A DNA stretch of 64,000 nt. It comes from Acidimicrobiales bacterium. Lineage in GTDB: Bacteria > Actinomycetota > Acidimicrobiia > Acidimicrobiales > Aldehydirespiratoraceae. Where the stretch lies: positions 124,001 to 188,000 of the forward strand of contig JAVJSI010000007.1 in NCBI GenBank assembly GCA_040219515.1. Reading direction: 5' to 3'. The notes under the pieces are model-generated. The model did no database searches, had not been told where the DNA came from, and saw nothing but the letters and a program-made list of their open reading frames with translations. Both the position numbers and the translations under genes were made by a program. Positions 1-64,000 of this stretch are shown piece by piece (positions within the stretch are counted from its first letter, which is position 1; every line of letters starts with the position of its first letter).

Positions 1-1
1 C

Positions 2-430
2 ATGAGCCACTCGATCAGCCATGCGGTCGAACACCTGCGTGCGAACCCGGGCCAGGTCGGTCTCGTCACCGGCGTGGGCATGCACATGACCAAACACGTC
101 GCCGCGATCTATTCGACCACGGCCGGCGAGCTCCCCGACCCCGCCCAACCCGTTCGTTCGCAGCAATGGGACGCACCCCCGCTCGTACCCGACGTCGCCA
201 TCGTGGAACGGGCCGACGGCCCGGCGAATGTGCTCGCCGCCACCGTCGTCCACTCCGGTGACGGCAGCGCCGGCCACGTCGTCGCAATCTGCGAGTTGGA
301 TGACGGCACCCGGTGCTATGCCCGTTCGGACGACGCCGACGCCATCGAGGTCGTCACCACGGCCGCATGGGTCGCAGCGAAGGCCCAGGTCGTGCCGGCC
401 GGCGACGGCACCAACGAGATCCGCTGGTAG
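2..430 (+). CDS. Thiolase-like acetyl-CoA acetyltransferase, C-terminal part (5' end outside the window)
   Basis: The frame is open from the window edge, so the visible ATG at base 2 is probably internal and only about 142 C-terminal residues are seen. The stretch GQVGLVTGVGMHMTKHVA resembles the C-terminal region of SCP-x/thiolase-like acetyl-CoA acetyltransferases of actinobacteria, which sit in lipid or steroid degradation. The segment that follows is a small beta-rich domain (VLAATVVHSGDG, GTRCYARSDD) of the kind often appended to that family. The catalytic Cys of the thiolase fold would lie upstream and cannot be checked. The gene converges on the PII-like gene, and the two stop codons are about 30 bp apart. 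The family assignment is fairly firm; substrate and pathway are not visible. Confidence 0.7.
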   Translation: MSHSISHAVEHLRANPGQVGLVTGVGMHMTKHVAAIYSTTAGELPDPAQPVRSQQWDAPPLVPDVAIVERADGPANVLAATVVHSGDGSAGHVVAICELDDGTRCYARSDDADAIEVVTTAAWVAAKAQVVPAGDGTNEIRW

Positions 431-442
431 TCGCCCCCGCAC

Positions 443-460
443 GCCCGTGTCCACGCGGGC
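443..460. terminator. Short hairpin between convergent stops
   Basis: GCCCGTG and CGCGGGC pair (seven base pairs with one G-U) around the loop TCCA. The hairpin directly abuts the stop codon of the PII-like gene and follows the thiolase stop by a dozen bases. There is no U-tract on either side, so a role as a bidirectional terminator rests only on position and stem. Confidence 0.3.
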
Positions 461-805
461 TCATTCGTCGACCCCGGGGGCCGTGAAGTACTCGGGCCGG
501 CTCACATGGGTCTCGCTCACGAACATCACGCCGTGGGTGTTGTCGAGCACTCGCCGAATGCCGGCGACCAGCGACTCGGCGTGCTCGATCGGAATGATGC
601 TGATGAGCAGCGAAAGACTGTTGCGGTCGTTGAAGAGCAGACGCCCTTCGTGTTGTCCGCCATGACCGAATCCCGACACTCCGTGGAGTGCCGTGTAGCC
701 CGTTGCCCCCGAGGCGAGCAACAGGTCCCGAATCGTGGGGACGTGCTCGCCGTCGATGACGACCTCGATTCGAGCCATGGGCGTCAACCCTGTCCAGCTG
801 TTCAT
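461..805 (-). CDS. PII-like signalling protein coupled to the DabB-DabA fusion gene
   Basis: This 114-residue protein has the beta-alpha-beta ferredoxin-like pattern of PII-like proteins: ARIEVVIDGEHVPTIRDLL, a glycine/histidine loop GVSGFGHGG about where a T-loop would be, then a second beta-alpha-beta half with LLISIIPIEHAESLV. Its ATG overlaps the stop of the preceding DabB-DabA gene as ATGA, so the two are almost certainly cotranscribed and translationally coupled. PII-like proteins encoded beside DUF2309/DabA or SbtA bicarbonate transporters elsewhere bind adenine nucleotides and modulate carbon uptake. By analogy this one probably senses nucleotide or bicarbonate state and gates the fused transporter. 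That function is inferred from context and fold; binding residues cannot be assigned from sequence alone. Confidence 0.75.
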   Translation of the reverse strand: MNSWTGLTPMARIEVVIDGEHVPTIRDLLLASGATGYTALHGVSGFGHGGQHEGRLLFNDRNSLSLLISIIPIEHAESLVAGIRRVLDNTHGVMFVSETHVSRPEYFTAPGVDE

Positions 806-3800
806 GCGTTGTCCTCTTTCGCTCTGGGAATGTGGCTTGCTGTGGGGAAGGGGTCGGCGTCGAACGCCTGAGGGGTTTCGATCCAGGTTCCGGACGGGGT
901 TCGTGTCGACCATCGTTCGTGCGGCTGCGAACGTCCGGCGATGCGAAGCCATGATCCTCCGGTCAGGGTCTGGAGGATGGGATTGGCGGCGATGATGCCT
1001 TCGATCCGGGTGAGGTCCGCCTGGATCACCGCCAGCAGCCGCACCGGCTGATGAAAGCGCCGACCGTCGACGTGGGTGCTCTGGAGTGGAAGCCCGACCC
1101 GGAGATCGCCGCCGTCGCCGGAGATCACCCCGGTGGTGCCGATCGGATTGTGGAGGAGCTTGTCGCCGGCGCCGAAGGCCTGGGGGTCCACGGTGGAGAA
1201 GTAGTACTGGCTGGAGATCCAGTGCCCGACGACGAGCGGCGCCGTCATGATGGTCTCCAGCACCCGGCCCGTGGGATCGTCCTCGGCGTCATAGGTGTGC
1301 AGGAAGGCGCGCCCCTCGAGGTCGATGCCGGCGGTCAACGACCGTGGGCCGATGATGAAGGCCGCGTTACGGGCGAGACCCCACTCGGGACGGACCTGGG
1401 CCCAGTCGGCGCCACGGTCGCGCACCTTCGACGCAGTCCCGGGCAAGTGGGTCGATCGCGCGGCCGCCTGACGTCGGCCGGCGACCTCGAGTGTCTCTTC
1501 CAGCGTGTCCACGAGCCGACGGTGTTCGGTGGGGATGTCGGCGACGTCGAGCAGGGTCACGCGATCGGCGGCGGTGTCGTGCAGACCGGCGGCGAACCAC
1601 GTGTCGTCGGGAATCGCGATTCCACGGGTCTCGAGGCCATGCCGCACGTCGGGTGAGTTGAGCAGTGCGGCCACGGCTCGAGCGTTGTCATCGCCGGAGG
1701 CTCCCGCGCATGCGCCACATTCGAGAGCAGTGGCGTGCGGGTTGTTCGTGGTGCGGCTGGTGTGGCCGCAGAGAACCACGATCGGCGCGAACCGATCGGT
1801 GAGCCCCATCGTCTTGAGCACCGACTCGGCGAAGAACGTCCGCTGCTCGAGGAGGACCTCGTCGTCATCGAGGAGCATCCGAGTCGGTGGCATCGCCGGC
1901 ATCGCCGACACGCCGGGCCGGAACGTCTTCCATGCGGCTCTGGGCCCGAGGAACCAGCCCGCGGTCTCGGCGAGGGCAAACGGCGAGCCCGGGCCGTGCT
2001 TCGCGCCGGCGTGGGCCGCGAGCAGCCCGGCCGCCGTGCGTTGACGGCCCAGCCCTGCGGCCGCCTGTTCGATGCAATGCTCGCGCGGCTGCTCTGATGC
2101 GCTGATGGCCGGTGCCACCAGCACCGGACACCGTGGTTCGTGGTGGTCCCATCCGAGCTTGCGGATCTGCATCGGTACGCCGAAGAACCCGGCGAATCCG
2201 ATCGTCTCGAAGTTGCCGAGCGCCTCGACGTGGCTGCGGAGCCCCTCGGAGCGGACATCGATGCAGAAGACCATCTGGGCGTCGGGACGAGTCGTCGCTC
2301 TCCCGGGGTCCAGGCGGCTGAGCTTGGAGAGGAGGCCGGCATCGATCGTCCGTTCCTGCGCCTCCAACCACAGCGAGGCCCGGTCCTGCGCCGGCACCTC
2401 GGACAGCACCGCCCGGATCGCTGCCCGGTCCGAGCGGCTCCCACGGGGGGCGAGAACGGCCGCCACCGCTGCGACCCTGGCATCGAGGAGGTCTTCGTCG
2501 CCGCTTTCTCCCTCGTCGTCTCGTTGCGCCGACCGCGACTCCGGTCGCGGGTCGACGACGGTCCCCGACCCGAACACCGCCGCCTCGAGCAGCGCCCGGA
2601 TCGCGACCACGTCGATCGGCGTCAACGGAGGCCGTTGCTCGTCGGGCTGGGCCCACTCGCTCCTCCACTTCGCCAGGCCGGACCAGCCGGCGAGGCGGCA
2701 CAACTGGCTGCGCACCTCGTCGACACGGTCATCGTCGGCGACGCCCGACACTGCGAAGGCGGCGTCGATGATCACCGCCGGATCCGAGCCGAGCGACTGG
2801 ACCCAACGGCGCGACGGGGCAGAGAGTAGCGACGCGAGCCGGGGATCGGCGACCATCAGTCGGCAGCCCATGGTCACGAAGCTCTCCCCCGCTCGATGAG
2901 CCGGCCAGTGGGGTGGCTCGACGTAGGCCGACAGCCATGACGACACCACGTCGTCCACGACCGCACCCGCGCGACCGAGTCCACGACGCTCGAGCGCAGT
3001 CGGCACTCTCGCCGGCTGCGGCGAGTCCGGCCCGTGCAGGAGATCGGCGACGATCACGTCGACGGGAGAGACCGCCTGTCCGCCGATCGCCACCGGAGCG
3101 CGCTCGCAGAGTTCCGTGAACCGGTAGAGGGCGACGTGGACGAGGTCACCGGCCCGCGAGAGGCCGAGTTCGTGGTCTCGCCGATATTCATCGAGTGTGA
3201 GGTGGGTCTTGGCACCGTGCCAACGACGCGCGGTCTCCGCCGCGGTGTCGAACCCGAGCGACTCCATCCCGCCGAGGGGGTTGACGGCGACGAAGGAGGA
3301 AAGCGGCCACTGCGGCGCGATCACGGCACTCGCTTGGGATACGTCGGCCCGGATCTCGGCCCGACGGGCACCCTTGGTCGACGGGACCACGAACTCCGAT
3401 GGTGGGGTCCCGGTCGACTCGGTCCGGAGTCGCCACGACACACTGTCGGATCCGCCCAGCCGCACCACCAGGTGCCGGAGACGGTCACGGGTGGCGGCGC
3501 CCCCCGTTCCCGGCAGCAGAACCAGCGTTCCCGCCGCGCCGGCGACGACAGCCATGACCGCCACGAGCTCGCCCGAACCCACGACCGTCGCGCCGGCCAC
3601 GGCCTCGACCGACGGCTTCATGAACGCCTCGGCGAGACGCAGGCCACCGACGTAGGTCATTGCGGCGACCACCGATCCGAGCGTGCCGACGACCACGGAG
3701 CCGATTGTGGTGAACGGCGCCCGCGTCAACCAGCCGTGCATGCCCGTTGCGATCGTGAGCCAGGCGAAGGCGAAGACGAGGATCTCGCCGGCCGGCGAGA

Positions 3801-4965
3801 CGTCGGGACGAATGACGGTCCCGGCCACCCCGACCGCCACCGCGGCGGCTGCCGCCGACGCGAGCAGGGCGGCGCTCCGTGGGATCTCGACCGCACCGGG
3901 GGGCCGCCGACGCGCCCGGAGACCCCCGGCCGCGGTGTCGCCGGAACCGAGGAACAGTGCAGCCTTGTACATGCCGTGGCCGGCGATGTGAAAGACCGCG
4001 CTGCTGAATGCGCCGACCGAACACTGGACCACCATGAAGGCCATCTGGGCAACCGTGGACCAGGCGAGGGTCCCCTTGACGTCGGAGCGCACCAGCATCG
4101 ACCCCGTGGCGACGACGATGGTGACGACGCCGAGGGCGAACGCCAGGGCCACCGCGATGTCCGATGCCACGAACGGCGACGCGAACCGCAGGAGCAACAA
4201 CCCCGCTCCGCTCACCAGACCGGCATGCACCAGGGCCGAGACCGGTGTCGGTGCCGCCAGCGTCCCGATCAACCAGCGTTGGAACGGCACCATCGCGGAG
4301 CGCGACGCTCCGGCGACCACGACCAACACCATGACCACGTCCAGCGTCTCGAAACCGAGGGTGGTGGAGTTCCGCAGCGCGTCTGTCGCGTCGGCGGCAT
4401 TGCCGGTCAGGATTCCATCGCTGTGACGCGAGGCCAGGACGAGCCCGCCCAGCAGGGCCAGGTCACCGATCAGGAGCGTGCGCCGGATACGCGCTCGGGC
4501 CCGACGCGCCGTCGACCATGTCGACTCGAAGCCGACCAGCCCGACGAGGGCCCATCCGGACAGGATCCAACCGAGCGCCAGCAACAGGGGCGACACAGGA
4601 AGCACCACCATCGCCGATCCGAATGCCACAATTCCGACCAGCGCGAAGTAGCGGCTCGCACGGCCGTCGTCGTCGAGCGACCGGGACGAGAAGCCGGCGA
4701 TCACCGCAACGGTCCCCATGACGACGGTGAGCAACAGGGCACTCACCCGGTCGATCGAAGCATCCATCCATTCGGCGGTGACGATCGTTCCGTCCTCGTC
4801 GAGGCCGCTCATCACGACCAGGACGAGCGCCGCGGCGAAGGCGAGCACCCCGGCCAGCGTCACCACTCGAGCAGATCGACGGGCATCCCCGAGGGAAAGG
4901 GCCAGGGCCGCACCGACGAGCGGCGCGAACGCCGCGACGACGACGGCGACGCTTGCGGGTATCAC
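802..4965 (-). CDS. Fused DabB-DabA inorganic-carbon transporter (NuoL-like membrane domain plus DUF2309 carbonic-anhydrase-like domain)
   Basis: One 1387-residue frame carries two proteins that are usually separate. Residues about 1-490 are a polytopic proton-translocating domain of the NuoL/MrpA/DabB family, with the family signature APTPVSALVHAGL and a later HGMYKAALFLG helix that keeps the conserved Lys. From about residue 550 (APQWPLSSFVAVNPLGG) to the end it is DabA (DUF2309). The beta-carbonic-anhydrase-like zinc set is intact: Cys901 and Asp903 in FCIDVRSEG, His1068 in VVLCGHTSRTTNNP, and Cys1083 in ECGACAG. The His-Cys gap of 15 matches characterised DabA. Such complexes couple cation or proton flux to CO2 hydration, accumulating bicarbonate in the cytoplasm. 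The GTG start has GGAG four bases upstream. No carboxysome or RuBisCO gene is in the window, so bicarbonate may feed carboxylases of heterotrophic metabolism (inference). Confidence 0.88.
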   Translation of the reverse strand: MIPASVAVVVAAFAPLVGAALALSLGDARRSARVVTLAGVLAFAAALVLVVMSGLDEDGTIVTAEWMDASIDRVSALLLTVVMGTVAVIAGFSSRSLDDDGRASRYFALVGIVAFGSAMVVLPVSPLLLALGWILSGWALVGLVGFESTWSTARRARARIRRTLLIGDLALLGGLVLASRHSDGILTGNAADATDALRNSTTLGFETLDVVMVLVVVAGASRSAMVPFQRWLIGTLAAPTPVSALVHAGLVSGAGLLLLRFASPFVASDIAVALAFALGVVTIVVATGSMLVRSDVKGTLAWSTVAQMAFMVVQCSVGAFSSAVFHIAGHGMYKAALFLGSGDTAAGGLRARRRPPGAVEIPRSAALLASAAAAAVAVGVAGTVIRPDVSPAGEILVFAFAWLTIATGMHGWLTRAPFTTIGSVVVGTLGSVVAAMTYVGGLRLAEAFMKPSVEAVAGATVVGSGELVAVMAVVAGAAGTLVLLPGTGGAATRDRLRHLVVRLGGSDSVSWRLRTESTGTPPSEFVVPSTKGARRAEIRADVSQASAVIAPQWPLSSFVAVNPLGGMESLGFDTAAETARRWHGAKTHLTLDEYRRDHELGLSRAGDLVHVALYRFTELCERAPVAIGGQAVSPVDVIVADLLHGPDSPQPARVPTALERRGLGRAGAVVDDVVSSWLSAYVEPPHWPAHRAGESFVTMGCRLMVADPRLASLLSAPSRRWVQSLGSDPAVIIDAAFAVSGVADDDRVDEVRSQLCRLAGWSGLAKWRSEWAQPDEQRPPLTPIDVVAIRALLEAAVFGSGTVVDPRPESRSAQRDDEGESGDEDLLDARVAAVAAVLAPRGSRSDRAAIRAVLSEVPAQDRASLWLEAQERTIDAGLLSKLSRLDPGRATTRPDAQMVFCIDVRSEGLRSHVEALGNFETIGFAGFFGVPMQIRKLGWDHHEPRCPVLVAPAISASEQPREHCIEQAAAGLGRQRTAAGLLAAHAGAKHGPGSPFALAETAGWFLGPRAAWKTFRPGVSAMPAMPPTRMLLDDDEVLLEQRTFFAESVLKTMGLTDRFAPIVVLCGHTSRTTNNPHATALECGACAGASGDDNARAVAALLNSPDVRHGLETRGIAIPDDTWFAAGLHDTAADRVTLLDVADIPTEHRRLVDTLEETLEVAGRRQAAARSTHLPGTASKVRDRGADWAQVRPEWGLARNAAFIIGPRSLTAGIDLEGRAFLHTYDAEDDPTGRVLETIMTAPLVVGHWISSQYYFSTVDPQAFGAGDKLLHNPIGTTGVISGDGGDLRVGLPLQSTHVDGRRFHQPVRLLAVIQADLTRIEGIIAANPILQTLTGGSWLRIAGRSQPHERWSTRTPSGTWIETPQAFDADPFPTASHIPRAKEDNA

Positions 4966-5049
4966 TTCGCTCCGATCGAACGGTGACGGGCACGCGCCGC
5001 GGTACGCCCCCCGAGTTCATCGACCCGACCTGTCTCTGCCCCAACTGAA

Positions 5050-5099
5050 TGCATGGGTTGCAATATATGTATTCTGTTTCATGTATTGCAACCCATGCA
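5050..5099. promoter_or_regulatory. Long perfect inverted repeat in the dab/regulator intergenic region (candidate operator)
   Basis: TGCATGGGTTGCAATA (5050-5065) is matched by its exact reverse complement at 5084-5099, a 16-bp arm on each side of an 18-bp AT-rich spacer. It lies 24 bp before the regulator start and 84 bp before the DAB start, where divergent promoters would be. The spacer is notably AT-rich for this genome. The likely ligand is the adjacent winged-helix protein as autoregulator and regulator of dab. That is an inference from position and symmetry. Confidence 0.6.
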
Positions 5100-5123
5100 A
5101 CGAGGTTGTGTAGAGTTGGCGCG

Positions 5124-5438
5124 GTGGCCTCACGTTCCGACTCTCGCTCATGGACGTTCCTCACCAACCACGCCCACGTGCTGCTTGCCATCTCTTCGAC
5201 GCCCGACATCCGGATCCGCGACCTCGCACTGCTCGTGGGTGTCACCGAACGAACGGCGATGCAGATCATCGACGATCTGGAAGCCGGCGGATACATCACC
5301 AGAGAGCGACTCGGCCGCCGCAACCGCTACCACATCGATCGGGCGCACCCGTTGCGACATCCTCTCGAGGAGCACCACGAGATCGACGCGCTCCTCCGAG
5401 CGGTCTCCCATGAGACCGCCGACCCGCCGGCACCCTGA
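5124..5438 (+). CDS. Winged-helix (MarR/ArsR-like) transcriptional regulator divergent from the DAB gene
   Basis: This 104-residue protein is essentially one winged helix-turn-helix: TFLTNHAHVLLAISSTPDIR, then a recognition segment LALLVGVTERTAMQIIDDL and the wing GYITRERLGRRNRYHI. The C-terminus is short (HPLRHPLEEHHEIDALL) and may dimerise. No effector-binding domain or metal-binding Cys/His cluster is obvious. I chose the GTG at 5124 because the frame upstream runs into the inverted repeat. It is divergent from the DabB-DabA gene across 158 bp containing a 16-bp-arm palindrome, so it probably regulates both itself and the transporter. Repressor or activator, and the signal, cannot be told from sequence. 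Confidence 0.75.
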   Translation: MASRSDSRSWTFLTNHAHVLLAISSTPDIRIRDLALLVGVTERTAMQIIDDLEAGGYITRERLGRRNRYHIDRAHPLRHPLEEHHEIDALLRAVSHETADPPAP

Positions 5439-5467
5439 TATTCCCTGAACCTATATTCTCCAATCCT

Positions 5468-6247
5468 ATGATGAATAGCTCGATCCTCGACCGGTTCCGA
5501 CTCGACGGAAAGGTGGCGGTCGTGACCGGGGCCTCGTCCGGACTCGGGGTCGCGTTCGCGCGGGCGCTCGCCGAGGCGGGTGCCGATGTCGCCCTCGGGG
5601 CCCGCCGAGTCGACCGGCTCGAGGACACCCGGACCCTCGTGGAAGCCAGGGGCCGGCGCGGCATCGCGGTGCGATGCGATGTGACCGAACCCGGCGACTG
5701 CGAACAACTCATCGGCGAGACCGTCGACCAACTCGGCCGGGTCGACATCCTCGTCAACAACGCCGGTGTGGCGTCCGCAGTGCCGAGCACCCGCGAGGAG
5801 CCCGACAACTTCCGCAACGTCATGAACGTCAACGTGAACGGCACCTACTGGATGTCACAGGCCGCCGCCCGGGTCATGCCGGCCGGCTCCGCCATCGTGA
5901 ACATCGGCAGCGTGACCGGCTACATCTCCGCCGGACTCCCCCAGGCGGCCTACGTCACGAGCAAGACGGCGCTCATCGGACTCACCCGCGACCTCGCCCA
6001 GCAGTGGACCGGCCGCAAGGGCATCCGGGTCAACACGCTGGCGCTCGGCTGGTTCCCCACCGACATGACCGCCGCCCACGCCGACGGCTACCTCGACAAG
6101 ATCGCCGAGATCGCGCCGATGGGGCGACTGGGCGACGCAGAGGAGGCCGCCGCCGCGCTGGTGTTCCTCGCCAGCCCCGCGTCGTCGTACGTGACCGGCA
6201 CAGTCCTGTTGGCCGACGGCGGCATCCTCACGTCGCTCACGGTCTGA
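5468..6247 (+). CDS. SDR-family NAD(P)-dependent oxidoreductase
   Basis: Classical short-chain dehydrogenase of 259 residues. The nucleotide-binding TGASSGLG lies near residue 20, NNAG near residue 97, and the catalytic set is Ser148 (NIGSVTG), Tyr162 and Lys166 (AAYVTSK). It lacks any appended domain. Most similar in style to glucose-1-dehydrogenase or 3-oxoacyl-ACP reductase-like SDRs, but the substrate cannot be read from sequence. ADVALGARRVDRLED after the glycine motif has an Arg pair that may favour NADP(H). Two ATG codons (5468 and 5471) are adjacent; the first is used here. It follows the winged-helix gene by 29 bp on the same strand and could share its transcript. Confidence 0.85.
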   Translation: MMNSSILDRFRLDGKVAVVTGASSGLGVAFARALAEAGADVALGARRVDRLEDTRTLVEARGRRGIAVRCDVTEPGDCEQLIGETVDQLGRVDILVNNAGVASAVPSTREEPDNFRNVMNVNVNGTYWMSQAAARVMPAGSAIVNIGSVTGYISAGLPQAAYVTSKTALIGLTRDLAQQWTGRKGIRVNTLALGWFPTDMTAAHADGYLDKIAEIAPMGRLGDAEEAAAALVFLASPASSYVTGTVLLADGGILTSLTV

Positions 6248-6272
6248 GCCGAGAGCAGCGTGGTCAGGTCCC

Positions 6273-7553
6273 CTACTCGCGCTCGGCGGCCGACGTGTTC
6301 GGGGCACCGAGCCACCGCAGGACCGGTGCGGCGAGCGTGCCGTGGACGAAGAGCGACAACACGATACTGAGGGCGACCACGGTCCACAGGGTCGATGCCT
6401 CGGCGAAGTCGGCGGTGCTGAGCGCGTAGGCCAGGTAGAAGATCGAGCCGATCCCCTTGATGCCGAAGAAGGCGATGGTGGCTCGCTGTCCGTTGCCCAG
6501 ACCGGAACCGATGAGCGCGACGAGTCCGACCGCCGGGCGGACGACCAGCACCACCGCCACCGCAACCAGCACATCTCGCAGCGCAACACCCTCGAGAACC
6601 CCGGTCGTGAGCGACGCGCCGAAGAGCACGACGATGATCACGACGAGCACATGCTCGAGCTGCTCGACGAACCTGTGGAGCACGCGGTGGTAGTCGTGGT
6701 GGCGCTCGAAGCTCCGTACGGTGACCCCGGCCGCGAAAACGGCGAGAAAGCCGTAGCCGGAGATCGCTTCCGCGGCGGCGTAGGCGGTGAGCAACGTCGC
6801 CACGCCGACGAATCCGTCGCCCGCCTCCGAGAGCTTGGCCAGCCGCCTCGGCGGGAGGAACGCGAGGCGGCCCACGAGCCAGCCGACCACCACGCCGACC
6901 ACCGCACCCGCGGCGACGCGGTAGATCAGGTCCACGGCAAACCAGCGGACGACGTCGCCCGTTTCCACCGAGCCGGCGACGAGGAGGATCGCGGCATACA
7001 CGAACGGGAAGGCCAGCGCGTCGTTGAGACCCGCCTCACTGGTCAGCGTGGTGAGCACCTCGTCATGGATCGCCTCGGTGCCCTCATCGCCGTCACCGCC
7101 CGATGTGGGCTCACCGACCTGCACCTCGCGAGCGAGTACCGGGTCGGTGGGTGCCAGGACCGCTCCCAGGAGCAACGCGCTCGCAAGCGGCAGTCCGAGC
7201 ACCCCGATGCCCAGCAGCGTCGTGGCCGCGATCCCGAGAGGCATCGCGATACCGAGCAACCGCCATGTCGTGCTCCAGCGTCGCCACCCGATCGGCCGAT
7301 CGATTGCCAGGCCGGCGGCCATGAGCGAGACGAGGACGCCGAACTCCGTGAGCCGCTCGGTCACCTCGAGTTCCACGGTGGCGTCGGGCACGACGTCGGA
7401 ACCAACCGCAAGATGCAGCCCCGCACCCAGCGTGACCATGATCATCGGCACCGACACCGGGCGCTCCGCCACGATCGCGGGGAGTACAGCCGCCACCAGC
7501 GCGGCGAAACCGACCACCAGAACCACCGACTCGTACGGATCCGTGGAGATCAT
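6273..7553 (-). CDS. CPA1-family Na+(K+)/H+ antiporter
   Basis: The 426-residue protein is almost entirely hydrophobic with about a dozen membrane segments. Hallmarks of the CPA1 (NhaP) branch are LLGAVLAPTDPVLA in the discontinuous helix region and TSEAGLNDALAFP, which carries the Asn-Asp ion-binding pair. A short soluble loop GEPTSGGDGDEGTEA separates them. There is no C-terminal RCK or cyclic-nucleotide domain. Expected role: exchange of Na+ or K+ for H+ at the cytoplasmic membrane for pH and ion homeostasis. It converges on the SDR gene (25 bp between stops) and is followed upstream by a 137-bp gap before the zinc permease gene, in which I see no feature. Confidence 0.87.
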   Translation of the reverse strand: MISTDPYESVVLVVGFAALVAAVLPAIVAERPVSVPMIMVTLGAGLHLAVGSDVVPDATVELEVTERLTEFGVLVSLMAAGLAIDRPIGWRRWSTTWRLLGIAMPLGIAATTLLGIGVLGLPLASALLLGAVLAPTDPVLAREVQVGEPTSGGDGDEGTEAIHDEVLTTLTSEAGLNDALAFPFVYAAILLVAGSVETGDVVRWFAVDLIYRVAAGAVVGVVVGWLVGRLAFLPPRRLAKLSEAGDGFVGVATLLTAYAAAEAISGYGFLAVFAAGVTVRSFERHHDYHRVLHRFVEQLEHVLVVIIVVLFGASLTTGVLEGVALRDVLVAVAVVLVVRPAVGLVALIGSGLGNGQRATIAFFGIKGIGSIFYLAYALSTADFAEASTLWTVVALSIVLSLFVHGTLAAPVLRWLGAPNTSAAERE

Positions 7554-7690
7554 GCGGTCCGGGCAACCTGTTCCTCGACTGTGGAGAGCATCGCCGTTCG
7601 CGAGCCTCGGTGCGTTGAACTACCCAACACCGCACGTCCGCAAACACCCCGACGTGTGACGCGAGAAGACCGGTGGCAGTCCCGAGCGTC

Positions 7691-8539
7691 TCAGGCGATG
7701 ACGACAGGCTGATCGGTTCGACGTAGCGCAACGACGGCCTCGCGTCCGGCCAGCACGATGAAGAACTGCAAGACGCTGAACCCCGCGATGGTGGCGCCAC
7801 CCGCGGTGCCGTGATGGAAGCTCACCACCAACCCCGCAGCCACGGCGACCGTACCGAGCAGCATCGAGGTGACCATGATGGCCGGGACACGATGCACGAG
7901 GAGCGACGCGGTGGCAGGCGGTCCCACCAGGAGGCCGAAGACCAGCAACGTCCCGATTGCCTGGAAGCTGGCCACGATACTCAGCGCCAGCAACCCCAAC
8001 AGCGCAGCCTGCGCGAGTTGCGGACGCATGCCCAAGGTCTGCGCCTTGGCCCGATTGAACGTCAGGGCAAGAAACGGCCGATACAACACGACCGTCGAGA
8101 CGACCACGATGGCCGTCGCCACGATCTGGTTGCGGATGTCACCGCGGGTGACGCCCAACACGTCGCCGAACAACAGCGCGGTCACTTCGGTCGAGAACGA
8201 GCGAGCCCGCGACACGATCACGATCCCCAGTGACAGCATCCCGACGAACAACAACCCGATCGCGGTGTCCTCGCGGACAATCGTCCGGTTCGACACGACG
8301 CTCACCAGTCCGCTCATCACCAGTGCGGCCACGAAGGCGCCGATGATCGGACTGAAGCCCCACAGCACCGCGAGCGCAATACCGGGGATGACGCCGTGGG
8401 CCAGCGCGTCGCCGAGAAACGCCAGCCCGCGCAGGACGACCCAGGTCCCCACCAACGATGTGGCAACGACCGCGATCAGGCTTCCGATGAGCGCCCGCTG
8501 CATGAACGCGGGTTCGAATGCTTCGAAGAGATAGTCCAT
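7691..8539 (-). CDS. znuB: Zinc ABC transporter permease (ABC-3 family)
   Basis: A 282-residue integral membrane protein of the ABC-3 metal permease family, with around eight hydrophobic segments and the conserved pieces LRGLAFLGDALAHGVIPG and ALLFGDVLGVTRGDI. It lies 15 bp downstream of the substrate-binding lipoprotein gene on the same strand, so the two are one operon. The ATPase is encoded divergently, so a complete importer is present at the locus. Assignment to zinc rather than manganese follows from the His-rich partner protein and the Fur-family gene beside the ATPase; the permease alone does not distinguish them. Confidence 0.88.
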   Translation of the reverse strand: MDYLFEAFEPAFMQRALIGSLIAVVATSLVGTWVVLRGLAFLGDALAHGVIPGIALAVLWGFSPIIGAFVAALVMSGLVSVVSNRTIVREDTAIGLLFVGMLSLGIVIVSRARSFSTEVTALLFGDVLGVTRGDIRNQIVATAIVVVSTVVLYRPFLALTFNRAKAQTLGMRPQLAQAALLGLLALSIVASFQAIGTLLVFGLLVGPPATASLLVHRVPAIMVTSMLLGTVAVAAGLVVSFHHGTAGGATIAGFSVLQFFIVLAGREAVVALRRTDQPVVIA

Positions 8540-8554
8540 CGCCGACAGGCCGCC

Positions 8555-9562
8555 TCAGCCGGCGACGGCGTCGACGATGCGCCGGGCGTTTGTTCGCACC
8601 ATGTCGAGATAGGTGCCACCGTCGGAATCGTCGGCTCCGAGCGATTCCGAGTAGAGCTCGACAACCGCGACATCACCGACTTCGCTGGCCAGGGTCTGCA
8701 CGAGTTCGTCGGACGAGGAAGTATCGGCGAAGATCGCAGGCACGCCCTCTTCCTCGATCAGCTCGGCGAGCTCAGCCAACGCCTGGGCACTGGTGCCGTC
8801 GGTAGTGCTCCCCGAAGGGATCACCGTGCCGACGACCTCGAAGACGAAGCGGTCGGCGAAGTAGCCGAACACCTCATGATCGGTCAGCAATACTCGATCA
8901 TCTGCATCGATTGCGGCCAGCATCTCGTCCACCTCGCTGTCGAGTGCCTCGAGCTCGTCGACATACGCCGCTGCCGAGGAGCTCAGGGCTTCCGCATCGA
9001 TGCCATCGACATTGGCGACCAAGAAGTCTGCGATGGCATCGGCGGCCAACGCCATGCGTGCCGGATCGGTGAAGAAGTGCGGATCGGCTCCCTCGTGGTC
9101 ATGCCCGTCGTGGTCCTCATCGGCATGGTCCTCATCGGCATGGCCCTCATCCGCATGGTCGTGTCCGCCTTCTCCGAACTCGATCGTTTCCACGGCGCTG
9201 ATCGCTTCGAAGACGGGGACCCCGTCGGCCTCAGATGCCTCGATCACGTCGAGGAGGCCCTCTTCGAACCCTGCACCGTTGACGATGAGCACATCGGCCT
9301 CGCCGATCTGGGCGACCTGCTGCGCCGATGCCTGGAAGTCGTGGGGATCAGCCCCTACCGGCATGATCGTGACGACATCGAACCCGTCGCCGACCAGATT
9401 CTCGACGACATCACCGAGGATGTTGGTCGTCACCACGATCGTCGGCCGTTCGTTGGCCACGCTCCCAGTCTCGGAGCCGGTGCTGCTGTCGTCGCCGCAT
9501 CCGGCGGCCACCAGTGCGAACATCGCGATGATTACGACGAGCAGAGGATTCGAGACCCTCAT
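8555..9562 (-). CDS. znuA: Zinc ABC transporter substrate-binding lipoprotein
   Basis: The 335-residue protein begins with a lipoprotein signal peptide ending LVAAGC, placing the lipidated Cys at residue 22. It is a cluster A-I (TroA/ZnuA) binding protein: VGADPHDFQAS supplies the first metal His, DPHFFTDP the second, and DHEVFGYF a third. A long loop rich in His, Asp and Glu (about residues 130-170) is typical of zinc binders rather than manganese binders. The loop is encoded by short tandem DNA repeats, so its length may vary between strains. It delivers Zn2+ to the adjacent permease. Expression is probably controlled by the palindrome at 9634-9650. Confidence 0.9.
   Translation of the reverse strand: MRVSNPLLVVIIAMFALVAAGCGDDSSTGSETGSVANERPTIVVTTNILGDVVENLVGDGFDVVTIMPVGADPHDFQASAQQVAQIGEADVLIVNGAGFEEGLLDVIEASEADGVPVFEAISAVETIEFGEGGHDHADEGHADEDHADEDHDGHDHEGADPHFFTDPARMALAADAIADFLVANVDGIDAEALSSSAAAYVDELEALDSEVDEMLAAIDADDRVLLTDHEVFGYFADRFVFEVVGTVIPSGSTTDGTSAQALAELAELIEEEGVPAIFADTSSSDELVQTLASEVGDVAVVELYSESLGADDSDGGTYLDMVRTNARRIVDAVAG
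9116..9160 (-). repeat. Three tandem 15-bp units encoding the His/Asp-rich loop of the zinc-binding protein
   Basis: The unit CTCATCGGCATGGTC is repeated three times with one change in each of copies two and three. Read on the minus strand the units give His-Ala-Asp-Glu-Asp/Gly pentapeptides. A partial, more diverged unit precedes them. Slippage here would change the length of the metal-binding loop without breaking the frame. Confidence 0.85.
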
Positions 9563-9633
9563 GGATCACACTCCAGATTGAGAACCACTATTACTATCGG
9601 CACGCTAGACCGATGTGGGGATACCACCAACTC

Positions 9634-9650
9634 GAAACGAGAATCGTTTC
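9634..9650. promoter_or_regulatory. Candidate Zur box between divergent znuA and znuC
   Basis: GAAACGA, three spacer bases and TCGTTTC form a perfect 7-3-7 palindrome. Its centre is 37 bp before the ATPase start and about 80 bp before the binding-protein start. Fur-family regulators bind palindromes of this size, and the adjacent gene encodes one, so a zinc-dependent repressor site for both transcripts is the natural reading. The exact consensus for this lineage is not known to me. Confidence 0.6.
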
Positions 9651-9678
9651 CGTTCCCAACACGATCTAGCCTGTTGAT

Positions 9679-10416
9679 GTGACCTCAGCGATCAGCACCC
9701 GTGGACTCGAGGTCCGTTTTGGCGACAAGGTCGCGTTGTCGGGCGTGGACCTCGAGGTCCCCCCGGGGACTTCACTGGCGGTGATCGGTCCGAACGGGTC
9801 GGGCAAATCCACCCTCTTGGGCGCCCTGGCGGGAACACTCGCAGCCAGCAGGGGTGCGGCAGTCGTCGCCGGTTCGGGACCGGCGTTGGTGTTGCAATCG
9901 ACCGATGTCGATCGCAGCCTGCCGATCACCGTTCGCGATGCCGTCTCGCTGGCCCGGTATCCGAGCCTCGGCCTGTTCGGGCGGTTTCGCGCCGAGGACC
10001 ATCGCTGTGTGGACGAAGCACTCGAGCGGCTCGCGGTGGACGATCTTGCCGGCCGTCAATTCCATGAGCTCTCCGGTGGCCAGCGCCAGCGAGTGCTCGT
10101 TGCGCAAGGCCTCGCGCAGAACACCGACGTGTTGCTGCTCGACGAACCGGTGAACGGTCTCGATGTCGTGTCGCGAGCCGTCATCCTGGATGTGATCGAA
10201 ACTGAAATCTCCGCCGGCCGGACCGTCGTGGTGACCACCCACAACCTCGATGATGCCGGCCGCTGCGACCAGGTCTTGCTCCTCGACCGCTCGCCCATTG
10301 CGGTAGGTCCACCCCACACAGTGCTGACCGAGCACCATCTACGCCGCGCCTTCGGTGGCCGGTTCATCCGCATCGGCGACCACCTGATGCTCGACGATCC
10401 CCACCACAGCCACTGA
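9679..10416 (+). CDS. znuC: Zinc ABC transporter ATP-binding protein
   Basis: The 245-residue ATPase has the Walker A motif GPNGSGKST near residue 40, signature LSGGQRQRV, Walker B VLLLDEP and the switch His in VVTTHNLDD. Its length and the absence of extra domains fit the metal-importer ATPases (ZnuC/MntB type). It starts at a GTG 29 bp after the palindrome and is divergent from znuA-znuB, with which it must assemble. The zur gene follows on the same strand after 62 bp, so the two probably share a promoter. Metal specificity is inferred from the neighbours. Confidence 0.88.
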   Translation: MTSAISTRGLEVRFGDKVALSGVDLEVPPGTSLAVIGPNGSGKSTLLGALAGTLAASRGAAVVAGSGPALVLQSTDVDRSLPITVRDAVSLARYPSLGLFGRFRAEDHRCVDEALERLAVDDLAGRQFHELSGGQRQRVLVAQGLAQNTDVLLLDEPVNGLDVVSRAVILDVIETEISAGRTVVVTTHNLDDAGRCDQVLLLDRSPIAVGPPHTVLTEHHLRRAFGGRFIRIGDHLMLDDPHHSH

Positions 10417-10478
10417 TCGGCACCGCCCCGATGACGACGGTAGTCCCAGTCGTTCTCATTCTCAGATAGCCTCTCGCG

Positions 10479-10931
10479 ATGCCAGCAACCGAGATCGATG
10501 CTGAGGTCGATGACGAGGTCACTGCGCTCCTGCGTCGTGCCGACCAGCGCTACACCGCCGGACGACGGCGCCTCGTGGCAGTGCTACAGACGGGAGACGG
10601 TCCGCTGACCATCACCCAGATCTTGGCGGCCGATCCGTCGCTCCCACAGTCCAGTGTGTATCGGAACCTGACCATCCTTGAAGAGGCCGGCGCCGTCACC
10701 CGTATCGTGACCCGCGATGACTTCGCTCGCTACGAACTCGCCGAGCATCTGACGGAGCACCACCATCACCTGATCTGCTCGAACTGTGGCGACGTCGCCG
10801 ACTTCTCGCTCAATGCCCGCGCCGAGGCCAGCTTGGAACGCTCCCTACAGAAGGTCGCCGACCGATTCGGCTTCCGCGTCGACACCCATCGCCTCGACCT
10901 TCTCGGTAGCTGCGAGTCCTGCCCGGGTTAG
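10479..10931 (+). CDS. zur: Fur-family transcriptional regulator, probably Zur
   Basis: A 150-residue Fur-family protein: N-terminal winged helix with SLPQSSVYRNLTILEEAGAV as the recognition segment, then the metal-binding dimerisation domain beginning HHHHLICSNCGDV and ending LLGSCESC. The two CxxC pairs are those of the structural zinc site. The context (znuC upstream, znuA-znuB divergent) points to a zinc uptake regulator rather than Fur or Mur. It would use Zn2+ as corepressor at the 9634 palindrome. A second, weaker motif, two direct TTCTCA half-sites, lies just before its own start around 10452-10465. The end of the gene is followed by a 560-bp gene-free stretch. Confidence 0.85.
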   Translation: MPATEIDAEVDDEVTALLRRADQRYTAGRRRLVAVLQTGDGPLTITQILAADPSLPQSSVYRNLTILEEAGAVTRIVTRDDFARYELAEHLTEHHHHLICSNCGDVADFSLNARAEASLERSLQKVADRFGFRVDTHRLDLLGSCESCPG

Positions 10932-11090
10932 GAAATGATATTGATACTTCTTCTGGTCTAGTGCTTGAAGAACCGACTCGACTCCGGAGTCATGAAGATC
11001 ACCCGACCGGACCAAATCGCGATCGCGACCGGAAGACTTGACCCTGTCCTGGAGAGCAGCGCGATGGATTCGCGCCAAAAGGCCACCTCC

Positions 11091-11149
11091 GACCAGGCCC
11101 CCTCCCTGGAAACCGATTCGTGGTCGAAACGGGCACAGACGACAGCAGG
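11091..11149. repeat. Diverged direct repeat, copy 1
   Basis: About 60 bp that align with 11396-11458 at roughly 80 percent, same orientation. The best-conserved part is GTGGTCGA-A-GGGCACA followed by ACGACAGCAGG. No reading frame is preserved between the copies. Confidence 0.7.
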
Positions 11150-11395
11150 ACACGAGCAACCGTCCAACCCGGACCAACGCCTGCGATCGAGTGCGGCCCA
11201 GTCCGACGAGTCCGACCTGATCCGTGCAGTAGACGGGATACGGATGGGATGACGGACCGGCAGAATCCGCTCGACAGTCAGATCTCGTCGATGACCCTCA
11301 CCCACTTGCTCGTGCCGCTGCGCGTCGAGCGCATGCGCTCCCGGCTCAGCGAGCGCGACTGTTCCGCAAGATCGAATACGGCAAAGACCCGCTTT

Positions 11396-11458
11396 GACCA
11401 GACCATCCCATCCCTGACAGCCGATTTGTGGTCGACATGGGCACAAAACGACAGCAGG
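11396..11458. repeat. Diverged direct repeat, copy 2, adjoining tRNA-Gly
   Basis: Partner of copy 1, 305 bp further on and about 30 bp from the 3' end of the tRNA gene. It has small insertions relative to copy 1 in its first half. The origin is unclear; remnants of an element integrated at the tRNA would be one explanation. Confidence 0.7.
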
Positions 11459-11459
11459 C

Positions 11460-11478
11460 CACAGCCGAAAGGGCTGTG
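11460..11478 (-). terminator. Hairpin downstream of tRNA-Gly
   Basis: CACAGCC and GGCTGTG form a perfect 7-bp stem over a five-base loop, starting 13 bases after the tRNA CCA on the minus strand. The following minus-strand bases include TCGTTTTG. Position suggests a transcription terminator of the tRNA. Confidence 0.5.
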
Positions 11479-11491
11479 ACCTGCATGTTCT

Positions 11492-11567
11492 TGGAGCGGA
11501 CGACCGGGTTCGAACCGGCGACCTCAACCTTGGCAAGGTTGCGCTCTACCAACTGAGCTACGTCCGC
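11492..11567 (-). tRNA. tRNA-Gly(GCC)
   Basis: On the minus strand the acceptor stem GCGGACG pairs with CGTCCGC, the D-loop carries AGCTCAGTTGGTAGAGC, the anticodon loop TTGCCAA shows the anticodon GCC, and the T-arm has GGTTCGAACCC. The 3' CCA is encoded, giving 76 nt in all. This reads glycine GGC and GGU codons. It is a singleton here, not part of a tRNA cluster. Confidence 0.97.
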
Positions 11568-11627
11568 AACGGGAGGCAACTGTATCGGCGTTTCCGCCGA
11601 TCACGCACTCCCGAATGCCAGTTCTGA

Positions 11628-12413
11628 TCAGCCGCCGACCCGGGCGCGCACGCCGGACGCGATCTCCTGAGCCATGGCCCGATCGCTGATTCGATCCACC
11701 ACGATCTCGTGGCCGCCGCGGGCGAATACGAGGGCAGCGTGTCGCTCGTCCTGCCAACCCTGCACGGTGAGGCCGGGCTCGAGGGCGACCGGCACGATGT
11801 CGGGTTCCCACTCGCGGGCGTTGACGACCAGCAGACGACGATCGCTGAGCGCGAGGGCAGCCGGTGCACCGAGGAACCGGCAGGAGGCGACGACCGCGAT
11901 CTTCTCGTCCTCCTCGAGCACCCGGGCCAGGACCATGAACGCGGCGTGACCGTTCTTTCGGCCGCTGCCGGACAGACGACTCACCGCGGCACCGAGGCCG
12001 TGGGGATCGGTGATGCCCGGCCCGCTCTCGGCCGACGGCATGGGACGAACCGGTTCCGGAGACGGCACCGCGGCGGCGGGCGGTGCTGCGGCCGGCGCGG
12101 GCACCGGGGGTGCCTCGGCCGGCGGGGCGGGTGGGGTCGGCGGGGCGGCCGGCATCGGCGGTGGCGGGGGTGGCGGCGTCGCCTCGACACCGGCGATGGG
12201 TGCCGGGGGCGACGCCAGTGGTGACGGCGGCGCGGTCGGCGACGAATCGACACCGGCGATCGACGATGCCAGATCGGCGATGTCCTCGGCCGGCGCCTGC
12301 ACCGGTGGCGGAGGAGGCGGGGGCGGGGGCGGGGGTGGCGGAGGAGGCGGGGGCGGCGGCGCAGCGGGGGGCGGTGGTGGCGGTGCGTCGTCGGCGTCGA
12401 AGGGGTCAGACAC
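11628..12413 (-). CDS. Proline-rich protein with C-terminal bacterial PH-like domain
   Basis: The 261-residue protein has two parts. Residues about 1-135 are a low-complexity tract with a nearly unbroken run of some 17 prolines followed by Pro/Ala linkers. Residues about 150-261 form a compact domain (FMVLARVLEEDEKIAVVASCRFL, then ALALSDRRLLVVNAREW) resembling bacterial pleckstrin-homology-like domains that act as small binding modules. No signal peptide or membrane helix is seen, so it is probably cytoplasmic. The GTG start has GAGGAG seven bases upstream. Function is unknown. The tRNA-Gly gene lies 60 bp downstream on the same strand. Confidence 0.65.
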   Translation of the reverse strand: MSDPFDADDAPPPPPPAAPPPPPPPPPPPPPPPPPPPVQAPAEDIADLASSIAGVDSSPTAPPSPLASPPAPIAGVEATPPPPPPPMPAAPPTPPAPPAEAPPVPAPAAAPPAAAVPSPEPVRPMPSAESGPGITDPHGLGAAVSRLSGSGRKNGHAAFMVLARVLEEDEKIAVVASCRFLGAPAALALSDRRLLVVNAREWEPDIVPVALEPGLTVQGWQDERHAALVFARGGHEIVVDRISDRAMAQEIASGVRARVGG

Positions 12414-12502
12414 CTGAGAACTCCTCGGTAGCGATGAGTCGAATGTAGATCACCCTCGACGTCGAGTCGGTGACACGGTGTCGTTGACTCGGTGCCGGTG
12501 AT

Positions 12503-12727
12503 TCAGTCGTCGGCCGGTCGGAGGTCGATCGTGAGGGTGAGGACGCCGTCGACCAGTTCGCCCTTGGCGTCACCCAACAGGGCGAAGTCCATGAAGTCGT
12601 TCTTCGCCTGGTTGAGGAACTGTTGACGCTCGTCGCCGCCGACCGGCGGCAGGTTGCGCTTCTTCACCGCCAGCGCCCGCTGTTGGAAGCGGGCGATCAT
12701 CGCGTCGATGTCGAGTGCGTCAGCCAT
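12503..12727 (-). CDS. Small conserved-looking hypothetical protein
   Basis: The 74 residues from ATG 12727 are MADALDIDAMIARFQQRAL, a basic hinge KKRNLPPVGG, then DERQQFLNQAKNDFMDFALLG and a C-terminal beta-like strand VLTLTIDLRPADD. The amphipathic helices and regular codon bias suggest a real protein. I recognise no family. A GTG nine bases further upstream is also possible, but the ATG has GGGG closely before it. It lies between the PH-like gene and a small membrane protein gene, all on the minus strand. Confidence 0.55.
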   Translation of the reverse strand: MADALDIDAMIARFQQRALAVKKRNLPPVGGDERQQFLNQAKNDFMDFALLGDAKGELVDGVLTLTIDLRPADD

Positions 12728-12763
12728 GCCCCGCACAGTAACCGGCGCCGGCCGGAGAGCGCG

Positions 12764-13102
12764 TCAGTCGCCGTCGGGCTCGTCGAGGATCGCCTCGGCG
12801 TGTTGGGTCGCCAAACGGAGACGACGCGAGGGGCTCGTGTGCCACAGGTACACGCCGAGGGCCACGGTCATCACTCCGGCCACGATCACGAGATCCCGAC
12901 GGATGCGCCGGATCGTGGCGCTGGTGTCCTCGTCGCGGATCACCGCCGACTCGGGCTGGGCTTCCTCGCCGCCGTCGAGCACCGTGACGCCGGTGGATCC
13001 GGGCTCCGGCGTGTCCTGTGTGTCCTGGGCCGCGACAGGGGACGTCCACGTCAGACAGAACACGACGAGTCCCGCCGCGAGGATTCTCCGTGACCAACCC
13101 AC
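12764..13102 (-). CDS. Small secreted or membrane-anchored hypothetical protein
   Basis: 112 residues: an N-terminal signal-peptide-like segment (RRILAAGLVVFCLTWTSPVAAQ), a Thr/Pro/Gly-rich extracytoplasmic stretch of about 45 residues, one transmembrane helix near residues 70-90 (DLVIVAGVMTVALGVYLWH) and a short basic-to-acidic cytoplasmic tail. A type I topology after signal cleavage is likely. No family is recognised. It follows the Fpg-like gene by 21 bp on the same strand and may be cotranscribed with it. Confidence 0.55.
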   Translation of the reverse strand: MGWSRRILAAGLVVFCLTWTSPVAAQDTQDTPEPGSTGVTVLDGGEEAQPESAVIRDEDTSATIRRIRRDLVIVAGVMTVALGVYLWHTSPSRRLRLATQHAEAILDEPDGD

Positions 13103-13123
13103 GAATGTGGACGGTAGCCGGTT

Positions 13124-13903
13124 TCACCCCTGATGTTGCAGGCACCAGTAGGTGGTGCGGCCGCCCACTTCCTCACGACGAAGCGGCTCGCCGCACTTCG
13201 GACACGCCCCACCGCGCACCCTCGCCGGCTGTAGGTCGCCGGTGTGGCTGCCGCCCCGTTCGCCGAGCACGGCGAGGGTTCGTCGCATCGCCCGATGGAG
13301 CCGAGCGACCTCGTCGTCGAGCAGCGAGTTGGCCGGTCGGGTGGGATCGATGCCGGCGCGCCACAGCGCGTCGTCGGTGAGGAGATTGCCCATCCCGGCC
13401 AGTTTCGCCTGGTCCATCAGTCTCGCCTTCACCGGCGCCGCCGACCCACGGAGGATCTCGCGGAAGGGCTTGAGCGTGACGGACGCCGCGTCAGGGCCGA
13501 GCCGGGACTCGTCGGGATCCAGCTCGACGCCACCCAACCGCCGGGGGTCGCGGATCACCAGGCCGCCGACCGGTCCGAAGCCGAGGCCGAATCGGTCCCA
13601 GGCCGGGTCGTTGCGGTCGCTCGAGTACTCCAGCTGCTCGATCGACGCACCCCCGTCGACCAGGAGACGCCCGGTCATGCCGAAGCGCAGTCCGAGCGTC
13701 GGACCATCGGTGTCGAGCAGCAGCAGCTTCCCGATCCGCCGGGTGCCGGTGATCGTGCGACCGGGCAGGACGGCACGCAGTTCCTCGGCGGTCGTGTCGC
13801 TCTTGGCATACCACTCGTCGGGCGCGTGCACGGTGACGATTCGCCGGCCGACCACCGGCTCGGCGGCCCGCCGATAGGTCTCGATCTCGAGGAGTTCCGG
13901 CAT
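13124..13903 (-). CDS. Formamidopyrimidine/endonuclease VIII-family DNA glycosylase
   Basis: The 259-residue product begins MPELLEIE, supplying the Pro/Glu pair that acts as the nucleophile and acid in Fpg/Nei enzymes after Met removal. RRIGKLLLL holds the conserved Lys, and AKLAGMGNLLTDDALWRAGIDP is the helix-two-turn-helix. The C-terminal zinc finger begins CPKCGEPL but ends WCLQH, so the usual fourth Cys is replaced by His (C2-CH). The enzyme would remove oxidised purines or pyrimidines from DNA in base excision repair. The gene sits 14 bp after the PLP-enzyme gene on the same strand. Fpg versus Nei cannot be decided; the family is clear. Confidence 0.85.
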   Translation of the reverse strand: MPELLEIETYRRAAEPVVGRRIVTVHAPDEWYAKSDTTAEELRAVLPGRTITGTRRIGKLLLLDTDGPTLGLRFGMTGRLLVDGGASIEQLEYSSDRNDPAWDRFGLGFGPVGGLVIRDPRRLGGVELDPDESRLGPDAASVTLKPFREILRGSAAPVKARLMDQAKLAGMGNLLTDDALWRAGIDPTRPANSLLDDEVARLHRAMRRTLAVLGERGGSHTGDLQPARVRGGACPKCGEPLRREEVGGRTTYWCLQHQG

Positions 13904-13917
13904 CGACGACGACCTGT

Positions 13918-15096
13918 CTACGCGATCGAATCCAGGGCGCGGCGGAAGTCGGCACACAGGTCCTCGGCGCCTTCGAGTCCGCACGACAGTCGGACCGTTC
14001 CCTCGCCGATACCGGCCGCCGCCAGCTCGGCGGGCAACAGCCCGACATGGGTGGTCGATGCCGGATGGGTGAGCAGGGTCTCGGGTCCACCGAGCGACGT
14101 GGCCAGCTGCGCCAGTTCGACACGTTCGACGAGATGTCGGCCCGCGTCGCGCCCACCGGCCAGGTCGAAGGTGATCAACCCGCCGGGCTGTTCCAGTTGC
14201 CGCTGGGCGAGCGCGAACTGCGGGTGCGAGGGCAGGCCGGGGTAGAACACGCGGTCGATGGCCGGATGGGCTTCGAGCATCGCGGCCAGCACCCGCGCCG
14301 TCTCGGTCTGCTGGCGGATGCGCACCGCCAGCGTACGGATGCCGCGCAGCCCGTTGAGCGCATCGAAGGGCGACGCCACTGCACCGTGCAGGATCGCAAA
14401 GCCGCGGATCCAGGCGAGCAGCTCCTCGCTGCCCGACACGACGCCGAGGATCGCGTCGTTGTGACCGGCGATCGACTTGGTCGCGGAATGCACGACGAGG
14501 TCCACGCCGTACTCGAGCGGACGCTGCACCACGGGCGGGGCGAACGTGCCGTCGACCACCGTCATCGGGCCCTTGATCGCGCCGAATCGCTCGAGGTCGA
14601 CCAGCGCCAGCTTCGGGTTGGCCGGCGTCTCTGCGAAACACAACGTCGTCTTGCCGGGGATGATCGCGGCGTCCCACGCGTCGGGATCGGTGCCGTCGAC
14701 GAAGGTGACGTCGATGCCGAAGCGCGGACAGACGGCCTGGAAGAGGAGCTGCGTGTGGGAGTAGAGCTGTGACTGGGCGACGATGTGATCACCCGACGAG
14801 CACAAGCCGAGGACGACCGCGCTGATCGCGCCCATGCCCGAGGCGAACGCCCGGCAGGACTCGGCCCCTTCGAGGTCGGCCATCGCATTCTGGAAGTCGG
14901 CGACCGTGGGGTTCGAGTGGCGGCCGTAGAACTTCGGCATCGTGATGTCGGTCGCGAACCGGTGGGCCTCCTCCACTCCCCCGGCCACGAAGGTGCTGCT
15001 GGCCCACAGCACGGGCGCCAACGCCGTGTCGTTGTGGACACGGCCCGACCGGATGGCTCGGGTGGCAGCGCTGTACTTCGGTGAATCTTCGGTCAA
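13918..15096 (-). CDS. Cys/Met-metabolism PLP enzyme (O-acetylhomoserine sulfhydrylase or cystathionine gamma-synthase type)
   Basis: A 392-residue fold-type I PLP enzyme. The PLP lysine is in HSATKSIAGH, the cofactor-phosphate segment in FASGMGAIS, and YGRHSNPTVADFQ matches the substrate region of the MetB/MetZ family. The start is TTG at 15096, which overlaps the stop of metX as TTGA, with GGAG five bases before it. The geometry ties it to homoserine O-acetyltransferase: metX makes O-acetylhomoserine and this enzyme substitutes the acetyl group with sulfide or cysteine. The two would thus be regulated together by the upstream SAM riboswitch. Which sulfur donor is used cannot be decided from motifs alone. 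Confidence 0.85.
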   Translation of the reverse strand: MTEDSPKYSAATRAIRSGRVHNDTALAPVLWASSTFVAGGVEEAHRFATDITMPKFYGRHSNPTVADFQNAMADLEGAESCRAFASGMGAISAVVLGLCSSGDHIVAQSQLYSHTQLLFQAVCPRFGIDVTFVDGTDPDAWDAAIIPGKTTLCFAETPANPKLALVDLERFGAIKGPMTVVDGTFAPPVVQRPLEYGVDLVVHSATKSIAGHNDAILGVVSGSEELLAWIRGFAILHGAVASPFDALNGLRGIRTLAVRIRQQTETARVLAAMLEAHPAIDRVFYPGLPSHPQFALAQRQLEQPGGLITFDLAGGRDAGRHLVERVELAQLATSLGGPETLLTHPASTTHVGLLPAELAAAGIGEGTVRLSCGLEGAEDLCADFRRALDSIA

Positions 15097-16307
15097 CGTG
15101 ACTCCTCGGCGGTGGCGACGGTGCGGGCGATCAACGGGCCGAGCGACGCGGATTCCAGCAGGAACCCGTCGTGGCCCTGCGGGCTGTCGATGACGTGGTA
15201 CTCGCTCGTACCACCGGCCGCCTCGACGCCGGCGTGGATGAGTGCCTGCTGGTAGGGCGGGTAGAGAATGTCGGACGTGATCGATGCCGTGAGCACCGGC
15301 ATGCGGAGGCGACCGAGCGCTGCGGCGACGCCGCCGCGCCCCCGCCCGATGTCGTGGAGATCCATGGCCTTGCTCAGCACCAGGAACGAGTTCGCGTCGA
15401 ACCGACGCACCAACTTCTGTCCGTGGTGATCGAGATAGGACTCGACCTCGAAGCGACCCCACTGGTCGAACTCTCGACGCTTGTCGTGATGGGCCCGGCC
15501 GAAACGTTCGTCGAACACCTCGGTGGTGCGATAGGTGATCTGCGAGATCTCCCGGGCGAGGGCGAGGCCGGCCCACGGCCCCTTGCCGGGCGGCGCGTCG
15601 TAGTAGTGACCGCCGGCCCAGTTCGGGTCGTTGACGATGGCCATGCGTTCGACCGCGCTGAAGCTGATCTGCTGCGGGCTGGCCGCCGCACAGGTGGCGA
15701 TGGGGATCAGGGTGTCGAGACGATCAGGGAACATCGCCCCCCACTCGAGCACCTGCATCCCACCCATCGAACCGCCGACGACGGCGAGCCAGCGGTCGAT
15801 GCCGAGGCGGTCGGCGAGGCGCCGCTGGGCCCGGACGACGTCGCGCATGGTGATCTGCGGAAAGGTGGCGCCGTAGCGCACGTCGGTGCCGGGAACGAAG
15901 CTCGCCGGTCCGGTGCTGCCCTGACAACCGCCGAGCACGTTGGCGCACAGCACGAACCATCGGTTCGTGTCGAGCGCCTTGCCCGGGCCGATCAGGTTGT
16001 TCCACCAGCCGTCGCTCAGGTGGCCCGGCGAGATCGAACCCGCGGCATGCGAGTCGCCGGTCAGGGCGTGGCACACCAGCACCGCGTTCGACGCGTCGGC
16101 GTTGAGTTCACCCCAACTCTCGTAGGCCATGACCACTTCATCGATGCGGCCCCCGCCCTCTAGGGCAAACGGACGCCCATCGGTGACCGTGACGAATCGA
16201 CGATTTCCCGCAGGGGCGCCGGGGGTCCAGGCGCCGGAGGCGGGCAGGTCGTCGGCGAAGCGCGAGTGCGGATCGAATGCGAGAGGTTGAGGCTCGGTGT
16301 GGTCCAA
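15093..16307 (-). CDS. metX: Homoserine O-acetyltransferase
   Basis: The alpha/beta-hydrolase-fold acyltransferase is recognised by VLVCHALTGDSHAAG, the oxyanion region NVLGGCQGSTGP, the nucleophile elbow VVGGSMGGMQ, and GHDGFLLE with the catalytic His. It catalyses the committed step of methionine synthesis, L-homoserine plus acetyl-CoA to O-acetylhomoserine. The N-terminus is uncertain: the frame is open to an ATG at 16397, but that codon lies in the 3' strand of the riboswitch P1 helix, so a start downstream of it is more likely. I give TTG 16307; GTG 16361 is an alternative. Neither has a strong Shine-Dalgarno site. It is coupled to the PLP enzyme by a TTGA overlap. Confidence 0.85.
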   Translation of the reverse strand: MDHTEPQPLAFDPHSRFADDLPASGAWTPGAPAGNRRFVTVTDGRPFALEGGGRIDEVVMAYESWGELNADASNAVLVCHALTGDSHAAGSISPGHLSDGWWNNLIGPGKALDTNRWFVLCANVLGGCQGSTGPASFVPGTDVRYGATFPQITMRDVVRAQRRLADRLGIDRWLAVVGGSMGGMQVLEWGAMFPDRLDTLIPIATCAAASPQQISFSAVERMAIVNDPNWAGGHYYDAPPGKGPWAGLALAREISQITYRTTEVFDERFGRAHHDKRREFDQWGRFEVESYLDHHGQKLVRRFDANSFLVLSKAMDLHDIGRGRGGVAAALGRLRMPVLTASITSDILYPPYQQALIHAGVEAAGGTSEYHVIDSPQGHDGFLLESASLGPLIARTVATAEESR

Positions 16308-16372
16308 CGAACTTGCCTTCGGGAGTTCTTCCTCGGAGCCCAGTGGCGATGGTGGAACCACGACACTTTGTT

Positions 16373-16392
16373 GCCCACGCAGTTCCGTGGGC
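16373..16392 (-). promoter_or_regulatory. Candidate expression-platform hairpin of the metX riboswitch
   Basis: GCCCACG and CGTGGGC form a perfect 7-bp stem with a six-base loop directly after the SAM aptamer on the minus strand. Its 5' arm shares three bases (16390-16392) with the closing P1 helix, so the two cannot fully coexist. There is no U-tract, which favours control at initiation of translation over termination. Confidence 0.45.
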
Positions 16393-16460
16393 CACATCCC
16401 CGCCGCAGCGGGTGGGCACCTTGGGTGTCTCTCCCAGGTTGCCGGGCCCAGAGTGTGACC
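16390..16460 (-). ncRNA. SAM riboswitch (SAM-I/SAM-IV superfamily) upstream of metX
   Basis: On the minus strand, GGTCACA (16460-16454) pairs with TGTGGCC (16396-16390) to close a P1 helix with one G-U. Inside are the hallmark conserved segments of this superfamily, CCGGCAACC and GGTGCC, plus an additional CCCGC-TGCG-GCGGG hairpin. The element precedes metX, the usual target. SAM binding would reduce expression of metX and the coupled PLP gene. The compact form with the extra hairpin looks closer to SAM-IV or the SAM-I/IV variants than to classical SAM-I, but the subclass needs a covariance-model search. Confidence 0.75.
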
Positions 16461-16490
16461 TCTGAACCGCTCTGAATGTTGCTGCGCACC

Positions 16491-18257
16491 CTATCGGTCG
16501 GGAAGTCGCCTTCGCCACCATTCGAGGATGTCGACCCGGTCGTCGAGCCCGTAAGCCGCCAGCGTCAGGCGGCCGATGGCCACCAACTCCTCCACGGAAG
16601 GGCTGTCGCCGACGGCCTCCACCGCCGCGGCGGCCGCGTCCCAGGCCGGACCCGGTGCAGGCAGCGGCAACCCACCGATCGCCTGCGCGCTCACCCGCAT
16701 GGCGTCGGCCGAGAGAGCAGAGCCCGCGGCATCGTGCAGGAGCAGCAACGACGCAACCGGCGAGGTGAGGGCCGCGGCCAGGTGGGCCAGCGACGGCGCG
16801 GTGGCGAGAGGTTCGACCGCGATCACCGGCGTGCACGGCACGAGGTCGCCGCGGGCGTCGATGGCCGCCTCGATCACCCGGGTCTGGCTCGCCACCACCA
16901 GCTTCGGGACCAGTCGGTTGGCCACCCACTGGCGGATGGCCGGGTCCACCGCGTCGATGTCGACGACGGGACGCCGCCACTGTTGCTTGTCGAAGCGGCA
17001 CGTCGTGGTGCCCCACCGGCACGTGAGCGGATCGATCAGGCCCGACGTGACCAACCGTGGCCCGAGCGCGGCGTCCCCGTCCACCGCCTCGGCCACTGCG
17101 CCACGCAGGCCGTAGAACTGATCGCGGAACCCGGCGGTGACGAGGGCGACATCGGCCAACGTGGTGCCTCGAGCGAGATCGGCCGCGGTGATCTGCGGCG
17201 TGTCGGTCAGCAGCAGCGACGCCCATGATCCGGACGTCACCGGCGGGTGCGTCGCCTCCACCCGGGCCGGCACGCCACGGCGCCGTTGGACCGGCCCGCC
17301 CGCGATGCCCTTCTGCAGCACCAGCGTCACCGTGTCGACCGCGGCGGCGAACTGGCGGCCACCGTCGACCCAGAGGCCGACGGGCGGGGCGTCGTGGGCG
17401 AGACGGGCGCGCACCGGGGCGGCGTCGCGGGCGGAGAGCATTGACGAGGGCTGCACCAGCGCCACCACTCCCCCGGCGGTGACCGCGTCGGTGCCGGCGA
17501 GGAGGAACGCCGCGGCATCGTCGACATAGCCGGTCAGCTCCGGCCTCCGGGCGACCAGCGACGCCCGTCGACTCGTGTCGCGGCCGGTGCGGTCGCGCAA
17601 CTGCGACAGGAACGGCGGGTTGCCGAGGACATGCGACGCCGGGCCGAACGGCCACGGCTCGGCCAACGCGTCGGCGACGACGAGTGAGCCCGCCGGGATG
17701 GGGGCGCCGCCCGACCACAGCTGGAGGGCGGCGGCGGTGGTGGCGACGGCGAGCGGGTCGAGATCGAGCCCCCGCACCTGTCGGACCCGGTCGGCGGGGT
17801 CGCCGTCGAGGAATTCGCACACCGCGAGGAGAAAGACGCCGCCGCCGACCGCGGGGTCGACGACGACGCTCTCGGAATCGAAGGGGCGACACGAGGCGGC
17901 GAAGTCGACGAGCGTCGACGCCATGGCCGGGGTGGTGTGATGCACTCCTCCCCGACGGCGGTCGCCGGACGACAGAAGCTGCTCCCGCACGAGACCCGGC
18001 AGCCACGGGCCCCCATCACGCAGGATCGAGCGCTCGGCGGCGACGGCCGCCACCGCAGGGTCCGCGGGTACCGCGACGTCGTCGACGACGAGGCCGACGT
18101 CGACGCCCGTGGCGTGTGCCACCCGCGCGACCACGGCCGCGAGTGCGCCCGCGTGGTTCTCGGGATCAGCTGCGGCGACCCACGATTGGAGTGTGGCCGC
18201 GACCCGAGGATCAGTCGGCGAGAGGATCCCAGCCGGCCAGGTCGTTGAGCCGCTCAT
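16491..18257 (-). CDS. Orphan class I N6-adenine DNA methyltransferase
   Basis: The 588-residue protein has a methyltransferase core in the middle: GGVHHTTPAMASTLVDF, the SAM-binding motif I VVDPAVGGGVFLLA near residue 140, an acidic motif II segment GLDLDPLAV, and the catalytic NPPF in HVLGNPPFLSQL. This order marks gamma-type N6-adenine methyltransferases of the Eco57I/TaqI kind. The C-terminal 250 residues would hold target recognition. No restriction nuclease or helicase-translocase subunit is adjacent, so it looks solitary and could act in epigenetic control or phase of replication. Its start lies 47 nt inside the end of the DEAD-box helicase gene. The metX riboswitch lies just downstream. 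Confidence 0.8.
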   Translation of the reverse strand: MSGSTTWPAGILSPTDPRVAATLQSWVAAADPENHAGALAAVVARVAHATGVDVGLVVDDVAVPADPAVAAVAAERSILRDGGPWLPGLVREQLLSSGDRRRGGVHHTTPAMASTLVDFAASCRPFDSESVVVDPAVGGGVFLLAVCEFLDGDPADRVRQVRGLDLDPLAVATTAAALQLWSGGAPIPAGSLVVADALAEPWPFGPASHVLGNPPFLSQLRDRTGRDTSRRASLVARRPELTGYVDDAAAFLLAGTDAVTAGGVVALVQPSSMLSARDAAPVRARLAHDAPPVGLWVDGGRQFAAAVDTVTLVLQKGIAGGPVQRRRGVPARVEATHPPVTSGSWASLLLTDTPQITAADLARGTTLADVALVTAGFRDQFYGLRGAVAEAVDGDAALGPRLVTSGLIDPLTCRWGTTTCRFDKQQWRRPVVDIDAVDPAIRQWVANRLVPKLVVASQTRVIEAAIDARGDLVPCTPVIAVEPLATAPSLAHLAAALTSPVASLLLLHDAAGSALSADAMRVSAQAIGGLPLPAPGPAWDAAAAAVEAVGDSPSVEELVAIGRLTLAAYGLDDRVDILEWWRRRLPDR

Positions 18258-19389
18258 CGTTCGAGAACATCTCGGTGAGGGGCTGGATCACGTCGATGCG
18301 CTTCTGGAGGCGCTTGATGTCGAGCTCCTCGTCCCACATGGACAGCGTGACGACGAGACCGGTGGACCCGGCGCGGGCGGTGCGGCCGGCGCGGTGCAGG
18401 TAGGTCTTGTGGTCCGACGGCGGGTCGTACTGGATCACGATGTCGACCTCGTCGACATGGATGCCTCGGGCCGCCACATCGGTGGCCACGAGCGCCTCGA
18501 GCTTGCCCTCGCTGAAATCACGGAGCGACTTCTCGCGGCTGGTCTGGCGGAGATCGCCGTGGATGGGCGCGGCCTTGACGCCGAAGTCCTCGAGGTCGCG
18601 GGCGAGGCGATCGGCCATCGCCTTGGTGCGGGTGAACATGATGGTGCGGCCGGCGGACCGTGAGATGGCAGCGGCGACCTTGGGCTTGTCCATCTTGTGG
18701 ACGGCGATGAACCGATGGGTCATCTCGTCGACGGTGACGTCGTCGCTCGCGACCTCGTGCATCGACGGGTCGTGCTGGTAACGCCGGATCAGGGTGTTGA
18801 CGGCGCCGTCGAGCGTGGCGGAGAACAGCAGGGTCTGGCGGTCGTCGTCGACGTTGCGCAGGATCCACTCGACCTGGGGCAGGAACCCCATGTCGGCCAT
18901 GCGGTCGGCTTCGTCGACGATCACGTGGGCGACCGCCTCGACAGAGACGGCCTTTCGTTCGATGAGATCGATCATGCGGCCCGGGGTGGCGACCACGAGG
19001 TCGATGCCCTTGTCGAGGCGTTCGATCTGCTTCTCGATGGGCGCACCGCCGTAGATGGCGAGGGCTCGACGGCCGACCGCCTGGGCGACCGGTTCGAGCT
19101 CCTCGGTGACCTGGTTGGCCAGCTCACGGGTGGGCACGAGCACCAGACCGGTGGGCCGGTTGGGCTCGGCTTTGGCCATGCGCTGGAGGACGGGCAGACC
19201 GAACGCGAGTGTCTTGCCCGAGCCGGTCTTGGCCTTGCCGCAGACATCGCGGCCGGCGAGGGCGTCGGGAATGGTGAGGGCCTGGACGGGGAAGGGCGAC
19301 GTGATGCCTCGCTCGTGGAGGACATCGACGATTTCGTCGCTCAAGCCCAGTGCCGCAAAGGATTCCGGGAGGGGGGCGGTTTCTGACAT
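18211..19389 (-). CDS. DEAD-box RNA helicase
   Basis: A 392-residue two-domain SF2 helicase containing the full motif set: Q-motif region PFPVQALTIPDAL, motif I AKTGSGKT, Ia PTRELANQ, Ib ATPGRM, II VDEADRM, III SATLD, IV IMFTRTKAM, V ATDVAARGIHVD and VI HRAGRTARAG. There is almost no C-terminal extension, so it is a minimal core enzyme without a specific RNA-binding tail. It would remodel RNA duplexes in ribosome assembly or mRNA decay. The ATG at 19389 is followed by SETAPLPESFAALGL, a typical N-terminus. The last 47 nt overlap the start of the DNA methyltransferase gene, suggesting cotranscription. Confidence 0.9.
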   Translation of the reverse strand: MSETAPLPESFAALGLSDEIVDVLHERGITSPFPVQALTIPDALAGRDVCGKAKTGSGKTLAFGLPVLQRMAKAEPNRPTGLVLVPTRELANQVTEELEPVAQAVGRRALAIYGGAPIEKQIERLDKGIDLVVATPGRMIDLIERKAVSVEAVAHVIVDEADRMADMGFLPQVEWILRNVDDDRQTLLFSATLDGAVNTLIRRYQHDPSMHEVASDDVTVDEMTHRFIAVHKMDKPKVAAAISRSAGRTIMFTRTKAMADRLARDLEDFGVKAAPIHGDLRQTSREKSLRDFSEGKLEALVATDVAARGIHVDEVDIVIQYDPPSDHKTYLHRAGRTARAGSTGLVVTLSMWDEELDIKRLQKRIDVIQPLTEMFSNDERLNDLAGWDPLAD

Positions 19390-19426
19390 CGAGAGGCCAA
19401 GGGTACCCGGATGGCAGGCTGGGGCG

Positions 19427-19738
19427 GTGGCCCGCCTACGCAAGGACCAAGCCGAAGCTCTCCTGACATCGCTCGATTCGGCGACCTCGGGTCCGCTCGA
19501 GGAGATCACCGTCATCCGCGAGCAGTTGACCATCGCCCTGCGCGTCGTGCTCGACCGCGACGGCGACTGGTCCTCTCTCGTCCCGGCCGCCGCGGTCGCC
19601 GGCGGATGGACCGACGACCACACTGCCCTCCTGGCCTCCGCCGACACCCCGGAGCTGGCGTCCGACGCCGAGGCGGTGCTCTGGGCGATGTGGGATCTCG
19701 TGACCCAGCTCAGCGAGGAGCGCTCGCTCAACCCCTGA
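19427..19738 (+). CDS. Small hypothetical protein divergent from the DEAD-box helicase
   Basis: From the GTG at 19427 a 103-residue product reads VARLRKDQAEALLTSLDSAT and continues with helical, acidic segments (EEITVIREQLTIALRVVLD; SDAEAVLWAMWDLVTQL). Codon usage matches its neighbours and the frame is distinct from the gene on the other side. It is probably cytoplasmic, with no membrane segments, and I recognise no family. Its end overlaps the end of the ATL gene on the other strand by 11 bp. The start is 37 bp from the divergent helicase start. Confidence 0.55.
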   Translation: MARLRKDQAEALLTSLDSATSGPLEEITVIREQLTIALRVVLDRDGDWSSLVPAAAVAGGWTDDHTALLASADTPELASDAEAVLWAMWDLVTQLSEERSLNP

Positions 19739-20018
19739 TGCGACCGTCGCTCACCTCGGTGCCCTCGGCGGCCAGGCGCGCGGCCTGTTCCGCCTCGTGG
19801 CCGGCCAGCAGCTTCCCGCTGGCGCTGACCACCCGCCACCAGGGGAAGACCCCGTCGGAGCGTCGCAGGACCGAACCGACCGCGCGGGCCGCACCGGGGA
19901 AACCCGCCTCGACCGCGACCTCGCCGTAGGTCACCAGATCGCCGGGCCCGAGCCGATCCAACACGGCGCCGACCGCCCGCTCGAAATCGGTCCACTCCTG
20001 ACGGTCGTCCGCGAGCAC
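19728..20018 (-). CDS. Alkyltransferase-like (ATL) DNA-binding protein
   Basis: This 96-residue protein matches the DNA-binding domain of O6-alkylguanine-DNA alkyltransferase, but the reactive site PCHRV is PWWRV here (Trp60, Trp61), so it cannot transfer an alkyl group. The flipping Tyr31 (VTYGEVA) and the Arg finger Arg45 are spaced as in ATL proteins. ATLs bind O6-alkylguanine and flag it for nucleotide excision repair. Most ATLs read PWHRV, so the second Trp is unusual. The GTG start lies 12 bp after the cyclase gene on the same strand. Confidence 0.85.
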   Translation of the reverse strand: MLADDRQEWTDFERAVGAVLDRLGPGDLVTYGEVAVEAGFPGAARAVGSVLRRSDGVFPWWRVVSASGKLLAGHEAEQAARLAAEGTEVSDGRIRG

Positions 20019-20030
20019 GGAGCCGACCGT

Positions 20031-20549
20031 TCAGGCTCGCGCCGACAGCCGCACGACCGGGAGTGGATCATCCAGGCCCGGCAGATCCCGCGAGCCGGCG
20101 GGCTCGACCCGGGTGCTGCCCATGAGCCGCTCCCCGGCTTCGACCACGGCGAGCACCTCGTGCGACGCGGCCTCGTCGCACAACCGGGCGGCGATGTTCA
20201 CGGCGTGACCGATGTAGTCGTCGCCCTCGAACAGGATGACCGGCCCGACCGAGATACCGGCCCGCAGCGGTAGTGGCGTGTCGGCAGCGCTGATCCGCTT
20301 CTCGATGTCGACGACCGCTTCGACGACCGGCTCGGTCTCCACGCCGACGAGCATCGCCCCGTCGCCCAGCCACTTCGCGATCCGTACGCCGCGCGACGAC
20401 GAGGCCTCGCGCACTGCGACCCGGAACTGGCGCAACACGTCGACCGCATCGTCATCGCCGCGATCGTTGGTGTAGGCGGTGAAGCCCGAGAGATCGATGA
20501 ATGCAAAAGTCCGGACGACTCGCGTCGTTGCGACAGGTGTCTCAGTCAC
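20031..20549 (-). CDS. Stand-alone class III adenylate/guanylate cyclase domain
   Basis: The 172 residues are one cyclase homology domain with no sensor or membrane part. FAFIDLSGFT gives the first metal Asp (Asp19). KWLGDGAML provides the substrate-specifying Lys59 and second metal Asp63. NIAARL contains the transition-state Asn/Arg pair. The second base-specifying position, normally Asp in the sequence before NIAARL, is His here (YIGHAVNIAARL), so nucleotide choice is uncertain. Such small cyclase domains are abundant in actinobacteria and act as homodimers. The GTG start is 58 bp from the divergent hydrolase gene. Confidence 0.8.
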   Translation of the reverse strand: MTETPVATTRVVRTFAFIDLSGFTAYTNDRGDDDAVDVLRQFRVAVREASSSRGVRIAKWLGDGAMLVGVETEPVVEAVVDIEKRISAADTPLPLRAGISVGPVILFEGDDYIGHAVNIAARLCDEAASHEVLAVVEAGERLMGSTRVEPAGSRDLPGLDDPLPVVRLSARA

Positions 20550-20607
20550 AACGTCAACCTAGTGTTCGGACCGACACCGACCGGACACCCGCCCCGAGGA
20601 TCCGCCC

Positions 20608-21462
20608 ATGCACGCATTCGAACAGGTCACCGAGTGGCCTCAGGTCGACCGGGTCGCCGCCGCGATCGTCGCCGCCGACGGCTCCGTGGAGCGCTTCGGG
20701 CCCACCGACGAACCGTTCGCCCTGGCATCGATCAGCAAGCTCTTCACTGCGATGGCGGTCCTCGTAGCGCACGAGGAAGGCACGCTGCCGCTCGACGAGA
20801 TCGTCACCCCGGGAACCAGTGCCACTGACGAAGGCGCGACGGTCGCCGATCTGCTGGCCCACAGCGGCGGGATCGCCCCCGACGAGCCGGCGCCGATGAC
20901 CCTGCCCCGGACCCGGCGGATCTACTCGACCGCCGCCTACGACATGCTCGCCGATCGCCTGGCCGAACGGGCCGGGATCGAGTTCTCCACGTACCTCCAC
21001 GAAGCCGTCGCCGAACCACTGGCGCTGACCAGCACCCGCCTCGACGGGTCGGCGGGCGCGGGGATGCATGCGTCGGTCGACGATCTCGTTCGTCTCGCGG
21101 CCGCCTGGACCACCCCGTTGCTGGTCGATCGGACCACGCTCGACCGCGCAACCCGGCCCCATCTGCCCGAGTTGGCCGGGGTGCTCCCCGGTTTCGGCCG
21201 CCAGGACCCGAACCCATGGGGGCTCGGTCCCGAGATCCGTGGCCACAAGCAGCCCCACTGGACCGCACCGCAGAACTCGCCCGGCACATACGGACATTTC
21301 GGCCAGACCGGCACGATGCTCTGGATCGACCCCGAGGTCGACATCACGGCGATCGTCCTCACCGATCGCCCGTTCGGACCGTGGGCCGCCGACACGTGGC
21401 CGGTGTTCTCCGCCGCCGTGTTGGCCGGTCACGGGAATGGGCCGAACGACCCAGGCGGATGA
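20608..21462 (+). CDS. Beta-lactamase-family serine hydrolase
   Basis: The 284-residue protein belongs to the class C beta-lactamase/esterase fold (Beta-lactamase, PF00144 type). The SxxK motif is Ser41-Ile-Ser-Lys44. The second motif region reads IYSTAAYD (Tyr-Ser-Thr in place of Tyr-x-Asn), and HFGQTGT corresponds to the third H/K-x-G motif. There is no signal peptide, which argues for an intracellular esterase or peptidase rather than a secreted beta-lactamase. The substrate cannot be predicted. It is followed on the same strand, after about 90 bp, by a kinase-like gene. Confidence 0.8.
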   Translation: MHAFEQVTEWPQVDRVAAAIVAADGSVERFGPTDEPFALASISKLFTAMAVLVAHEEGTLPLDEIVTPGTSATDEGATVADLLAHSGGIAPDEPAPMTLPRTRRIYSTAAYDMLADRLAERAGIEFSTYLHEAVAEPLALTSTRLDGSAGAGMHASVDDLVRLAAAWTTPLLVDRTTLDRATRPHLPELAGVLPGFGRQDPNPWGLGPEIRGHKQPHWTAPQNSPGTYGHFGQTGTMLWIDPEVDITAIVLTDRPFGPWAADTWPVFSAAVLAGHGNGPNDPGG

Positions 21463-21553
21463 GCCGTACGGCAGCCCGTGCTCAGTTCGGGCGGGTGGGT
21501 GCCGATGGAGATCCCATGGATCCAGCCTTGTCGAGGCGCGTGCTCGGAGCGAC

Positions 21554-22549
21554 GTGAACGAACGCCGTAACCCCATGGCCATGGCGCGGGCGCGCCACGC
21601 CCTTCTGCAGGCCGGCCTCGACTCGACCGTCTCGCTGGAGCCCGCCAGCAGCGTCACCAACGAGGTGTGGCTCACCCCCACCCACGTGGTCAGGGTGAAC
21701 CGACGGCCGAACCAGCGACTTCGACGAGAGGCGATTCTCGGCCCGAGTCTTCCCGACGAGATCGGCTACCCGATGGTCGTCGCGTACGGCGGTCGGATGG
21801 GCGCGGACTATCTCGTGCTCAAGCGGATCGAAGGCAAGCCGCTGGCCCACTGGTGGCCCTCGATGGAACCCACCCAACGACGCGAGGCCGTACGCCAGCT
21901 GGCGGCGAAGCTGCGGCGGCTCCACCACACGCCCGGGCCCGCCGATTTGCCGGCCATCGATGCCCCGCAGATGCTGCGCGACGAGACGCTCTCACCGGTG
22001 ATGTCACTGCTCGTCGCCCTGGACCAGGCCCGATCGCTCGCCCACGTCGACCGCGGATTGATCGACGATGTCGAGCGGATGGTGTTCGACCTCACACCGT
22101 CGATCGAGCCGTTCGTGAGCGAGTTCCTCGTCCACGGTGATCTCACCTTCGAGAACGTGTTGTGGAACGGCGAACGCATCACCGCCATCCTCGACTTCGA
22201 ATGGGCTCGCACCGCGCCGGCCGACGTCGACCTCGACGTCTTCCTGCGCATGTGTTGCCTTCCGCAGCTCCACGTCGGCGACGACCTGGTGCCGCACACC
22301 CGACCGGCCGACTATGCCGACATTCCCTGGTGGCTTCGCGAGGACTATCCGGAACTCTTCGACGTGCCCCGGCAGTTCGACCGCCTGCGGCTCTACGCGA
22401 TCGCGTACGACATCCGTGATCTCACGATGTTCCCGCCGCCGGCGCCGGCGTCCCGGCTCAACGAACACCACTCGCTGAACCGGCTACGACGCACCATCGT
22501 CGGGAACAGCCACCTCGACCGGCTCGACGCCGGCGCCAGCACCCTTTGA
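21554..22549 (+). CDS. Aminoglycoside phosphotransferase/choline kinase-family kinase
   Basis: A 331-residue APH-fold kinase with intact active site: the ATP-binding N-lobe NEVWLTPTHVVRVNRRP, the catalytic loop FLVHGDLTFENVLW (HGD base and metal Asn), and ILDFEWARTAPADVDLD with the metal Asp. The GTG start has GGAG five bases upstream. Substrates of such chromosomal enzymes include small alcohols or amines; nothing here identifies one. The C-terminus overlaps the convergent lgt gene by 66 bp tail to tail. Compare with the degenerate APH-like protein at 45.4 kb, which has lost the same residues. Confidence 0.82.
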   Translation: MNERRNPMAMARARHALLQAGLDSTVSLEPASSVTNEVWLTPTHVVRVNRRPNQRLRREAILGPSLPDEIGYPMVVAYGGRMGADYLVLKRIEGKPLAHWWPSMEPTQRREAVRQLAAKLRRLHHTPGPADLPAIDAPQMLRDETLSPVMSLLVALDQARSLAHVDRGLIDDVERMVFDLTPSIEPFVSEFLVHGDLTFENVLWNGERITAILDFEWARTAPADVDLDVFLRMCCLPQLHVGDDLVPHTRPADYADIPWWLREDYPELFDVPRQFDRLRLYAIAYDIRDLTMFPPPAPASRLNEHHSLNRLRRTIVGNSHLDRLDAGASTL

Positions 22550-23362
22550 CGGGTCCTCGTCGCCGCTGACAGGGCGGCCGCGCAACAGCAGATACGCACC
22601 GGCCACCACGATGCCGATGATGCTCATCCAGATGTTGATCCGTACGCCACCGATCTCGGTGGCCTCGTCGATCCGCACCGTCTCGAGCCAGAGCCGAGCG
22701 CTGAGATAGCCGACCACGTAGACGGCCAGCAGGGCGCCGGTGCGCAGCCGCTTGGTGGTGCCCAGCCAGATGAGGAACACCACGAGCCCGAGGTTCCACA
22801 GGGCTTCGTAGAGGAAGGTCGGGTGAAAGGTCGTGACGTCGGGGTACTCGTCGGGCCGGTACTCGGGATCGATCTCGACCGCCCACGGGAGATCGGTCGG
22901 CCCGCCGAACAGTTCCTGGTTGAACCAGTTGCCGATGCGGCCGATCGCCTGGGCCAGCGGCAACGCCGGGGTGGCAGCATCGAGCATCTTCGACCGGTCG
23001 TAGCCCTCGCGCCGGATCACCCACAGCGCCATCAGGACGCCCCCCGCGATGCCGCCCGGGATGCCGAGCCCGCCCTCCCAGATCTTGAACACTTCGACGA
23101 TCCCATCGTCGAAGCGCCAGTCCGTGAAGACGTGGTACACCCGCGCGCCGACGAGCCCGGCGGGCACCGCCCACATCGCGATCGTGGCGACGTCGTCCGG
23201 GTCGCCGCCAACTGCGGCCCAACGTTTCTGCGCGAGCCACACCCCGGCGAGCACACCGAACGCGATCGCCAGACCGTAGGCCCGCAAGCTGAGTGGACCG
23301 AGTTCGATCGCCTCACTCGGTGGACTGGGGAAGGACGCGAGGGTCAGCGACGCGAAGCTCAT
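22484..23362 (-). CDS. lgt: Prolipoprotein diacylglyceryl transferase
   Basis: A 292-residue membrane enzyme with about seven transmembrane segments and the Lgt signature GRIGNWFNQELFG near residue 145, including the essential Arg and Asn. YHVFTDW and WEGGLGIPGG are the other conserved blocks around the active cavity. It moves diacylglycerol from phosphatidylglycerol onto the lipobox Cys of preprolipoproteins such as the ZnuA and L,D-transpeptidase proteins of this window. The final 30 residues are charged and variable. It lies 12 bp downstream of the acyl-CoA dehydrogenase gene and overlaps the convergent kinase gene. Confidence 0.93.
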   Translation of the reverse strand: MSFASLTLASFPSPPSEAIELGPLSLRAYGLAIAFGVLAGVWLAQKRWAAVGGDPDDVATIAMWAVPAGLVGARVYHVFTDWRFDDGIVEVFKIWEGGLGIPGGIAGGVLMALWVIRREGYDRSKMLDAATPALPLAQAIGRIGNWFNQELFGGPTDLPWAVEIDPEYRPDEYPDVTTFHPTFLYEALWNLGLVVFLIWLGTTKRLRTGALLAVYVVGYLSARLWLETVRIDEATEIGGVRINIWMSIIGIVVAGAYLLLRGRPVSGDEDPSKGAGAGVEPVEVAVPDDGAS

Positions 23363-23374
23363 TCGAATGGAACC

Positions 23375-25156
23375 CTATTCGGTCAGGAAGCGCGCGTGGG
23401 CCGCGGCGAGTTCGGGTCCGAGGTCGGTCACCCCGGCTCCCATGCCCGGCACCCGGGCCATCCGGTTCGCCGCGAAGAAGCGGGCCATGACCGCTCGGTC
23501 GGCGGCATCGGGTTCGTCGGCGGCGTCGGCCGAGAGGGCGCCGGCGATCAGGGTCTCGCCGCCGGTGGTGACCGCGAGCATCTCGAGATAGCTGGTCGCC
23601 CCGGGCAGGACGGCGGCCGGCGCGGTGGCGCCGACGTCGAGGAGCCAGGAGGTCGCGGCGTCGAGGGCATCGACGGCTGCGGTGAGGTGGGCGGCGGCCG
23701 GCGCCAGCGACGCCATCTCGGCCGCACGGGTGGCCGTGGACCTCATCGAGGCGAGATGCCGGCGGATCACGTCGCCACCGTCCATCGGCACCTTGCGACC
23801 GACCAGATCGATCGCCTGGATGCCGTTGGTGCCCTCGTAGATCGGGGTGATGCGGGCATCCCGGAAGTGCTGCGCGGCGCCCGTTTCCTCGATGTAGCCC
23901 ATGCCGCCGTGGATCTGCACGCCGAGACTCGTGATCTCGCAGGCGAGATCGGTCGACCACGCCTTGGCCAGCGGCGTGAACAACGCTGCCATGGCGGCGC
24001 CGTCGTTCCGGTCGGCCTCGGTGGCACCGTGCTCGCTCTTGTCGGTGGCCGCCGCCGTGCGATAGCAGAGCCCGCGGATCGCGGCCGTGCCCGACCGCAT
24101 GTCGAGCAGCATCCGCTGGACATCGGGATGGTCGACGATGGGCGACGGTGACGAGGGGTCGGCCCCGGCGGCGCGGCCCTGACGTCGTTCGTTCGCGAAG
24201 GTCCGGGCCTGCTGATATGCCCGCTCCGACACGCCGACGCCCTCGAGGCCGACGGCGAGACGGGCGTTGTTCATCATCGTGAACATCACCCGCATGCCCT
24301 GACGTTCCTCGCCGAGAAGCCAGCCGGTGGCCCCGCCGTTGTCACCGAATGCCATGACACAGGTGGGGCTGGCGTTGATGCCGAGCTTGTGTTCGATGGA
24401 CACGCACTGGACATCGTTGCGTTCGCCCAACGAGCCGTCGTCGTCGACCAGGAACTTCGGGACGACGAAAAGGCTGATGCCCTTGGTGCCGGGTGGTGAG
24501 TCCGGCGTGCGGGCCAGCACGAGGTGAACGATGTTCTCGGTCATGTCGTGCTCGCCCCACGTGATGTAGATCTTCTGACCGGTGATGCGCCACGAACCGT
24601 CGTCGTTGGGCACCGCCTTGGTGGTGAGCGCACCCACATCGGAGCCCGCCTCGGGCTCGGTCATGTTCATCGTGCCCGTCCATTCGCCGAGCACCATGTG
24701 ACGCAGATACGTCTCCTTCTGCTGTTCGGTTCCGTAGTGGAGCAGGGCGTCGATCGCCCCCTGGGTGAGCATCGGACAGAGCGAGAACGCCAGGTTCGCC
24801 GAGGTCATCATCTCCTGCAGCGAGAGGTTGACGAGCCACGGGAACCCGCCACCGTCGTAGGCGGACGGGAAGCCGACCGTGCTCCATCCGGCCTCGACAT
24901 AACGCTGATAGGCCTCGTCGAAGCCCGGCGGGACCGTGATGGTGCCGTCGTCGTTGCGAACGGACCCGATCTGGTCGCCCACACGGTTCAGTGGCGCCAC
25001 GACCTCTTCGAAGAATCGGCCCGCCTCGTCGAGCAGACCCTCGACGGTGGCCGAGTCGCTGTGCTCGAACCCGTCGAGCGCAGCCACCTCCTCGAGACCG
25101 GCCACGTGGCGTAGCGCGAAACGGATGTCGTCGATGGGGGCTCGATAGTCAGACAC
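23375..25156 (-). CDS. Acyl-CoA dehydrogenase, FadE5-like with C-terminal extension
   Basis: At 593 residues this is longer than ordinary acyl-CoA dehydrogenases (about 390) and matches the larger FadE5-type enzymes. It has an N-terminal helical segment (YRAPIDDIRFALRHVAGL), the FAD-binding signature TEPEAGSDVGAL, KIYITWGEHDM, and YEGTNGIQAIDL, which carries the probable catalytic Glu. A C-terminal helical extension follows from about residue 470. It oxidises the alpha-beta bond of acyl-CoA with FAD in beta-oxidation. The chain-length preference of FadE5-like enzymes is broad; it cannot be refined here. It follows the YihY gene by nine bp on the same strand. Confidence 0.9.
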   Translation of the reverse strand: MSDYRAPIDDIRFALRHVAGLEEVAALDGFEHSDSATVEGLLDEAGRFFEEVVAPLNRVGDQIGSVRNDDGTITVPPGFDEAYQRYVEAGWSTVGFPSAYDGGGFPWLVNLSLQEMMTSANLAFSLCPMLTQGAIDALLHYGTEQQKETYLRHMVLGEWTGTMNMTEPEAGSDVGALTTKAVPNDDGSWRITGQKIYITWGEHDMTENIVHLVLARTPDSPPGTKGISLFVVPKFLVDDDGSLGERNDVQCVSIEHKLGINASPTCVMAFGDNGGATGWLLGEERQGMRVMFTMMNNARLAVGLEGVGVSERAYQQARTFANERRQGRAAGADPSSPSPIVDHPDVQRMLLDMRSGTAAIRGLCYRTAAATDKSEHGATEADRNDGAAMAALFTPLAKAWSTDLACEITSLGVQIHGGMGYIEETGAAQHFRDARITPIYEGTNGIQAIDLVGRKVPMDGGDVIRRHLASMRSTATRAAEMASLAPAAAHLTAAVDALDAATSWLLDVGATAPAAVLPGATSYLEMLAVTTGGETLIAGALSADAADEPDAADRAVMARFFAANRMARVPGMGAGVTDLGPELAAAHARFLTE

Positions 25157-25165
25157 GATTCGAGG

Positions 25166-26080
25166 CTAGCCACTGCGTCCGGCATCCAGATCCAGGCCGA
25201 GGCGCACGGCGCGAATCGAATTGATCTCGGCGCCGAGCAACAGGCCCATCGACATCAGGTACAGCCAGAAGAGAAGGCTGATGGCCCCGCCGAGCAGACC
25301 AAAGATCGCGTTGGCGCCGGAACTGGCCACCGAGAGGTAGGTGCTGAACCCGACAGACACGGCCGACCACCAGACGGCGGCGATCACCGCGCCGGGAATC
25401 TCCGAGCGCCAGGGCGACGTGTGGTTCGGCGCAACGTGGTAGAGGCTCGCCGCCCACAGCACCAGCACCACGAACACGACCGGCCACCGCAGCCAGTCCC
25501 ACATGGTGCCGACGACCGCCGGGATCCCGAGGTCCGACGCCAGCTCGCTGCCCTCGCCGAACAGCGGGCCGACCACGATCAGGGAGAGCACGAGGGCCGC
25601 CACGATCACCGTCATCAACGTCAGGCCGAAACCGACGAGGCGGGTCGACCACCAGCTGCGGTGATGACCGTGGTCGTATGCGACGTCGAGCGCCCGCACC
25701 ACCGCGGTGAAACCCCGGGAGGCGGCGTAGACGGCGATCACTGCACCGACCGTGAGGGCGCTGCCGTTGCTTCCGTCGAAGAGGTCGCGCACGGTGTTCT
25801 CGAGACTGTTGTCACCTCCGAAGATGCCGACCATCTGGTCGACCAACCAGGTCTCGACATCGGCCGCCGTGTTCTCGCCGATGATCGCGTCAGCCGATCC
25901 GAGGGCTGCGGCCAGGGCAACCACGGCCGGGAAGAAGCCGAGCAGGGCGAAGAACGCGATCTCCGCCGCCAGTCCGCCGACGCGGTCCTTGGACCACTCG
26001 TCGACGAGTTCCTTCACCGCCGCGAAGGACCAGTCCCACGCGTCGCGCAACCTCGACCGAGCGTCGAGTACCTCAGGCAA
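25166..26080 (-). CDS. YihY/BrkB-family inner-membrane protein
   Basis: The 304-residue protein has six predicted membrane helices and the family blocks RVGGLAAEIAFFALLGFFP near the N-terminus, AAVWWSAVSVGFSTYLS and LLFWLYLMSMGLLLGAEIN near the C-terminus. The name RNase BN sometimes attached to this family is not supported biochemically; its function is unknown, with envelope or transport roles proposed. Translation starts at TTG 26080, eight bases inside the end of the L,D-transpeptidase gene, so the two are coupled. An acyl-CoA dehydrogenase gene follows at nine bp. Confidence 0.87.
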   Translation of the reverse strand: MPEVLDARSRLRDAWDWSFAAVKELVDEWSKDRVGGLAAEIAFFALLGFFPAVVALAAALGSADAIIGENTAADVETWLVDQMVGIFGGDNSLENTVRDLFDGSNGSALTVGAVIAVYAASRGFTAVVRALDVAYDHGHHRSWWSTRLVGFGLTLMTVIVAALVLSLIVVGPLFGEGSELASDLGIPAVVGTMWDWLRWPVVFVVLVLWAASLYHVAPNHTSPWRSEIPGAVIAAVWWSAVSVGFSTYLSVASSGANAIFGLLGGAISLLFWLYLMSMGLLLGAEINSIRAVRLGLDLDAGRSG

Positions 26081-26891
26081 GGATCTCGACCGGGGTCCCG
26101 ACCGGCACCGTCTCGGCCAGCGCGGCCACGATGTCGTTGGGAATCCGGATGCAACCGTTGGAATGGGCCCCGCCCATCAGCTCGGGGCGGTTCGTGCCGT
26201 GGATGGCGATCACAGGGATACCGCCTCCGAACGTCTCGAGCGCTTCGGAGAAACCGGACAGGCTCAAGATGTCGGGCCCGTAGGCACTGCCCTCCCATTT
26301 CTCGACGAAGTCGTTCACGAAAAACCTCCCCACCGGCGTCGGCGTCGTCGGCGTCCCGATGACGACCGAGGTCTCGGCCACCACCTCTTCACCGTTCCAC
26401 ACTGTCAGCGCCCGCGCCGTCAGGTCGACCTCGGCCCGAAAACGATGGGACGTGACCTCGGCGTCCTCGGTCCGGATCCAGGCCTCGGTGCCGTTCGGCC
26501 GCACCGGAACCTGCACCCGTAGCCATCGGCCGTCAGCGGTGCGATCGGTGACCATGAGGGCGAGGGGGTTGCCGAAGTACGTCGGGTTGGTGATGGCGAA
26601 CTCCAGCCGGGCCGGTTCGCCGTCGGGCTCGACGAAGAGCGCCAACGTGGTCACCTCGTCCACGATGTTGGCCACGAACGTCTCGTACGGGTCGACGGGG
26701 ACGGTCGTGGCCGGCGCCGCGGTCGTCGTGGTCTCCACCGTGCTGGTGGGTGCGACCGCCCTGGGTGCAGGGCTGGTGGGGGCAGGGCTGGTGGCCGGCG
26801 GCTCGGCCTCGGTGCCGCAGGCGGCCAGAACGACGGCGAGCGCCAGCGCGAGCGCGACGAATCGGCGGAGCAGGTTCGGCACAGTGTCCAT
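26073..26891 (-). CDS. L,D-transpeptidase (YkuD) lipoprotein
   Basis: From ATG 26891 the 272-residue product has a lipoprotein signal peptide ending LAVVLAAC (Cys25), then a Thr/Pro/Ala-rich linker of about 45 residues. A beta-rich middle region follows, then the YkuD domain with IHGTNRPELMGGAHSNGCIRI, in which His, Ser, Cys and Arg of the catalytic motif are all present. It would make 3-3 cross-links in peptidoglycan or attach proteins at the outer face of the membrane. The lipobox makes it a client of the lgt product nearby. Other possible starts are GTG 26909 and ATG 26903. It is divergent from gpgS and coupled to the YihY gene by an 8-nt overlap. Confidence 0.88.
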   Translation of the reverse strand: MDTVPNLLRRFVALALALAVVLAACGTEAEPPATSPAPTSPAPRAVAPTSTVETTTTAAPATTVPVDPYETFVANIVDEVTTLALFVEPDGEPARLEFAITNPTYFGNPLALMVTDRTADGRWLRVQVPVRPNGTEAWIRTEDAEVTSHRFRAEVDLTARALTVWNGEEVVAETSVVIGTPTTPTPVGRFFVNDFVEKWEGSAYGPDILSLSGFSEALETFGGGIPVIAIHGTNRPELMGGAHSNGCIRIPNDIVAALAETVPVGTPVEILA

Positions 26892-26963
26892 CGTAAGGAT
26901 CATCGGCACCGACCATCGCCGGGTGAACCCTCACCGCCGTGCACCTCCTACGCTGGGCCGGGC

Positions 26964-27854
26964 ATGACCGAGGTTCGCAGCCACTCCGCACTCGACTTTC
27001 CCCTGGCGATGTTGCAGGAGGCCAAGGGCGATCACACGATCTCGGTGTGCATCCCCGCCCGTAACGAGGAAGCGACGGTCGGCACGATCGTCGGGGCCAT
27101 CCACGATCACCTCGCGTCCAACGGCCACACCTTCGTCGACGAGATCCTGGTCATCGACGACCGCAGCGACGACGACACCGCCGCCGTCGCGACCGCCGAG
27201 GGAGCGACCGTCGTGCAGGTCGCCGACATTCTCCCGGAGTGTGGCCCGGGCCGGGGCAAGGGCAACGTGCTCTGGAAGAGCGTCGCGGCGTGCACGGGCG
27301 ATCTCATCGTGTGGATCGACGCCGACCTCACGTCGTTCACACCCGCGTGTGTCACCGGTCTGGTGGGCCCATTGCTCACCGACCCGGCCGTGGCAATGGT
27401 CAAGGGCTACTACGAGCGACCCGAGATCGGCGGTACCGGCGGGGGCCGCACCACCGAACTGATGGCCCGACCGCTCCTCGCCACCCTGTTCCCTCACCTC
27501 ACCTCGGTGCGCCAGCCGCTCGGCGGCGAGTACGCGGCCCGGCGGGACATCCTCGAGCAGGTGCCGTTCAGCATGGGCTACGGCGTCGAGACCGGCCTCC
27601 TGATCGACATTGCGGCGCGAGTCGGCGTCGAGCGACTCGCCCAGGTCGACCTCGGCGTTCGCGTCCATCGCAACCGACCGCTCCACGAGCTGTCGGTGCA
27701 GGCGATGGAAATCCTCCACGTGGCCCTGCGCCGAGCGGAGGTCGAGTGGCAGCCGGAGTGGAGTCAGGTCCTGTTGCGCCCCGATCTGGCCCCGGTCGAG
27801 GTCATGGTCGACGAGCGCCCACCGCTCGCGTCATTGGCGGAGTACCGGCGCTAG
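26964..27854 (+). CDS. gpgS: Glucosyl-3-phosphoglycerate synthase
   Basis: This 296-residue GT-A glycosyltransferase of family GT81 has SVCIPARNEEATVG at the nucleotide-binding start, the segment GRGKGNVLWKSV, the metal-binding DAD in VWIDADLTSF, and the acceptor region RPLLATLFPHLTSVRQPLGGEYA. It condenses NDP-glucose with 3-phosphoglycerate, the first step to glucosylglycerate and, in many actinobacteria, the polymethylated glucose lipopolysaccharides. No phosphatase gene for the second step is adjacent. It is divergent from the L,D-transpeptidase and followed after 48 bp by an NTF2-like gene. Confidence 0.9.
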   Translation: MTEVRSHSALDFPLAMLQEAKGDHTISVCIPARNEEATVGTIVGAIHDHLASNGHTFVDEILVIDDRSDDDTAAVATAEGATVVQVADILPECGPGRGKGNVLWKSVAACTGDLIVWIDADLTSFTPACVTGLVGPLLTDPAVAMVKGYYERPEIGGTGGGRTTELMARPLLATLFPHLTSVRQPLGGEYAARRDILEQVPFSMGYGVETGLLIDIAARVGVERLAQVDLGVRVHRNRPLHELSVQAMEILHVALRRAEVEWQPEWSQVLLRPDLAPVEVMVDERPPLASLAEYRR

Positions 27855-27902
27855 CGCCAGACTCGTCCCCGACCGGCACACGGCCGGCCTGAAGGGGACG
27901 AC

Positions 27903-28361
27903 ATGGGACGTTGGACGCGAGAAGAACTCGAGCAGGAGTTCGACAAGTACCAGGCGAGGGCGCTCGAGGCAGCCACCTCGCACGACTGGCGTGCGTGGGC
28001 CGACCAGTTCACCGAGGACGCCACCTACATCGAGCATCACTACGGCACGATCGGTGGACGCGAAGCGATCTACCAATGGATCCAGACGACCATGGACACA
28101 TGGCCGAACAACGAGATGATCTACTTCCCCATCGACTGGTACACCGTCGACGAGGACAAGGGCTGGATCATCTGCCGTGTGTGGAACCGCTTCGCCGACC
28201 CGGGTGACGGGTCGATCCACCAGGAAGCCAACATCACGATCCTGCACTACGCGGGCAACGGCAAGTGGAAGTACGAGGAGGACGTCTACAACCCGCAGCA
28301 CTTCGGCGACATGGTGAAGGGATACCTGAAGCGAAAGAAGGAACTCGAGTCCGACGACTGA
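27903..28361 (+). CDS. NTF2/SnoaL-like domain protein
   Basis: The 152-residue protein folds as a single cone-shaped NTF2-like domain: a helical start EELEQEFDKYQARALEAATSH, the pattern WADQFTEDATYIEHHYGTIGGREAIYQW, and beta strands WIICRVWNRFAD and EANITILHYAGNGKWKYEEDVYN. Family members range from ketosteroid isomerases to polyketide cyclases and binding proteins. The catalytic residues of no particular subfamily are evident, so the substrate is unknown. The C-terminus ends in a Lys/Glu-rich helix. It lies between gpgS and the DUF2207 gene on the same strand. Confidence 0.75.
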   Translation: MGRWTREELEQEFDKYQARALEAATSHDWRAWADQFTEDATYIEHHYGTIGGREAIYQWIQTTMDTWPNNEMIYFPIDWYTVDEDKGWIICRVWNRFADPGDGSIHQEANITILHYAGNGKWKYEEDVYNPQHFGDMVKGYLKRKKELESDD

Positions 28362-28373
28362 CAGACTCGATCG

Positions 28374-30116
28374 ATGAAACCTGCGCAACGGCGGCGACTC
28401 GACCGGTTCTGGATCCTCCTGTTCGGGGCGACGCTCGGCCTCGTCGCCGTGGGTGCCGCGTTCGCCGGCGACACGGAGCGCATCGGCGCCTACTGGGCCC
28501 ATGCCCACATCGACGCCGACGGCCGAGCGCAGGTCACCGAGGTCATCGACTACGACTTCGGCTCCAACCCCCGCCACGGTCTGCTGCGCCAGATCCCCGA
28601 CGTGCGGCCGTCGACACCGTTCACCGTCGACTCCCCCACCGCGCCGGATCAGTTCGAGGTGCTCGCGTGGTGGCTGGGCTCCGAGATCCGGGTCGGTGAT
28701 CCCTACTCCACCATCAGCAATCGCCACCGCTACACGCTCGGCTACCCCCACGGCGGCCTCGTCACCGGTCAGGGTCTCGGGTGGAACGCGGTCGGCGACG
28801 GCTGGAGCGTGCCGATCGGTGACGTGGAGATCCACGTCACGTCCGACCGTGAGCTGAACGACGTGAGGTGCGACACCGGGGTCGCGGGCGACACCGGCGG
28901 TTGTGCGGCGGAGGTGGTCGGACCCGGCCACCTCGTCGTCCGTCACGACAAGCTCGAGGCCGCCCGCTTCCTGACGGTGTGGGCCACCCTCGGCGACCCG
29001 GTCGCCCCGGCCGCCGTGACACCACCGACGGGGCCCGCGCCCGATCCCGGTGCGGGGTGGAAGGCGCCGGGCCTGATCGCCGCGTTGACGCTCCTGCTCG
29101 GCGCCGCCGTCACCTCGCCGCTGATTCGGCGAGCAGGACGGGAATGGGTGTGGGACGGCGGCACGGTCGACGCCGCCTTCGGCCCCGACCAGCCCGCCGC
29201 GGCCACGACCCGGCTGGTGGACCACGACGAACTGCAGTCGATGACCACGATCGAGTTCGAGCCCCCGCGAGACCTGAGCGCGGCCATGGGCGGGGTGATC
29301 CATCTCGAGCGGGTGCACGACGACCACAAGACGGCGTGGCTGCTCGAGGCGGCCATTCGCGAGGAGATCGTCCTCGATTCCGACGACGACGATCCGTCGA
29401 TCAGTAGGGGCACCGCCGAACCCAACCACGCCGTGGGCCAGATCCTCGATTCGATGTTCGGCGGCGACAGCGTGATCAGCCTCGAGAAGTACAACCCGTC
29501 GTTCGCCGGAGGCTGGACGACGCTCGGCAGCGAGCTGGACAAGTGGCGGGAGTCGAGTGGCCTGTGGGACGAGCGTGGACGGCGCCGTCGCGTTCAGTCG
29601 ATCCTCGTCGGCATCCTCGCCCTCGTCGCCGGCACCGCCATGGTCGCGATCGGCTCGGCGATGTCGAACCGCACCGGCGAAGCCTGGTATCCGCTCATCG
29701 CCGTGGGTGGCGCCGTCACCGGGCTGGGCGTCGCCGGGCTGGTCCGCTCGTGGGAGCTGCGCGTGCGCACCGCCGAGGGTTCGGGCGCGTGGATCCGGAT
29801 CGAGTCGTTCCGGCGGTTCCTGCACGACTCCGAGGCCGAACACGTCGAACGGGCCGCCGACATGGGTCTCCTGCGCCAGTACACCGCCTGGGCAGTCGCG
29901 CTCGGCGAGGTCGACCGCTGGGAGAAGGCCGTCGAGGCGGCGGCCGCCGTGCCCGGGTCGTCGATCAGCGGCTACCACGACATGCACTTCGTTGCCGCGG
30001 CACCGGCCATCGCCCATGCCGTTTCCACTGCCTCGACCGCACCGTCGTCGTCCGGTGGTGGCGGCGGTGGTGGAGCCGGCGGCGGTGGAGGCGGCGGTGG
30101 CGGCGGCTCCTGGTGA
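28374..30116 (+). CDS. DUF2207-family membrane protein with glycine-rich tail
   Basis: 580 residues. A signal/anchor helix (residues about 10-33) is followed by an extracytoplasmic DUF2207-like domain that begins YWAHAHIDADGRAQVTEVID and contains FGSNPRHGLLRQIPDV. There is a transmembrane helix near residue 235, a cytoplasmic region, two more membrane helices around residues 410-460, and a C-terminal tail of almost pure glycine ending GGSW. The Gly-rich end with terminal Trp is typical of this family, whose function is unknown. It starts 12 bp after the NTF2-like gene and is followed by the K+ channel gene at 26 bp. Confidence 0.82.
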   Translation: MKPAQRRRLDRFWILLFGATLGLVAVGAAFAGDTERIGAYWAHAHIDADGRAQVTEVIDYDFGSNPRHGLLRQIPDVRPSTPFTVDSPTAPDQFEVLAWWLGSEIRVGDPYSTISNRHRYTLGYPHGGLVTGQGLGWNAVGDGWSVPIGDVEIHVTSDRELNDVRCDTGVAGDTGGCAAEVVGPGHLVVRHDKLEAARFLTVWATLGDPVAPAAVTPPTGPAPDPGAGWKAPGLIAALTLLLGAAVTSPLIRRAGREWVWDGGTVDAAFGPDQPAAATTRLVDHDELQSMTTIEFEPPRDLSAAMGGVIHLERVHDDHKTAWLLEAAIREEIVLDSDDDDPSISRGTAEPNHAVGQILDSMFGGDSVISLEKYNPSFAGGWTTLGSELDKWRESSGLWDERGRRRRVQSILVGILALVAGTAMVAIGSAMSNRTGEAWYPLIAVGGAVTGLGVAGLVRSWELRVRTAEGSGAWIRIESFRRFLHDSEAEHVERAADMGLLRQYTAWAVALGEVDRWEKAVEAAAAVPGSSISGYHDMHFVAAAPAIAHAVSTASTAPSSSGGGGGGGAGGGGGGGGGGSW

Positions 30117-30142
30117 GTCGACCCGGGTCCTAGGCTGCGCCC

Positions 30143-31165
30143 ATGGTCGAGATCGCCGCCCGACGGCGCATTCGCGACGCCCGAAGCGACGCATGGGGGC
30201 GATTCCGCATCGGCGTGGCCTTCCTCGGCCTCGTGTTGGTCGCCGGCACGGTCGGCTACATCGCGCTCGGACTCGATCCGTTCGACGCCGTCTACCAGAC
30301 CGTCATCACCGTCTCGACCGTCGGCTATCGCGAGATCGGCGACACCGGCGAGATCGACGACCTGTATCAGGCCTTCACCATCATCCTGATCCTCTTCGGC
30401 ACCGGCACCGTGCTCTACACCCTCGGTCTGCTCCTCGGAATTCTCTTCGAAGGCCAGCTCGACGACCAATTTCGGAGGCAACGAATGCAACGGACCATCG
30501 ACCATCTCGAAGGCCACGTCATCGTCTGCGGCTACGGCCAGGTCGGACGTGCCATCGTCGCCGAAATGCACCGAGCCGGACGTGAGGTCGTGATCGTCGA
30601 CCGCAAGGCCATCAGCCTCGACGTGCTGCCCGACGGCATCGATGCCGTCGAGGGCGAAGCAACCGAGGACGACGTCCTCGCCCAAGCCGGCCTCGATCGA
30701 GCCGGCACCCTCGTCGTGGCGCTCGACAGCGACGCCGACACCCTCTTCGTCGCCCTCACTGCTCGTTCACAGAACGAGGGTCTCTTCATCGTGGCCCGGG
30801 CCAACAGTGCCGGCGTGCTGGCCAAGCTCGAACGGGTGGGAGTCGACCGCGTCGTGAACCCCCACGAGATCGGCGGTTCACGGATGGCCGCGTTGGTGCT
30901 CCAGCCGGAGGTGACCGACTTCCTCGACGTCGTCATGCACGACCGCGAACTCGAGGTCCGTATGGCCGAGGTCCTGGCGACGCCCACCGGCCGATTCGTG
31001 GGCAAGACCGTCGATCACCTCGACGACGACGGCCCGTCGGCGACCCTGGTCGCGGTGCGCCGCGAGGGCCGGTTCGTCACGAACCCGCCCGGCGACATGA
31101 TCGTCGAGTCCGGCGACATCCTGATCGTCCTCGGCACCGAGGAACAGATCCAGGCAATGGCGTAG
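30143..31165 (+). CDS. Two-helix potassium channel with RCK domain
   Basis: 340 residues arranged as TM helix (residues about 22-42), pore loop with TVSTVGYREIG as selectivity filter, second TM helix (about 75-100), then an RCK_N Rossmann domain (HVIVCGYGQVGRAIV, with ligand-binding VIVDRK) and a C-terminal TrkA_C domain. This is the MthK-like architecture: a tetrameric K+ channel gated by ligand or ion binding at the RCK ring. The filter reads TVGYRE where TVGYGD is standard, a variant seen in this subfamily. An internal Met at the start of the RCK domain (MQRTIDHLEGH) could produce free RCK subunits, as in MthK. It follows the DUF2207 gene. Confidence 0.87.
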   Translation: MVEIAARRRIRDARSDAWGRFRIGVAFLGLVLVAGTVGYIALGLDPFDAVYQTVITVSTVGYREIGDTGEIDDLYQAFTIILILFGTGTVLYTLGLLLGILFEGQLDDQFRRQRMQRTIDHLEGHVIVCGYGQVGRAIVAEMHRAGREVVIVDRKAISLDVLPDGIDAVEGEATEDDVLAQAGLDRAGTLVVALDSDADTLFVALTARSQNEGLFIVARANSAGVLAKLERVGVDRVVNPHEIGGSRMAALVLQPEVTDFLDVVMHDRELEVRMAEVLATPTGRFVGKTVDHLDDDGPSATLVAVRREGRFVTNPPGDMIVESGDILIVLGTEEQIQAMA

Positions 31166-31169
31166 CACG

Positions 31170-32072
31170 GTGCAACGCAATGCGCCGGTGCGAACCGTGG
31201 TCGCCGGCGTCGGCGTGGGTGCGTTCGCGCTGCTCGTCGGCATCGCCCTCACGACGGGCGACGACGGCTCGCCGGCCGCGATAAGGCTCGTCTGGCCCGA
31301 TCCCCCCGACGGCATCGAACTCCTCGACGCCGACGACGTCACCCTCGTCGACGACGGCCCAGGAGTGTCCCAGGGTCTCCTGTTCGGCGCCGGGACCGAC
31401 GACGATCCGTTCGCCGACGGAGACCTGCTGCTCGCCACCTTCGATGGCGGTGAGATCGAGGACCTTGATGGCTTGGGTGATCCGATCACCGTGCGTGGAC
31501 ACGCCGGGGCTGCTGTGGCGCCGCAGGGACCGAACGTTCCTGCCTCGATCATCTGGGCGGAGAACGAATCTTTGTCTGTGATGCTCGCGAGCCGCAGCTA
31601 CGACACGCTTCAGCTCATCGACATCGCCGAATCGCTCACCTTCGACGGCCATCTGGCCTCGCTTGCCGACACCGACGGGCTCGACCTGTTGGTCGACAAC
31701 GACCTCCTCGCCTTCGGGTCGTACTCGGTCGGCGCCAAACGGTCGATCGTCTCCTACGGCCGTACCGACGACGAGTCCACGAGCGTGACCGTTCGCGCCG
31801 CTCCGGGCGATCCTTCAGGCCTCCTTGGCGCTCGCTACTTCGCCGGCGGTGGAGAGCCCGTGACCGTTCGGGGCGAGCAGGGATGGCTCGTCGCCGACGA
31901 CGAAGATGCCGGGTTCGGTTTCGACGGAAACGCCGTGGTTTGGCTGGCCGACGGCGTGATCTTCACCGTGCGAACCACCGGGGATCTCGACCCGGCGGCC
32001 CTCGCCGAGCAACTCGAGGGGATCGACGACAAAGCGTGGAGGAAACTGGTCGACGAGTTCGGGCAACCCTGA
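31170..32072 (+). CDS. Membrane-anchored hypothetical protein
   Basis: The 300-residue product begins with a basic N-terminus and one hydrophobic helix (VVAGVGVGAFALLVGIALTT), so it is either anchored or secreted. The rest is acidic and beta-rich with repeating short strands (ADDVTLVDDGPG, DLLLATFDGGEI, EQGWLVADDEDAGFGF). No family is recognised. It starts at a GTG four bp after the K+ channel stop and is very probably cotranscribed with it. Its position suggests a partner or regulator at the cell surface, but nothing in sequence demonstrates that. Confidence 0.55.
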   Translation: MQRNAPVRTVVAGVGVGAFALLVGIALTTGDDGSPAAIRLVWPDPPDGIELLDADDVTLVDDGPGVSQGLLFGAGTDDDPFADGDLLLATFDGGEIEDLDGLGDPITVRGHAGAAVAPQGPNVPASIIWAENESLSVMLASRSYDTLQLIDIAESLTFDGHLASLADTDGLDLLVDNDLLAFGSYSVGAKRSIVSYGRTDDESTSVTVRAAPGDPSGLLGARYFAGGGEPVTVRGEQGWLVADDEDAGFGFDGNAVVWLADGVIFTVRTTGDLDPAALAEQLEGIDDKAWRKLVDEFGQP

Positions 32073-32081
32073 GATCGGCCG

Positions 32082-33986
32082 CTAGGGCTCGACGATGCCG
32101 AACACGCCGCTGAAGGTATCGAGCGCGCCAAGGAAGGTCCGCACCGGGGCCTCGTGATCGATGGTCACGTCGGCGGCAGCGATGAAGCCGTCGACATCGA
32201 TCTCGCCTCGCAGCAGCTCGGCGACCCTGGCCTTGGTGGCCGTCACCGTCGCCGCTGCGGCCGGGTCGGTCGTCGACGGCCGATGGTGGATCGCACAGTT
32301 GTCGATGCCGATCACGTGATCTTTCTCGTCGGCCAGATCGGTGAAACGCCAGTTCATCGTGAACCGCTCGCCCTCGAGCTGCTCGGCGATCAGCCGCACC
32401 CCGATCACCTCGACGAGCATCGACACGTCGAGTTCGTCGGTCACCGCCCGCATCCCGATCCCGAGCCCCTTGCTCCCGGTCCGCAGCTCGCTGGCACCCA
32501 TCAGGTAGGAGTCGCGCCACGGGCCCGACTCGGACTGGTACGCCAGCTGTTCGAAGCTGTCGGCCTGGAGCAAACGGGCGGCCTCGTTGTCGGGTTCGGC
32601 GAACACGAGATGGTTGAGCAGCTCGCACACCCAGCGATAGTCGCCGTCGTCGAAGGCGGTCCGGGCCAGCGCGAGCACCTTGTCGGCGCCTCCCATCGCG
32701 GCGACGTAGCGCGCCCCGCTCGCCTCGGGCGGGTGCGGGTGGAGGTTGGCCGGGTTGCCGTCGTACCAGCCGAGATAGCGCTGGTAGATGGCCTTCGAGT
32801 TGTGGCTGACCGTGCCGTAGTAGCCGCGGGTGTGGCCCTGGGCGGTGAAGCACTCGGGCGCGGTGAGGTCCTCGGCGATCTCCCTCGGCGTCATGCCGTG
32901 GTTGGCCCGACGCATGGTCTGGTCGTGAAGCCAGCGATACATGTCGCGCTGCTGTTCGAGGTACCGGCGGGCGTCGTCGTTGCCGAAACGGGGCCAGTTG
33001 TGGGTGGAGAACATCACGTCCATGCCGTCGGCAAAGAGGTCGATGGCCTCCTGGATGTACTTGCTCCAGCTGAGCGTGTCTCGGGCCTGGGCACCCCGGA
33101 ACGGGAGCGCGTTGTGCATCGTGTGGGTGCAGTTCTCGGCGATGCAGAGGGCGCCGTGGTCGGGGAACATGAAGTTCATCTCGGCCGGGGCCTCGGTGCC
33201 CGGCGTGTTCTGGAACACCACCCGCACCCCGTCGATGGTCAGCTCGGTGCCGGTCAGCGAGATCTCCTCGGTGGGCGCGAGCAGGTCCGAGGCGGCACGA
33301 GGGATGGCCTTGCCGAGACCACAGTCGATGTGCCCGGTCGGGCCGACCGGCAACAGCATGCCGAACTGGTAGAAGGCCCGCCGCGCCATGGCGGGACCGG
33401 CGATGATGTTCTCCGCCACCGCCTCGGCCATGAAGCCCTCGGGAGCAAGGATGCGGACGTCACCGCGGGCGACGGCCTCGTGATCGGTCACGCCCAGGAT
33501 CCCGCCGTAGTGGTCCGTGTGGCTGTGGGTGTAGATCACCGCGGTGACGGGTCGTTCGCCGAGCGTCGCGTTGGCCAGGTCGAGACAGGCCCGGGCGGTG
33601 AACGACGTCGTCAGCGGGTCGATGATCACCCACCCGTCGTCTCCCCGGATGAACGTGATGTTCGAGATGTCGTAGCCCCGGGCCTGCCACACCCCGTCGG
33701 CCACTTCGAAGAGTCCGTGGATCGCGTTCAGGCGACCGTGACGCCACAGGCTCGGGTGCACCGTCGCCGGCGGGGTCGCCTCGTCGCGCAGGAAGTCCCA
33801 CTCATTGACGTTCCAGGCCGGCCCGATCGGACCGTCGATGATGCCGGTGTCGTGAGTGGCGATCAGGCCCCGCGTCGCCCGCTCGTGATCCCCCGCATCG
33901 TCGAGCCTCAGCGCCGCCGCATGCGCGGCGTTCACCGCGGCCGTGTGCGCGGATGCGGGCTTGGGCTGGCGCGGGTCATCACTCAT
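32082..33986 (-). CDS. Alkyl sulfatase (SdsA/BDS1-type metallo-beta-lactamase fold)
   Basis: 634 residues from ATG 33986. The zinc-binding signature is THSHTDHYGG near residue 165, with further metal ligands in CIAENCTHTMHN and in MFSTHNWPRFG. A middle helical dimerisation domain follows (KAIYQRYLGWYDGNPANLHP) and the end is an SCP2-like lipid-binding domain (about residues 510-634). This three-domain order is that of SdsA1/BDS1 alkyl sulfatases, which hydrolyse primary or secondary alkyl sulfates to alcohol and sulfate. No signal peptide is obvious. It converges on the hypothetical protein gene (nine bp between stops) and lies beyond nrdJ on the same strand. Confidence 0.9.
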   Translation of the reverse strand: MSDDPRQPKPASAHTAAVNAAHAAALRLDDAGDHERATRGLIATHDTGIIDGPIGPAWNVNEWDFLRDEATPPATVHPSLWRHGRLNAIHGLFEVADGVWQARGYDISNITFIRGDDGWVIIDPLTTSFTARACLDLANATLGERPVTAVIYTHSHTDHYGGILGVTDHEAVARGDVRILAPEGFMAEAVAENIIAGPAMARRAFYQFGMLLPVGPTGHIDCGLGKAIPRAASDLLAPTEEISLTGTELTIDGVRVVFQNTPGTEAPAEMNFMFPDHGALCIAENCTHTMHNALPFRGAQARDTLSWSKYIQEAIDLFADGMDVMFSTHNWPRFGNDDARRYLEQQRDMYRWLHDQTMRRANHGMTPREIAEDLTAPECFTAQGHTRGYYGTVSHNSKAIYQRYLGWYDGNPANLHPHPPEASGARYVAAMGGADKVLALARTAFDDGDYRWVCELLNHLVFAEPDNEAARLLQADSFEQLAYQSESGPWRDSYLMGASELRTGSKGLGIGMRAVTDELDVSMLVEVIGVRLIAEQLEGERFTMNWRFTDLADEKDHVIGIDNCAIHHRPSTTDPAAAATVTATKARVAELLRGEIDVDGFIAAADVTIDHEAPVRTFLGALDTFSGVFGIVEP

Positions 33987-34040
33987 GCCGGAAGTATTGC
34001 CCAGGGCCACCACCGTCGCCGAGGTGCGAACGTACCCGGG

Positions 34041-36803
34041 TCAGCTACACCCACTGGTGGTGCCGCAGTCGCCGCACACATAGCAGGCACCGGCCCGCTG
34101 CATCGGCACGCCACACGTCATGCAGAACGGCGCATCGGCGGCGGCCGGTGGGTCACGGGGGATGTCTGAGCCTTGCGTGCTGGCGGTGACGTGTTCCTCC
34201 ACCCCCGGCAGGGTCGGCTGCGTCCGCTCGCCCGTGGTGAGGATGCCCATGGCGACCCGCTGCTCGTGACTCAGGTACATCACCGCGAGTCGGCGGAAGA
34301 GGTAGTCCATGAGGCTGTTGGCGATGCGGATGTCGGGGTCGTCGGTCATGCCGGCGGGGTCGAAGCGCATGCCCACGAAGGCCTCGACGAACGCCTCGAG
34401 CGGCACGCCGTACTGCAGGCCGTGGCTGAGCGAGATGGCGAAGGCGTCCATGATGCCGGCAAGGGTCGAACCCTGCTTCGACACCCGCATGAAGATCTCG
34501 CCCGGCCGACCGTCGTCGTACTCGCCGACCGTGACGAACCCCTTGCAGTCGGCCACGCGGAACTCGAACGTCTTCGACGCCCGCGACCGGGGCAGTCGCT
34601 CGCGCACCGGCTCCTGCACGATCTTCTCGACGATGCGTTCGACGACCTCGGTGCCGGACCCCGCCGACCGGCTCCCCGCAGCGCCGTCTCCCACCGAGAG
34701 GGGCTGGGCGACCTTGCAGTTGTCCCGATAGAGCGCAACGGCCTTCAGGCCGAGACGCCACGACTCGATGAGCAGCAGCTCGATCTCCTCGATGGTCGCC
34801 GTCTCCGGCAGGTTCACGGTCTTGGAGATCGCGCCGGACAGGAACGGCTGGACCGCGCCCATCATCTTGATGTGGCCCAGGTGGTGGATGGGATCGGTGC
34901 CGAGCGAACACGCGAACACCGGCAGGTGCTCGGGGTCGAGTCCCGGCGCGCCCACCGCGCTGTGGTGCTCGTCGATGTGCGCGACGATCGCCTCGATGTC
35001 GGTCTCGTCGTAGCCCAGATTGCGCAGAGCCCGGGGCACCGAACGGTTGACGAAGCTCATCGTGCCGCCGCCCACCAGACGCTTGAACTTCACGAGCCCG
35101 AGGTCGGGTTCGACCCCCGTGGTGTCGCAGTCCATCAGCAGTCCGATGGTGCCGGTGGGGGCCAGCACACTCGCCTGGGAGTTGCGGACACCGACCACGT
35201 CGGCCTGCTCGCAGGTGTCGTTCCAGGCGGCTCGGGCGGCGTCGAGAATGGCGCCCGGCGCAAGGGCACCGTCGATGGCGTCGGCCGCGACTCGATGCTG
35301 ATCGAGAACGCGCAGCATGGGCTCCCGGTTCTCTGCGAACCCGTCGAAGGGCCCCAACCGGGCAGCGAGTTCGGTCGACGTGCGATAGGCCTGGCCGGTC
35401 ATCAGCGCGGTGAGCGACGCGGCCACGGCCCGACCGGAATCGGAGTCGTAGGGATGCCCGAGCGTCATCAGCAGGGCGCCCAGGTTCGCGTAGCCGATGC
35501 CGAGCTGGCGGAACCGCCGGCTGGTCTCACCGATCTGCTCGGTCGGGTAGTCGGCATTGCCGACGAGGATGTCCTGGGCGGTGAAGAGCACCCGCACGGC
35601 GTGGGCGAAGCCGTCGACGTCGAAGGCCCCCACATCGGTGGCCCGGGACTCGTCCTCGAGCGGCAGGAACTTCATCAGGTTCAGCGACGCCAGATTGCAC
35701 GCACTGTCGTCGAGGTGCATGTATTCGACGCATGGATTGCTGCCGTTGATTCGGCCGGTGTTGGGCGCCGTGTGCCACTTGTTGATCGTGGTGTCGAACT
35801 GGATGCCGGGGTCGGCGCACTGCCAGGCGGCATCGGAGAGCTGGCGGAACAGGTCGCGGGCCCTCACGGTCTCGATCACGCGGCCGTCGCTGCGGGCGGT
35901 GAGGTGCCACTCGGAGTCGTCGACCACGGCCTGCATGAACTCATCGGTGACCCGGACGGAGTTGTTGGCGTTCTGATACTGCACCGAATGGATGTCGGCG
36001 CCGTCGAGCGACATGTCGAAGCCGGCCGCTTCGAGGGCGCGGGCCTTGCGTTCCTCCTTGGCCTTGCACCAGATGAACTCCTCGATGTCGGGATGGTCGG
36101 CGTCGAGGATCACCATCTTGGCGGCACGGCGGGTCTTGCCGCCCGACTTGATCGTGCCCGCCGAGGCGTCGGCGCCCCGCATGAAGCTGACGGGACCGCT
36201 GGCCGTGCCGCCGCCGTTGAGCCCTTCCTTCGACGCGCGAATGCGGGACAGGTTCACCCCGGCACCGCTGCCGCCCTTGAAGATCCGTCCCTCTTCGGCG
36301 TACCAGTTGAGGATGGAGTCCATCGTGTCGTCGACCGACAGGATGAAGCAGGCCGAGGCCTGCTGGGGCACGCCGTCGACGCCGATGTTGAACCACACCG
36401 GCGAGTTGAAGGCGGCCTTCTGCGTGATCAGCAGATGAGCGAGCTCGGCTCGGAACGTGTCGGCCTCGGCCTCGTCGGCGAAGTAGCCATCGGCGCGGCC
36501 CCACTCGGTGATCGTGCCCACGATGCGGTCGACGACCTGGCGCAGCGACCGCTCGCGCCCCGGGGTGTCGAGCGCGCCGCGGAAGTACTTCTGGGCGAGG
36601 ATGTTCGTGGCGTTCTGGCTCCAGCCGACCGGCACCTCGATGGCCGACTGTTCGAACGCCACCGAGCCGTCGCGATAGTCGGTGAGGCGGGCGTCGCGCG
36701 CCTCCCATTCGACGGCGTCGTAGGGGTCGGTGCCGGCCACCGTGAAGAACCGGCGTAGGCCCGTCTGGTCGATCGAGCTTGCCTGATCACTGATGAGCGC
36801 CAT
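34041..36803 (-). CDS. nrdJ: Vitamin B12-dependent ribonucleoside-diphosphate reductase (class II)
   Basis: From ATG 36803 the product has 920 residues. KAAFNSPVWFN and the active-site Cys in SACFILSV open the catalytic barrel; NGSNPCVEYMHLDDSACNLAS holds the thiyl-radical Cys with its Asn and Glu partners. The tail carries a zinc-ribbon-like CMTCGVPM and CYVCGDCG, typical of NrdJ and used in re-reduction by thioredoxin. AAAGGGG-like purines seven bases before ATG form the ribosome-binding site. It makes dNDPs using adenosylcobalamin, independent of oxygen. In related actinobacteria nrdJ follows nrdR next to lexA; here nrdR is absent and lexA is 1.7 kb away beyond two genes. Confidence 0.95.
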   Translation of the reverse strand: MALISDQASSIDQTGLRRFFTVAGTDPYDAVEWEARDARLTDYRDGSVAFEQSAIEVPVGWSQNATNILAQKYFRGALDTPGRERSLRQVVDRIVGTITEWGRADGYFADEAEADTFRAELAHLLITQKAAFNSPVWFNIGVDGVPQQASACFILSVDDTMDSILNWYAEEGRIFKGGSGAGVNLSRIRASKEGLNGGGTASGPVSFMRGADASAGTIKSGGKTRRAAKMVILDADHPDIEEFIWCKAKEERKARALEAAGFDMSLDGADIHSVQYQNANNSVRVTDEFMQAVVDDSEWHLTARSDGRVIETVRARDLFRQLSDAAWQCADPGIQFDTTINKWHTAPNTGRINGSNPCVEYMHLDDSACNLASLNLMKFLPLEDESRATDVGAFDVDGFAHAVRVLFTAQDILVGNADYPTEQIGETSRRFRQLGIGYANLGALLMTLGHPYDSDSGRAVAASLTALMTGQAYRTSTELAARLGPFDGFAENREPMLRVLDQHRVAADAIDGALAPGAILDAARAAWNDTCEQADVVGVRNSQASVLAPTGTIGLLMDCDTTGVEPDLGLVKFKRLVGGGTMSFVNRSVPRALRNLGYDETDIEAIVAHIDEHHSAVGAPGLDPEHLPVFACSLGTDPIHHLGHIKMMGAVQPFLSGAISKTVNLPETATIEEIELLLIESWRLGLKAVALYRDNCKVAQPLSVGDGAAGSRSAGSGTEVVERIVEKIVQEPVRERLPRSRASKTFEFRVADCKGFVTVGEYDDGRPGEIFMRVSKQGSTLAGIMDAFAISLSHGLQYGVPLEAFVEAFVGMRFDPAGMTDDPDIRIANSLMDYLFRRLAVMYLSHEQRVAMGILTTGERTQPTLPGVEEHVTASTQGSDIPRDPPAAADAPFCMTCGVPMQRAGACYVCGDCGTTSGCS

Positions 36804-37158
36804 GTTCGGGCCCCTTTCCGATTCCGCTGGACGGGCCAGATGTTCGAGATGGCCGTGCGGACGGGTCGACCTGGGTAAGAGGGCGACACCGTTGGCGCCG
36901 ATTTCCCCACACCCCCCGGCGTAGGGCCCCCAAGGAGCGATTCGACTCTGTGCGAGACGTTTGCCACCACCATCCTGGCGACGACCCGTACCGCACGGCG
37001 TTGAGCACCCTACGGGTCTGCCCATGTGGACCAAAAGGGGAGCGCATGTGGATTCCCGGTGGATATGCCCGCCCCTGTCCACAGATCGTCCCCATCTCGG
37101 TGGACAACCGGTGGATGCCACCGACTCGCCACGCGGCGTGAGAGTAAAGTCCCGGTGC
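36804..37158. promoter_or_regulatory. nrdJ/ribD-like intergenic region with a cluster of DnaA-box-like sites (37025-37118)
   Basis: Within 94 bp there are six GTGGA(T/C) cores. Single-mismatch matches to the box TGTGGA(T/C)AA are TGTGGACCA (37025), CTGTCCACA (37075, opposite strand) and GGTGGACAA (37099). Weaker ones are TGTGGATTC (37047), GGTGGATAT (37058) and GGTGGATGC (37110). They lie 220-315 bp upstream of nrdJ and just before the divergent gene. DnaA control of ribonucleotide reductase genes is known in E. coli. I saw no cobalamin riboswitch and no NrdR-type box in the rest of the stretch. Confidence 0.5.
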
Positions 37159-37899
37159 GTGCGCCAGATTCACCCCCATTTCGAGGACGACGTCGATCCG
37201 CTCGACCTCTATCTCGCCGACCCGCGAGCGCCGCGCGACGGCCGCCCGTGGGTGATGGCCAACATGATCGCGAGCATCGACGGTGCCACGACGGTCGACG
37301 GCCTCAGCGGTGCACTCGGCGGACCCGGCGACAAGGCGGTGTTCGGTGCGCTGCGGGCCAGCTGCGACTGGGTCCTCGTGGCATCGGGCACCGCGGTGGC
37401 CGAGCGTTACCGGATGCCGCAGACGTCGCCCGAGATCGCGGCTCGCCGCCACGCCGCCGGCCGTGCCGCCGCGCCGGGCCTGGCCATCGTGACGGCCAGT
37501 GGCCGCGTGGACCCGACCCTGCCCGCCTTCGCGGAACGAGCCGATGACCAGGCCCGGCCGCTGGTGATCGCCGGTCACGATGCCGACGCCGATGCGCTCG
37601 CGGCCCTCGACGCCGAGGTGGTGCGCCTGTCGACGGCCCGGCCCGAACCCGAGGGCATCACCGCCGAGCTGGCCCGACGAGGAGCAGGAGTGGTGCTCAC
37701 CGAGGGAGGACCGACCTTCAACGGGATGCTCCACCGTGCCGGAGCGATCGACGAGATGTGTCTCAGCATCTCGCCGCTGCTGGCCGGTGGTGATTCGAAG
37801 CGGATCGTGGCCGGCGCGCCCGGAGCGGGGATGACGATGCGCCTCGTGCGGCTCCTCGAGGACGACGGCACGCTGTTCGCCCGCTACGTGCGGACCTGA
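37159..37899 (+). CDS. RibD C-terminal/dihydrofolate-reductase-fold protein (pyrimidine reductase family)
   Basis: The 246-residue product has the DHFR-like fold of the reductase half of RibD: WVMANMIASIDGATTVDGLSG, DKAVFGALRASCDWVLVASGTA and the late signature VVLTEGGPTFNGMLHRAGAIDE. It lacks the N-terminal deaminase domain, so it resembles the stand-alone reductases annotated as the pyrimidine reductase family in actinobacteria. An NADPH-dependent reduction is expected, but whether it serves riboflavin synthesis or another pathway is open. I chose GTG 37159; another GTG at 37138 is in frame. It is divergent from nrdJ, with the DnaA-box-like cluster between them. Confidence 0.75.
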   Translation: MRQIHPHFEDDVDPLDLYLADPRAPRDGRPWVMANMIASIDGATTVDGLSGALGGPGDKAVFGALRASCDWVLVASGTAVAERYRMPQTSPEIAARRHAAGRAAAPGLAIVTASGRVDPTLPAFAERADDQARPLVIAGHDADADALAALDAEVVRLSTARPEPEGITAELARRGAGVVLTEGGPTFNGMLHRAGAIDEMCLSISPLLAGGDSKRIVAGAPGAGMTMRLVRLLEDDGTLFARYVRT

Positions 37900-37914
37900 A
37901 CCGACCGGGCTCGC

Positions 37915-38316
37915 TCAGTCGACGAGATCGCCGGGAATCTGCAGCAGCTGGCCGGGCTGGATCGACGCGCCACCGGCGATCTCGCTGAGCTCGGCGACCA
38001 GCGGACGAAGGTCGGTGCCGCCGGCCAGCGAGTCGGCGATGGTCCACAGGGTGTCGCCGGGCTGCACCACGACCAGCACGGCCTCGGCGGCCTGGACCTC
38101 GGCGGTGCGGGTGGCGTCGGCCTGACGGCCGAACGAGGCGAGGCCGAGCAACAGGCCCACGACGAGGGCGACGACGGCGAGGCGACGACGACGGTAGACC
38201 TCGGGACTCAGCGGACGAGCCGGACGCGAAGCCCGAACGGTGGCGGCGGGGGCGAGGGTGGCGGGGGCGAGTGCTGCAGTCATGGCTCGAGTGTGCTCCT
38301 GGGGTGTGACACTCAT
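37915..38316 (-). CDS. LysM-domain membrane protein divergent from lexA (YneA/ChiZ-like cell-division suppressor candidate)
   Basis: 133 residues: a Pro/Ala-rich cytoplasmic N-terminus, a single transmembrane helix (LAVVALVVGLLLGLASF, about residues 46-62), then an extracytoplasmic LysM domain beginning VVQPGDTLWTIADSL and ending IQPGQLLQIPG. SOS-induced LysM proteins encoded next to and divergent from lexA delay division during DNA damage (YneA in Bacillus, Rv2719c in Mycobacterium). The four SOS boxes in the shared intergenic region support the same role here, though sequence similarity beyond architecture is not assessed. ATG 38316 is used; ATG 38283 is possible. Confidence 0.75.
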   Translation of the reverse strand: MSVTPQEHTRAMTAALAPATLAPAATVRASRPARPLSPEVYRRRRLAVVALVVGLLLGLASFGRQADATRTAEVQAAEAVLVVVQPGDTLWTIADSLAGGTDLRPLVAELSEIAGGASIQPGQLLQIPGDLVD

Positions 38317-38347
38317 CGGGGAGGAATTCCGAAGAGGTACTTGACGG

Positions 38348-38417
38348 CGAACGAATGTTTGGCGAACATGTGTCCGGCGAACAGCCGTTCGACACAGTCA
38401 ACCCGAACACATGTTCG
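38348..38417. promoter_or_regulatory. Four SOS (LexA) boxes between the LysM gene and lexA
   Basis: CGAAC-N4-GTTCG sites occur at 38348-38361 (CGAACGAATGTTTG, one mismatch), 38363-38376 (CGAACATGTGTCCG, one mismatch), 38378-38391 (CGAACAGCCGTTCG, perfect) and 38404-38417 (CGAACACATGTTCG, perfect). The first three start exactly 15 bp apart, the last 26 bp further on. Autoregulation of lexA and damage induction of the LysM gene follow from the position. Confidence 0.88.
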
Positions 38418-38480
38418 TTGTCAACAACTCATCCACAGGAAGTCCCCAACCCCTGGGGACGACCGGCCCCGGAGGCGGAC

Positions 38481-39107
38481 ATGTCCGACACGCTCACCCC
38501 TCGCCAGCGACAGATCCTCGACATGATCGTGGAGCACCAGGCCGACCGTGGCTACCCGCCGTCGGTGCGCGAGATCGGCGAAGCGGTGGGCCTGCGCTCT
38601 CCGGCGACCGTCAAGTCACACCTCGACAACCTGCGAGACGCCGGCTATCTCGTCCGTGACCCGTCCAAGCCCCGCGCCATCCAGGTCCACTACAACGGCG
38701 GCGCCTCCACCGCCGATCGTCGACCGGTCAAGCACATTCCCCTCGTCGGCGACGTCGCCGCCGGCACCGACGTGCTGGCCGAGCAGAACGTCGAGGAACT
38801 CGTCCCGATGCCGGCCGACCTCACCGGCGGCGGCGAACTGTTCATGCTGCGGGTCCGGGGCGAGTCGATGATCGACGTGGGCATCTTCGACGGCGACTTC
38901 GTCGTGTGCCGCAATCAGGACGACGCGGCCGACGGCGACATCGTGGTCGCCGGCATCCCCGGCGAAGAGGCCACGGTCAAGACCCTGCGCCGCCGCGACG
39001 GCAAGATCGTGCTCGTGCCCGCCAACCCCGCGCTCACCGACATGGTGTTCTCGCCCGACGAGGTGCAGATCTTCGGCAAGGTCGTCACCGTCATGCGCAA
39101 GCTCTGA
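38481..39107 (+). CDS. lexA: SOS transcriptional repressor LexA
   Basis: From ATG 38481, preceded by GGAGG at six bases, the protein has 208 residues. The N-terminal winged helix reads LTPRQRQILDMIVEHQADRGYPPSVREIGEAVGL, as in classical LexA. The autoproteolysis elements are the Ala-Gly cleavage pair in GDVAAGTDVLA, the nucleophile Ser in RGESMIDVGI and the general-base Lys in ATVKTLRR. RecA filaments stimulate self-cleavage and thus induction of the SOS genes. Its promoter region carries four LexA boxes shared with the divergent LysM gene. recA, also in this window, has one more box. Confidence 0.96.
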   Translation: MSDTLTPRQRQILDMIVEHQADRGYPPSVREIGEAVGLRSPATVKSHLDNLRDAGYLVRDPSKPRAIQVHYNGGASTADRRPVKHIPLVGDVAAGTDVLAEQNVEELVPMPADLTGGGELFMLRVRGESMIDVGIFDGDFVVCRNQDDAADGDIVVAGIPGEEATVKTLRRRDGKIVLVPANPALTDMVFSPDEVQIFGKVVTVMRKL

Positions 39108-39129
39108 GGCGCCGGGCCGACCGCCTGCC

Positions 39130-40215
39130 TCACGCCCCGTGGGTCAACAGATCCACGAGGGCGGCGTGGGTGTCGGTCAACCACTGACGCTCGAGATACT
39201 CGTCGGCGGTGTGGGCGATGGTGGCATCGCCCGGTCCGAAGTTGCTGGCCGGCACTCCACGGGCCGAGAAGAATGCCACATCGGTCCAGCCCAGCTTCGC
39301 CCGAACCTCCAGGTTGCCGCGCTCGATGAGGGCGGCCAACAACGGATCACCGAGACCCGGAAGCGCGGCGGGCGAGGCATCGACCACCTCGAGGGTGTCG
39401 CCCTCGGCCATCGCCGGCGCGAGTAGGTCCCGCAGGAACACCTCGGCTTCCTCGACCGTGCGGTCGGGGGCAAAGCGGTGATTGAGCCGCATCATGGCGC
39501 GATCCGGCACGACATTGCCGGCCACGCCGCCCTCGACGTGTACCGCTTGGAGCGCCTCGCGGTAGGCACAACCCTCGATCATGGGTTCACGAGGCTTGTA
39601 GTTGCCGACGATGTTGAGCAGCGCACCCAATCGGTGGATCGCGTTGCGACCCATCCACGGGCGGGCGGTGTGGGCCCGAGCACCCACGAGCGAGATCTCG
39701 ATGCGCATCGTGCCCTGGCAACCCGCCTCGACGGCGCCGAGGGTCGGCTCACCCAGCAGCGCGACATCGCCCTCCAGCAGCTCGGGACGGGCGGCCTCGA
39801 TCTCGAGCAGGCCGCTGTTGGCGACGGCGATCTCCTCGCGGGCGTAGAAGACATACGTGACATCGACGGCGGGTGCGGTCATCGTCCGGGCGAGTTCGAG
39901 CATCGTTGCGATGCCGCCCTTCATGTCGGTGGTGCCGACGCCGTACATCCGCTCGCCGTCGATACGGGCGCCGGCGTTGCCATCGGCGGGCACGGTGTCG
40001 GTGTGGCCGGCCAGCACGAGCCGTCGCGGTCGTCCGAGCGTGGTGCGGGCAACGAGGTTGTCGCCGATCCGATCGACGGTGAGGTGCGCGTGCGAGCGCA
40101 GGTCGTCTTCGAGGAGCTGCACGATCTCCTGCTCGTTGCGGCTCTCCGACGGTATGTCGACGAGCGCCGCGGTCAGTGCGAAGAGGTCGCCGGTCGGAAG
40201 TGAGGTCACGCGCAC
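39130..40215 (-). CDS. dapE: Succinyl-diaminopimelate desuccinylase
   Basis: The 361-residue M20 metallopeptidase has the metal ligand His in LVLAGHTDTVPADGN, Asp in GTTDMKGGIATM, the catalytic and metal Glu pair in FYAREEIAVANSG, and LLGEPTLGAVEAGCQG. A dimerisation domain (about residues 175-290) separates the two metal-binding halves. It removes succinate from N-succinyl-LL-2,6-diaminopimelate, giving LL-DAP for lysine and peptidoglycan. It is the last gene of a leftward run that starts with miaB; dapD is 12 bp upstream. GTG 40215 is used; GTG 40209 is an alternative. Confidence 0.9.
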   Translation of the reverse strand: MRVTSLPTGDLFALTAALVDIPSESRNEQEIVQLLEDDLRSHAHLTVDRIGDNLVARTTLGRPRRLVLAGHTDTVPADGNAGARIDGERMYGVGTTDMKGGIATMLELARTMTAPAVDVTYVFYAREEIAVANSGLLEIEAARPELLEGDVALLGEPTLGAVEAGCQGTMRIEISLVGARAHTARPWMGRNAIHRLGALLNIVGNYKPREPMIEGCAYREALQAVHVEGGVAGNVVPDRAMMRLNHRFAPDRTVEEAEVFLRDLLAPAMAEGDTLEVVDASPAALPGLGDPLLAALIERGNLEVRAKLGWTDVAFFSARGVPASNFGPGDATIAHTADEYLERQWLTDTHAALVDLLTHGA

Positions 40216-40227
40216 CGGGTCAGCATC

Positions 40228-41052
40228 TCAGGTCGCCGCGCCATGGTCACGAAGGATGTCGTTGAGCGCGGACTTGTCGTGACGCTGGCCCTCGGTGAGC
40301 CGCTTGATCACGAGTACCGCCGGGAGACCGAACTCGCCGCCGGGAAACGAGCGGGGCCGGGTACCGGCCACCGCCACGGACCAGGGCGGCACGACACCGC
40401 GGGAGATCTCCTCGCCGGTCTCCACGTCGATCACCGGAATCGACCCCGTGAGCACCGCACCGGCACCGAGCACCGTGCCTTCGCCGACCCGGGCGCCTTC
40501 GGCGACGATGCAGCGGCTGCCGATCATGCATTCGTCCTCGATGATCACCGGTGCGGCCTGGGCCGGTTCGAGCACACCACCGATGCCGACGCCACCACTG
40601 AGGTGCACGTTCTTGCCGATCTGGGCGCAGCTGCCCACGGTCGCCCAGGTGTCCACCATGGTGTTCTCGTCCACGTAGGCGCCGATGTTGATGTAGCTCG
40701 GCATCATCACGACCCCCGGAGCCTGGTAGCTGCCCCAGCGGGCCTGGGCGCCCGGCACCACCCGCACACCACGGGACATGTAGTCACGCTTCAGCGGGAT
40801 CTTGTCGGCGTACTCGAACGGCCCGTTGTCGATGGTGTCCATCTTGGAGATCTTGAAGAGCAGCAACACGGCGTACTTGCACCACTGATGCACGATCACC
40901 TCGCCGTCGTCGCCGACCTCGGCGACGCGGGCAACGCCCGTGTCGAGCTGGTCGATCGCCTCGTGGACGGCGGCGATGACCTCCGGGTCGTCGACATCCA
41001 GGCTGTCGCGGGATTCCCAGAGCGCTTCGATACGTGACGTGAGATCGGACAT
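40228..41052 (-). CDS. dapD: 2,3,4,5-tetrahydropyridine-2,6-dicarboxylate N-succinyltransferase
   Basis: The 274-residue acyltransferase has an N-terminal helical domain and then a left-handed beta-helix of hexapeptide repeats (VVMMPSYINIGAYVDENTMVDTW, VHLSGGVGIGGVL, MIGSRCIVAEGARVGEGTVLG). YMSRGVRVVPGAQARWG and the succinyl-CoA-binding end of the helix fit DapD. It uses succinyl-CoA to acylate tetrahydrodipicolinate, committing the pathway to the succinylase branch. The product is the substrate of DapC, encoded immediately upstream (51 bp gap), and later of DapE downstream (12 bp). Confidence 0.92.
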   Translation of the reverse strand: MSDLTSRIEALWESRDSLDVDDPEVIAAVHEAIDQLDTGVARVAEVGDDGEVIVHQWCKYAVLLLFKISKMDTIDNGPFEYADKIPLKRDYMSRGVRVVPGAQARWGSYQAPGVVMMPSYINIGAYVDENTMVDTWATVGSCAQIGKNVHLSGGVGIGGVLEPAQAAPVIIEDECMIGSRCIVAEGARVGEGTVLGAGAVLTGSIPVIDVETGEEISRGVVPPWSVAVAGTRPRSFPGGEFGLPAVLVIKRLTEGQRHDKSALNDILRDHGAAT

Positions 41053-41103
41053 GGCGGGCAGGCTATCGCCCGGTCCCCGGCCACTCCCCCACCGCCGGCA
41101 GGG

Positions 41104-42222
41104 TCACGTCAGGCGATCGACCGCAAGCTGGAGTCGTTCGGTGGGCTGCACGACGGCGAGCCGCACATGACCGGCGCCGGCGTCACCGTAGAACTCACCG
41201 GGGCTCACGATCACCCCGGTCCGTTCGGCCAGCTCCCGGGTGAGACCCCACGCATCGCCGTCGGGTGCGGCGACCCACAGGTAGAACCCGCCCTGCGGCA
41301 TCGTCGCCTCGATGCCGATCCGGGCGAACAGTTCGATGCCCAGCTCGAGGCGGTGCCGGTAGACGTCGCGCAGCTCGTCGACATGCACCTGGTCATCCCA
41401 CGCGGCAACAGCCGCAGCCTGCACCGGACCGGGCACGAGGCAGCCGCCGTGCTTGCGCACCTCGCGGAGGTACTCGACGAGTTCCGTGTCACCGGCGTAG
41501 AAGCCGGCCCTGGTGCCGGCGAGGTTGGAACGCTTCGACAGGGAGTGAACGGCGAGGACACCGTCGGTTCCCTCGGTCAGGATCGTGCGACCGGGGCCAT
41601 CCCATGTGAACTCGACATAGCACTCGTCGCTCAACACGACGACGTCGTTGGCGCGGCCCCACGCGGCGACCGCAGACAGGTCGTCGAGACCGCCGGCCGG
41701 GTTGCCGGGCGTGTTCACCCAGAGGCACAGCGCACGACGGGCATCGGCGGGGTCGATGGCCGCCAGATCAATGCGCCACTGTGCGTCGACCGGCACCGGC
41801 ACCGCTCGACACCCGGCGAGGGTCGCTCCCATCGCATAGGTGGGGTAGGACACCGCCGGGTAGAGGACCGTGTCACGGCTGGGGTCGCGCAGCTTGAGAT
41901 AATTCGGTGTGCTGGCCACGAACTCCTTCGTGCCGATGCAGGCCGCCACTTGAGTGTCGGCGTCGACGGCCACGTCGAGCTCACGAGCCAACCAGGCGGC
42001 GGCAGCGTTGCGAAAGGCCGGGGTGCCGACCGACGGCGGGTAGCCCCGTTCGGCACCCGAGGTGGCGAGGGCGGCGATCACCTCGGCCGGCGGCGGATCG
42101 AACGGGGTACCGATCGAGCAGTCGATGGCACCGCCCTCGAATCGCTCGGCGGCGGCCCGGAACCCGTCGAGCCGGTCGTAGGGATACGTGGGCGGCACGA
42201 AGCCACCGATGGGAGTCGTCAT
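41104..42222 (-). CDS. dapC: N-succinyldiaminopimelate aminotransferase
   Basis: From ATG 42222 a 372-residue fold-type I aminotransferase: GTPFDPPPAEVIAAL at the N-terminus, the Asn of NTPGNPAGGLDDL, the Asp/Tyr pair DECYVEFTW, and the PLP lysine in HSLSKRSNLAGTRAGF. This matches the actinobacterial DapC type, which transfers the amino group from glutamate to N-succinyl-2-amino-6-ketopimelate. Its ATG overlaps the stop of hflX as ATGA. The order dapC-dapD-dapE reflects three consecutive pathway reactions except that dapD acts first. Confidence 0.92.
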   Translation of the reverse strand: MTTPIGGFVPPTYPYDRLDGFRAAAERFEGGAIDCSIGTPFDPPPAEVIAALATSGAERGYPPSVGTPAFRNAAAAWLARELDVAVDADTQVAACIGTKEFVASTPNYLKLRDPSRDTVLYPAVSYPTYAMGATLAGCRAVPVPVDAQWRIDLAAIDPADARRALCLWVNTPGNPAGGLDDLSAVAAWGRANDVVVLSDECYVEFTWDGPGRTILTEGTDGVLAVHSLSKRSNLAGTRAGFYAGDTELVEYLREVRKHGGCLVPGPVQAAAVAAWDDQVHVDELRDVYRHRLELGIELFARIGIEATMPQGGFYLWVAAPDGDAWGLTRELAERTGVIVSPGEFYGDAGAGHVRLAVVQPTERLQLAVDRLT

Positions 42223-43646
42223 GAGGTCGACGTTCCTTCCCCATCGGCCACGACGTAGGCCTTGAGCGCACCGAGCGACGACGGCTCGAGCCGGGCCTTG
42301 ATGCGCATCCCGTGCTCCTCGGCGGCTTCGCTGAGCACCTGTCCCTCGCGGTGGACCGACGCGAGCACGTCGCCGCGATCCCACGGCACCAGCAGCTCGG
42401 CCAGCTCGGTCATGGACCGCACTCGGTCGCCGATCGTGGCCATCACGAGATCGATGTTCTCACCGGTGTGGGCGGAGCAGGCGACCGATCCCTCGTAGCG
42501 TTCGGCGAGCTTGGCCGCGCCGTCGCCCCGGTCGGACTTGTTGAAGACCATCAGCTGCGGCACCTCGCCGGCCCCGATCTCTTCGAGCACCTCACGGACC
42601 GCGGCGATCGATCCCTCCGGGTCGGGACCGGACCCGTCGACGACGTGCACCAGCAGATCGGCGTCGCGCACCACATCCAGGGTGGTCTTGAATGCGGTGA
42701 CCAGCTGGTGGGGCAGCTTCTTGACGAAGCCGACCGTGTCGGTGGCGAACACGGTTTCGCCGCCCGGCAGGGCGAGCTTGCGCGTCGTGGCGTCGAGAGT
42801 GGCGAAGAGCCGATCCTCGACCAGCACATCCGCGTCGGTGAGGCGGTTCAACAACGACGACTTCCCGGCATTGGTGTAGCCGACGAGCGCCACAGCCCGG
42901 TTGCGGGTGCGGGTCCGGGCCTTGGACTGGGTCTGGCGATGGGCCTGGACCTTGCGCAGATCGGCCTCGAGCTTGTGAACGCGACGCACCAACCGCCGCC
43001 GATCGACCTCGAGCTGGGTCTCGCCGGGACCGCGGGTGCCGATGCGACCGTCCTGCTGCGAGAAGTTTCCCCCGGCGCGGCGCAGCCGGGGTAGTCGGTA
43101 GCGCAGTTGAGCCAGCTCCACCTGGGCCTTGCCTTCGAGGGTGCTCGCGTTCTGAGCGAAGATGTCGAGGATGACGGCGGTGCGGTCCAGGGCCGACCGA
43201 CCGAGGATCTTCTCCAGGTTGAACTGCTGGGCCGGCGTGAGTTCGTCGTCGAACACTACGGTGTCACAATCGACCGCCTCGGCGATCTCACGGACCTCCT
43301 TGGCCTTGCCCGAGCCGATGAACGTGGCGGGGTCGGGCGACATCCGGTTCTGGTGCACCCGTTCCACCGCATCGGCGCCGGCGGTGTCGACCAGCAGCGC
43401 CAGCTCGTCGAGCGAAGCGTCGGTGTCGTGGGAGTCTTCGCCGTCGCGGGTGACACCGACCAGCACGATGCGCTCACGGAAGGTCCGTTCAATCAGCCCG
43501 GTCGACGCACCGCCATAGTCGCCGAACGCACCGCGATGGCTCTCATCCTCCGCCTCGTCGAGCCACTCGTCCAGCTCGAGCTCGCCATCGCCAGGACCAC
43601 TGTCGCCGACCACGCCATCGCCCAGCCCCCTGCCGGCGTCAGGCAT
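42219..43646 (-). CDS. hflX: Ribosome-associated GTPase HflX
   Basis: The 475-residue product has an HflX N-terminal domain (LLVDTAGADAVERVHQNR, FIGSGKAKEVREI), a coiled region around GRIGTRGPGETQLEVDRR, and the G domain: G1 GYTNAGKSS, G3 DTVGFVKKLPHQL, G4 NKSD. It splits or rescues stalled 70S ribosomes. ATG 43646 has GAGG six bases upstream and overlaps the end of dapF by eight bases; an in-frame TTG at 43667 is less likely. hflX sits between dapF and dapC, so DAP-pathway genes and translation-quality genes share one transcript here. Confidence 0.92.
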   Translation of the reverse strand: MPDAGRGLGDGVVGDSGPGDGELELDEWLDEAEDESHRGAFGDYGGASTGLIERTFRERIVLVGVTRDGEDSHDTDASLDELALLVDTAGADAVERVHQNRMSPDPATFIGSGKAKEVREIAEAVDCDTVVFDDELTPAQQFNLEKILGRSALDRTAVILDIFAQNASTLEGKAQVELAQLRYRLPRLRRAGGNFSQQDGRIGTRGPGETQLEVDRRRLVRRVHKLEADLRKVQAHRQTQSKARTRTRNRAVALVGYTNAGKSSLLNRLTDADVLVEDRLFATLDATTRKLALPGGETVFATDTVGFVKKLPHQLVTAFKTTLDVVRDADLLVHVVDGSGPDPEGSIAAVREVLEEIGAGEVPQLMVFNKSDRGDGAAKLAERYEGSVACSAHTGENIDLVMATIGDRVRSMTELAELLVPWDRGDVLASVHREGQVLSEAAEEHGMRIKARLEPSSLGALKAYVVADGEGTSTS

Positions 43647-44451
43647 CCGGAACCTCGAAATCGGCAATGTGGGTCGCCGGACCGGTCAGGGTGACCGGGC
43701 CACCGAGGTCGACCAGCGCATCGCCGCCCGGCATGCGAACGACGACCTTGGGGCCGACCAGCTCCCAGTTGTGGAAGATCTGGGCCGCCACCGTGGCCCC
43801 GGTACCGCACGCTTCCGTGATGCCCGCGCCGCGTTCCCACACCTTGACGCTGATCTCGTTGGGTCCGCTGACCGCCACGAAGTGCACGTTGGCGCCCTCC
43901 TCGAAGTGGGCTTCGATCGCCGGGCCGGCGACCGCCAGGTCGATCGCGTCGGGGTCGTCGACCTCGCAGACGACATGGGGATTGCCGATGTCGCCGGTCT
44001 CCCAACGCTTGACCATCGCCACCGACGGTCCCGCGGCGGCCATCAGGTCCCGGGTGTCCGGATCCGGTCCCGGACACACCACACCCATGTCGACGGTGGC
44101 CACCACCGTGTGGTGCTCCTCGGTCGCCATGACCGTGCAGTGCCGGATGCCCGCCGGTGTCTCGATGTCGATCTCGAGGTGGGGCACGTCGCGCTCACGG
44201 GCGATCGCCTGGGCGAAACAGCGGAGGCCGTTGCCGCTCAGCGCGGCCGGGCTGCCGTCGGAGTTCAGAAGACGCATGGCCATGCGTCCGTCGGGGCGGG
44301 CGATGCCGAAGATCAAGCCGTCGGCGCCGATGCCGGTGTGGCGATCGCACAGCGCGATGGCCCGCTCGACCGCGTCGAGCGGGAGACTCTCGGTGAGCAT
44401 GACCAGGAAGTCGTTGCCCAGACCGTGGTGCTTGCTGTAGCGGGCGCTCAT
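43639..44451 (-). CDS. dapF: Diaminopimelate epimerase
   Basis: The 270-residue cofactor-independent epimerase keeps both active-site cysteines: one in LSGNGLRCFAQ, the other in EACGTGATVAA. KHHGLGNDFLV at the N-terminus and GNPHVVCEVDD are further family blocks, and the length is normal. It interconverts LL- and meso-diaminopimelate, the last step before lysine and the form used in peptidoglycan. It starts 31 bp after miaA and overlaps hflX by eight bases. The arrangement miaA-dapF-hflX near recA and lexA is conserved in many actinobacteria. Confidence 0.95.
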   Translation of the reverse strand: MSARYSKHHGLGNDFLVMLTESLPLDAVERAIALCDRHTGIGADGLIFGIARPDGRMAMRLLNSDGSPAALSGNGLRCFAQAIARERDVPHLEIDIETPAGIRHCTVMATEEHHTVVATVDMGVVCPGPDPDTRDLMAAAGPSVAMVKRWETGDIGNPHVVCEVDDPDAIDLAVAGPAIEAHFEEGANVHFVAVSGPNEISVKVWERGAGITEACGTGATVAAQIFHNWELVGPKVVVRMPGGDALVDLGGPVTLTGPATHIADFEVPDA

Positions 44452-44482
44452 GGCTCCCCATTCTCGCAGTTCGGCGCCGTCA

Positions 44483-45412
44483 TCACTCGCCCTTTGCCAG
44501 AACGTCGTCCCACAGAGCGATGACCTCGTCGGCTGTCGTCGGCATGTCCACCCAGAAGAGCCGTGGGTCGCGGCGGAACCAGCGATCCTGGCGACGGGCG
44601 AAGCGGCGGGTGCGGGCGATGGCCGTGGTCAACGCCTCGTCGAGTGTCGTGTCGCCGGCGACGTGGGCCAGCAGCTCGCGATAGCCGAGCGCCTGGGCGG
44701 CGGTGCGGCTGGGTCCGAGCGCGGCCAGCGCCCGGACCTCGTCGAGGAATCCGTCGGCCATCTGACGCTCGTAGCGGGCTTCGATGCGTTCGTTCAGGAC
44801 CTCGCGAGGCCAACGCAGCGCGATCTGCACGAACGGGGTGGGGCCGTAGTGCTCCATGCCGGGGCCGAACGAGCTGAACGGTCGACCGCTCCCGATGGTC
44901 ACCTCCAGCGCCCGCATCACCCGCCGGCGGTTGTTGGGCTCCATCCGCGACGCGCCGACAGGGTCGAGCGTCGCGAGACGGGCGTGCAACGTCGCCGTCT
45001 CCGGCTCGAGTTCGAGTTCGGCGGCAACCTCGGGGAACTGTCCCGGTAACTCCAGATCATCGATGACCGAGCGCAGATAGAGTCCGGTGCCGCCGACCAG
45101 GACGGGCGTCCTGCCCCGCTGTCGGATGTCGGCCAGGGCCGCACGCGCCCGTCGTTGGAACTCCCCGACCGTGAAGCCGTGGTCGGGGCTGACGAGGTCG
45201 ATCAGGTGATGCGGCACGCGCGCCCGTTCGGCGGTCGAGGGCGTGGCCGTGCCGATGTCCATCCCCCGGTAGACCTGCATCGAGTCGATCGACACGAGCT
45301 CGACATCACCCAACGCCTCCGCCACACCGAGGGCGAGATCGGACTTGCCCGACGCGGTGGGCCCGAGGATCACGAGCGGCCGATCGGCGCGCCGGCCTGC
45401 AGGGTCGGTCAT
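44483..45412 (-). CDS. miaA: tRNA dimethylallyltransferase
   Basis: 309 residues beginning with the P-loop GPTASGKSDLA, the acceptor motif SIDSMQVYRGMDIGTATPS, GGTGLYLRS and the tRNA-binding RRVMRALEV, in the expected order. The enzyme adds a dimethylallyl group to the N6 of A37 in tRNAs reading UNN codons; MiaB, encoded two genes upstream, then methylthiolates the same base. The ATG overlaps the stop of the degenerate kinase-like gene as ATGA, so the trio miaB, kinase-like protein and miaA is translationally chained. Confidence 0.95.
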   Translation of the reverse strand: MTDPAGRRADRPLVILGPTASGKSDLALGVAEALGDVELVSIDSMQVYRGMDIGTATPSTAERARVPHHLIDLVSPDHGFTVGEFQRRARAALADIRQRGRTPVLVGGTGLYLRSVIDDLELPGQFPEVAAELELEPETATLHARLATLDPVGASRMEPNNRRRVMRALEVTIGSGRPFSSFGPGMEHYGPTPFVQIALRWPREVLNERIEARYERQMADGFLDEVRALAALGPSRTAAQALGYRELLAHVAGDTTLDEALTTAIARTRRFARRQDRWFRRDPRLFWVDMPTTADEVIALWDDVLAKGE

Positions 45413-46209
45413 GCGAGGAGGTGGGCGAGGATCTGGTGGGCATCGAGGCGTCGAAGGTCGACCCGATCGAACCCGTAGGACTCGATGAACGGACCGACCA
45501 GCGCCGGACCGTAGAGGCTCGTCAGCATGGCCGCCGCGGCGGCAAGGTCGAGGTGACGATCGCCGACACCGGCCCAGCGCCAGCCGAGAAGTGTCAGGCC
45601 GCCGGCCGGGTCGAGCCACAGGCGCTTGGCCGCCAACCCGGCGTGAATGAAGACGGGATCGTCGGGCGGTCCGAGATCGGCCGTCAGTTGGTCGAAGATC
45701 GCGGCCAGCGACCCGGCGTCGCGCCCGGCGTAGGGACCGTCGTCCACGTCGGTCACCGCACCGGCGTCGATCCGCTGGTCCACCACGCGACGCAGCGTCG
45801 CCGCGTCGGCAGTGAACGGGCAGTGCTGGGCGGGTCGGGCGTGAAGGTCCGAGAGCGCGGTGGCGAGCGAAGAGGCCAGCGCCTCGGGGCCCATCGGGTG
45901 GCCGTGCTCGGCCGAGACGGCGTCGCGGCCGAGGGCGAGCACCACGGTTTCGTCGCCACCATCGCTGCGGCCGGTGGCGATCACCTCGGGGGCCGGTGGC
46001 ACGTTGGCCAGCCACAGCAGCCGATCGACCTCATCGAGCAGCGGGCCGGTGTCCGGGGCCCGCTGATGGAGCACTGCGAGGGCGAGTTCTGCCGGGTTGA
46101 CCCGGAGCAGTTCGATCCCGCCGTCGACGGCCAGCCCGTCGAGGTCGTGTTCGCCGAGCACCTTACGCACGCCCGGTCCGAAACCTCGCGGCGCTTCGGG
46201 GACTGCCAT
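45409..46209 (-). CDS. Degenerate aminoglycoside-phosphotransferase-like protein (probable pseudokinase) between miaB and miaA
   Basis: The 266-residue protein follows the APH fold of chromosomal phosphotransferases, but the active site is gone. The catalytic-loop position reads FIHAGLAAKRLWL where active enzymes have HGD-L-x-x-x-N: the base Asp is Gly and the metal Asn is Arg. The next metal Asp (usually IDWGRAGVADR) is Gly in LLGWRWAGVGDRHLDLA. The surrounding scaffold is retained, so this looks like selection for binding, not phosphotransfer. Its ATG overlaps the miaB stop (TGATG) and its stop overlaps the miaA ATG (ATGA). A role with tRNA-A37 modification is a guess from position. Confidence 0.7.
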   Translation of the reverse strand: MAVPEAPRGFGPGVRKVLGEHDLDGLAVDGGIELLRVNPAELALAVLHQRAPDTGPLLDEVDRLLWLANVPPAPEVIATGRSDGGDETVVLALGRDAVSAEHGHPMGPEALASSLATALSDLHARPAQHCPFTADAATLRRVVDQRIDAGAVTDVDDGPYAGRDAGSLAAIFDQLTADLGPPDDPVFIHAGLAAKRLWLDPAGGLTLLGWRWAGVGDRHLDLAAAAAMLTSLYGPALVGPFIESYGFDRVDLRRLDAHQILAHLLA

Positions 46210-47663
46210 CAACCGGCAGCGACCGGGATGCGGGTGCGGTGACGAGCCGGATGGGTGGCCTCGACGAAGCTGCCCCGTAGGTGGTTGACCCGGGCATCGG
46301 TGATCTCGACCCGGGCATAGGACCCGACCCGCAGCGGCGTGGGGGCAGCGAAGTGCACGAGCGTGTTGCGGCGGGTGCGGCCGGTGAGCACCGACGGATC
46401 CTTCTTCGATGGACCCTCGATCGTCACTTCCTCGATGTGGCCGATGCGGGCCTCGTTGGCCGCTCGACTGGACCGCTCGATCACGACGCGGAGCCGCTCG
46501 TAACGTTCGACCGCCACCTGGTGATCGACGAACCGGTCGGTCATCTCGGCCGCCTCGGTGCCCGGCCGGGGCGAGAAGACGAAGGTGAACGCCGCGTCGA
46601 ACCGTGCGGCCGCGGCGATCTCGAGGGTGCGCTCGAAGTCGTCGTCGGTCTCACCGGGGAAACCGACGATGATGTCGGTGGTCACCGAGAGACCCGGGAT
46701 CGCGGCGCGGGCGGCGGCGAGCTTCTCGAGATAGCGCTCGCCGGTGTAGCCGCGATGCATGGCGGCCAGGATCGTGTCGCTCCCCGACTGGAGTGGGAAG
46801 TGCAGATGCTCACACGCGGCCGGCGTCTCGGCCATTGCCGCATACACGTCGTCGCGCATGTCCTTCGGATGCGGGCTGGTGAAGCGCACCCGATGGATGC
46901 CCTCGACCGCGCCGGTCGCACGAATGAGGTCGGCGAACAGCGGCCGGGCCCGGCGGTCCCGGGTCCAGCGCTCACCACACCACTCGGCGTCGTCGTCCGA
47001 CGACTCGCCTCGGCGGGCGAGCGCCAGGTCGCGGCCGTAGCTGTTCACGTTCTGCCCGAGCAGGGTGATCTCGCTCACGCCATCGGCGGCCAGCTGTTCG
47101 ACCTCGGCGACGAGTGCGCCGAAGGAACGACTCACTTCCGGGCCGCGGACCGACGGCACGATGCAGAAGGCGCACGTGTTGTCGCAGCCGACCTGGATGG
47201 TCACCCAGGCGGCGTGGTCGACCTCGCGACGGGTCGGCAGCGCCGAGGGAAACCGGTCGGCATCTTCGCGGGCGGTCGCCTCGAGAATCTCGACGATGGG
47301 CCCGTTCTCCGCCGCATGCTCGAGCAACTCGACGGCCCGATCGACGTTGTGGGTGCCGAAGACGACATCGACATGCCCAGCCCGCTCCGTGATGAGGTCG
47401 CGGTCCTTCTGCGCGAGGCAGCCGGCAACGGCGATCTGCATACCCGGCTTCGACTCCTTGAGCGCCTTGAGATGACCGAGCGCCCCGTAGAGCTTGTTGT
47501 CGGCGTTCTCCCGGATGCAGCAGGTGTTGAGAACGACCACGTCGGCGTCGGCCACGTCGTCGACGCGTGACATCCCGTCTGCCTCGAGCAGCCCGGAGAT
47601 GCGCTCCGAGTCGTGCTCGTTCATCTGACACCCGTAGGTGCGGATCACATAGGACTTCCCCAC
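46209..47663 (-). CDS. miaB: tRNA-2-methylthio-N6-dimethylallyladenosine synthase
   Basis: 484 residues. The N-terminal UPF0004 domain has the auxiliary cluster cysteines in TYGCQMNEHDSE, NTCCIRENAD and VAGCLAQ. The radical SAM cluster is the CxxxCxxC of GCDNTCAFCIVPSVRG, and a TRAM domain closes the protein (residues about 405-475). It inserts a methylthio group at C2 of i6A37 in tRNA, following MiaA. Note the sister enzyme RimO in this window at 59.7 kb. The GTG start is used. It heads the leftward run that ends with dapE and is divergent from the PPOX gene. Confidence 0.95.
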   Translation of the reverse strand: MGKSYVIRTYGCQMNEHDSERISGLLEADGMSRVDDVADADVVVLNTCCIRENADNKLYGALGHLKALKESKPGMQIAVAGCLAQKDRDLITERAGHVDVVFGTHNVDRAVELLEHAAENGPIVEILEATAREDADRFPSALPTRREVDHAAWVTIQVGCDNTCAFCIVPSVRGPEVSRSFGALVAEVEQLAADGVSEITLLGQNVNSYGRDLALARRGESSDDDAEWCGERWTRDRRARPLFADLIRATGAVEGIHRVRFTSPHPKDMRDDVYAAMAETPAACEHLHFPLQSGSDTILAAMHRGYTGERYLEKLAAARAAIPGLSVTTDIIVGFPGETDDDFERTLEIAAAARFDAAFTFVFSPRPGTEAAEMTDRFVDHQVAVERYERLRVVIERSSRAANEARIGHIEEVTIEGPSKKDPSVLTGRTRRNTLVHFAAPTPLRVGSYARVEITDARVNHLRGSFVEATHPARHRTRIPVAAG

Positions 47664-47781
47664 CCGGTCAGGCTAGCGGTGAGGAAGTCGCACGATCGCC
47701 GGACTCACGCCAGAGAATCGCCACTTCACTTGCGGGAAATCCGAACGGAATACGGCGAGGCTCGACGGGTTACTGTCGACC

Positions 47782-48171
47782 ATGCCCTCCATCGCCGATG
47801 AGAAGTACGTCCGCCTCACCACCTTCACCAAGGACGGCCGTCGCAAGGAGTCGCCCGTGTGGATCGCCGACCTGGGCGATGGCACCGTCGGGTTCACGAC
47901 CGGCCTCGAGTCGTGGAAGGTGAAGCGGATCAACGCGACACCTGCGGTCGAGCTGGCGCCCAGCAACATGAAGGGCGTCGTCGCCGAGGGTGCCGCCACG
48001 GTGACCGGTTCCGCGACGGTGGCGACTGGCGCGGCCTCTGCCCCCGTCGAGGGGGCGATCAAGGCCAAGTACGGCTTTCAGGTATCCGCGATGAAGGCCA
48101 TGTCCAAGGTCGGCAAGCTCTTCGGACGCGGTGAAGCCGCGAACTGCAGTGTGGTGATCACGCTCGACTGA
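47782..48171 (+). CDS. PPOX-class (probably F420-dependent) oxidoreductase-like protein
   Basis: The 129-residue split-barrel protein shows KYVRLTTFTKDGRRKESPVWIADLGDG at the N-terminus, the usual cofactor-facing strand, and SWKVKRINATPAVELAPSN, typical of the pyridoxamine-phosphate-oxidase-like F420-dependent reductases of actinobacteria. It is a minimal single-domain member that would dimerise to bind the deazaflavin. F420 use is inferred from family resemblance; the substrate is unknown. It converges on recA, with a strong shared terminator hairpin between the two stops. Confidence 0.75.
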   Translation: MPSIADEKYVRLTTFTKDGRRKESPVWIADLGDGTVGFTTGLESWKVKRINATPAVELAPSNMKGVVAEGAATVTGSATVATGAASAPVEGAIKAKYGFQVSAMKAMSKVGKLFGRGEAANCSVVITLD

Positions 48172-48187
48172 ACCAGGAGAAAACGAC

Positions 48188-48215
48188 GAGCGGACCGCCC
48201 GAGGGCGGCCCACTC
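48188..48215. terminator. Bidirectional terminator between PPOX gene and recA
   Basis: GAGCGGACCGCCC pairs with GGGCGGCCCACTC, 13 base pairs including two G-U pairs, with a very short loop. On the minus strand it is followed by CGTCGTTTTC, serving recA; on the plus strand by CGTTCGTTCTT, serving the PPOX gene. It is the best terminator candidate in the window. Confidence 0.8.
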
Positions 48216-48240
48216 GTTCGTTCTTGGGGGAAGGTATGTG

Positions 48241-49311
48241 TCAGTCGTCGAGGGCGATGGGCATGTCGTCGGCCTCGGAGAACTCGTCGTCGTCCTCGGT
48301 GAGGTCGATGGCCTCCGCCGCTTCCTCGATCTCGGGCATGACGGCCTTCCAGACCCGATCGGAGATCTCGACCATGACCTCGGGGTTGTCCTGGAGAAAC
48401 TTCTTGGCGTTCTCGCGGCCCTGGCCGAGCTGCTCGCCGTCGTAGGTGTACCAGGCACCCGACTTCTTGACGATGTCCTCTTCGACAGAGAGGTCGAGCA
48501 CCGAACCCTCTCGGGAGATGCCGGTGCCGTACATGATGTCGAACTCGGCCTGCCGGAACGGCGGGGCGCACTTGTTCTTCACGACCTTGACCCGGGTGCG
48601 GTTGCCCACGACCTCGACGCCGTCCTTGATCGACTCGATGCGACGGATGTCGAGCCGGCACGACGAGTAGAACTTCAGCGCACGACCGCCCGGGGTGGTT
48701 TCGGGCGAACCGAACATCACGCCGATCTTCTCTCGTAGCTGGTTGATGAAGATGCACACGGTCTGCGACTTGCTGAGGTTGCCCGTGAGCTTGCGCAGCG
48801 CCTGCGACATGAGACGGGCCTGGAGCCCGACGTGGGTGTCGCCCATCTCGCCTTCGATCTCGGCACGAGGCGTGAGCGCGGCCACCGAGTCGATCACGAT
48901 CACATCGAGGGCACCGGAGCGCACCAGCATGTCGACGATCTCGAGGGCCTGTTCACCGGTGTCGGGCTGGGAGATCAGGAGTTCGTCGATGTCGACACCG
49001 ATCGCCTTGGCGTACACCGGGTCCATCGCGTGCTCGGCATCGATGTAGGCACAGATGCCACCGTTGCGCTGGGCCTCGGCGACCACGTGGGTGGCGAGTG
49101 TGGTCTTGCCCGATGATTCCGGGCCGTAGATCTCGGTGACACGACCGCGGGGCAGACCACCGATGCCGAGCGCCAGATCGAGGGCCAGGGCACCGGTCGG
49201 GATCGACTCGATGCTCATGCTGCCCTTCTCGCCCATCTTCATGACCGAGCCCTTGCCGAACTGCTTCTCGATCTGCCCGAGGGCCATGTCGAGTGCCTTG
49301 TCTCGTTCCAC
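48241..49311 (-). CDS. recA: Recombinase RecA
   Basis: The 356-residue product begins GTG with GGAG five bases before. Walker [10 protein letters not shown], Walker [11 protein letters not shown], the L2 region and [19 protein letters not shown] are intact and the tail is acidic ([16 protein letters not shown]). It mediates strand exchange and activates LexA self-cleavage. A short hairpin CGACACC-TTC-GGTGTCG lies in the leader 28 bp before the start. The promoter with its SOS box lies about 120-150 bp upstream. recX, often directly downstream of recA in actinobacteria, is not here. Confidence 0.98.
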
Positions 49312-49432
49312 TGTGTCTCCTACGTCTTCGATGTTGTCCGACACCTTCGGTGTCGAGATCGGGGGGTGTGGGGTTGTTGGGCTCGAACCTACGAAGGGGG
49401 TGTGACACCCACCGGCCGGAACGAATGACAAG

Positions 49433-49461
49433 AACGTAATTGCGAACAGCTGTTCGGTCAA
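49433..49461 (-). promoter_or_regulatory. recA promoter with embedded SOS box
   Basis: On the minus strand TTGACC (49461-49456) and TACGTT (49438-49433) are separated by 17 bp, a good sigma-70-type pair. The spacer contains CGAACAGCTGTTCG (49443-49456), a perfect LexA palindrome, so bound LexA would block RNA polymerase directly. The site lies 132 bp before recA and 93 bp before msrB on the other strand. Confidence 0.75.
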
Positions 49462-49548
49462 GGACCGAACGGAGGAATCTGGCCGGTTCGGGACCAAATC
49501 GACGAGACGAGGTGTTCTACGGTGCAGACAGCAACGAAAGGCTCCGAC

Positions 49549-49974
49549 ATGAGCGAGACCCTCCCCACCGGCGAGACGATCGACCAGCTCCGCGACCGTC
49601 TCACCCCGGCCCAGTACACCGTGACCCAGGAGGCCGGCACCGAGCGGGCGTTCACCGGCGAATACTGGGACTGCCACGACGACGGCACCTACCGCTGCGT
49701 CGTGTGTGACACCGCCCTCTTCACCAGCGAGACCAAGTTCGAATCCGGCTCCGGGTGGCCGAGCTTCTTCGACACCGTGGGCGAGGACGTGGTCGAGATC
49801 CACACCGACACGAGCCACGGCATGGTCCGCGAAGAAGCCGTCTGCGCCAACTGTGGCGCCCACCTCGGCCACCGGTTCCCCGACGGTCCGGCTCCCACGG
49901 GTCAGCGGTACTGCATGAACTCGGCGTCGCTGCGCCTCGACCGAGACGGCAACGTCACCGGGACCGACGAGTAG
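49549..49974 (+). CDS. msrB: Peptide-methionine (R)-S-oxide reductase
   Basis: 141 residues from ATG 49549 (AAAGG seven bases upstream). The zinc cysteines are in CVVCDTALF and [12 protein letters not shown], the substrate region is SGSGWPSFF and the catalytic Cys is in [11 protein letters not shown], in the expected positions for a single-domain MsrB. It repairs methionine-R-sulfoxide in proteins after oxidative damage. The upstream region is shared with the SOS-regulated recA promoter, so damage-linked expression is possible but unproven. It converges on the beta-helix gene with nine bp between the stops. Confidence 0.93.
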
Positions 49975-49983
49975 CCGCCCGCG

Positions 49984-52800
49984 CTATCCCTCCACCGTGA
50001 ACGTGGCGATGAACTGCTTGGTGCCGCCGGGGTAGGCCGCGTCGGCCCGGATCGTGTGTTCGCCCGGGGTCAGCAGGAACTCGTTGAGCGACCCGGGCGG
50101 ATAGTCGCCGGAGAACGGTGTCCCGATCGGCAGGGTCGGGAGCACATTGCTGATCCGGAAGGGTTCGTCCCAGTCGCCGTCTCGGAAGAGGACCTCGTCG
50201 ATGTACCAGTCGACCCCGTTGCCCTCGCCGTCGAGAATCACGTCGCCGGACGAGAAGCGCAGGTACGGCCGGACGATCGACCCGTTCGCCGGGAAGGACG
50301 CGCCGTCGAGCATCGGCGCATTGGCCGCCGATCCCATGCGGATCCGGTAGGTCGAGTCGACGACGTCATCGTCGATGATGATGAACAGACCGAGTCCGAA
50401 GAGACCGCCGGTGACGACGGTGTTCACCGGGTTCGTGAATCGCACGAGTCCCCACTCGCCGTAGAGCAGCGGGGGCTCGTCGTCGGTGTCGCCGATGACG
50501 TCGATCCGGATGTTCTTCACCGTCTCCCCCGGCGCGAACGTCACAGTGCCCGACGCGGCCACGAAGTCGCTGCCCGGATGGGCGACACGGGGGTTCGTGG
50601 GCAGATCCTCGGTGGCCCAGTCGATGGACACCGGCACCCCGGCCGGCGCCGACAGGGTGATCGGGAGGTCGTAGGACGTGGTGCCGCGGTCGCCCTCGGT
50701 CGCGACGAAGCCCCCGATCGCAGCCGTGGGCTGGGCATCGTCGTTGGTGATCACGGCAAGGCCGAGGCCCAGGAATCCGCCGACGGTCGCGTTGGTCGGG
50801 TTGGAGAAGATGACACCGAGGATCTCGTCGGTCTCGTACAGGGCGTCCGATTTGACGCTGACCGGCACCGACTTCGCGGTCTCGCCCGGTGCAAACGTCA
50901 CCGTGCCCGACGCGGCGACATAGTCACCGGGGGCGGCGGCGGTCCAGTCTGCAGTGGTCCAGTCGACCGTCACCGGCAGCGGGCTCGGGAACGACAGGTT
51001 CAGCGGGACCTGCACGAGCTTCGAGCCGACGTTGCCCTCGACGACGGACGCCACACCACCGACCGCCACCGGCAGCGACGAGAACTCGTAGGCACCCATG
51101 TCGACCGTCGGGCCCCAGATGCGGTCCTGCAGGTCGAGGTCCGGTGTGGGCTCGGTCGTGTCGGCGTCGCCGTCGACGTCGTACTGATCGGCCGGCACGG
51201 CCGCATTGTCACCGGCGTCCCGCGCCGGTGAGCCAGGCTGGAGTCGGTAGTCGCCCGCCCCGACGAACAACGGATCCGCATCGATGTTGCCGACCCCACC
51301 GCCGGTCCAACCCTCGACATCTGAATTGGTGACGATCGGTGTCGCACTGCCGCCGAATACGGCATCGGGTGTGTTCCCCCACACGATCGAGTTGCGAATC
51401 GTGGAGCCTCCCGCATCGCTGTGGTAGATGCCGGCACCACCTGCCGCTGCGTCGTTGTCAGCGATCGTCGAGTTGGTGATCGTGGAGCCACCGAAGTCTT
51501 CGCTGAAGATGCCTCCGCCTACCGAGGCGCTGTTATTCGCGATCGTAGAATTGACAATTGTTGAGCCGCCCCACTCCTCGCTGTAGATCCCCCCACCCGC
51601 ATTCGAAGCCGTGTTGCCCGAGATATCGGAGTTGACGATCGTTGACGTGAGGTAACTGCCGTTGAGGACTCCACCGCCGATACTTGCTGCGTTGCCCGTG
51701 ATCGAAGTGTTGACCGTATGGACAACGGAGTCGCCACTTACCGCCATGCCACCCCCGCCACCTGCCCCAGCCGTGTTGTTCGAAACGATGCTGTCAACTA
51801 GGTAGGCGCCACCCAACGAAGTGTCGTATGAAAGTCCTCCCCCGGAATAGACCGCCTCGTTGTCGGTGATCGTTGTTCGCTCGATCACGGTGGAAGCGAT
51901 GCCGGTCTCAATGCCGCCGCCAGACGACGAGGCGGTGTTGTTGGCGATGAGCGAATCGGAGACAACGACCGAACTGCACTCGAGATACATGCCGCCACCG
52001 CTGCTCAGTTCAGAGGCACTGTTGTAGGTGACAACTGCACCACTTATCGAGACGTCGACGGAGTCGATGACGGCGATTCCACCCCCGGCGCCACCGGTGT
52101 AGTCGCAGCCGACATGTTCATGAGAAGCGTTGTTGAACGAGAACGTCGCGTCCACGACATCGACGCTCGTCGAATCCCAGATGAGTAGCCCGCCGCCTTG
52201 GCCGTCTGCGGTGTTGTACATAAACGACGAATCGACGATCGTCACGTTTTCGGCACCGTTCAGCACCAGTCCTCCGCCGAGAAAGTTGCTGGCAGATCCG
52301 TTGGCGTTCCCGCCTCGAACGACAAGTCCATCGAACCGAAGACCCGTCACGATTGTGTCGCCAGCGGTTACCACATGAAGGCTGTTCTCCTCATTGTTGA
52401 CGAAGCCGGGGAGATCGTCGCCGGCGAGATCGCCCGACAGGATCGTCGGGTAGAGGGCGGGGTCGGGTCCGGCCGCGCCGCCGGATTGGTAGCCGCCGAT
52501 CAGGTCCACGTCATCGACGAGCTCGAAAGTCACGTTCCGGTCGCTGGCGTCGGGCGTGTACGTGCCCTCGGCGACGTGGATCTCGTCACCCGGCGACACG
52601 ACCGCCAGTGCGTCCTGGAGGTCGGTGAACGCATCCGTCCACGACGATCCGTCGCCGACCCCGATCGCCGCCGCATCGACGTAGACGACCGGTCCTGCGG
52701 CCGCCGCGGGCGACGCCACTGCGAGCCCCGCTGCCACCAGTGCGCCGACCAGCAGCATCGCCAGTCGAGAAATTCCCCGAGATCCCATCACTGCCGCCAT
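49984..52800 (-). CDS. Secreted right-handed beta-helix protein with Calx-beta-like repeats
   Basis: The 938-residue product starts with a signal peptide (LAMLLVGALVAAGLAVASPAAAA). Residues about 45-560 are a parallel beta-helix of the choice-of-anchor/polymorphic type: VVYVDAAAIGVGDGSSWTDAFTDLQDAL, HVAEGTYTP, then many coils with the pattern S-x-I-x-N-N-x-A-x-x-G-G-G. Next come a metal-rich linker (DVDGDADTTEPTPDLDLQD), two Calx-beta-like domains with FVAASGTVTFAPGET, and a C-terminal beta domain. Such proteins are surface or extracellular adhesins or polysaccharide-binding proteins. No LPXTG motif is seen. The coil-coding part is visibly less GC-rich than its flanks. ATG 52788 is an alternative start. 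Confidence 0.8.
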   Translation of the reverse strand: MAAVMGSRGISRLAMLLVGALVAAGLAVASPAAAAGPVVYVDAAAIGVGDGSSWTDAFTDLQDALAVVSPGDEIHVAEGTYTPDASDRNVTFELVDDVDLIGGYQSGGAAGPDPALYPTILSGDLAGDDLPGFVNNEENSLHVVTAGDTIVTGLRFDGLVVRGGNANGSASNFLGGGLVLNGAENVTIVDSSFMYNTADGQGGGLLIWDSTSVDVVDATFSFNNASHEHVGCDYTGGAGGGIAVIDSVDVSISGAVVTYNSASELSSGGGMYLECSSVVVSDSLIANNTASSSGGGIETGIASTVIERTTITDNEAVYSGGGLSYDTSLGGAYLVDSIVSNNTAGAGGGGGMAVSGDSVVHTVNTSITGNAASIGGGVLNGSYLTSTIVNSDISGNTASNAGGGIYSEEWGGSTIVNSTIANNSASVGGGIFSEDFGGSTITNSTIADNDAAAGGAGIYHSDAGGSTIRNSIVWGNTPDAVFGGSATPIVTNSDVEGWTGGGVGNIDADPLFVGAGDYRLQPGSPARDAGDNAAVPADQYDVDGDADTTEPTPDLDLQDRIWGPTVDMGAYEFSSLPVAVGGVASVVEGNVGSKLVQVPLNLSFPSPLPVTVDWTTADWTAAAPGDYVAASGTVTFAPGETAKSVPVSVKSDALYETDEILGVIFSNPTNATVGGFLGLGLAVITNDDAQPTAAIGGFVATEGDRGTTSYDLPITLSAPAGVPVSIDWATEDLPTNPRVAHPGSDFVAASGTVTFAPGETVKNIRIDVIGDTDDEPPLLYGEWGLVRFTNPVNTVVTGGLFGLGLFIIIDDDVVDSTYRIRMGSAANAPMLDGASFPANGSIVRPYLRFSSGDVILDGEGNGVDWYIDEVLFRDGDWDEPFRISNVLPTLPIGTPFSGDYPPGSLNEFLLTPGEHTIRADAAYPGGTKQFIATFTVEG

Positions 52801-53091
52801 CTCCGCCCCTGACGTCGCCGGAAGGCATTCTGACGGCATAGGGACGCGCCGCGCAAGAGGTTGCGCCCAGGTGAGCACCACCATGACGTCTGCTTCGGCC
52901 CGGACGAGCCCGGCGGAACGCGCCACGCTCGACGGTGACTCACCCTCGGACGGCCCGACCGTCGACGTGTCGTCCCGGCCCGATGATGTCCATGGATCAT
53001 TCAGTCGACACCCGCGGCGGTATCCTTCAAGCAGAAGCGGCTGGTCGCGGGCAGAGGCCCAGCGAGAGATCCCCGCTCGAAGGCGTCTTCA
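52801..53091. other. Intergenic region between the beta-helix protein and DEAD-box helicase genes
   Basis: About 290 bp holding the divergent promoters of the two genes. The only structure I can point to is a short hairpin, GCGCAA-GAGG-TTGCGC at 52851-52866, in the leader of the beta-helix gene. No gene or RNA is recognised. Long 5' leaders of helicase genes often mediate cold control, but nothing here demonstrates that. Confidence 0.4.
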
Positions 53092-54486
53092 ATGGCCACC
53101 ACGTTCGCCGATCTCGGCGTACCCGACGAGATCGTCGCGGTCCTCGATCAACAACGCATCCGACAGCCCTTCGAGGTCCAGTCGGCCACCATTCCCGACC
53201 TGCTCGACGGTCGCGACGTGGTGGGCCGGGCGCCCACGGGCTCCGGCAAGACCCTGGCGTTCGGCATTCCGCTGGTCGCCGGCGTGAACAAGGCGGAATC
53301 CAAGCGGCCGGCCTCCCTCGTGCTGGCGCCCACCCGCGAGCTGGCCGACCAGATCGCGTCCGACCTCGCCCCGCTGGCCGACGCCATGGGGCGCACCATC
53401 CTGTCCGTCTACGGAGGGGTCGGTCTCGAGCCGCAGATCAACAAGCTGAAGCGAGGCGTCGACATTCTCGTCGCCACCCCCGGCCGGCTCGAGGATCTGT
53501 TGGCCCGCCGTGCCCTCACCCTCGGCGATGCGACGATCGTCGTGATCGACGAGGCCGACCGCATGGCCGACATGGGCTTCATGCCGGTCGTGAAGCGGCT
53601 CCTCGACCAGACCGCACCGAAGCGCCAGACCATCCTCTACTCGGCGACGCTCGACGGCGACGTCGGCAAGCTCATCGCTCGCTACCAGCACAACCCGGTG
53701 CGACACGAGGTCGGGCCCGCCTCACCCGATCTCAAGGCGATGGAGCACCACTTCTGGGAGCTGCCTCGCACCGAGCGGGTGCCGCTCACGGCGTCGGTCA
53801 TCGCCACCTTCGGGCCCACCATCGTGTTCACCCGTACCCGACACGGCGCCGATCGGCTGGCCAAGCAGCTCGGGCGCACCGGTGTGAAAGCGGCGGCCAT
53901 CCACGGCAACCGGTCGCAGTCCCAACGCACCCGTGCGCTCGACGACTTCACCCGGGGCAAGGCCCATGCCCTCGTGGCCACCGACGTCGCCGCCCGTGGA
54001 ATCCACGTCGACGGGGTGGCCTGCGTGGTCCACTTCGACCCGGTCGACGAGGACTCGGCCTACGTGCACCGCAGCGGCCGCACCGCTCGCGCCGGAGCCC
54101 ACGGCAAGGTGATCTCGTTCATCGATCCGAGTCAGATGAAAGACGTCAAGGCGATGAAGCGCCGCCTCGACCTGCCGCAGGAGATCACGAAGCCGCCGGC
54201 CGTCGAAGGCGGCGAGCTCCCCGAGATCCCCGACGATCCCGACGATCGTCGCGACGACCGACCGCAGCGCAACACTCCCCCGCGCAACAACCAGCAGCGC
54301 AAGCCCAAGGCCCGCACCCGCAAGACCGGCGGCAAAGGCCGGGGCGGCAAGTCGGGAGGCGGCTCCGGCGGCGGCGGCAAGGCCACCGGTTCCGGGGGCG
54401 GTGGCAAGGGCCGCAGCTCCGGCGGCGGCGGCAAGCAAGGTGGCGGCCGCGGCAAGTCACGCGGCGGCAATCGCGGTCCGGGCTGA
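53092..54486 (+). CDS. DEAD-box RNA helicase with basic glycine-rich tail
   Basis: 464 residues: helicase core (residues about 1-360) with motif I APTGSGKT, Ia PTRELADQ, II IDEADRM, III SATLDG, V ATDVAARGIHVDG and VI HRSGRTARAG, then an unstructured tail of Lys, Arg and Gly (repeats like KGRGGKSGGGSGGGG) that probably binds RNA nonspecifically. It resembles RhlE-type enzymes used in ribosome assembly and cold adaptation. It is a paralogue of the minimal DEAD-box helicase at 18.2 kb. GAAGG eight bases before ATG is the ribosome-binding site. Confidence 0.92.
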   Translation: MATTFADLGVPDEIVAVLDQQRIRQPFEVQSATIPDLLDGRDVVGRAPTGSGKTLAFGIPLVAGVNKAESKRPASLVLAPTRELADQIASDLAPLADAMGRTILSVYGGVGLEPQINKLKRGVDILVATPGRLEDLLARRALTLGDATIVVIDEADRMADMGFMPVVKRLLDQTAPKRQTILYSATLDGDVGKLIARYQHNPVRHEVGPASPDLKAMEHHFWELPRTERVPLTASVIATFGPTIVFTRTRHGADRLAKQLGRTGVKAAAIHGNRSQSQRTRALDDFTRGKAHALVATDVAARGIHVDGVACVVHFDPVDEDSAYVHRSGRTARAGAHGKVISFIDPSQMKDVKAMKRRLDLPQEITKPPAVEGGELPEIPDDPDDRRDDRPQRNTPPRNNQQRKPKARTRKTGGKGRGGKSGGGSGGGGKATGSGGGGKGRSSGGGGKQGGGRGKSRGGNRGPG

Positions 54487-55272
54487 TCAGCCCAGCAGGA
54501 AGTCGCGGATCCGGGTCATGGCCCGGGGGTCCTGCATCATGAAGATGTGGCCGCCCTCGAACACGTCGAGTTCGGCGTTGAGCATCGCGGCCACGATCGC
54601 CTCGGAGTTCGAGACCGGGGCGATGCCGTCGTAGCGTCCGGCGCACACGAGAGTGGGCGCCGTCACTCCTGGGAGTCCGGGGTTCGCGTCGTGGAGACGA
54701 CGGGCCTCGAGCTGGCGGGTGAAACCGGCCGCCGCGTCGGGGGCCTGTTCGGTGGCCTGGCCGTCTCGAAAGTACGACGTCAACGAACCGAGCCCGGGAA
54801 TGTCCTCACCGGGGACGTAGCGGGTGTCGAGCAGCGGCATCCACGAATCGGCCCGATCGGCCGGCGCCATCAGCTGCAACTCGTGCAGTGGGTACGACGG
54901 CAGATCGCCACCCGGCGAGGTGCAGTTGAGCACCAGCTTGTCGACGAGGTCCGGATGTCGGATCGCGACGTGTTGGGCGACCATGCCCCCGAACGACGAA
55001 CCCACCACATGGCACCGACTCCAGCCGAGGGCGTCACACAACGCCGCCGCGTCGTCGGCGAAATCGGCCATGGTCGGTTGTCCGTCGCCATGGGAGGTCT
55101 GGCCCAGGCCGCGCTGGTCGTAGTGCAGCCCCTCGAAGTCGTGGTTGAGCGCCGACTGCGCAGGCATGGTCTTGCGGAGGTCGCCGCCGCTTCCCGAGAT
55201 GTGCAACAGCGGTGGCCCGGCCCCATGGATCTCGTAGTGGATCGAGAGGCCACGAGCGTCGACGAAAGGCAT
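54487..55272 (-). CDS. Alpha/beta-fold hydrolase
   Basis: The 261-residue protein has the alpha/beta-hydrolase fold with the oxyanion segment LLHISGSGGDLR, the nucleophile elbow VVGSSFGGMVAQ (Ser), an Asp in CAGRYDGIAP, and His in FEGGHIFMMQD. These complete a Ser-Asp-His triad. The cap domain lies between the elbow and the Asp strand (about residues 125-200). The substrate is unknown; esterase or 3-oxoadipate-lactonase-like members share this size. It starts eight bp after the RNA phosphodiesterase gene on the same strand. Its stop directly abuts that of the convergent DEAD-box gene. Confidence 0.85.
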   Translation of the reverse strand: MPFVDARGLSIHYEIHGAGPPLLHISGSGGDLRKTMPAQSALNHDFEGLHYDQRGLGQTSHGDGQPTMADFADDAAALCDALGWSRCHVVGSSFGGMVAQHVAIRHPDLVDKLVLNCTSPGGDLPSYPLHELQLMAPADRADSWMPLLDTRYVPGEDIPGLGSLTSYFRDGQATEQAPDAAAGFTRQLEARRLHDANPGLPGVTAPTLVCAGRYDGIAPVSNSEAIVAAMLNAELDVFEGGHIFMMQDPRAMTRIRDFLLG

Positions 55273-55280
55273 GACCGACC

Positions 55281-55778
55281 CTAGGTCGTGAGGCGACGCC
55301 GAGTCACAGTGGTGTAGCGGGCGCCGTCGTGGTGCAGCTCACTGCGCACCAGCGCGATCTCGTCGACCACGAAACGGGCCGAGCAGGCCACCCCGTCGGC
55401 CGAAGTCGAGGTTCCTTCCCGTTGGCGGGCGAGGGTCAGGTGGCCGCGAAAGCCGTCGGGGTGCGGGGGTTCGCCGATCCCACCGGTGGCCTCGAGAACC
55501 GCAGCGGCGAGCGCATCGAGGCCGACGACCGGGACGACCACCAGGCCGGGTTCGAGCCGCTCGACGACAGGACCCAACTCCGCCGCGGCCGGCGCCGCCT
55601 CCACCGAGTCGAAGGCGGCCTGTGCGAGTACCTCGTCGACCTCACCGAGATAGCGCAGGGTGACGTGCCATTGCGCCGGCGTGGTCCACCGCAGCCGCGG
55701 CAGGTCGTCACGCGGGAGGTCGGCCACCAGCGCCACCACATCCGACGGCAGCCACACTGCGACGAAAAGACGAGACAT
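55281..55778 (-). CDS. thpR: RNA 2',3'-cyclic phosphodiesterase (2H family)
   Basis: 165 residues with the two signature motifs of the 2H phosphoesterases, WHVTLRYLG (HVTL, about residue 38) and FRGHLTLAR (HLTL, about residue 118), which supply the two catalytic histidines. The N-terminus SRLFVAVWLPSDVVALV is typical of the LigT/ThpR group. The enzyme hydrolyses 2',3'-cyclic phosphate ends of RNA; its physiological role is not established in most bacteria. It is divergent from the GNAT gene, with only 29 bp between starts, and lies eight bp before the hydrolase gene. Confidence 0.85.
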   Translation of the reverse strand: MSRLFVAVWLPSDVVALVADLPRDDLPRLRWTTPAQWHVTLRYLGEVDEVLAQAAFDSVEAAPAAAELGPVVERLEPGLVVVPVVGLDALAAAVLEATGGIGEPPHPDGFRGHLTLARQREGTSTSADGVACSARFVVDEIALVRSELHHDGARYTTVTRRRLTT

Positions 55779-55807
55779 CGCCCTGCAACCTAGGCAACAC
55801 TGCCGGG

Positions 55808-56821
55808 ATGGAGATGGTCCCCCTCCGCGAACTCGAACCTGACCGATTTCGCGCCGCGCTCGCCTTGCAGCAACGCGACGAGGCCGAAACCGACCCCGAC
55901 ACCCCACCGATCACCGAAGAGGAGCTTCGGCGGTTCGCGACCGACGACCGCAGCGATGGCAACCGCCACGAGCGCTACGCACTCGTCGACGGCGACGAGG
56001 TGCGGGTGGTCGCACATCTCGAACTCGAACACGACCCCGAGAACGCCCACATCGCCTCGGCCGAGATCTTCGGGCTCGCCCACCATCTCGACGCGGCACG
56101 ACTCGCGCTCGCTCACATGCTGGACGTGGCCGAATCCGACAGTCGCACCTCGTTCATGGCCTGGGGGCCGAACTCCGATACCCACCACGGGTTCTGGACC
56201 GCCGCTGGCGGCGTCCGGCAGTACATCGAACGTCTCTCCGCCCTCGACACGACCGTCGTCGATCCCGGCCTCATGGCCGAATGGATCGAGCAACGCAACG
56301 AACGGGCCGGCGACGTCGAGCTCGTGCGCTGGGTCGGCCCGGCGCCCGAGGAACACATGGCGGCGTGGATCCGGAGCCGCAACGCGATGAACGACGCACC
56401 GACCGACGGGCTCGACATCAACGACTATCTGGTGACCGAGGCCGACATCCGCGAGGACGAGGACGCCCGAACCGCGCTCGGTACCCGCCTCATGCACATC
56501 CTGGGTCTCACCCCGGATGGCGAACCCGTCGGCCACACCTCCGTCCACGTCAACACGTTCCGGCCGGCCGCATCGGGGCAGTGGGACACGGTCGTGCTCG
56601 ACGCCCATCGTCGCCGGGGAATCGGTCGCTGGCTCAAGGCCGAGATGTGGCGCTGGCTCCGTGAGGTCGAACCCGACGTCACGAGGCTCCTCACGGGCAA
56701 CGCCGAGAGCAATGACCCGATGCTCGGGATCAATGTGGCGATGGGCTATCGGCCGGTGGCCGAGTTCGCCGTGTGGCAGGCCCCGATCAGCGCCTATCGC
56801 GCCGCGTCGGCCGCCGGCTGA
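55808..56821 (+). CDS. Tandem GNAT-family N-acetyltransferase
   Basis: 337 residues that divide into two GNAT-like halves, roughly 1-165 and 170-337. The C-terminal half has the acetyl-CoA-binding loop in HRRRGIGRWLKAEMWRWL preceded by the beta strand WDTVVLDA, and TGNAESNDPMLGIN as the following catalytic/splay segment. The N-terminal half lacks a clear Q/R-x-x-G-x-G/A loop and may be structural. This layout resembles mycothiol-synthase-like tandem acetyltransferases, but the acceptor substrate cannot be read. The end overlaps the convergent methyltransferase gene by 28 bp. Confidence 0.78.
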   Translation: MEMVPLRELEPDRFRAALALQQRDEAETDPDTPPITEEELRRFATDDRSDGNRHERYALVDGDEVRVVAHLELEHDPENAHIASAEIFGLAHHLDAARLALAHMLDVAESDSRTSFMAWGPNSDTHHGFWTAAGGVRQYIERLSALDTTVVDPGLMAEWIEQRNERAGDVELVRWVGPAPEEHMAAWIRSRNAMNDAPTDGLDINDYLVTEADIREDEDARTALGTRLMHILGLTPDGEPVGHTSVHVNTFRPAASGQWDTVVLDAHRRRGIGRWLKAEMWRWLREVEPDVTRLLTGNAESNDPMLGINVAMGYRPVAEFAVWQAPISAYRAASAAG

Positions 56822-57885
56822 GCCCGCACCTCGAAGTAGCGATTCAGCGGGTCGATGTCGAACTCGCGTGTCTCGACATTCGCGAAACCGGCCGCGTCGG
56901 CCAGTTCCGCGAACACCGCCTCAGTGAGACCGAGCGTGCCCAGGCCGGCGCCGTCGGGCTCCGACATCGCCGAGGACATGCAGTAGAGGATCGACATGCC
57001 GTACATCAACGGCAACACCGGAATCGGACGATTCTCCTCGAGCCCGCCACGGGTCTTGATGTCGGCCACGAACCACACGCCGTCGTCGGCGAGACAGGCG
57101 CGAGCCGACCGCACGGCCGCCCCGGGCCGGGGCAGGTCGTGCAGCACATCGAGCGTGAGGAGCAGGTCGACGCCGTCGAGGTCGGCCAGGTCGTCGAACG
57201 TTCCGGTCCGAAACGACAGATTGTCGAGCCCGGACGCGGCGGCCCGCTCCGACGCCGCCTCCATGGCGTGGGCCGACGGGTCCATGCCGATCACGGTGCT
57301 CTCGGGGTAGGCCGCGGCGATCGCCGTGGCCGCCACGCCGGCACCGCAGCCGATGTCGACCACGGTGATACCCGCCCGCAGCCGGTCCGACATTCCCTCG
57401 ATCGAATCGAGGATGACGGGTACGAGCCACGCCTTCTGGCCGGCTGCGCCCATCGCCGCCTGGAAGTGGCAGGTGTGGGCCCCGTGCTCGTCCCAGGTCA
57501 TGCCGATGCCGGTGGTGAACGCCTCGGCGGTCCGGTCGATCTCGTGATGCGTGATGGGCGGGCCGAACACCCCGGCCACTGCCGCCGGGTGATCGGGGTC
57601 GCACAACGTGGCCTTCGCCTCGGGCGTGAGATTGAACCGGCCGTCGTCGTGCTCGGCGAGGTCGGCCGCGGCGATGGCGTGGAGCCACTCTCGCACCCAG
57701 CGCTCGTGGAAGCCGGTGACCTCGGCCAACGACACGCTGGTGGCACCGTCGTGCTCGGCGAGGGCATCGAACAGGCCGAGGCGCACACCCAGGTGGACGA
57801 CGGCGCTCATCGTCTCCCCCTGTTTGAAGCGATACAGCCCCTGGATGGTCTCACCCAGAAGCTCCAGATCGAGTTCGGTGCGCAT
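56794..57885 (-). CDS. SAM-dependent methyltransferase with N-terminal winged-helix domain
   Basis: The 363-residue protein combines a dimerisation/winged-helix N-terminus (TMSAVVHLGVRLGLFDAL, SLAEVTGFHERWVREWLHAI) with a class I methyltransferase domain. Motif I is VVDIGCGAGVAATAIA near residue 178; the SAM-ribose acidic residue is in VIGMDPSAHAME and the post-motif strand is LLLTLDVLHDLP. This order recalls small-molecule O-methyltransferases and mycobacterial Rv2258c-type proteins. It is the last gene of the leftward run that includes cinA, pgsA and rimO; its ATG comes directly after the cinA stop (TGACATG). Confidence 0.83.
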   Translation of the reverse strand: MRTELDLELLGETIQGLYRFKQGETMSAVVHLGVRLGLFDALAEHDGATSVSLAEVTGFHERWVREWLHAIAAADLAEHDDGRFNLTPEAKATLCDPDHPAAVAGVFGPPITHHEIDRTAEAFTTGIGMTWDEHGAHTCHFQAAMGAAGQKAWLVPVILDSIEGMSDRLRAGITVVDIGCGAGVAATAIAAAYPESTVIGMDPSAHAMEAASERAAASGLDNLSFRTGTFDDLADLDGVDLLLTLDVLHDLPRPGAAVRSARACLADDGVWFVADIKTRGGLEENRPIPVLPLMYGMSILYCMSSAMSEPDGAGLGTLGLTEAVFAELADAAGFANVETREFDIDPLNRYFEVRAQPAADAAR

Positions 57886-57886
57886 G

Positions 57887-59137
57887 TCAGGCCTCCGCCA
57901 ACAGTCGGGTGCGCAACATGTTGAGCGCCATGATGCAGGTGAACTGCCGTATGCGCTCGCGGTCGAACGGCAGTGTCAGGGTGATCGCCTCGGTCGTGCC
58001 GTTGAGATGCACACCGATCCACACCACCCCGGGGTCGACCCCTTCGTGGGGCTCCGGCCCGGCCACGCCGCTCACCGCGATGCCGACGTCGGCACCCAGC
58101 GCGCGACACACACCCTCGGCCATGGCCGTCACCATCTCCTCGGACACCGCGGGGACGTCGGGAGTGCCGAGGATCGACTGCTTGAGGTCCCGGTGGTACG
58201 GCACGACCGCGCCCCGGAAGACATCGCTGAATCCGGCGTGGCCGGTGAGACGGCTGGCGATGAGGCCCCCGGTCAATGACTCGGCGAGGGCGAGGGTCTG
58301 GCCCCGGGCCCGGAGCAACTCCATCACGACCGACTCCATCGTGTCGTCGTCGAGGCCGAACACGATGTCGCCGATGATCTCGCGTACCCGCTGTTCCTCC
58401 TCGTCGAGGATGGCGATCACTTCGGGCTCGGTCGGGGCCTTGGCCGTGATGCGAACCTTGAGGCCTTCCCACCCGCTGGCCAGGAACGCGATGGTCGCCG
58501 TGCCGTCGCCGTCGAGTCGGGTGATCTCCTCGTCGAGCTGCTCGGCCAGGCCGGACTCGGACTGGCCCCACGTGCGCAGGGTGCGACTCCGGATGACCGA
58601 GGTGATCCCGGCCCGGGCCTGAAGATCGGGCAGGATACCCGCCATCACCATCTGCTGCATCTCCCAGGGCACGCCGGGCACGGCATAGATGACCTTGCCC
58701 TCGTCGGCACCGGTGAGCGGGCAGATCAGCCCCGGCGCGGTGCCGGGCATCGCCGGGTTGACGGTGGCGCCCACGGGCACGTCGGCCTGCAGAAGGTTGT
58801 TGTCGGGCATCTCGCGACCCCGACCGCCGAACATCGCCTGAATCCTCTCGACGATCTCCTGGTCGCGCACCAACTCGACGCCCATGACCGCGGCGATGGC
58901 GCTACGAGTGATGTCGTCCTGCGTCGGCCCCAGGCCGCCACACACGATCACTGCGTCGCTGCGGTCGACGGCCTGGCGCAGCACTTCGACCATGCGGCCG
59001 AGATTGTCACCGACCTTGGTCTGGTAGTGGCTGTCGATTCCGACCAACGCCAGCTGTTCACCGATCCACGAGGAGTTGGTGTCCACGATCTGGCCGAGCA
59101 GGAGTTCGGTCCCGACCGCGACGACTTCGCACTTCAT
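57887..59137 (-). CDS. cinA: CinA family protein (nicotinamide-nucleotide amidase with MoCF domain)
   Basis: 416 residues in two parts: an N-terminal molybdopterin-binding-like (COG1058) domain (VAVGTELLLGQIVDTNSSWIG, GGLGPTQDD) and a C-terminal PncC-type amidase domain (residues about 255-416) beginning with LALAESLTGGLIAS, in which the nucleophile Ser is present. GVAGPEPHEGVDPGVVWIGV is the second conserved block. CinA recycles NMN by deamidation, and some members hydrolyse ADP-ribose. The name reflects competence/damage-inducible operons with recA in other bacteria. Here it follows pgsA by 18 bp; the rimO-pgsA-cinA order is typical of actinobacteria. Confidence 0.92.
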   Translation of the reverse strand: MKCEVVAVGTELLLGQIVDTNSSWIGEQLALVGIDSHYQTKVGDNLGRMVEVLRQAVDRSDAVIVCGGLGPTQDDITRSAIAAVMGVELVRDQEIVERIQAMFGGRGREMPDNNLLQADVPVGATVNPAMPGTAPGLICPLTGADEGKVIYAVPGVPWEMQQMVMAGILPDLQARAGITSVIRSRTLRTWGQSESGLAEQLDEEITRLDGDGTATIAFLASGWEGLKVRITAKAPTEPEVIAILDEEEQRVREIIGDIVFGLDDDTMESVVMELLRARGQTLALAESLTGGLIASRLTGHAGFSDVFRGAVVPYHRDLKQSILGTPDVPAVSEEMVTAMAEGVCRALGADVGIAVSGVAGPEPHEGVDPGVVWIGVHLNGTTEAITLTLPFDRERIRQFTCIMALNMLRTRLLAEA

Positions 59138-59155
59138 GTTGCCTCCGAGAGGGAC

Positions 59156-59734
59156 TCAGTCGCCGGTGACGCTGAGTGCGCTCTTGCCGTCGATCAGGTA
59201 CTGGATGCCGGTGACCACTGTCCAGACGACGGCGACCCACAACAGGATGACAACGGCGGTGTCCTCGTCCTCGAGCGTGGGCATGACCGCCGCGGCCAGG
59301 GCGATGCCCTGGATCGCGGTCTTGTACTTGGCCGACGTGCGGGCCGGCAGCGACAGGCCCTCGCGGGCCCAGCGGCTGCGCCACGCGGTGATGCCGAGCT
59401 CGCGCACGGCCATGATCGTGACCGGCACCCACCAGTAACGCTCCACCGCGACGAGACAGAAGCTCGATCCGAGGATGACGACCTTGTCGGCGAGCGGGTC
59501 GAGGAAGGCGCCACTGCGGCTGACCACGTTGGCCCGGCGCGCCACCTTGCCGTCGAAGAAGTCGGTGCTGGCCAACGTGACGCCGAGCCCGAACGCCGCC
59601 CACGACACACCTCGGGTCGCCTCGGCGTCGAGCAGTAGCCAGAACAGCAGCGGTGCGAACACGAGCCGGGTGATCGTGAGGAGGTTGGCCGGATGGGTGA
59701 TACCGGCCTGGCGGGGCTCGAGCACTTCAGCCAC
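59156..59734 (-). CDS. pgsA: CDP-diacylglycerol-glycerol-3-phosphate 3-phosphatidyltransferase
   Basis: 192 residues from GTG 59734, with about five membrane helices. The CDP-alcohol phosphotransferase signature spans STDFFDGKVARR and continues SRSGAFLDPLADK, with all the required Asp residues and Gly-Ala-Arg equivalents. It produces phosphatidylglycerophosphate, the precursor of phosphatidylglycerol and cardiolipin. Phosphatidylglycerol is also the donor used by Lgt in this window. The GTG start overlaps the rimO stop by eight bases. Another family member such as PgsA2 or cardiolipin synthase is possible, but the rimO-pgsA-cinA context favours PgsA. Confidence 0.9.
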   Translation of the reverse strand: MAEVLEPRQAGITHPANLLTITRLVFAPLLFWLLLDAEATRGVSWAAFGLGVTLASTDFFDGKVARRANVVSRSGAFLDPLADKVVILGSSFCLVAVERYWWVPVTIMAVRELGITAWRSRWAREGLSLPARTSAKYKTAIQGIALAAAVMPTLEDEDTAVVILLWVAVVWTVVTGIQYLIDGKSALSVTGD

Positions 59735-61025
59735 GGGACGCCGTCTCCGGTACCTGGTCGGCTTCGAGGTCGGGGCCCATGGCCCCGGTGATCTCGACGG
59801 TCGCGAACGTTCCCACCTCGAGAGTGTGGGGCACCGCGACGATCCCGTCGATCTCGGGCGCTTCGCGATGCGTTCGTCCGACTCCGGGTTCGTCCACGAG
59901 CACTTCGACCTCACGACCGATCAGGTCGTCACGTTTTTCTGCGGTGATGCGGTCCTGCATCTCGCGGAGCTCGGCCAGCCGCTCGTCGCGCAACGAGGCG
60001 TCGACCGTGCCGTCGAGGTCGGCGGCGTAGGTACCGTCCTCCTTCGAATAGGCGAAGAACCCGCACCAGTCGAGTTGGGCCGCCTCGACGAAGTCGAGCA
60101 GCCGGTCGTGGTCGTCCTCGGTCTCGCCGGGGTAACCGACGATGAAGTTCGAGCGGAATGCGGCGTCGGGCTCGCGGCCACGAATCGTGTCGATTCGTTC
60201 GAGGAAACGATCGCCGTCACCCCAGCGCTTCATCCGCCGCATCAGCGGTGGTGACACGTGTTGCAGGCTCAGGTCGAAGTAGGGAACCCCCGTGGCCCCG
60301 ATGGTGTCGATCAGCCGCTCGTTGAGGTCCGACGGGTAGAGATACAGCAGCCGAACCCGCGCGACCCGATCGGCCACCGCCTCGATGAGGGGAACGATCG
60401 CCCGCTCCCCCACGCCCTGATCGCGGCCGTAGGCGGCCAGGTCCTGGGCCACCAGCACGATCTCCTTCGCCTGGAGCTGCTCGACCTCGTCGAGGATCTG
60501 CTCGATCGTTCGGCTGCGTTGGGGGCCACGAAACGTCGGAATGGCACAGAATCCACAGGCGCGATCGCAGCCCTCGGCGATCTTCACGTAGGCCCACGGT
60601 CGAGCCGATGCGGGCCGTGGCAGATTGAGGAGGTCGAAATCGGGCGCTCGCCGGGTCTTGCCGAGCGACACGGCCACCGAGGACGACGCGGTCGACGTCA
60701 GCGCGGCGCCGAACGGGGCGACGAGATCGATCTCGTCGAGTTCGGCAGCGAGCTCGTCGCCGTGGCGTTCGGCCATGCAGCCGGTGACGACGAGCTGCGC
60801 ACCCGGCCGGCGCTGACCGGCGAGCGCGAGGATCGTGTCGATCGACTCGGCCCGAGCCTCCTCGATGAAGGCGCAGGTGTTCACCACGACCAGGTCCGCG
60901 GCGTCGACATCGTCGACGGCGATCATGCCGTCGGCCACCAGGGTGCCCTCGAGCTTGTCGGAGTCGACCTCGTTCTTCGGACAGCCGAGCGTGGTCAAGT
61001 GGAAAGTCTTGGCCGGGCCGTTCAC
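59727..61025 (-). CDS. rimO: Ribosomal protein S12 methylthiotransferase
   Basis: The 432-residue methylthiotransferase has the auxiliary cluster cysteines in TLGCPKNEVDSDKLEG, VNTCAFIEEAR and VTGCMAERHG, the radical SAM cluster in GCDRACGFCAIPTFRG and a C-terminal TRAM domain (about residues 370-425). The N-terminal GCPKNEVD is diagnostic for RimO as opposed to MiaB (GCQMNEHD in this window). It methylthiolates the conserved Asp of ribosomal protein S12. GTG start. It lies nine bp after the histidine kinase gene and overlaps pgsA by eight bases, so the two-component genes and these housekeeping genes form one run. Confidence 0.95.
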   Translation of the reverse strand: MNGPAKTFHLTTLGCPKNEVDSDKLEGTLVADGMIAVDDVDAADLVVVNTCAFIEEARAESIDTILALAGQRRPGAQLVVTGCMAERHGDELAAELDEIDLVAPFGAALTSTASSSVAVSLGKTRRAPDFDLLNLPRPASARPWAYVKIAEGCDRACGFCAIPTFRGPQRSRTIEQILDEVEQLQAKEIVLVAQDLAAYGRDQGVGERAIVPLIEAVADRVARVRLLYLYPSDLNERLIDTIGATGVPYFDLSLQHVSPPLMRRMKRWGDGDRFLERIDTIRGREPDAAFRSNFIVGYPGETEDDHDRLLDFVEAAQLDWCGFFAYSKEDGTYAADLDGTVDASLRDERLAELREMQDRITAEKRDDLIGREVEVLVDEPGVGRTHREAPEIDGIVAVPHTLEVGTFATVEITGAMGPDLEADQVPETASRG

Positions 61026-61034
61026 CGGAACAGC

Positions 61035-62393
61035 CTAGAGGGGGACGGTGAAGGAGGCGGTCAACCCCGTCGGCTCGTTGTCCTCGAACGAGAACGTGCC
61101 TCCCGACTGCGCGAGGAGTTGCACGACGATCGCCAGGCCGAGACCGGTTCCCTCCGTGGTCGGGTCACCCCGCCAGAATCGTTCGGTTGCCGCGCGTTTC
61201 TCGTCGTCGGACAACCCCGGACCCTGGTCGCTGACCTCCACACGGGCGAAAGACTGCTCCCGTCCCACTCGCACCCGGATCACGCCACCTCGCGGCGATG
61301 CCCGGATGGCGTTCTCGAACAGATTGTCGAGAATCTGTTCCAGACCGCCGGGGGCGAACGAGCCGACCAGGTCGCCCTCGACGAACGACGCCTCCAGCGA
61401 GACCTCGCTGTCTTCGGCCATGGCCGTCCATGTGTCGACCCGGTCACGAACGATTCCCACGACGTCGATCCGCTCGGCCGAGCGGGACCGTTCCACCGTC
61501 GCGAGCTGAAGAAGGTCCTGAATCAGATGGGCGAGACGGTGGGTCTCGTCGATGGCTCGTCCCAACTCCTCGGCCTGGTCGGCGTCGGACTCGGCCGCGC
61601 TCACCTCGAGATTCTCGAGCCGGAGCCGCAGCGCAGTGAGTGGTGTCCGCAGCTGGTGCGATGCATCGGCGACGAAGCGGCGCTGTCGCTGGAGGAGATC
61701 ATCGAGCGCGGTCGCCATCGTGTTCATCGACGTCTCGAGGGCTGCGAGCTCGGGAAGTCGTTCCTGCCCCGTCGTCGGTGTGAGGTCACCGGCCGCGAAC
61801 CGTCCGGCCGTGTCCTGGAGTTCACGCAGCGGACGCGAAATCGAGCGGGCCGCCACCCAACCGGCACCCGCGACGGCAACGACCACGACGCCCGAGACCG
61901 CCGCGAGTCCCCACCAGAACCGTTCGACCCGGTTTCGCACCTGCTCGGCGTCGAGTGTGAGGCGTACCGCACCCCACACCGTTCCGCCTGACGCGACCGG
62001 CACCGCGGCGTAGGCGAGGTCGGTCTCGAGCGAGGAGGAATGGCGCGAACCGGTGACGTGGTTGCCGGCCAGAGCCGCCACCATCTCGGGCCTGGTTCCG
62101 AAGTCCCTGTCGGTCGCGGCGCCGGTGTCGACGAGCGAGATCCCTCGGTCGTCGACGACCACGACCCGGGCATCGGTTCGGCTCTGATAGTCGGCCGCGG
62201 GGCGCGGATCGGGTGTGAGCACGTCCTGCAACGCATCCTCGTAGATCGTGGCGAGCACGGTGGCATCGCGTTCGAGGTCGGTCATCAGACCGTCGATCTG
62301 CTGGCGTTCGAAGAAGATCCCGAGCGGTATGCCGAGAATTGCGAGGACGAAGGTCGTGATGGCGAGATAGCCGAGTACGAGTCGGCGGGTCAT
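61035..62393 (-). CDS. Sensor histidine kinase
   Basis: 452 residues: TM helix 1 (about 7-27), an extracytoplasmic sensor region of about 125 residues, TM helix 2 (FWWGLAAVSGVVVVAVAGAGWV), HAMP linker, DHp domain with FVADASHQLRTPL (phospho-accepting His) and a HATPase_c domain with N box DNLFENAIRAS, G1 DQGPGLSDDE and G2 GTGLGLAIV. The sensor shows no recognisable ligand motif. The ATG overlaps the response-regulator stop as ATGA, so the pair is translationally coupled. A divergent gene for an acidic secreted protein, upstream of the regulator, may be a target or partner. Confidence 0.92.
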   Translation of the reverse strand: MTRRLVLGYLAITTFVLAILGIPLGIFFERQQIDGLMTDLERDATVLATIYEDALQDVLTPDPRPAADYQSRTDARVVVVDDRGISLVDTGAATDRDFGTRPEMVAALAGNHVTGSRHSSSLETDLAYAAVPVASGGTVWGAVRLTLDAEQVRNRVERFWWGLAAVSGVVVVAVAGAGWVAARSISRPLRELQDTAGRFAAGDLTPTTGQERLPELAALETSMNTMATALDDLLQRQRRFVADASHQLRTPLTALRLRLENLEVSAAESDADQAEELGRAIDETHRLAHLIQDLLQLATVERSRSAERIDVVGIVRDRVDTWTAMAEDSEVSLEASFVEGDLVGSFAPGGLEQILDNLFENAIRASPRGGVIRVRVGREQSFARVEVSDQGPGLSDDEKRAATERFWRGDPTTEGTGLGLAIVVQLLAQSGGTFSFEDNEPTGLTASFTVPL

Positions 62394-63055
62394 CCGTCGG
62401 ACTCGTCGTCGACGAGTCGGAAGCCCACGCCCCGCACCGTCTCGATCATCTCGGCGCCGATCTTCTTGCGCAACGACGCGACATGGACGTCGAGGGTCTT
62501 CGTCGATCCCCACCAGTTCTCGTCCCACACGTCGTGGATGATCTGGTCTCGGGCGAAGACGGCACCGGGGTCGGTGGCGAGATAGCACAGCAGGTCGTAC
62601 TCACGTGGCGTCAGGGCGACCGGGTCGCCGTGCCTTTCGACGCGATGCGACTTCTGGTCGATCAGGAGTGGCCCGAGCACTCGCTCCATCAGCGGGGATT
62701 CCGGCGCCGCCGACCGGCGCAGCACGGCGCGGATACGGGCGACCAGCTCACGGAACCCGTACGGCTTGACCAGGAAGTCGTCGGCCCCCGCCTCCAGCAG
62801 CGTCACCCGTTCGACCTCGTCACCGCGTGCCGTCACGATGATGATCGGCACCGCCGACCGTTCCCGTAGCTGACGGCAGACGACCCTTCCGTCGAGGTCG
62901 GGCAGACCCAGGTCCAGGAGTACGAGGTCGGGCGTCTCGGCCGCCAGGGCCTCCTCGGCCGTGGCGGCGATCTCGACCTCGAATCCCTCGCGGACGAGAC
63001 CCGTGCGCAGCGGACCCGAGATCGACGCGTCGTCCTCGACGACCAGCAGCTTCAT
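62390..63055 (-). CDS. OmpR/PhoB-family response regulator
   Basis: 221 residues from ATG 63055. The receiver domain has the acidic pair Glu7/Asp8-Asp9, the phosphorylated Asp48 (VLLDLGLPDLDG), Thr in IVTARGDE and Lys in FLVKPYGF. The C-terminal winged helix is of OmpR type (LTPREYDLLCYLATDPGAVFARDQIIHDVW, SLRKKIGAEMIETVRGVGFRL). It pairs with the kinase downstream. The intergenic region to the divergent acidic protein gene contains TTTCCTAACCTTTTC (63123-63137), a direct-repeat-like element of the size OmpR-family regulators bind. Confidence 0.93.
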   Translation of the reverse strand: MKLLVVEDDASISGPLRTGLVREGFEVEIAATAEEALAAETPDLVLLDLGLPDLDGRVVCRQLRERSAVPIIIVTARGDEVERVTLLEAGADDFLVKPYGFRELVARIRAVLRRSAAPESPLMERVLGPLLIDQKSHRVERHGDPVALTPREYDLLCYLATDPGAVFARDQIIHDVWDENWWGSTKTLDVHVASLRKKIGAEMIETVRGVGFRLVDDESDG

Positions 63056-63213
63056 GGCGCCAGCGTGGCACACCCGCACGTCATTGCCCGACCGGAGCCG
63101 GCGGCTTCGAGCGATCTTTGCCGTTTCCTAACCTTTTCGTGGCCAGACGCTGGATCAACCGTTCGTACTGTCGGGACGAAGCCTGAAGAATCCACTCTCT
63201 CGGAGGTTCCCCC

Positions 63214-63894
63214 ATGGTCAGCCGCACTGCTCTCACCGCAACCGCATCGATTGTCGGGGTGCTCGTTGCCGGCACCGCTGCCGTCGGTGCCAACATCGGC
63301 ATCCTCAACGCTGCCGACTCCAGCGAGGTCGGCCAGCTCTCCGCTGCCGTCGCGCCGACGACCAACGACCCGGTCGGTGTCGACGTGGTCGATGTCTACG
63401 TCGACGACCTCGACGCACTCCTCTCCCCCACCTCTCTGCCGGGCTCGACCGTCGACGGACCGAAGTCCGACGACGATCAGGGCGATGACGAATCCTCGAC
63501 CTACGAGGCATTCACCGTCGACGCCGCCGGCGAGATCGTCGTCGAGAACTACGGCGACCGAATCGAGGTCGAATCGGTCACGCCCACTACGGGCTACACC
63601 TCTACGGTCTCGGAGACCTCGCCCCGAGCGCTCACCGTCACCTTCGACGGTCCCACGGTCCTCGTGTTCCAGGCCGTGCTGAACGTCGACGGAACGATCA
63701 GCGCCTCCGTCGAAGCACCGGTGGTCATCGAAGTGCCCGCGCCCACGTCGGCGCCGACACCGTCCGCGGCTCCGAGCTACGACGACGAGGACGAGGACGA
63801 CGAATACGACGACCACGACGACGACCACGAGGACGACGACCACGAGGACGACGACGACCACGACGAGTACGAGGGCGCCGACGACGATGACTGA
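63214..63894 (+). CDS. Secreted acidic protein with Asp/Glu/His-rich C-terminal tail
   Basis: 226 residues: a signal peptide (TASIVGVLVAGTAAVGA), an extracytoplasmic region of short beta-like segments (TYEAFTVDAAGEIVVENYGD), a Pro/Ala/Thr linker, then about 38 residues that are almost all Asp, Glu and His with interspersed Tyr. The tail would chelate divalent cations or bind basic partners. AGG-rich purines precede the ATG. It is divergent from the two-component system and probably controlled by it. The last eight bases overlap the start of the next gene. No family is recognised. Confidence 0.7.
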   Translation: MVSRTALTATASIVGVLVAGTAAVGANIGILNAADSSEVGQLSAAVAPTTNDPVGVDVVDVYVDDLDALLSPTSLPGSTVDGPKSDDDQGDDESSTYEAFTVDAAGEIVVENYGDRIEVESVTPTTGYTSTVSETSPRALTVTFDGPTVLVFQAVLNVDGTISASVEAPVVIEVPAPTSAPTPSAAPSYDDEDEDDEYDDHDDDHEDDDHEDDDDHDEYEGADDDD

Positions 63895-64000
63895 GCCGAA
63901 CGAGATCGACCAGGCGTCGCTCGACCGGGTCGCTCGGCTGCAGCAGCGCCGCCAACCGTCGGCTCCCCGGCCGACCCAGGAGCCGGCCCGGGACCCGGCT
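63887..64000 (+). CDS. Start of a further gene, truncated by the window edge
   Basis: An ATG at 63887 inside the end of the acidic-protein gene opens a frame to the window edge (38 codons: TEPNEIDQASLDRVARLQQ, then Arg/Pro/Ala-rich). The 8-nt overlap and the strand suggest it is coupled to the acidic protein. Too little is visible to name a product; the basic Pro-rich start could precede a membrane segment. Confidence 0.45.
   Translation, partial: MTEPNEIDQASLDRVARLQQRRQPSAPRPTQEPARDPA

Follow-up and report, generated by a model that had tools for sequence, protein, structure and literature searches.

A natural DabB-DabA gene fusion in an Acidimicrobiales genome without a RuBisCO match

The fused gene and its surroundings

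The window analyzed in this study is a stretch of 64,000 nucleotides from the genome of an Acidimicrobiales bacterium (assembly GCA_040219515.1, contig JAVJSI010000007.1, positions 124,001 to 188,000). One stop-free frame on the minus strand (802–4965; GTG start at 4965, stop at 802–804) encodes a protein of 1387 residues with a calculated mass of about 146 kDa. The motif GGAG is located four bases 5' of the start codon. Pfam profiles identified Proton_antipo_M (PF00361) at residues 128 to 344 (E = 3.2e-28) and DabA (PF10070) at residues 542 to 1340 (E = 2.3e-213), the latter match being complete (profile positions 1–747 of 747). Comparison with solved structures by phmmer aligned the two chains of the DAB2 complex of Halothiobacillus neapolitanus (PDB 9rd0), DabB2 and DabA2, to residues 67–412 (E = 1.9e-29) and 534–1351 (E = 2.1e-110), respectively. 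Based on the Pfam matches, on homology to the DAB2 chains and, for the first half, on a predicted model, the protein consists of a NuoL-like DabB half (about residues 1–525; 3391–4965, minus strand) and a DabA half (about residues 532–1387; 802–3372, minus strand), joined by a linker (about residues 505–531; 3373–3453, minus strand) with pLDDT under 50 at residues 506–525. These results confirm the presence of DabB and DabA in a single polypeptide, as proposed in a preliminary description of this DNA, which gave no strand for the gene.

In 93 of the 115 loci classified below, DabB occupies a separate frame immediately upstream of DabA, so that a single insertion or deletion could merge the two genes, and a false fusion of this kind exists in Svornostia abyssi (L041). 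In the window frame, there was no low-GC stretch: third-position GC was 0.82–0.88 in intervals from residue 421 to residue 570 and 0.78 at residues 541–600, with no break across the junction. The same fusion is present in L034, which belongs to a separate genome assembly of the same order and is the closest relative covering the junction (in the best blastp segments, 57% identity for DabA and 48% for DabB). The window protein can be aligned with L034 through the final helices of DabB and the linker, and third-position GC in L034 is likewise unbroken at the junction. Since L034 is fused in the same manner, an assembly error at this site is very improbable, and we attach next to no weight to a frameshift or misassembly having joined two separate genes. 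Thus, dabB-dabA of the window is a genuine gene fusion, and the frameshift or sequencing error considered at the junction by the preliminary description was not found. Another alternative is that an internal start leads to production of free DabA in addition to the full fusion. GTG codons are present near the junction at residues 500, 501, 509, 526, and 548, but none is preceded by a ribosome-binding site that appeared convincing by eye, and residues 481–560 contain no ATG or TTG codon. Production of both forms is therefore highly improbable.

A gene encoding a PII-like protein of 114 residues (461–805, minus strand; Pfam P-II, E = 9.1e-17, scanned as a longer reading at 464–856) overlaps the fused gene, its ATG and the dabBA stop codon forming the sequence ATGA. 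Of 114 DabA loci, 111 of them with 400 or more bases of downstream sequence, 21 have a PII-like open reading frame directly after DabA, and two further loci have one about 3 kb away. Such a frame occurs with split as well as with fused pairs and is thus not tied to fusion. The fused loci harboring it are the window (L001), L034, and, by coordinates, L123, and no PII-like match was obtained in scans of L011 and L043. According to the available parts of the source, SbtA, a bicarbonate transporter, is bound by the PII-like protein SbtB, and co-expression of the two in E. coli abolished SbtA uptake (PMC8438413). We infer that the DAB of the window is controlled by the overlapping PII-like gene.

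The region upstream from dabBA contains two operator-like dyads (5049–5100), with TTGCAACCCATGCAA at 5086–5100 on the plus strand and a one-mismatch copy at 5049–5063 on the minus strand. The dyads overlap a weak promoter-like match (9/12; 5062–5091) reading towards dabBA. Searched at up to one mismatch, the 15-mer TTGCAACCCATGCAA occurs only at these two places in the genome; a looser form, TTGCANNNNNTGCAA, was also found once each in L028 and L031. An inverted repeat at 5034–5115, with 36-base arms that are 78% complementary, contains both dyads. A divergent open reading frame (5049–5438, plus strand) encodes a MarR-like winged-helix protein (Pfam MarR_2, E = 3.9e-07) whose true start is probably inside this span. 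A Na+/H+ exchanger gene (PF00999; 6276–7553, minus strand) has no close counterpart in six genomes of the same genus, three of which contain matches of 28–31% identity and three none. Judged by eye, two open reading frames at 7691–9562 on the minus strand resemble genes for zinc uptake, one looking like the permease of a metal ABC transporter and the other like a binding protein whose loop is rich in His and Asp.

Catalytic residues, predicted fold, and known DAB systems

Residues reported in the available text of the 2026 cryo-EM study of DAB2 (PMC13144422) were mapped onto the window protein by pairwise and multiple alignments. Cys351, Asp353, His524, and Cys539 of DabA2 correspond exactly to Cys901, Asp903, His1068, and Cys1083. 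The Cys901-Ile-Asp903 motif (2257–2265, minus strand) provides a zinc ligand, Cys901, and the aspartate of the Asp-Arg dyad, and is followed by Arg905; the other two zinc ligands are His1068 (1762–1764, minus strand) and Cys1083 (1717–1719, minus strand), separated by the same His-Cys spacing of 15 as in DabA2. Each of Cys901, Asp903, Arg905, His1068, and Cys1083 was invariant in the 60 aligned rows. The zinc-site set and the spacing listed in the preliminary description were accurate to the residue number, and the ligands do align with those of DabA. The window protein is identical to DabA2 at Cys351, Asp353, Arg355, Ser356, Phe375, Ala376, Phe378, His524, Cys539, His585, Asp590, Leu658, His684, Val696, Ile700, Ala703, and Pro704, and to DabB2 at all seven listed residues of the proton path (Ser256, His260, Lys310, Ser316, His339, His343, and Lys347). 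Alanine at the zinc, dyad, and proton-path residues of DAB2 is reported, in the parts of the study accessible to us, to impair function (PMC13144422).

The finger glutamate of DabA2, Glu444, whose replacement is described in the same text as abolishing activity (PMC13144422), was aligned with Glu1000 (1966–1968, minus strand). This assignment rests on multiple alignments, in which 55 of the 60 rows have Glu in this column, four have Gly, and one has Asp, with Glu in all five fused rows shown; the pairwise alignment instead places Glu444 at Ala984. Loss of the finger glutamate, suspected from the pairwise alignment, was dropped once the multiple alignments gave Glu1000.

An AlphaFold2 model of residues 1–1200, obtained with an alignment of 57 rows, had a pLDDT of 74.3 and a pTM of 0.65. 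In a VIA fold search, the model matched NuoL/ND5/MrpA-type chains with Z scores of 29–34 among the 50 rows listed, the best of which (Z = 33.6, 415 residues, rmsd 4.5) indicates a NuoL-like fold for the membrane half. The matches span mainly model residues 1–521. In three of the 50 rows, the aligned range extends to residue 1012–1013, which would fit location of the finger helices (962–989, 994–1001, and 1003–1015 in the model) within the NuoL-like bundle.

The window protein and DAB2 of H. neapolitanus (PDB 9rd0) have in common both domains, the zinc site, the finger glutamate, and the proton-path residues. They differ in that DAB2 is encoded by two genes and in the ion pairs, since the pairwise alignment showed that Ile151 and Asp185 are kept whereas Arg182 and Lys235 are replaced by Leu165 and Arg222, respectively. 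Alanine at the ion-pair residues is said to lower the growth yield conferred by DAB2 by 30–60% (PMC13144422, available text). The contrast with two-gene systems drawn in the preliminary description holds for DAB2 itself and is otherwise overstated. In the accessible portions of PMC13144422, a natural single-subunit complex is reported in Acidimicrobium ferrooxidans, with an attribution to Schmid 2021, and, compared through that description, it likewise has a single chain in which DabB precedes DabA. Because of this report, the DabB-DabA fusion as such is already known and does not define a new type of system. The same portions report a working engineered fusion of the DabB2 C-terminus to the DabA2 N-terminus, said to mirror the A. 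ferrooxidans subunit, with no significant change in growth yield (PMC13144422). They also describe DAB2 as a heterodimer, so that the fixed one-to-one stoichiometry put forward as a gain of fusion changes little, and the wild-type two-subunit complex as unstable during sample preparation. In the literature searched on DabB-DabA fusion or a PII link, this paper, available in part, was the only one bearing on fusion.

Distribution and origin of fused genes

DabA was detected in 43 of 394 genomes of the class (at least 85% complete), in 22 of 396 genomes of the phylum (at least 90% complete), and in four of 61 relatives, including the genome of the window. A search of 36 further family genomes, six of them of the same genus and some incomplete, gave no DabA match, indicating that DabA is dispensable in the family. 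Classification of 115 loci by a script identified DabB in a separate frame ending no more than 245 bases from the DabA match in 93 cases, a single frame in five, no DabB upstream in 16, many of which are at contig ends, and no DabA in one. These counts are no census, since the contig scan returned the best 80 of 590 and the query alignment was led by a fused protein; in addition, L003 and L007, L033 and L057, and L025 and L065 overlap or share identical DabA rows. The one-frame loci were the window, L034, L011, L043 (Jiella mangrovi), and L041. Among 18 loci designated L120 to L137, one, L123, is a true fusion.

The S. abyssi locus was rejected as a fusion because, in the stretch between the two halves, third-position GC drops from 0.93–1.00 to 0.60–0.73, and DabB ends in another frame. 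A simple search for co-occurring domains would count a false fusion in this chromosome around 5671–9795. In the other five fused frames, including L123, third-position GC was at least 0.73 across the region examined. The length of a stop-to-stop frame was also discarded as evidence for fusion: ten genomes of the class had DabA frames of 1100–1460 codons, and in seven of the ten DabB was in another frame.

Two other arrangements were observed. The phylum loci L120–L122, L124, L128, and L130 encode a longer DabA type (about 1210–1255 residues over the 747-position profile); DabA is followed by a DabB-like frame and, in some loci, also preceded by one. In L060, L062, L083, L094, and L097 (Nitrospina, Nitrospirota), DabB was not found directly upstream of DabA; a DabB-like frame is present downstream in these loci except L097.

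The careful DabA tree was based on 59 chosen rows of 117. Five fused genes required four changes on this tree if L037, whose contig begins inside DabA, and L041 were left unscored, and five if both were counted as not fused. A clade uniting the fused genes was recovered in 0% of 200 bootstrap trees. The first DabA tree, made from 109 rows when L041 still counted as fused and L123 was not included, gave five changes, and a DabB tree built by a quick method (49 of 54 rows) gave four, with L123 as a long branch. On the DabA tree and the DabB tree alike, the fused L011, carried by a single-contig genome (G073), was surrounded by split relatives of another family, and its fusion and that of the window belonged to separate clades. 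The nearest titled DabA relative of the window on the tree, among the matches listed, is L037, from an Acidimicrobiales bacterium, and the nearest split relatives are L019 and L022, of the same order, and L126, of the same phylum. Gene order is the same in these three pairs, which have DabB and DabA in two frames versus one in the window; a PII-like match was found in L126 only, adjoining DabA by coordinates. The four tree positions of true fusions among the loci examined are new. They suggest that the fusion probably arose repeatedly; one origin followed by many splitting events is less economical.

Proposed function in a host without a RuBisCO match

The host genome (4.02 Mb in 19 contigs) contained no match for the RuBisCO large chain (PF00016), the BMC shell protein (PF00936), or PYC_OADA of pyruvate carboxylase (PF02436). 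The lack of a carboxysome context reported for the neighborhood in the preliminary description thus extends to the whole genome for the first two profiles. The host is presumably a heterotroph, whereas H. neapolitanus is a chemolithoautotroph (PMC13144422, available text). A precedent in a non-autotroph is provided by MpsAB of Staphylococcus aureus, likened here by description, a homologue of the DAC that is proposed to catalyze Na+/HCO3- symport; mpsAB is reportedly crucial at atmospheric CO2 and complements a carbonic anhydrase mutant of E. coli, according to partially available sources.

We propose, with a probability of roughly 0.85, that the window protein is a single-chain DAB (DAC) acting as a proton-driven vectorial carbonic anhydrase that supplies bicarbonate for biosynthesis, with likely gating by PII. 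The first half would form a NuoL-like membrane proton channel, into which the finger motif of the second, β-carbonic-anhydrase-like DabA half is expected to insert with Glu1000. Protons driven inward by the membrane potential would open up the buried zinc site, leading to one-way hydration of CO2 to bicarbonate. The latter would most likely be used at low CO2 by biosynthetic enzymes that carry out carboxylations, and the product of the overlapping PII-like gene would most likely gate the pump in response to the energy or carbon state. The single-chain DAB is genuine and appears to be functional, and it may have pump activity. Of the energy-coupled, single-gene CO2-hydrating pump envisioned initially, the fusion and the zinc site were borne out; "single-gene" is incomplete, as a PII-like gene overlaps the stop codon. 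The proposal that this DAB is the only CO2 hydrase of the host is unsupported: the genome contains one β-carbonic-anhydrase match (partial, positions 2–81 of 156, in a 202-residue open reading frame).

The protein might instead import bicarbonate coupled to sodium, as proposed for MpsAB, a homologue cited as a putative Na+/HCO3- symporter in the accessible parts of PMC13144422, and a Na+/H+ exchanger gene does lie nearby (6276–7553). This exchanger is, however, a separate gene, located beyond the MarR-like and SDR genes, and the zinc site, the Asp-Arg dyad, and the proton-path residues match those of DAB2, which, in the same excerpts, did not rescue a Na+-transporter mutant and was fully active without sodium (PMC13144422). 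We consider sodium-coupled import unlikely and favor proton-driven hydration of CO2.

A RuBisCO match was detected in 11 of 23 genomes tested, two of the matches being weak or partial only (G045 and G522). Among genomes with a fused gene, RuBisCO was matched in one of five (G073) and not in G000, G373 (91% complete), G710, or G762 (Jiella). Among non-fused genomes, 10 of 18 had a match and eight had none. The association between fusion and the absence of RuBisCO is therefore weak (no match in 4/5 versus 8/18). We tentatively suggest that fusion evolved four or more times in this sample (window and L034; L011; L043; L123), and that joining may be associated with pumps used by heterotrophs, in the lineage of the window with PII control. 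Our confidence in this combined suggestion, already below even odds, was lowered slightly because non-fused genomes often lack RuBisCO too.

The aspects worth following are the recurrence of fusion and the lack of a RuBisCO match in the host. A natural one-gene pump would spare the balancing of subunits when CO2 uptake is moved into plants or other hosts. Repeated independent fusion, if true, would argue on evolutionary grounds that DabA and DabB function as close partners. A genome that encodes such a pump but gave no RuBisCO match lends further support to the view that this family supplies bicarbonate beyond autotrophy.
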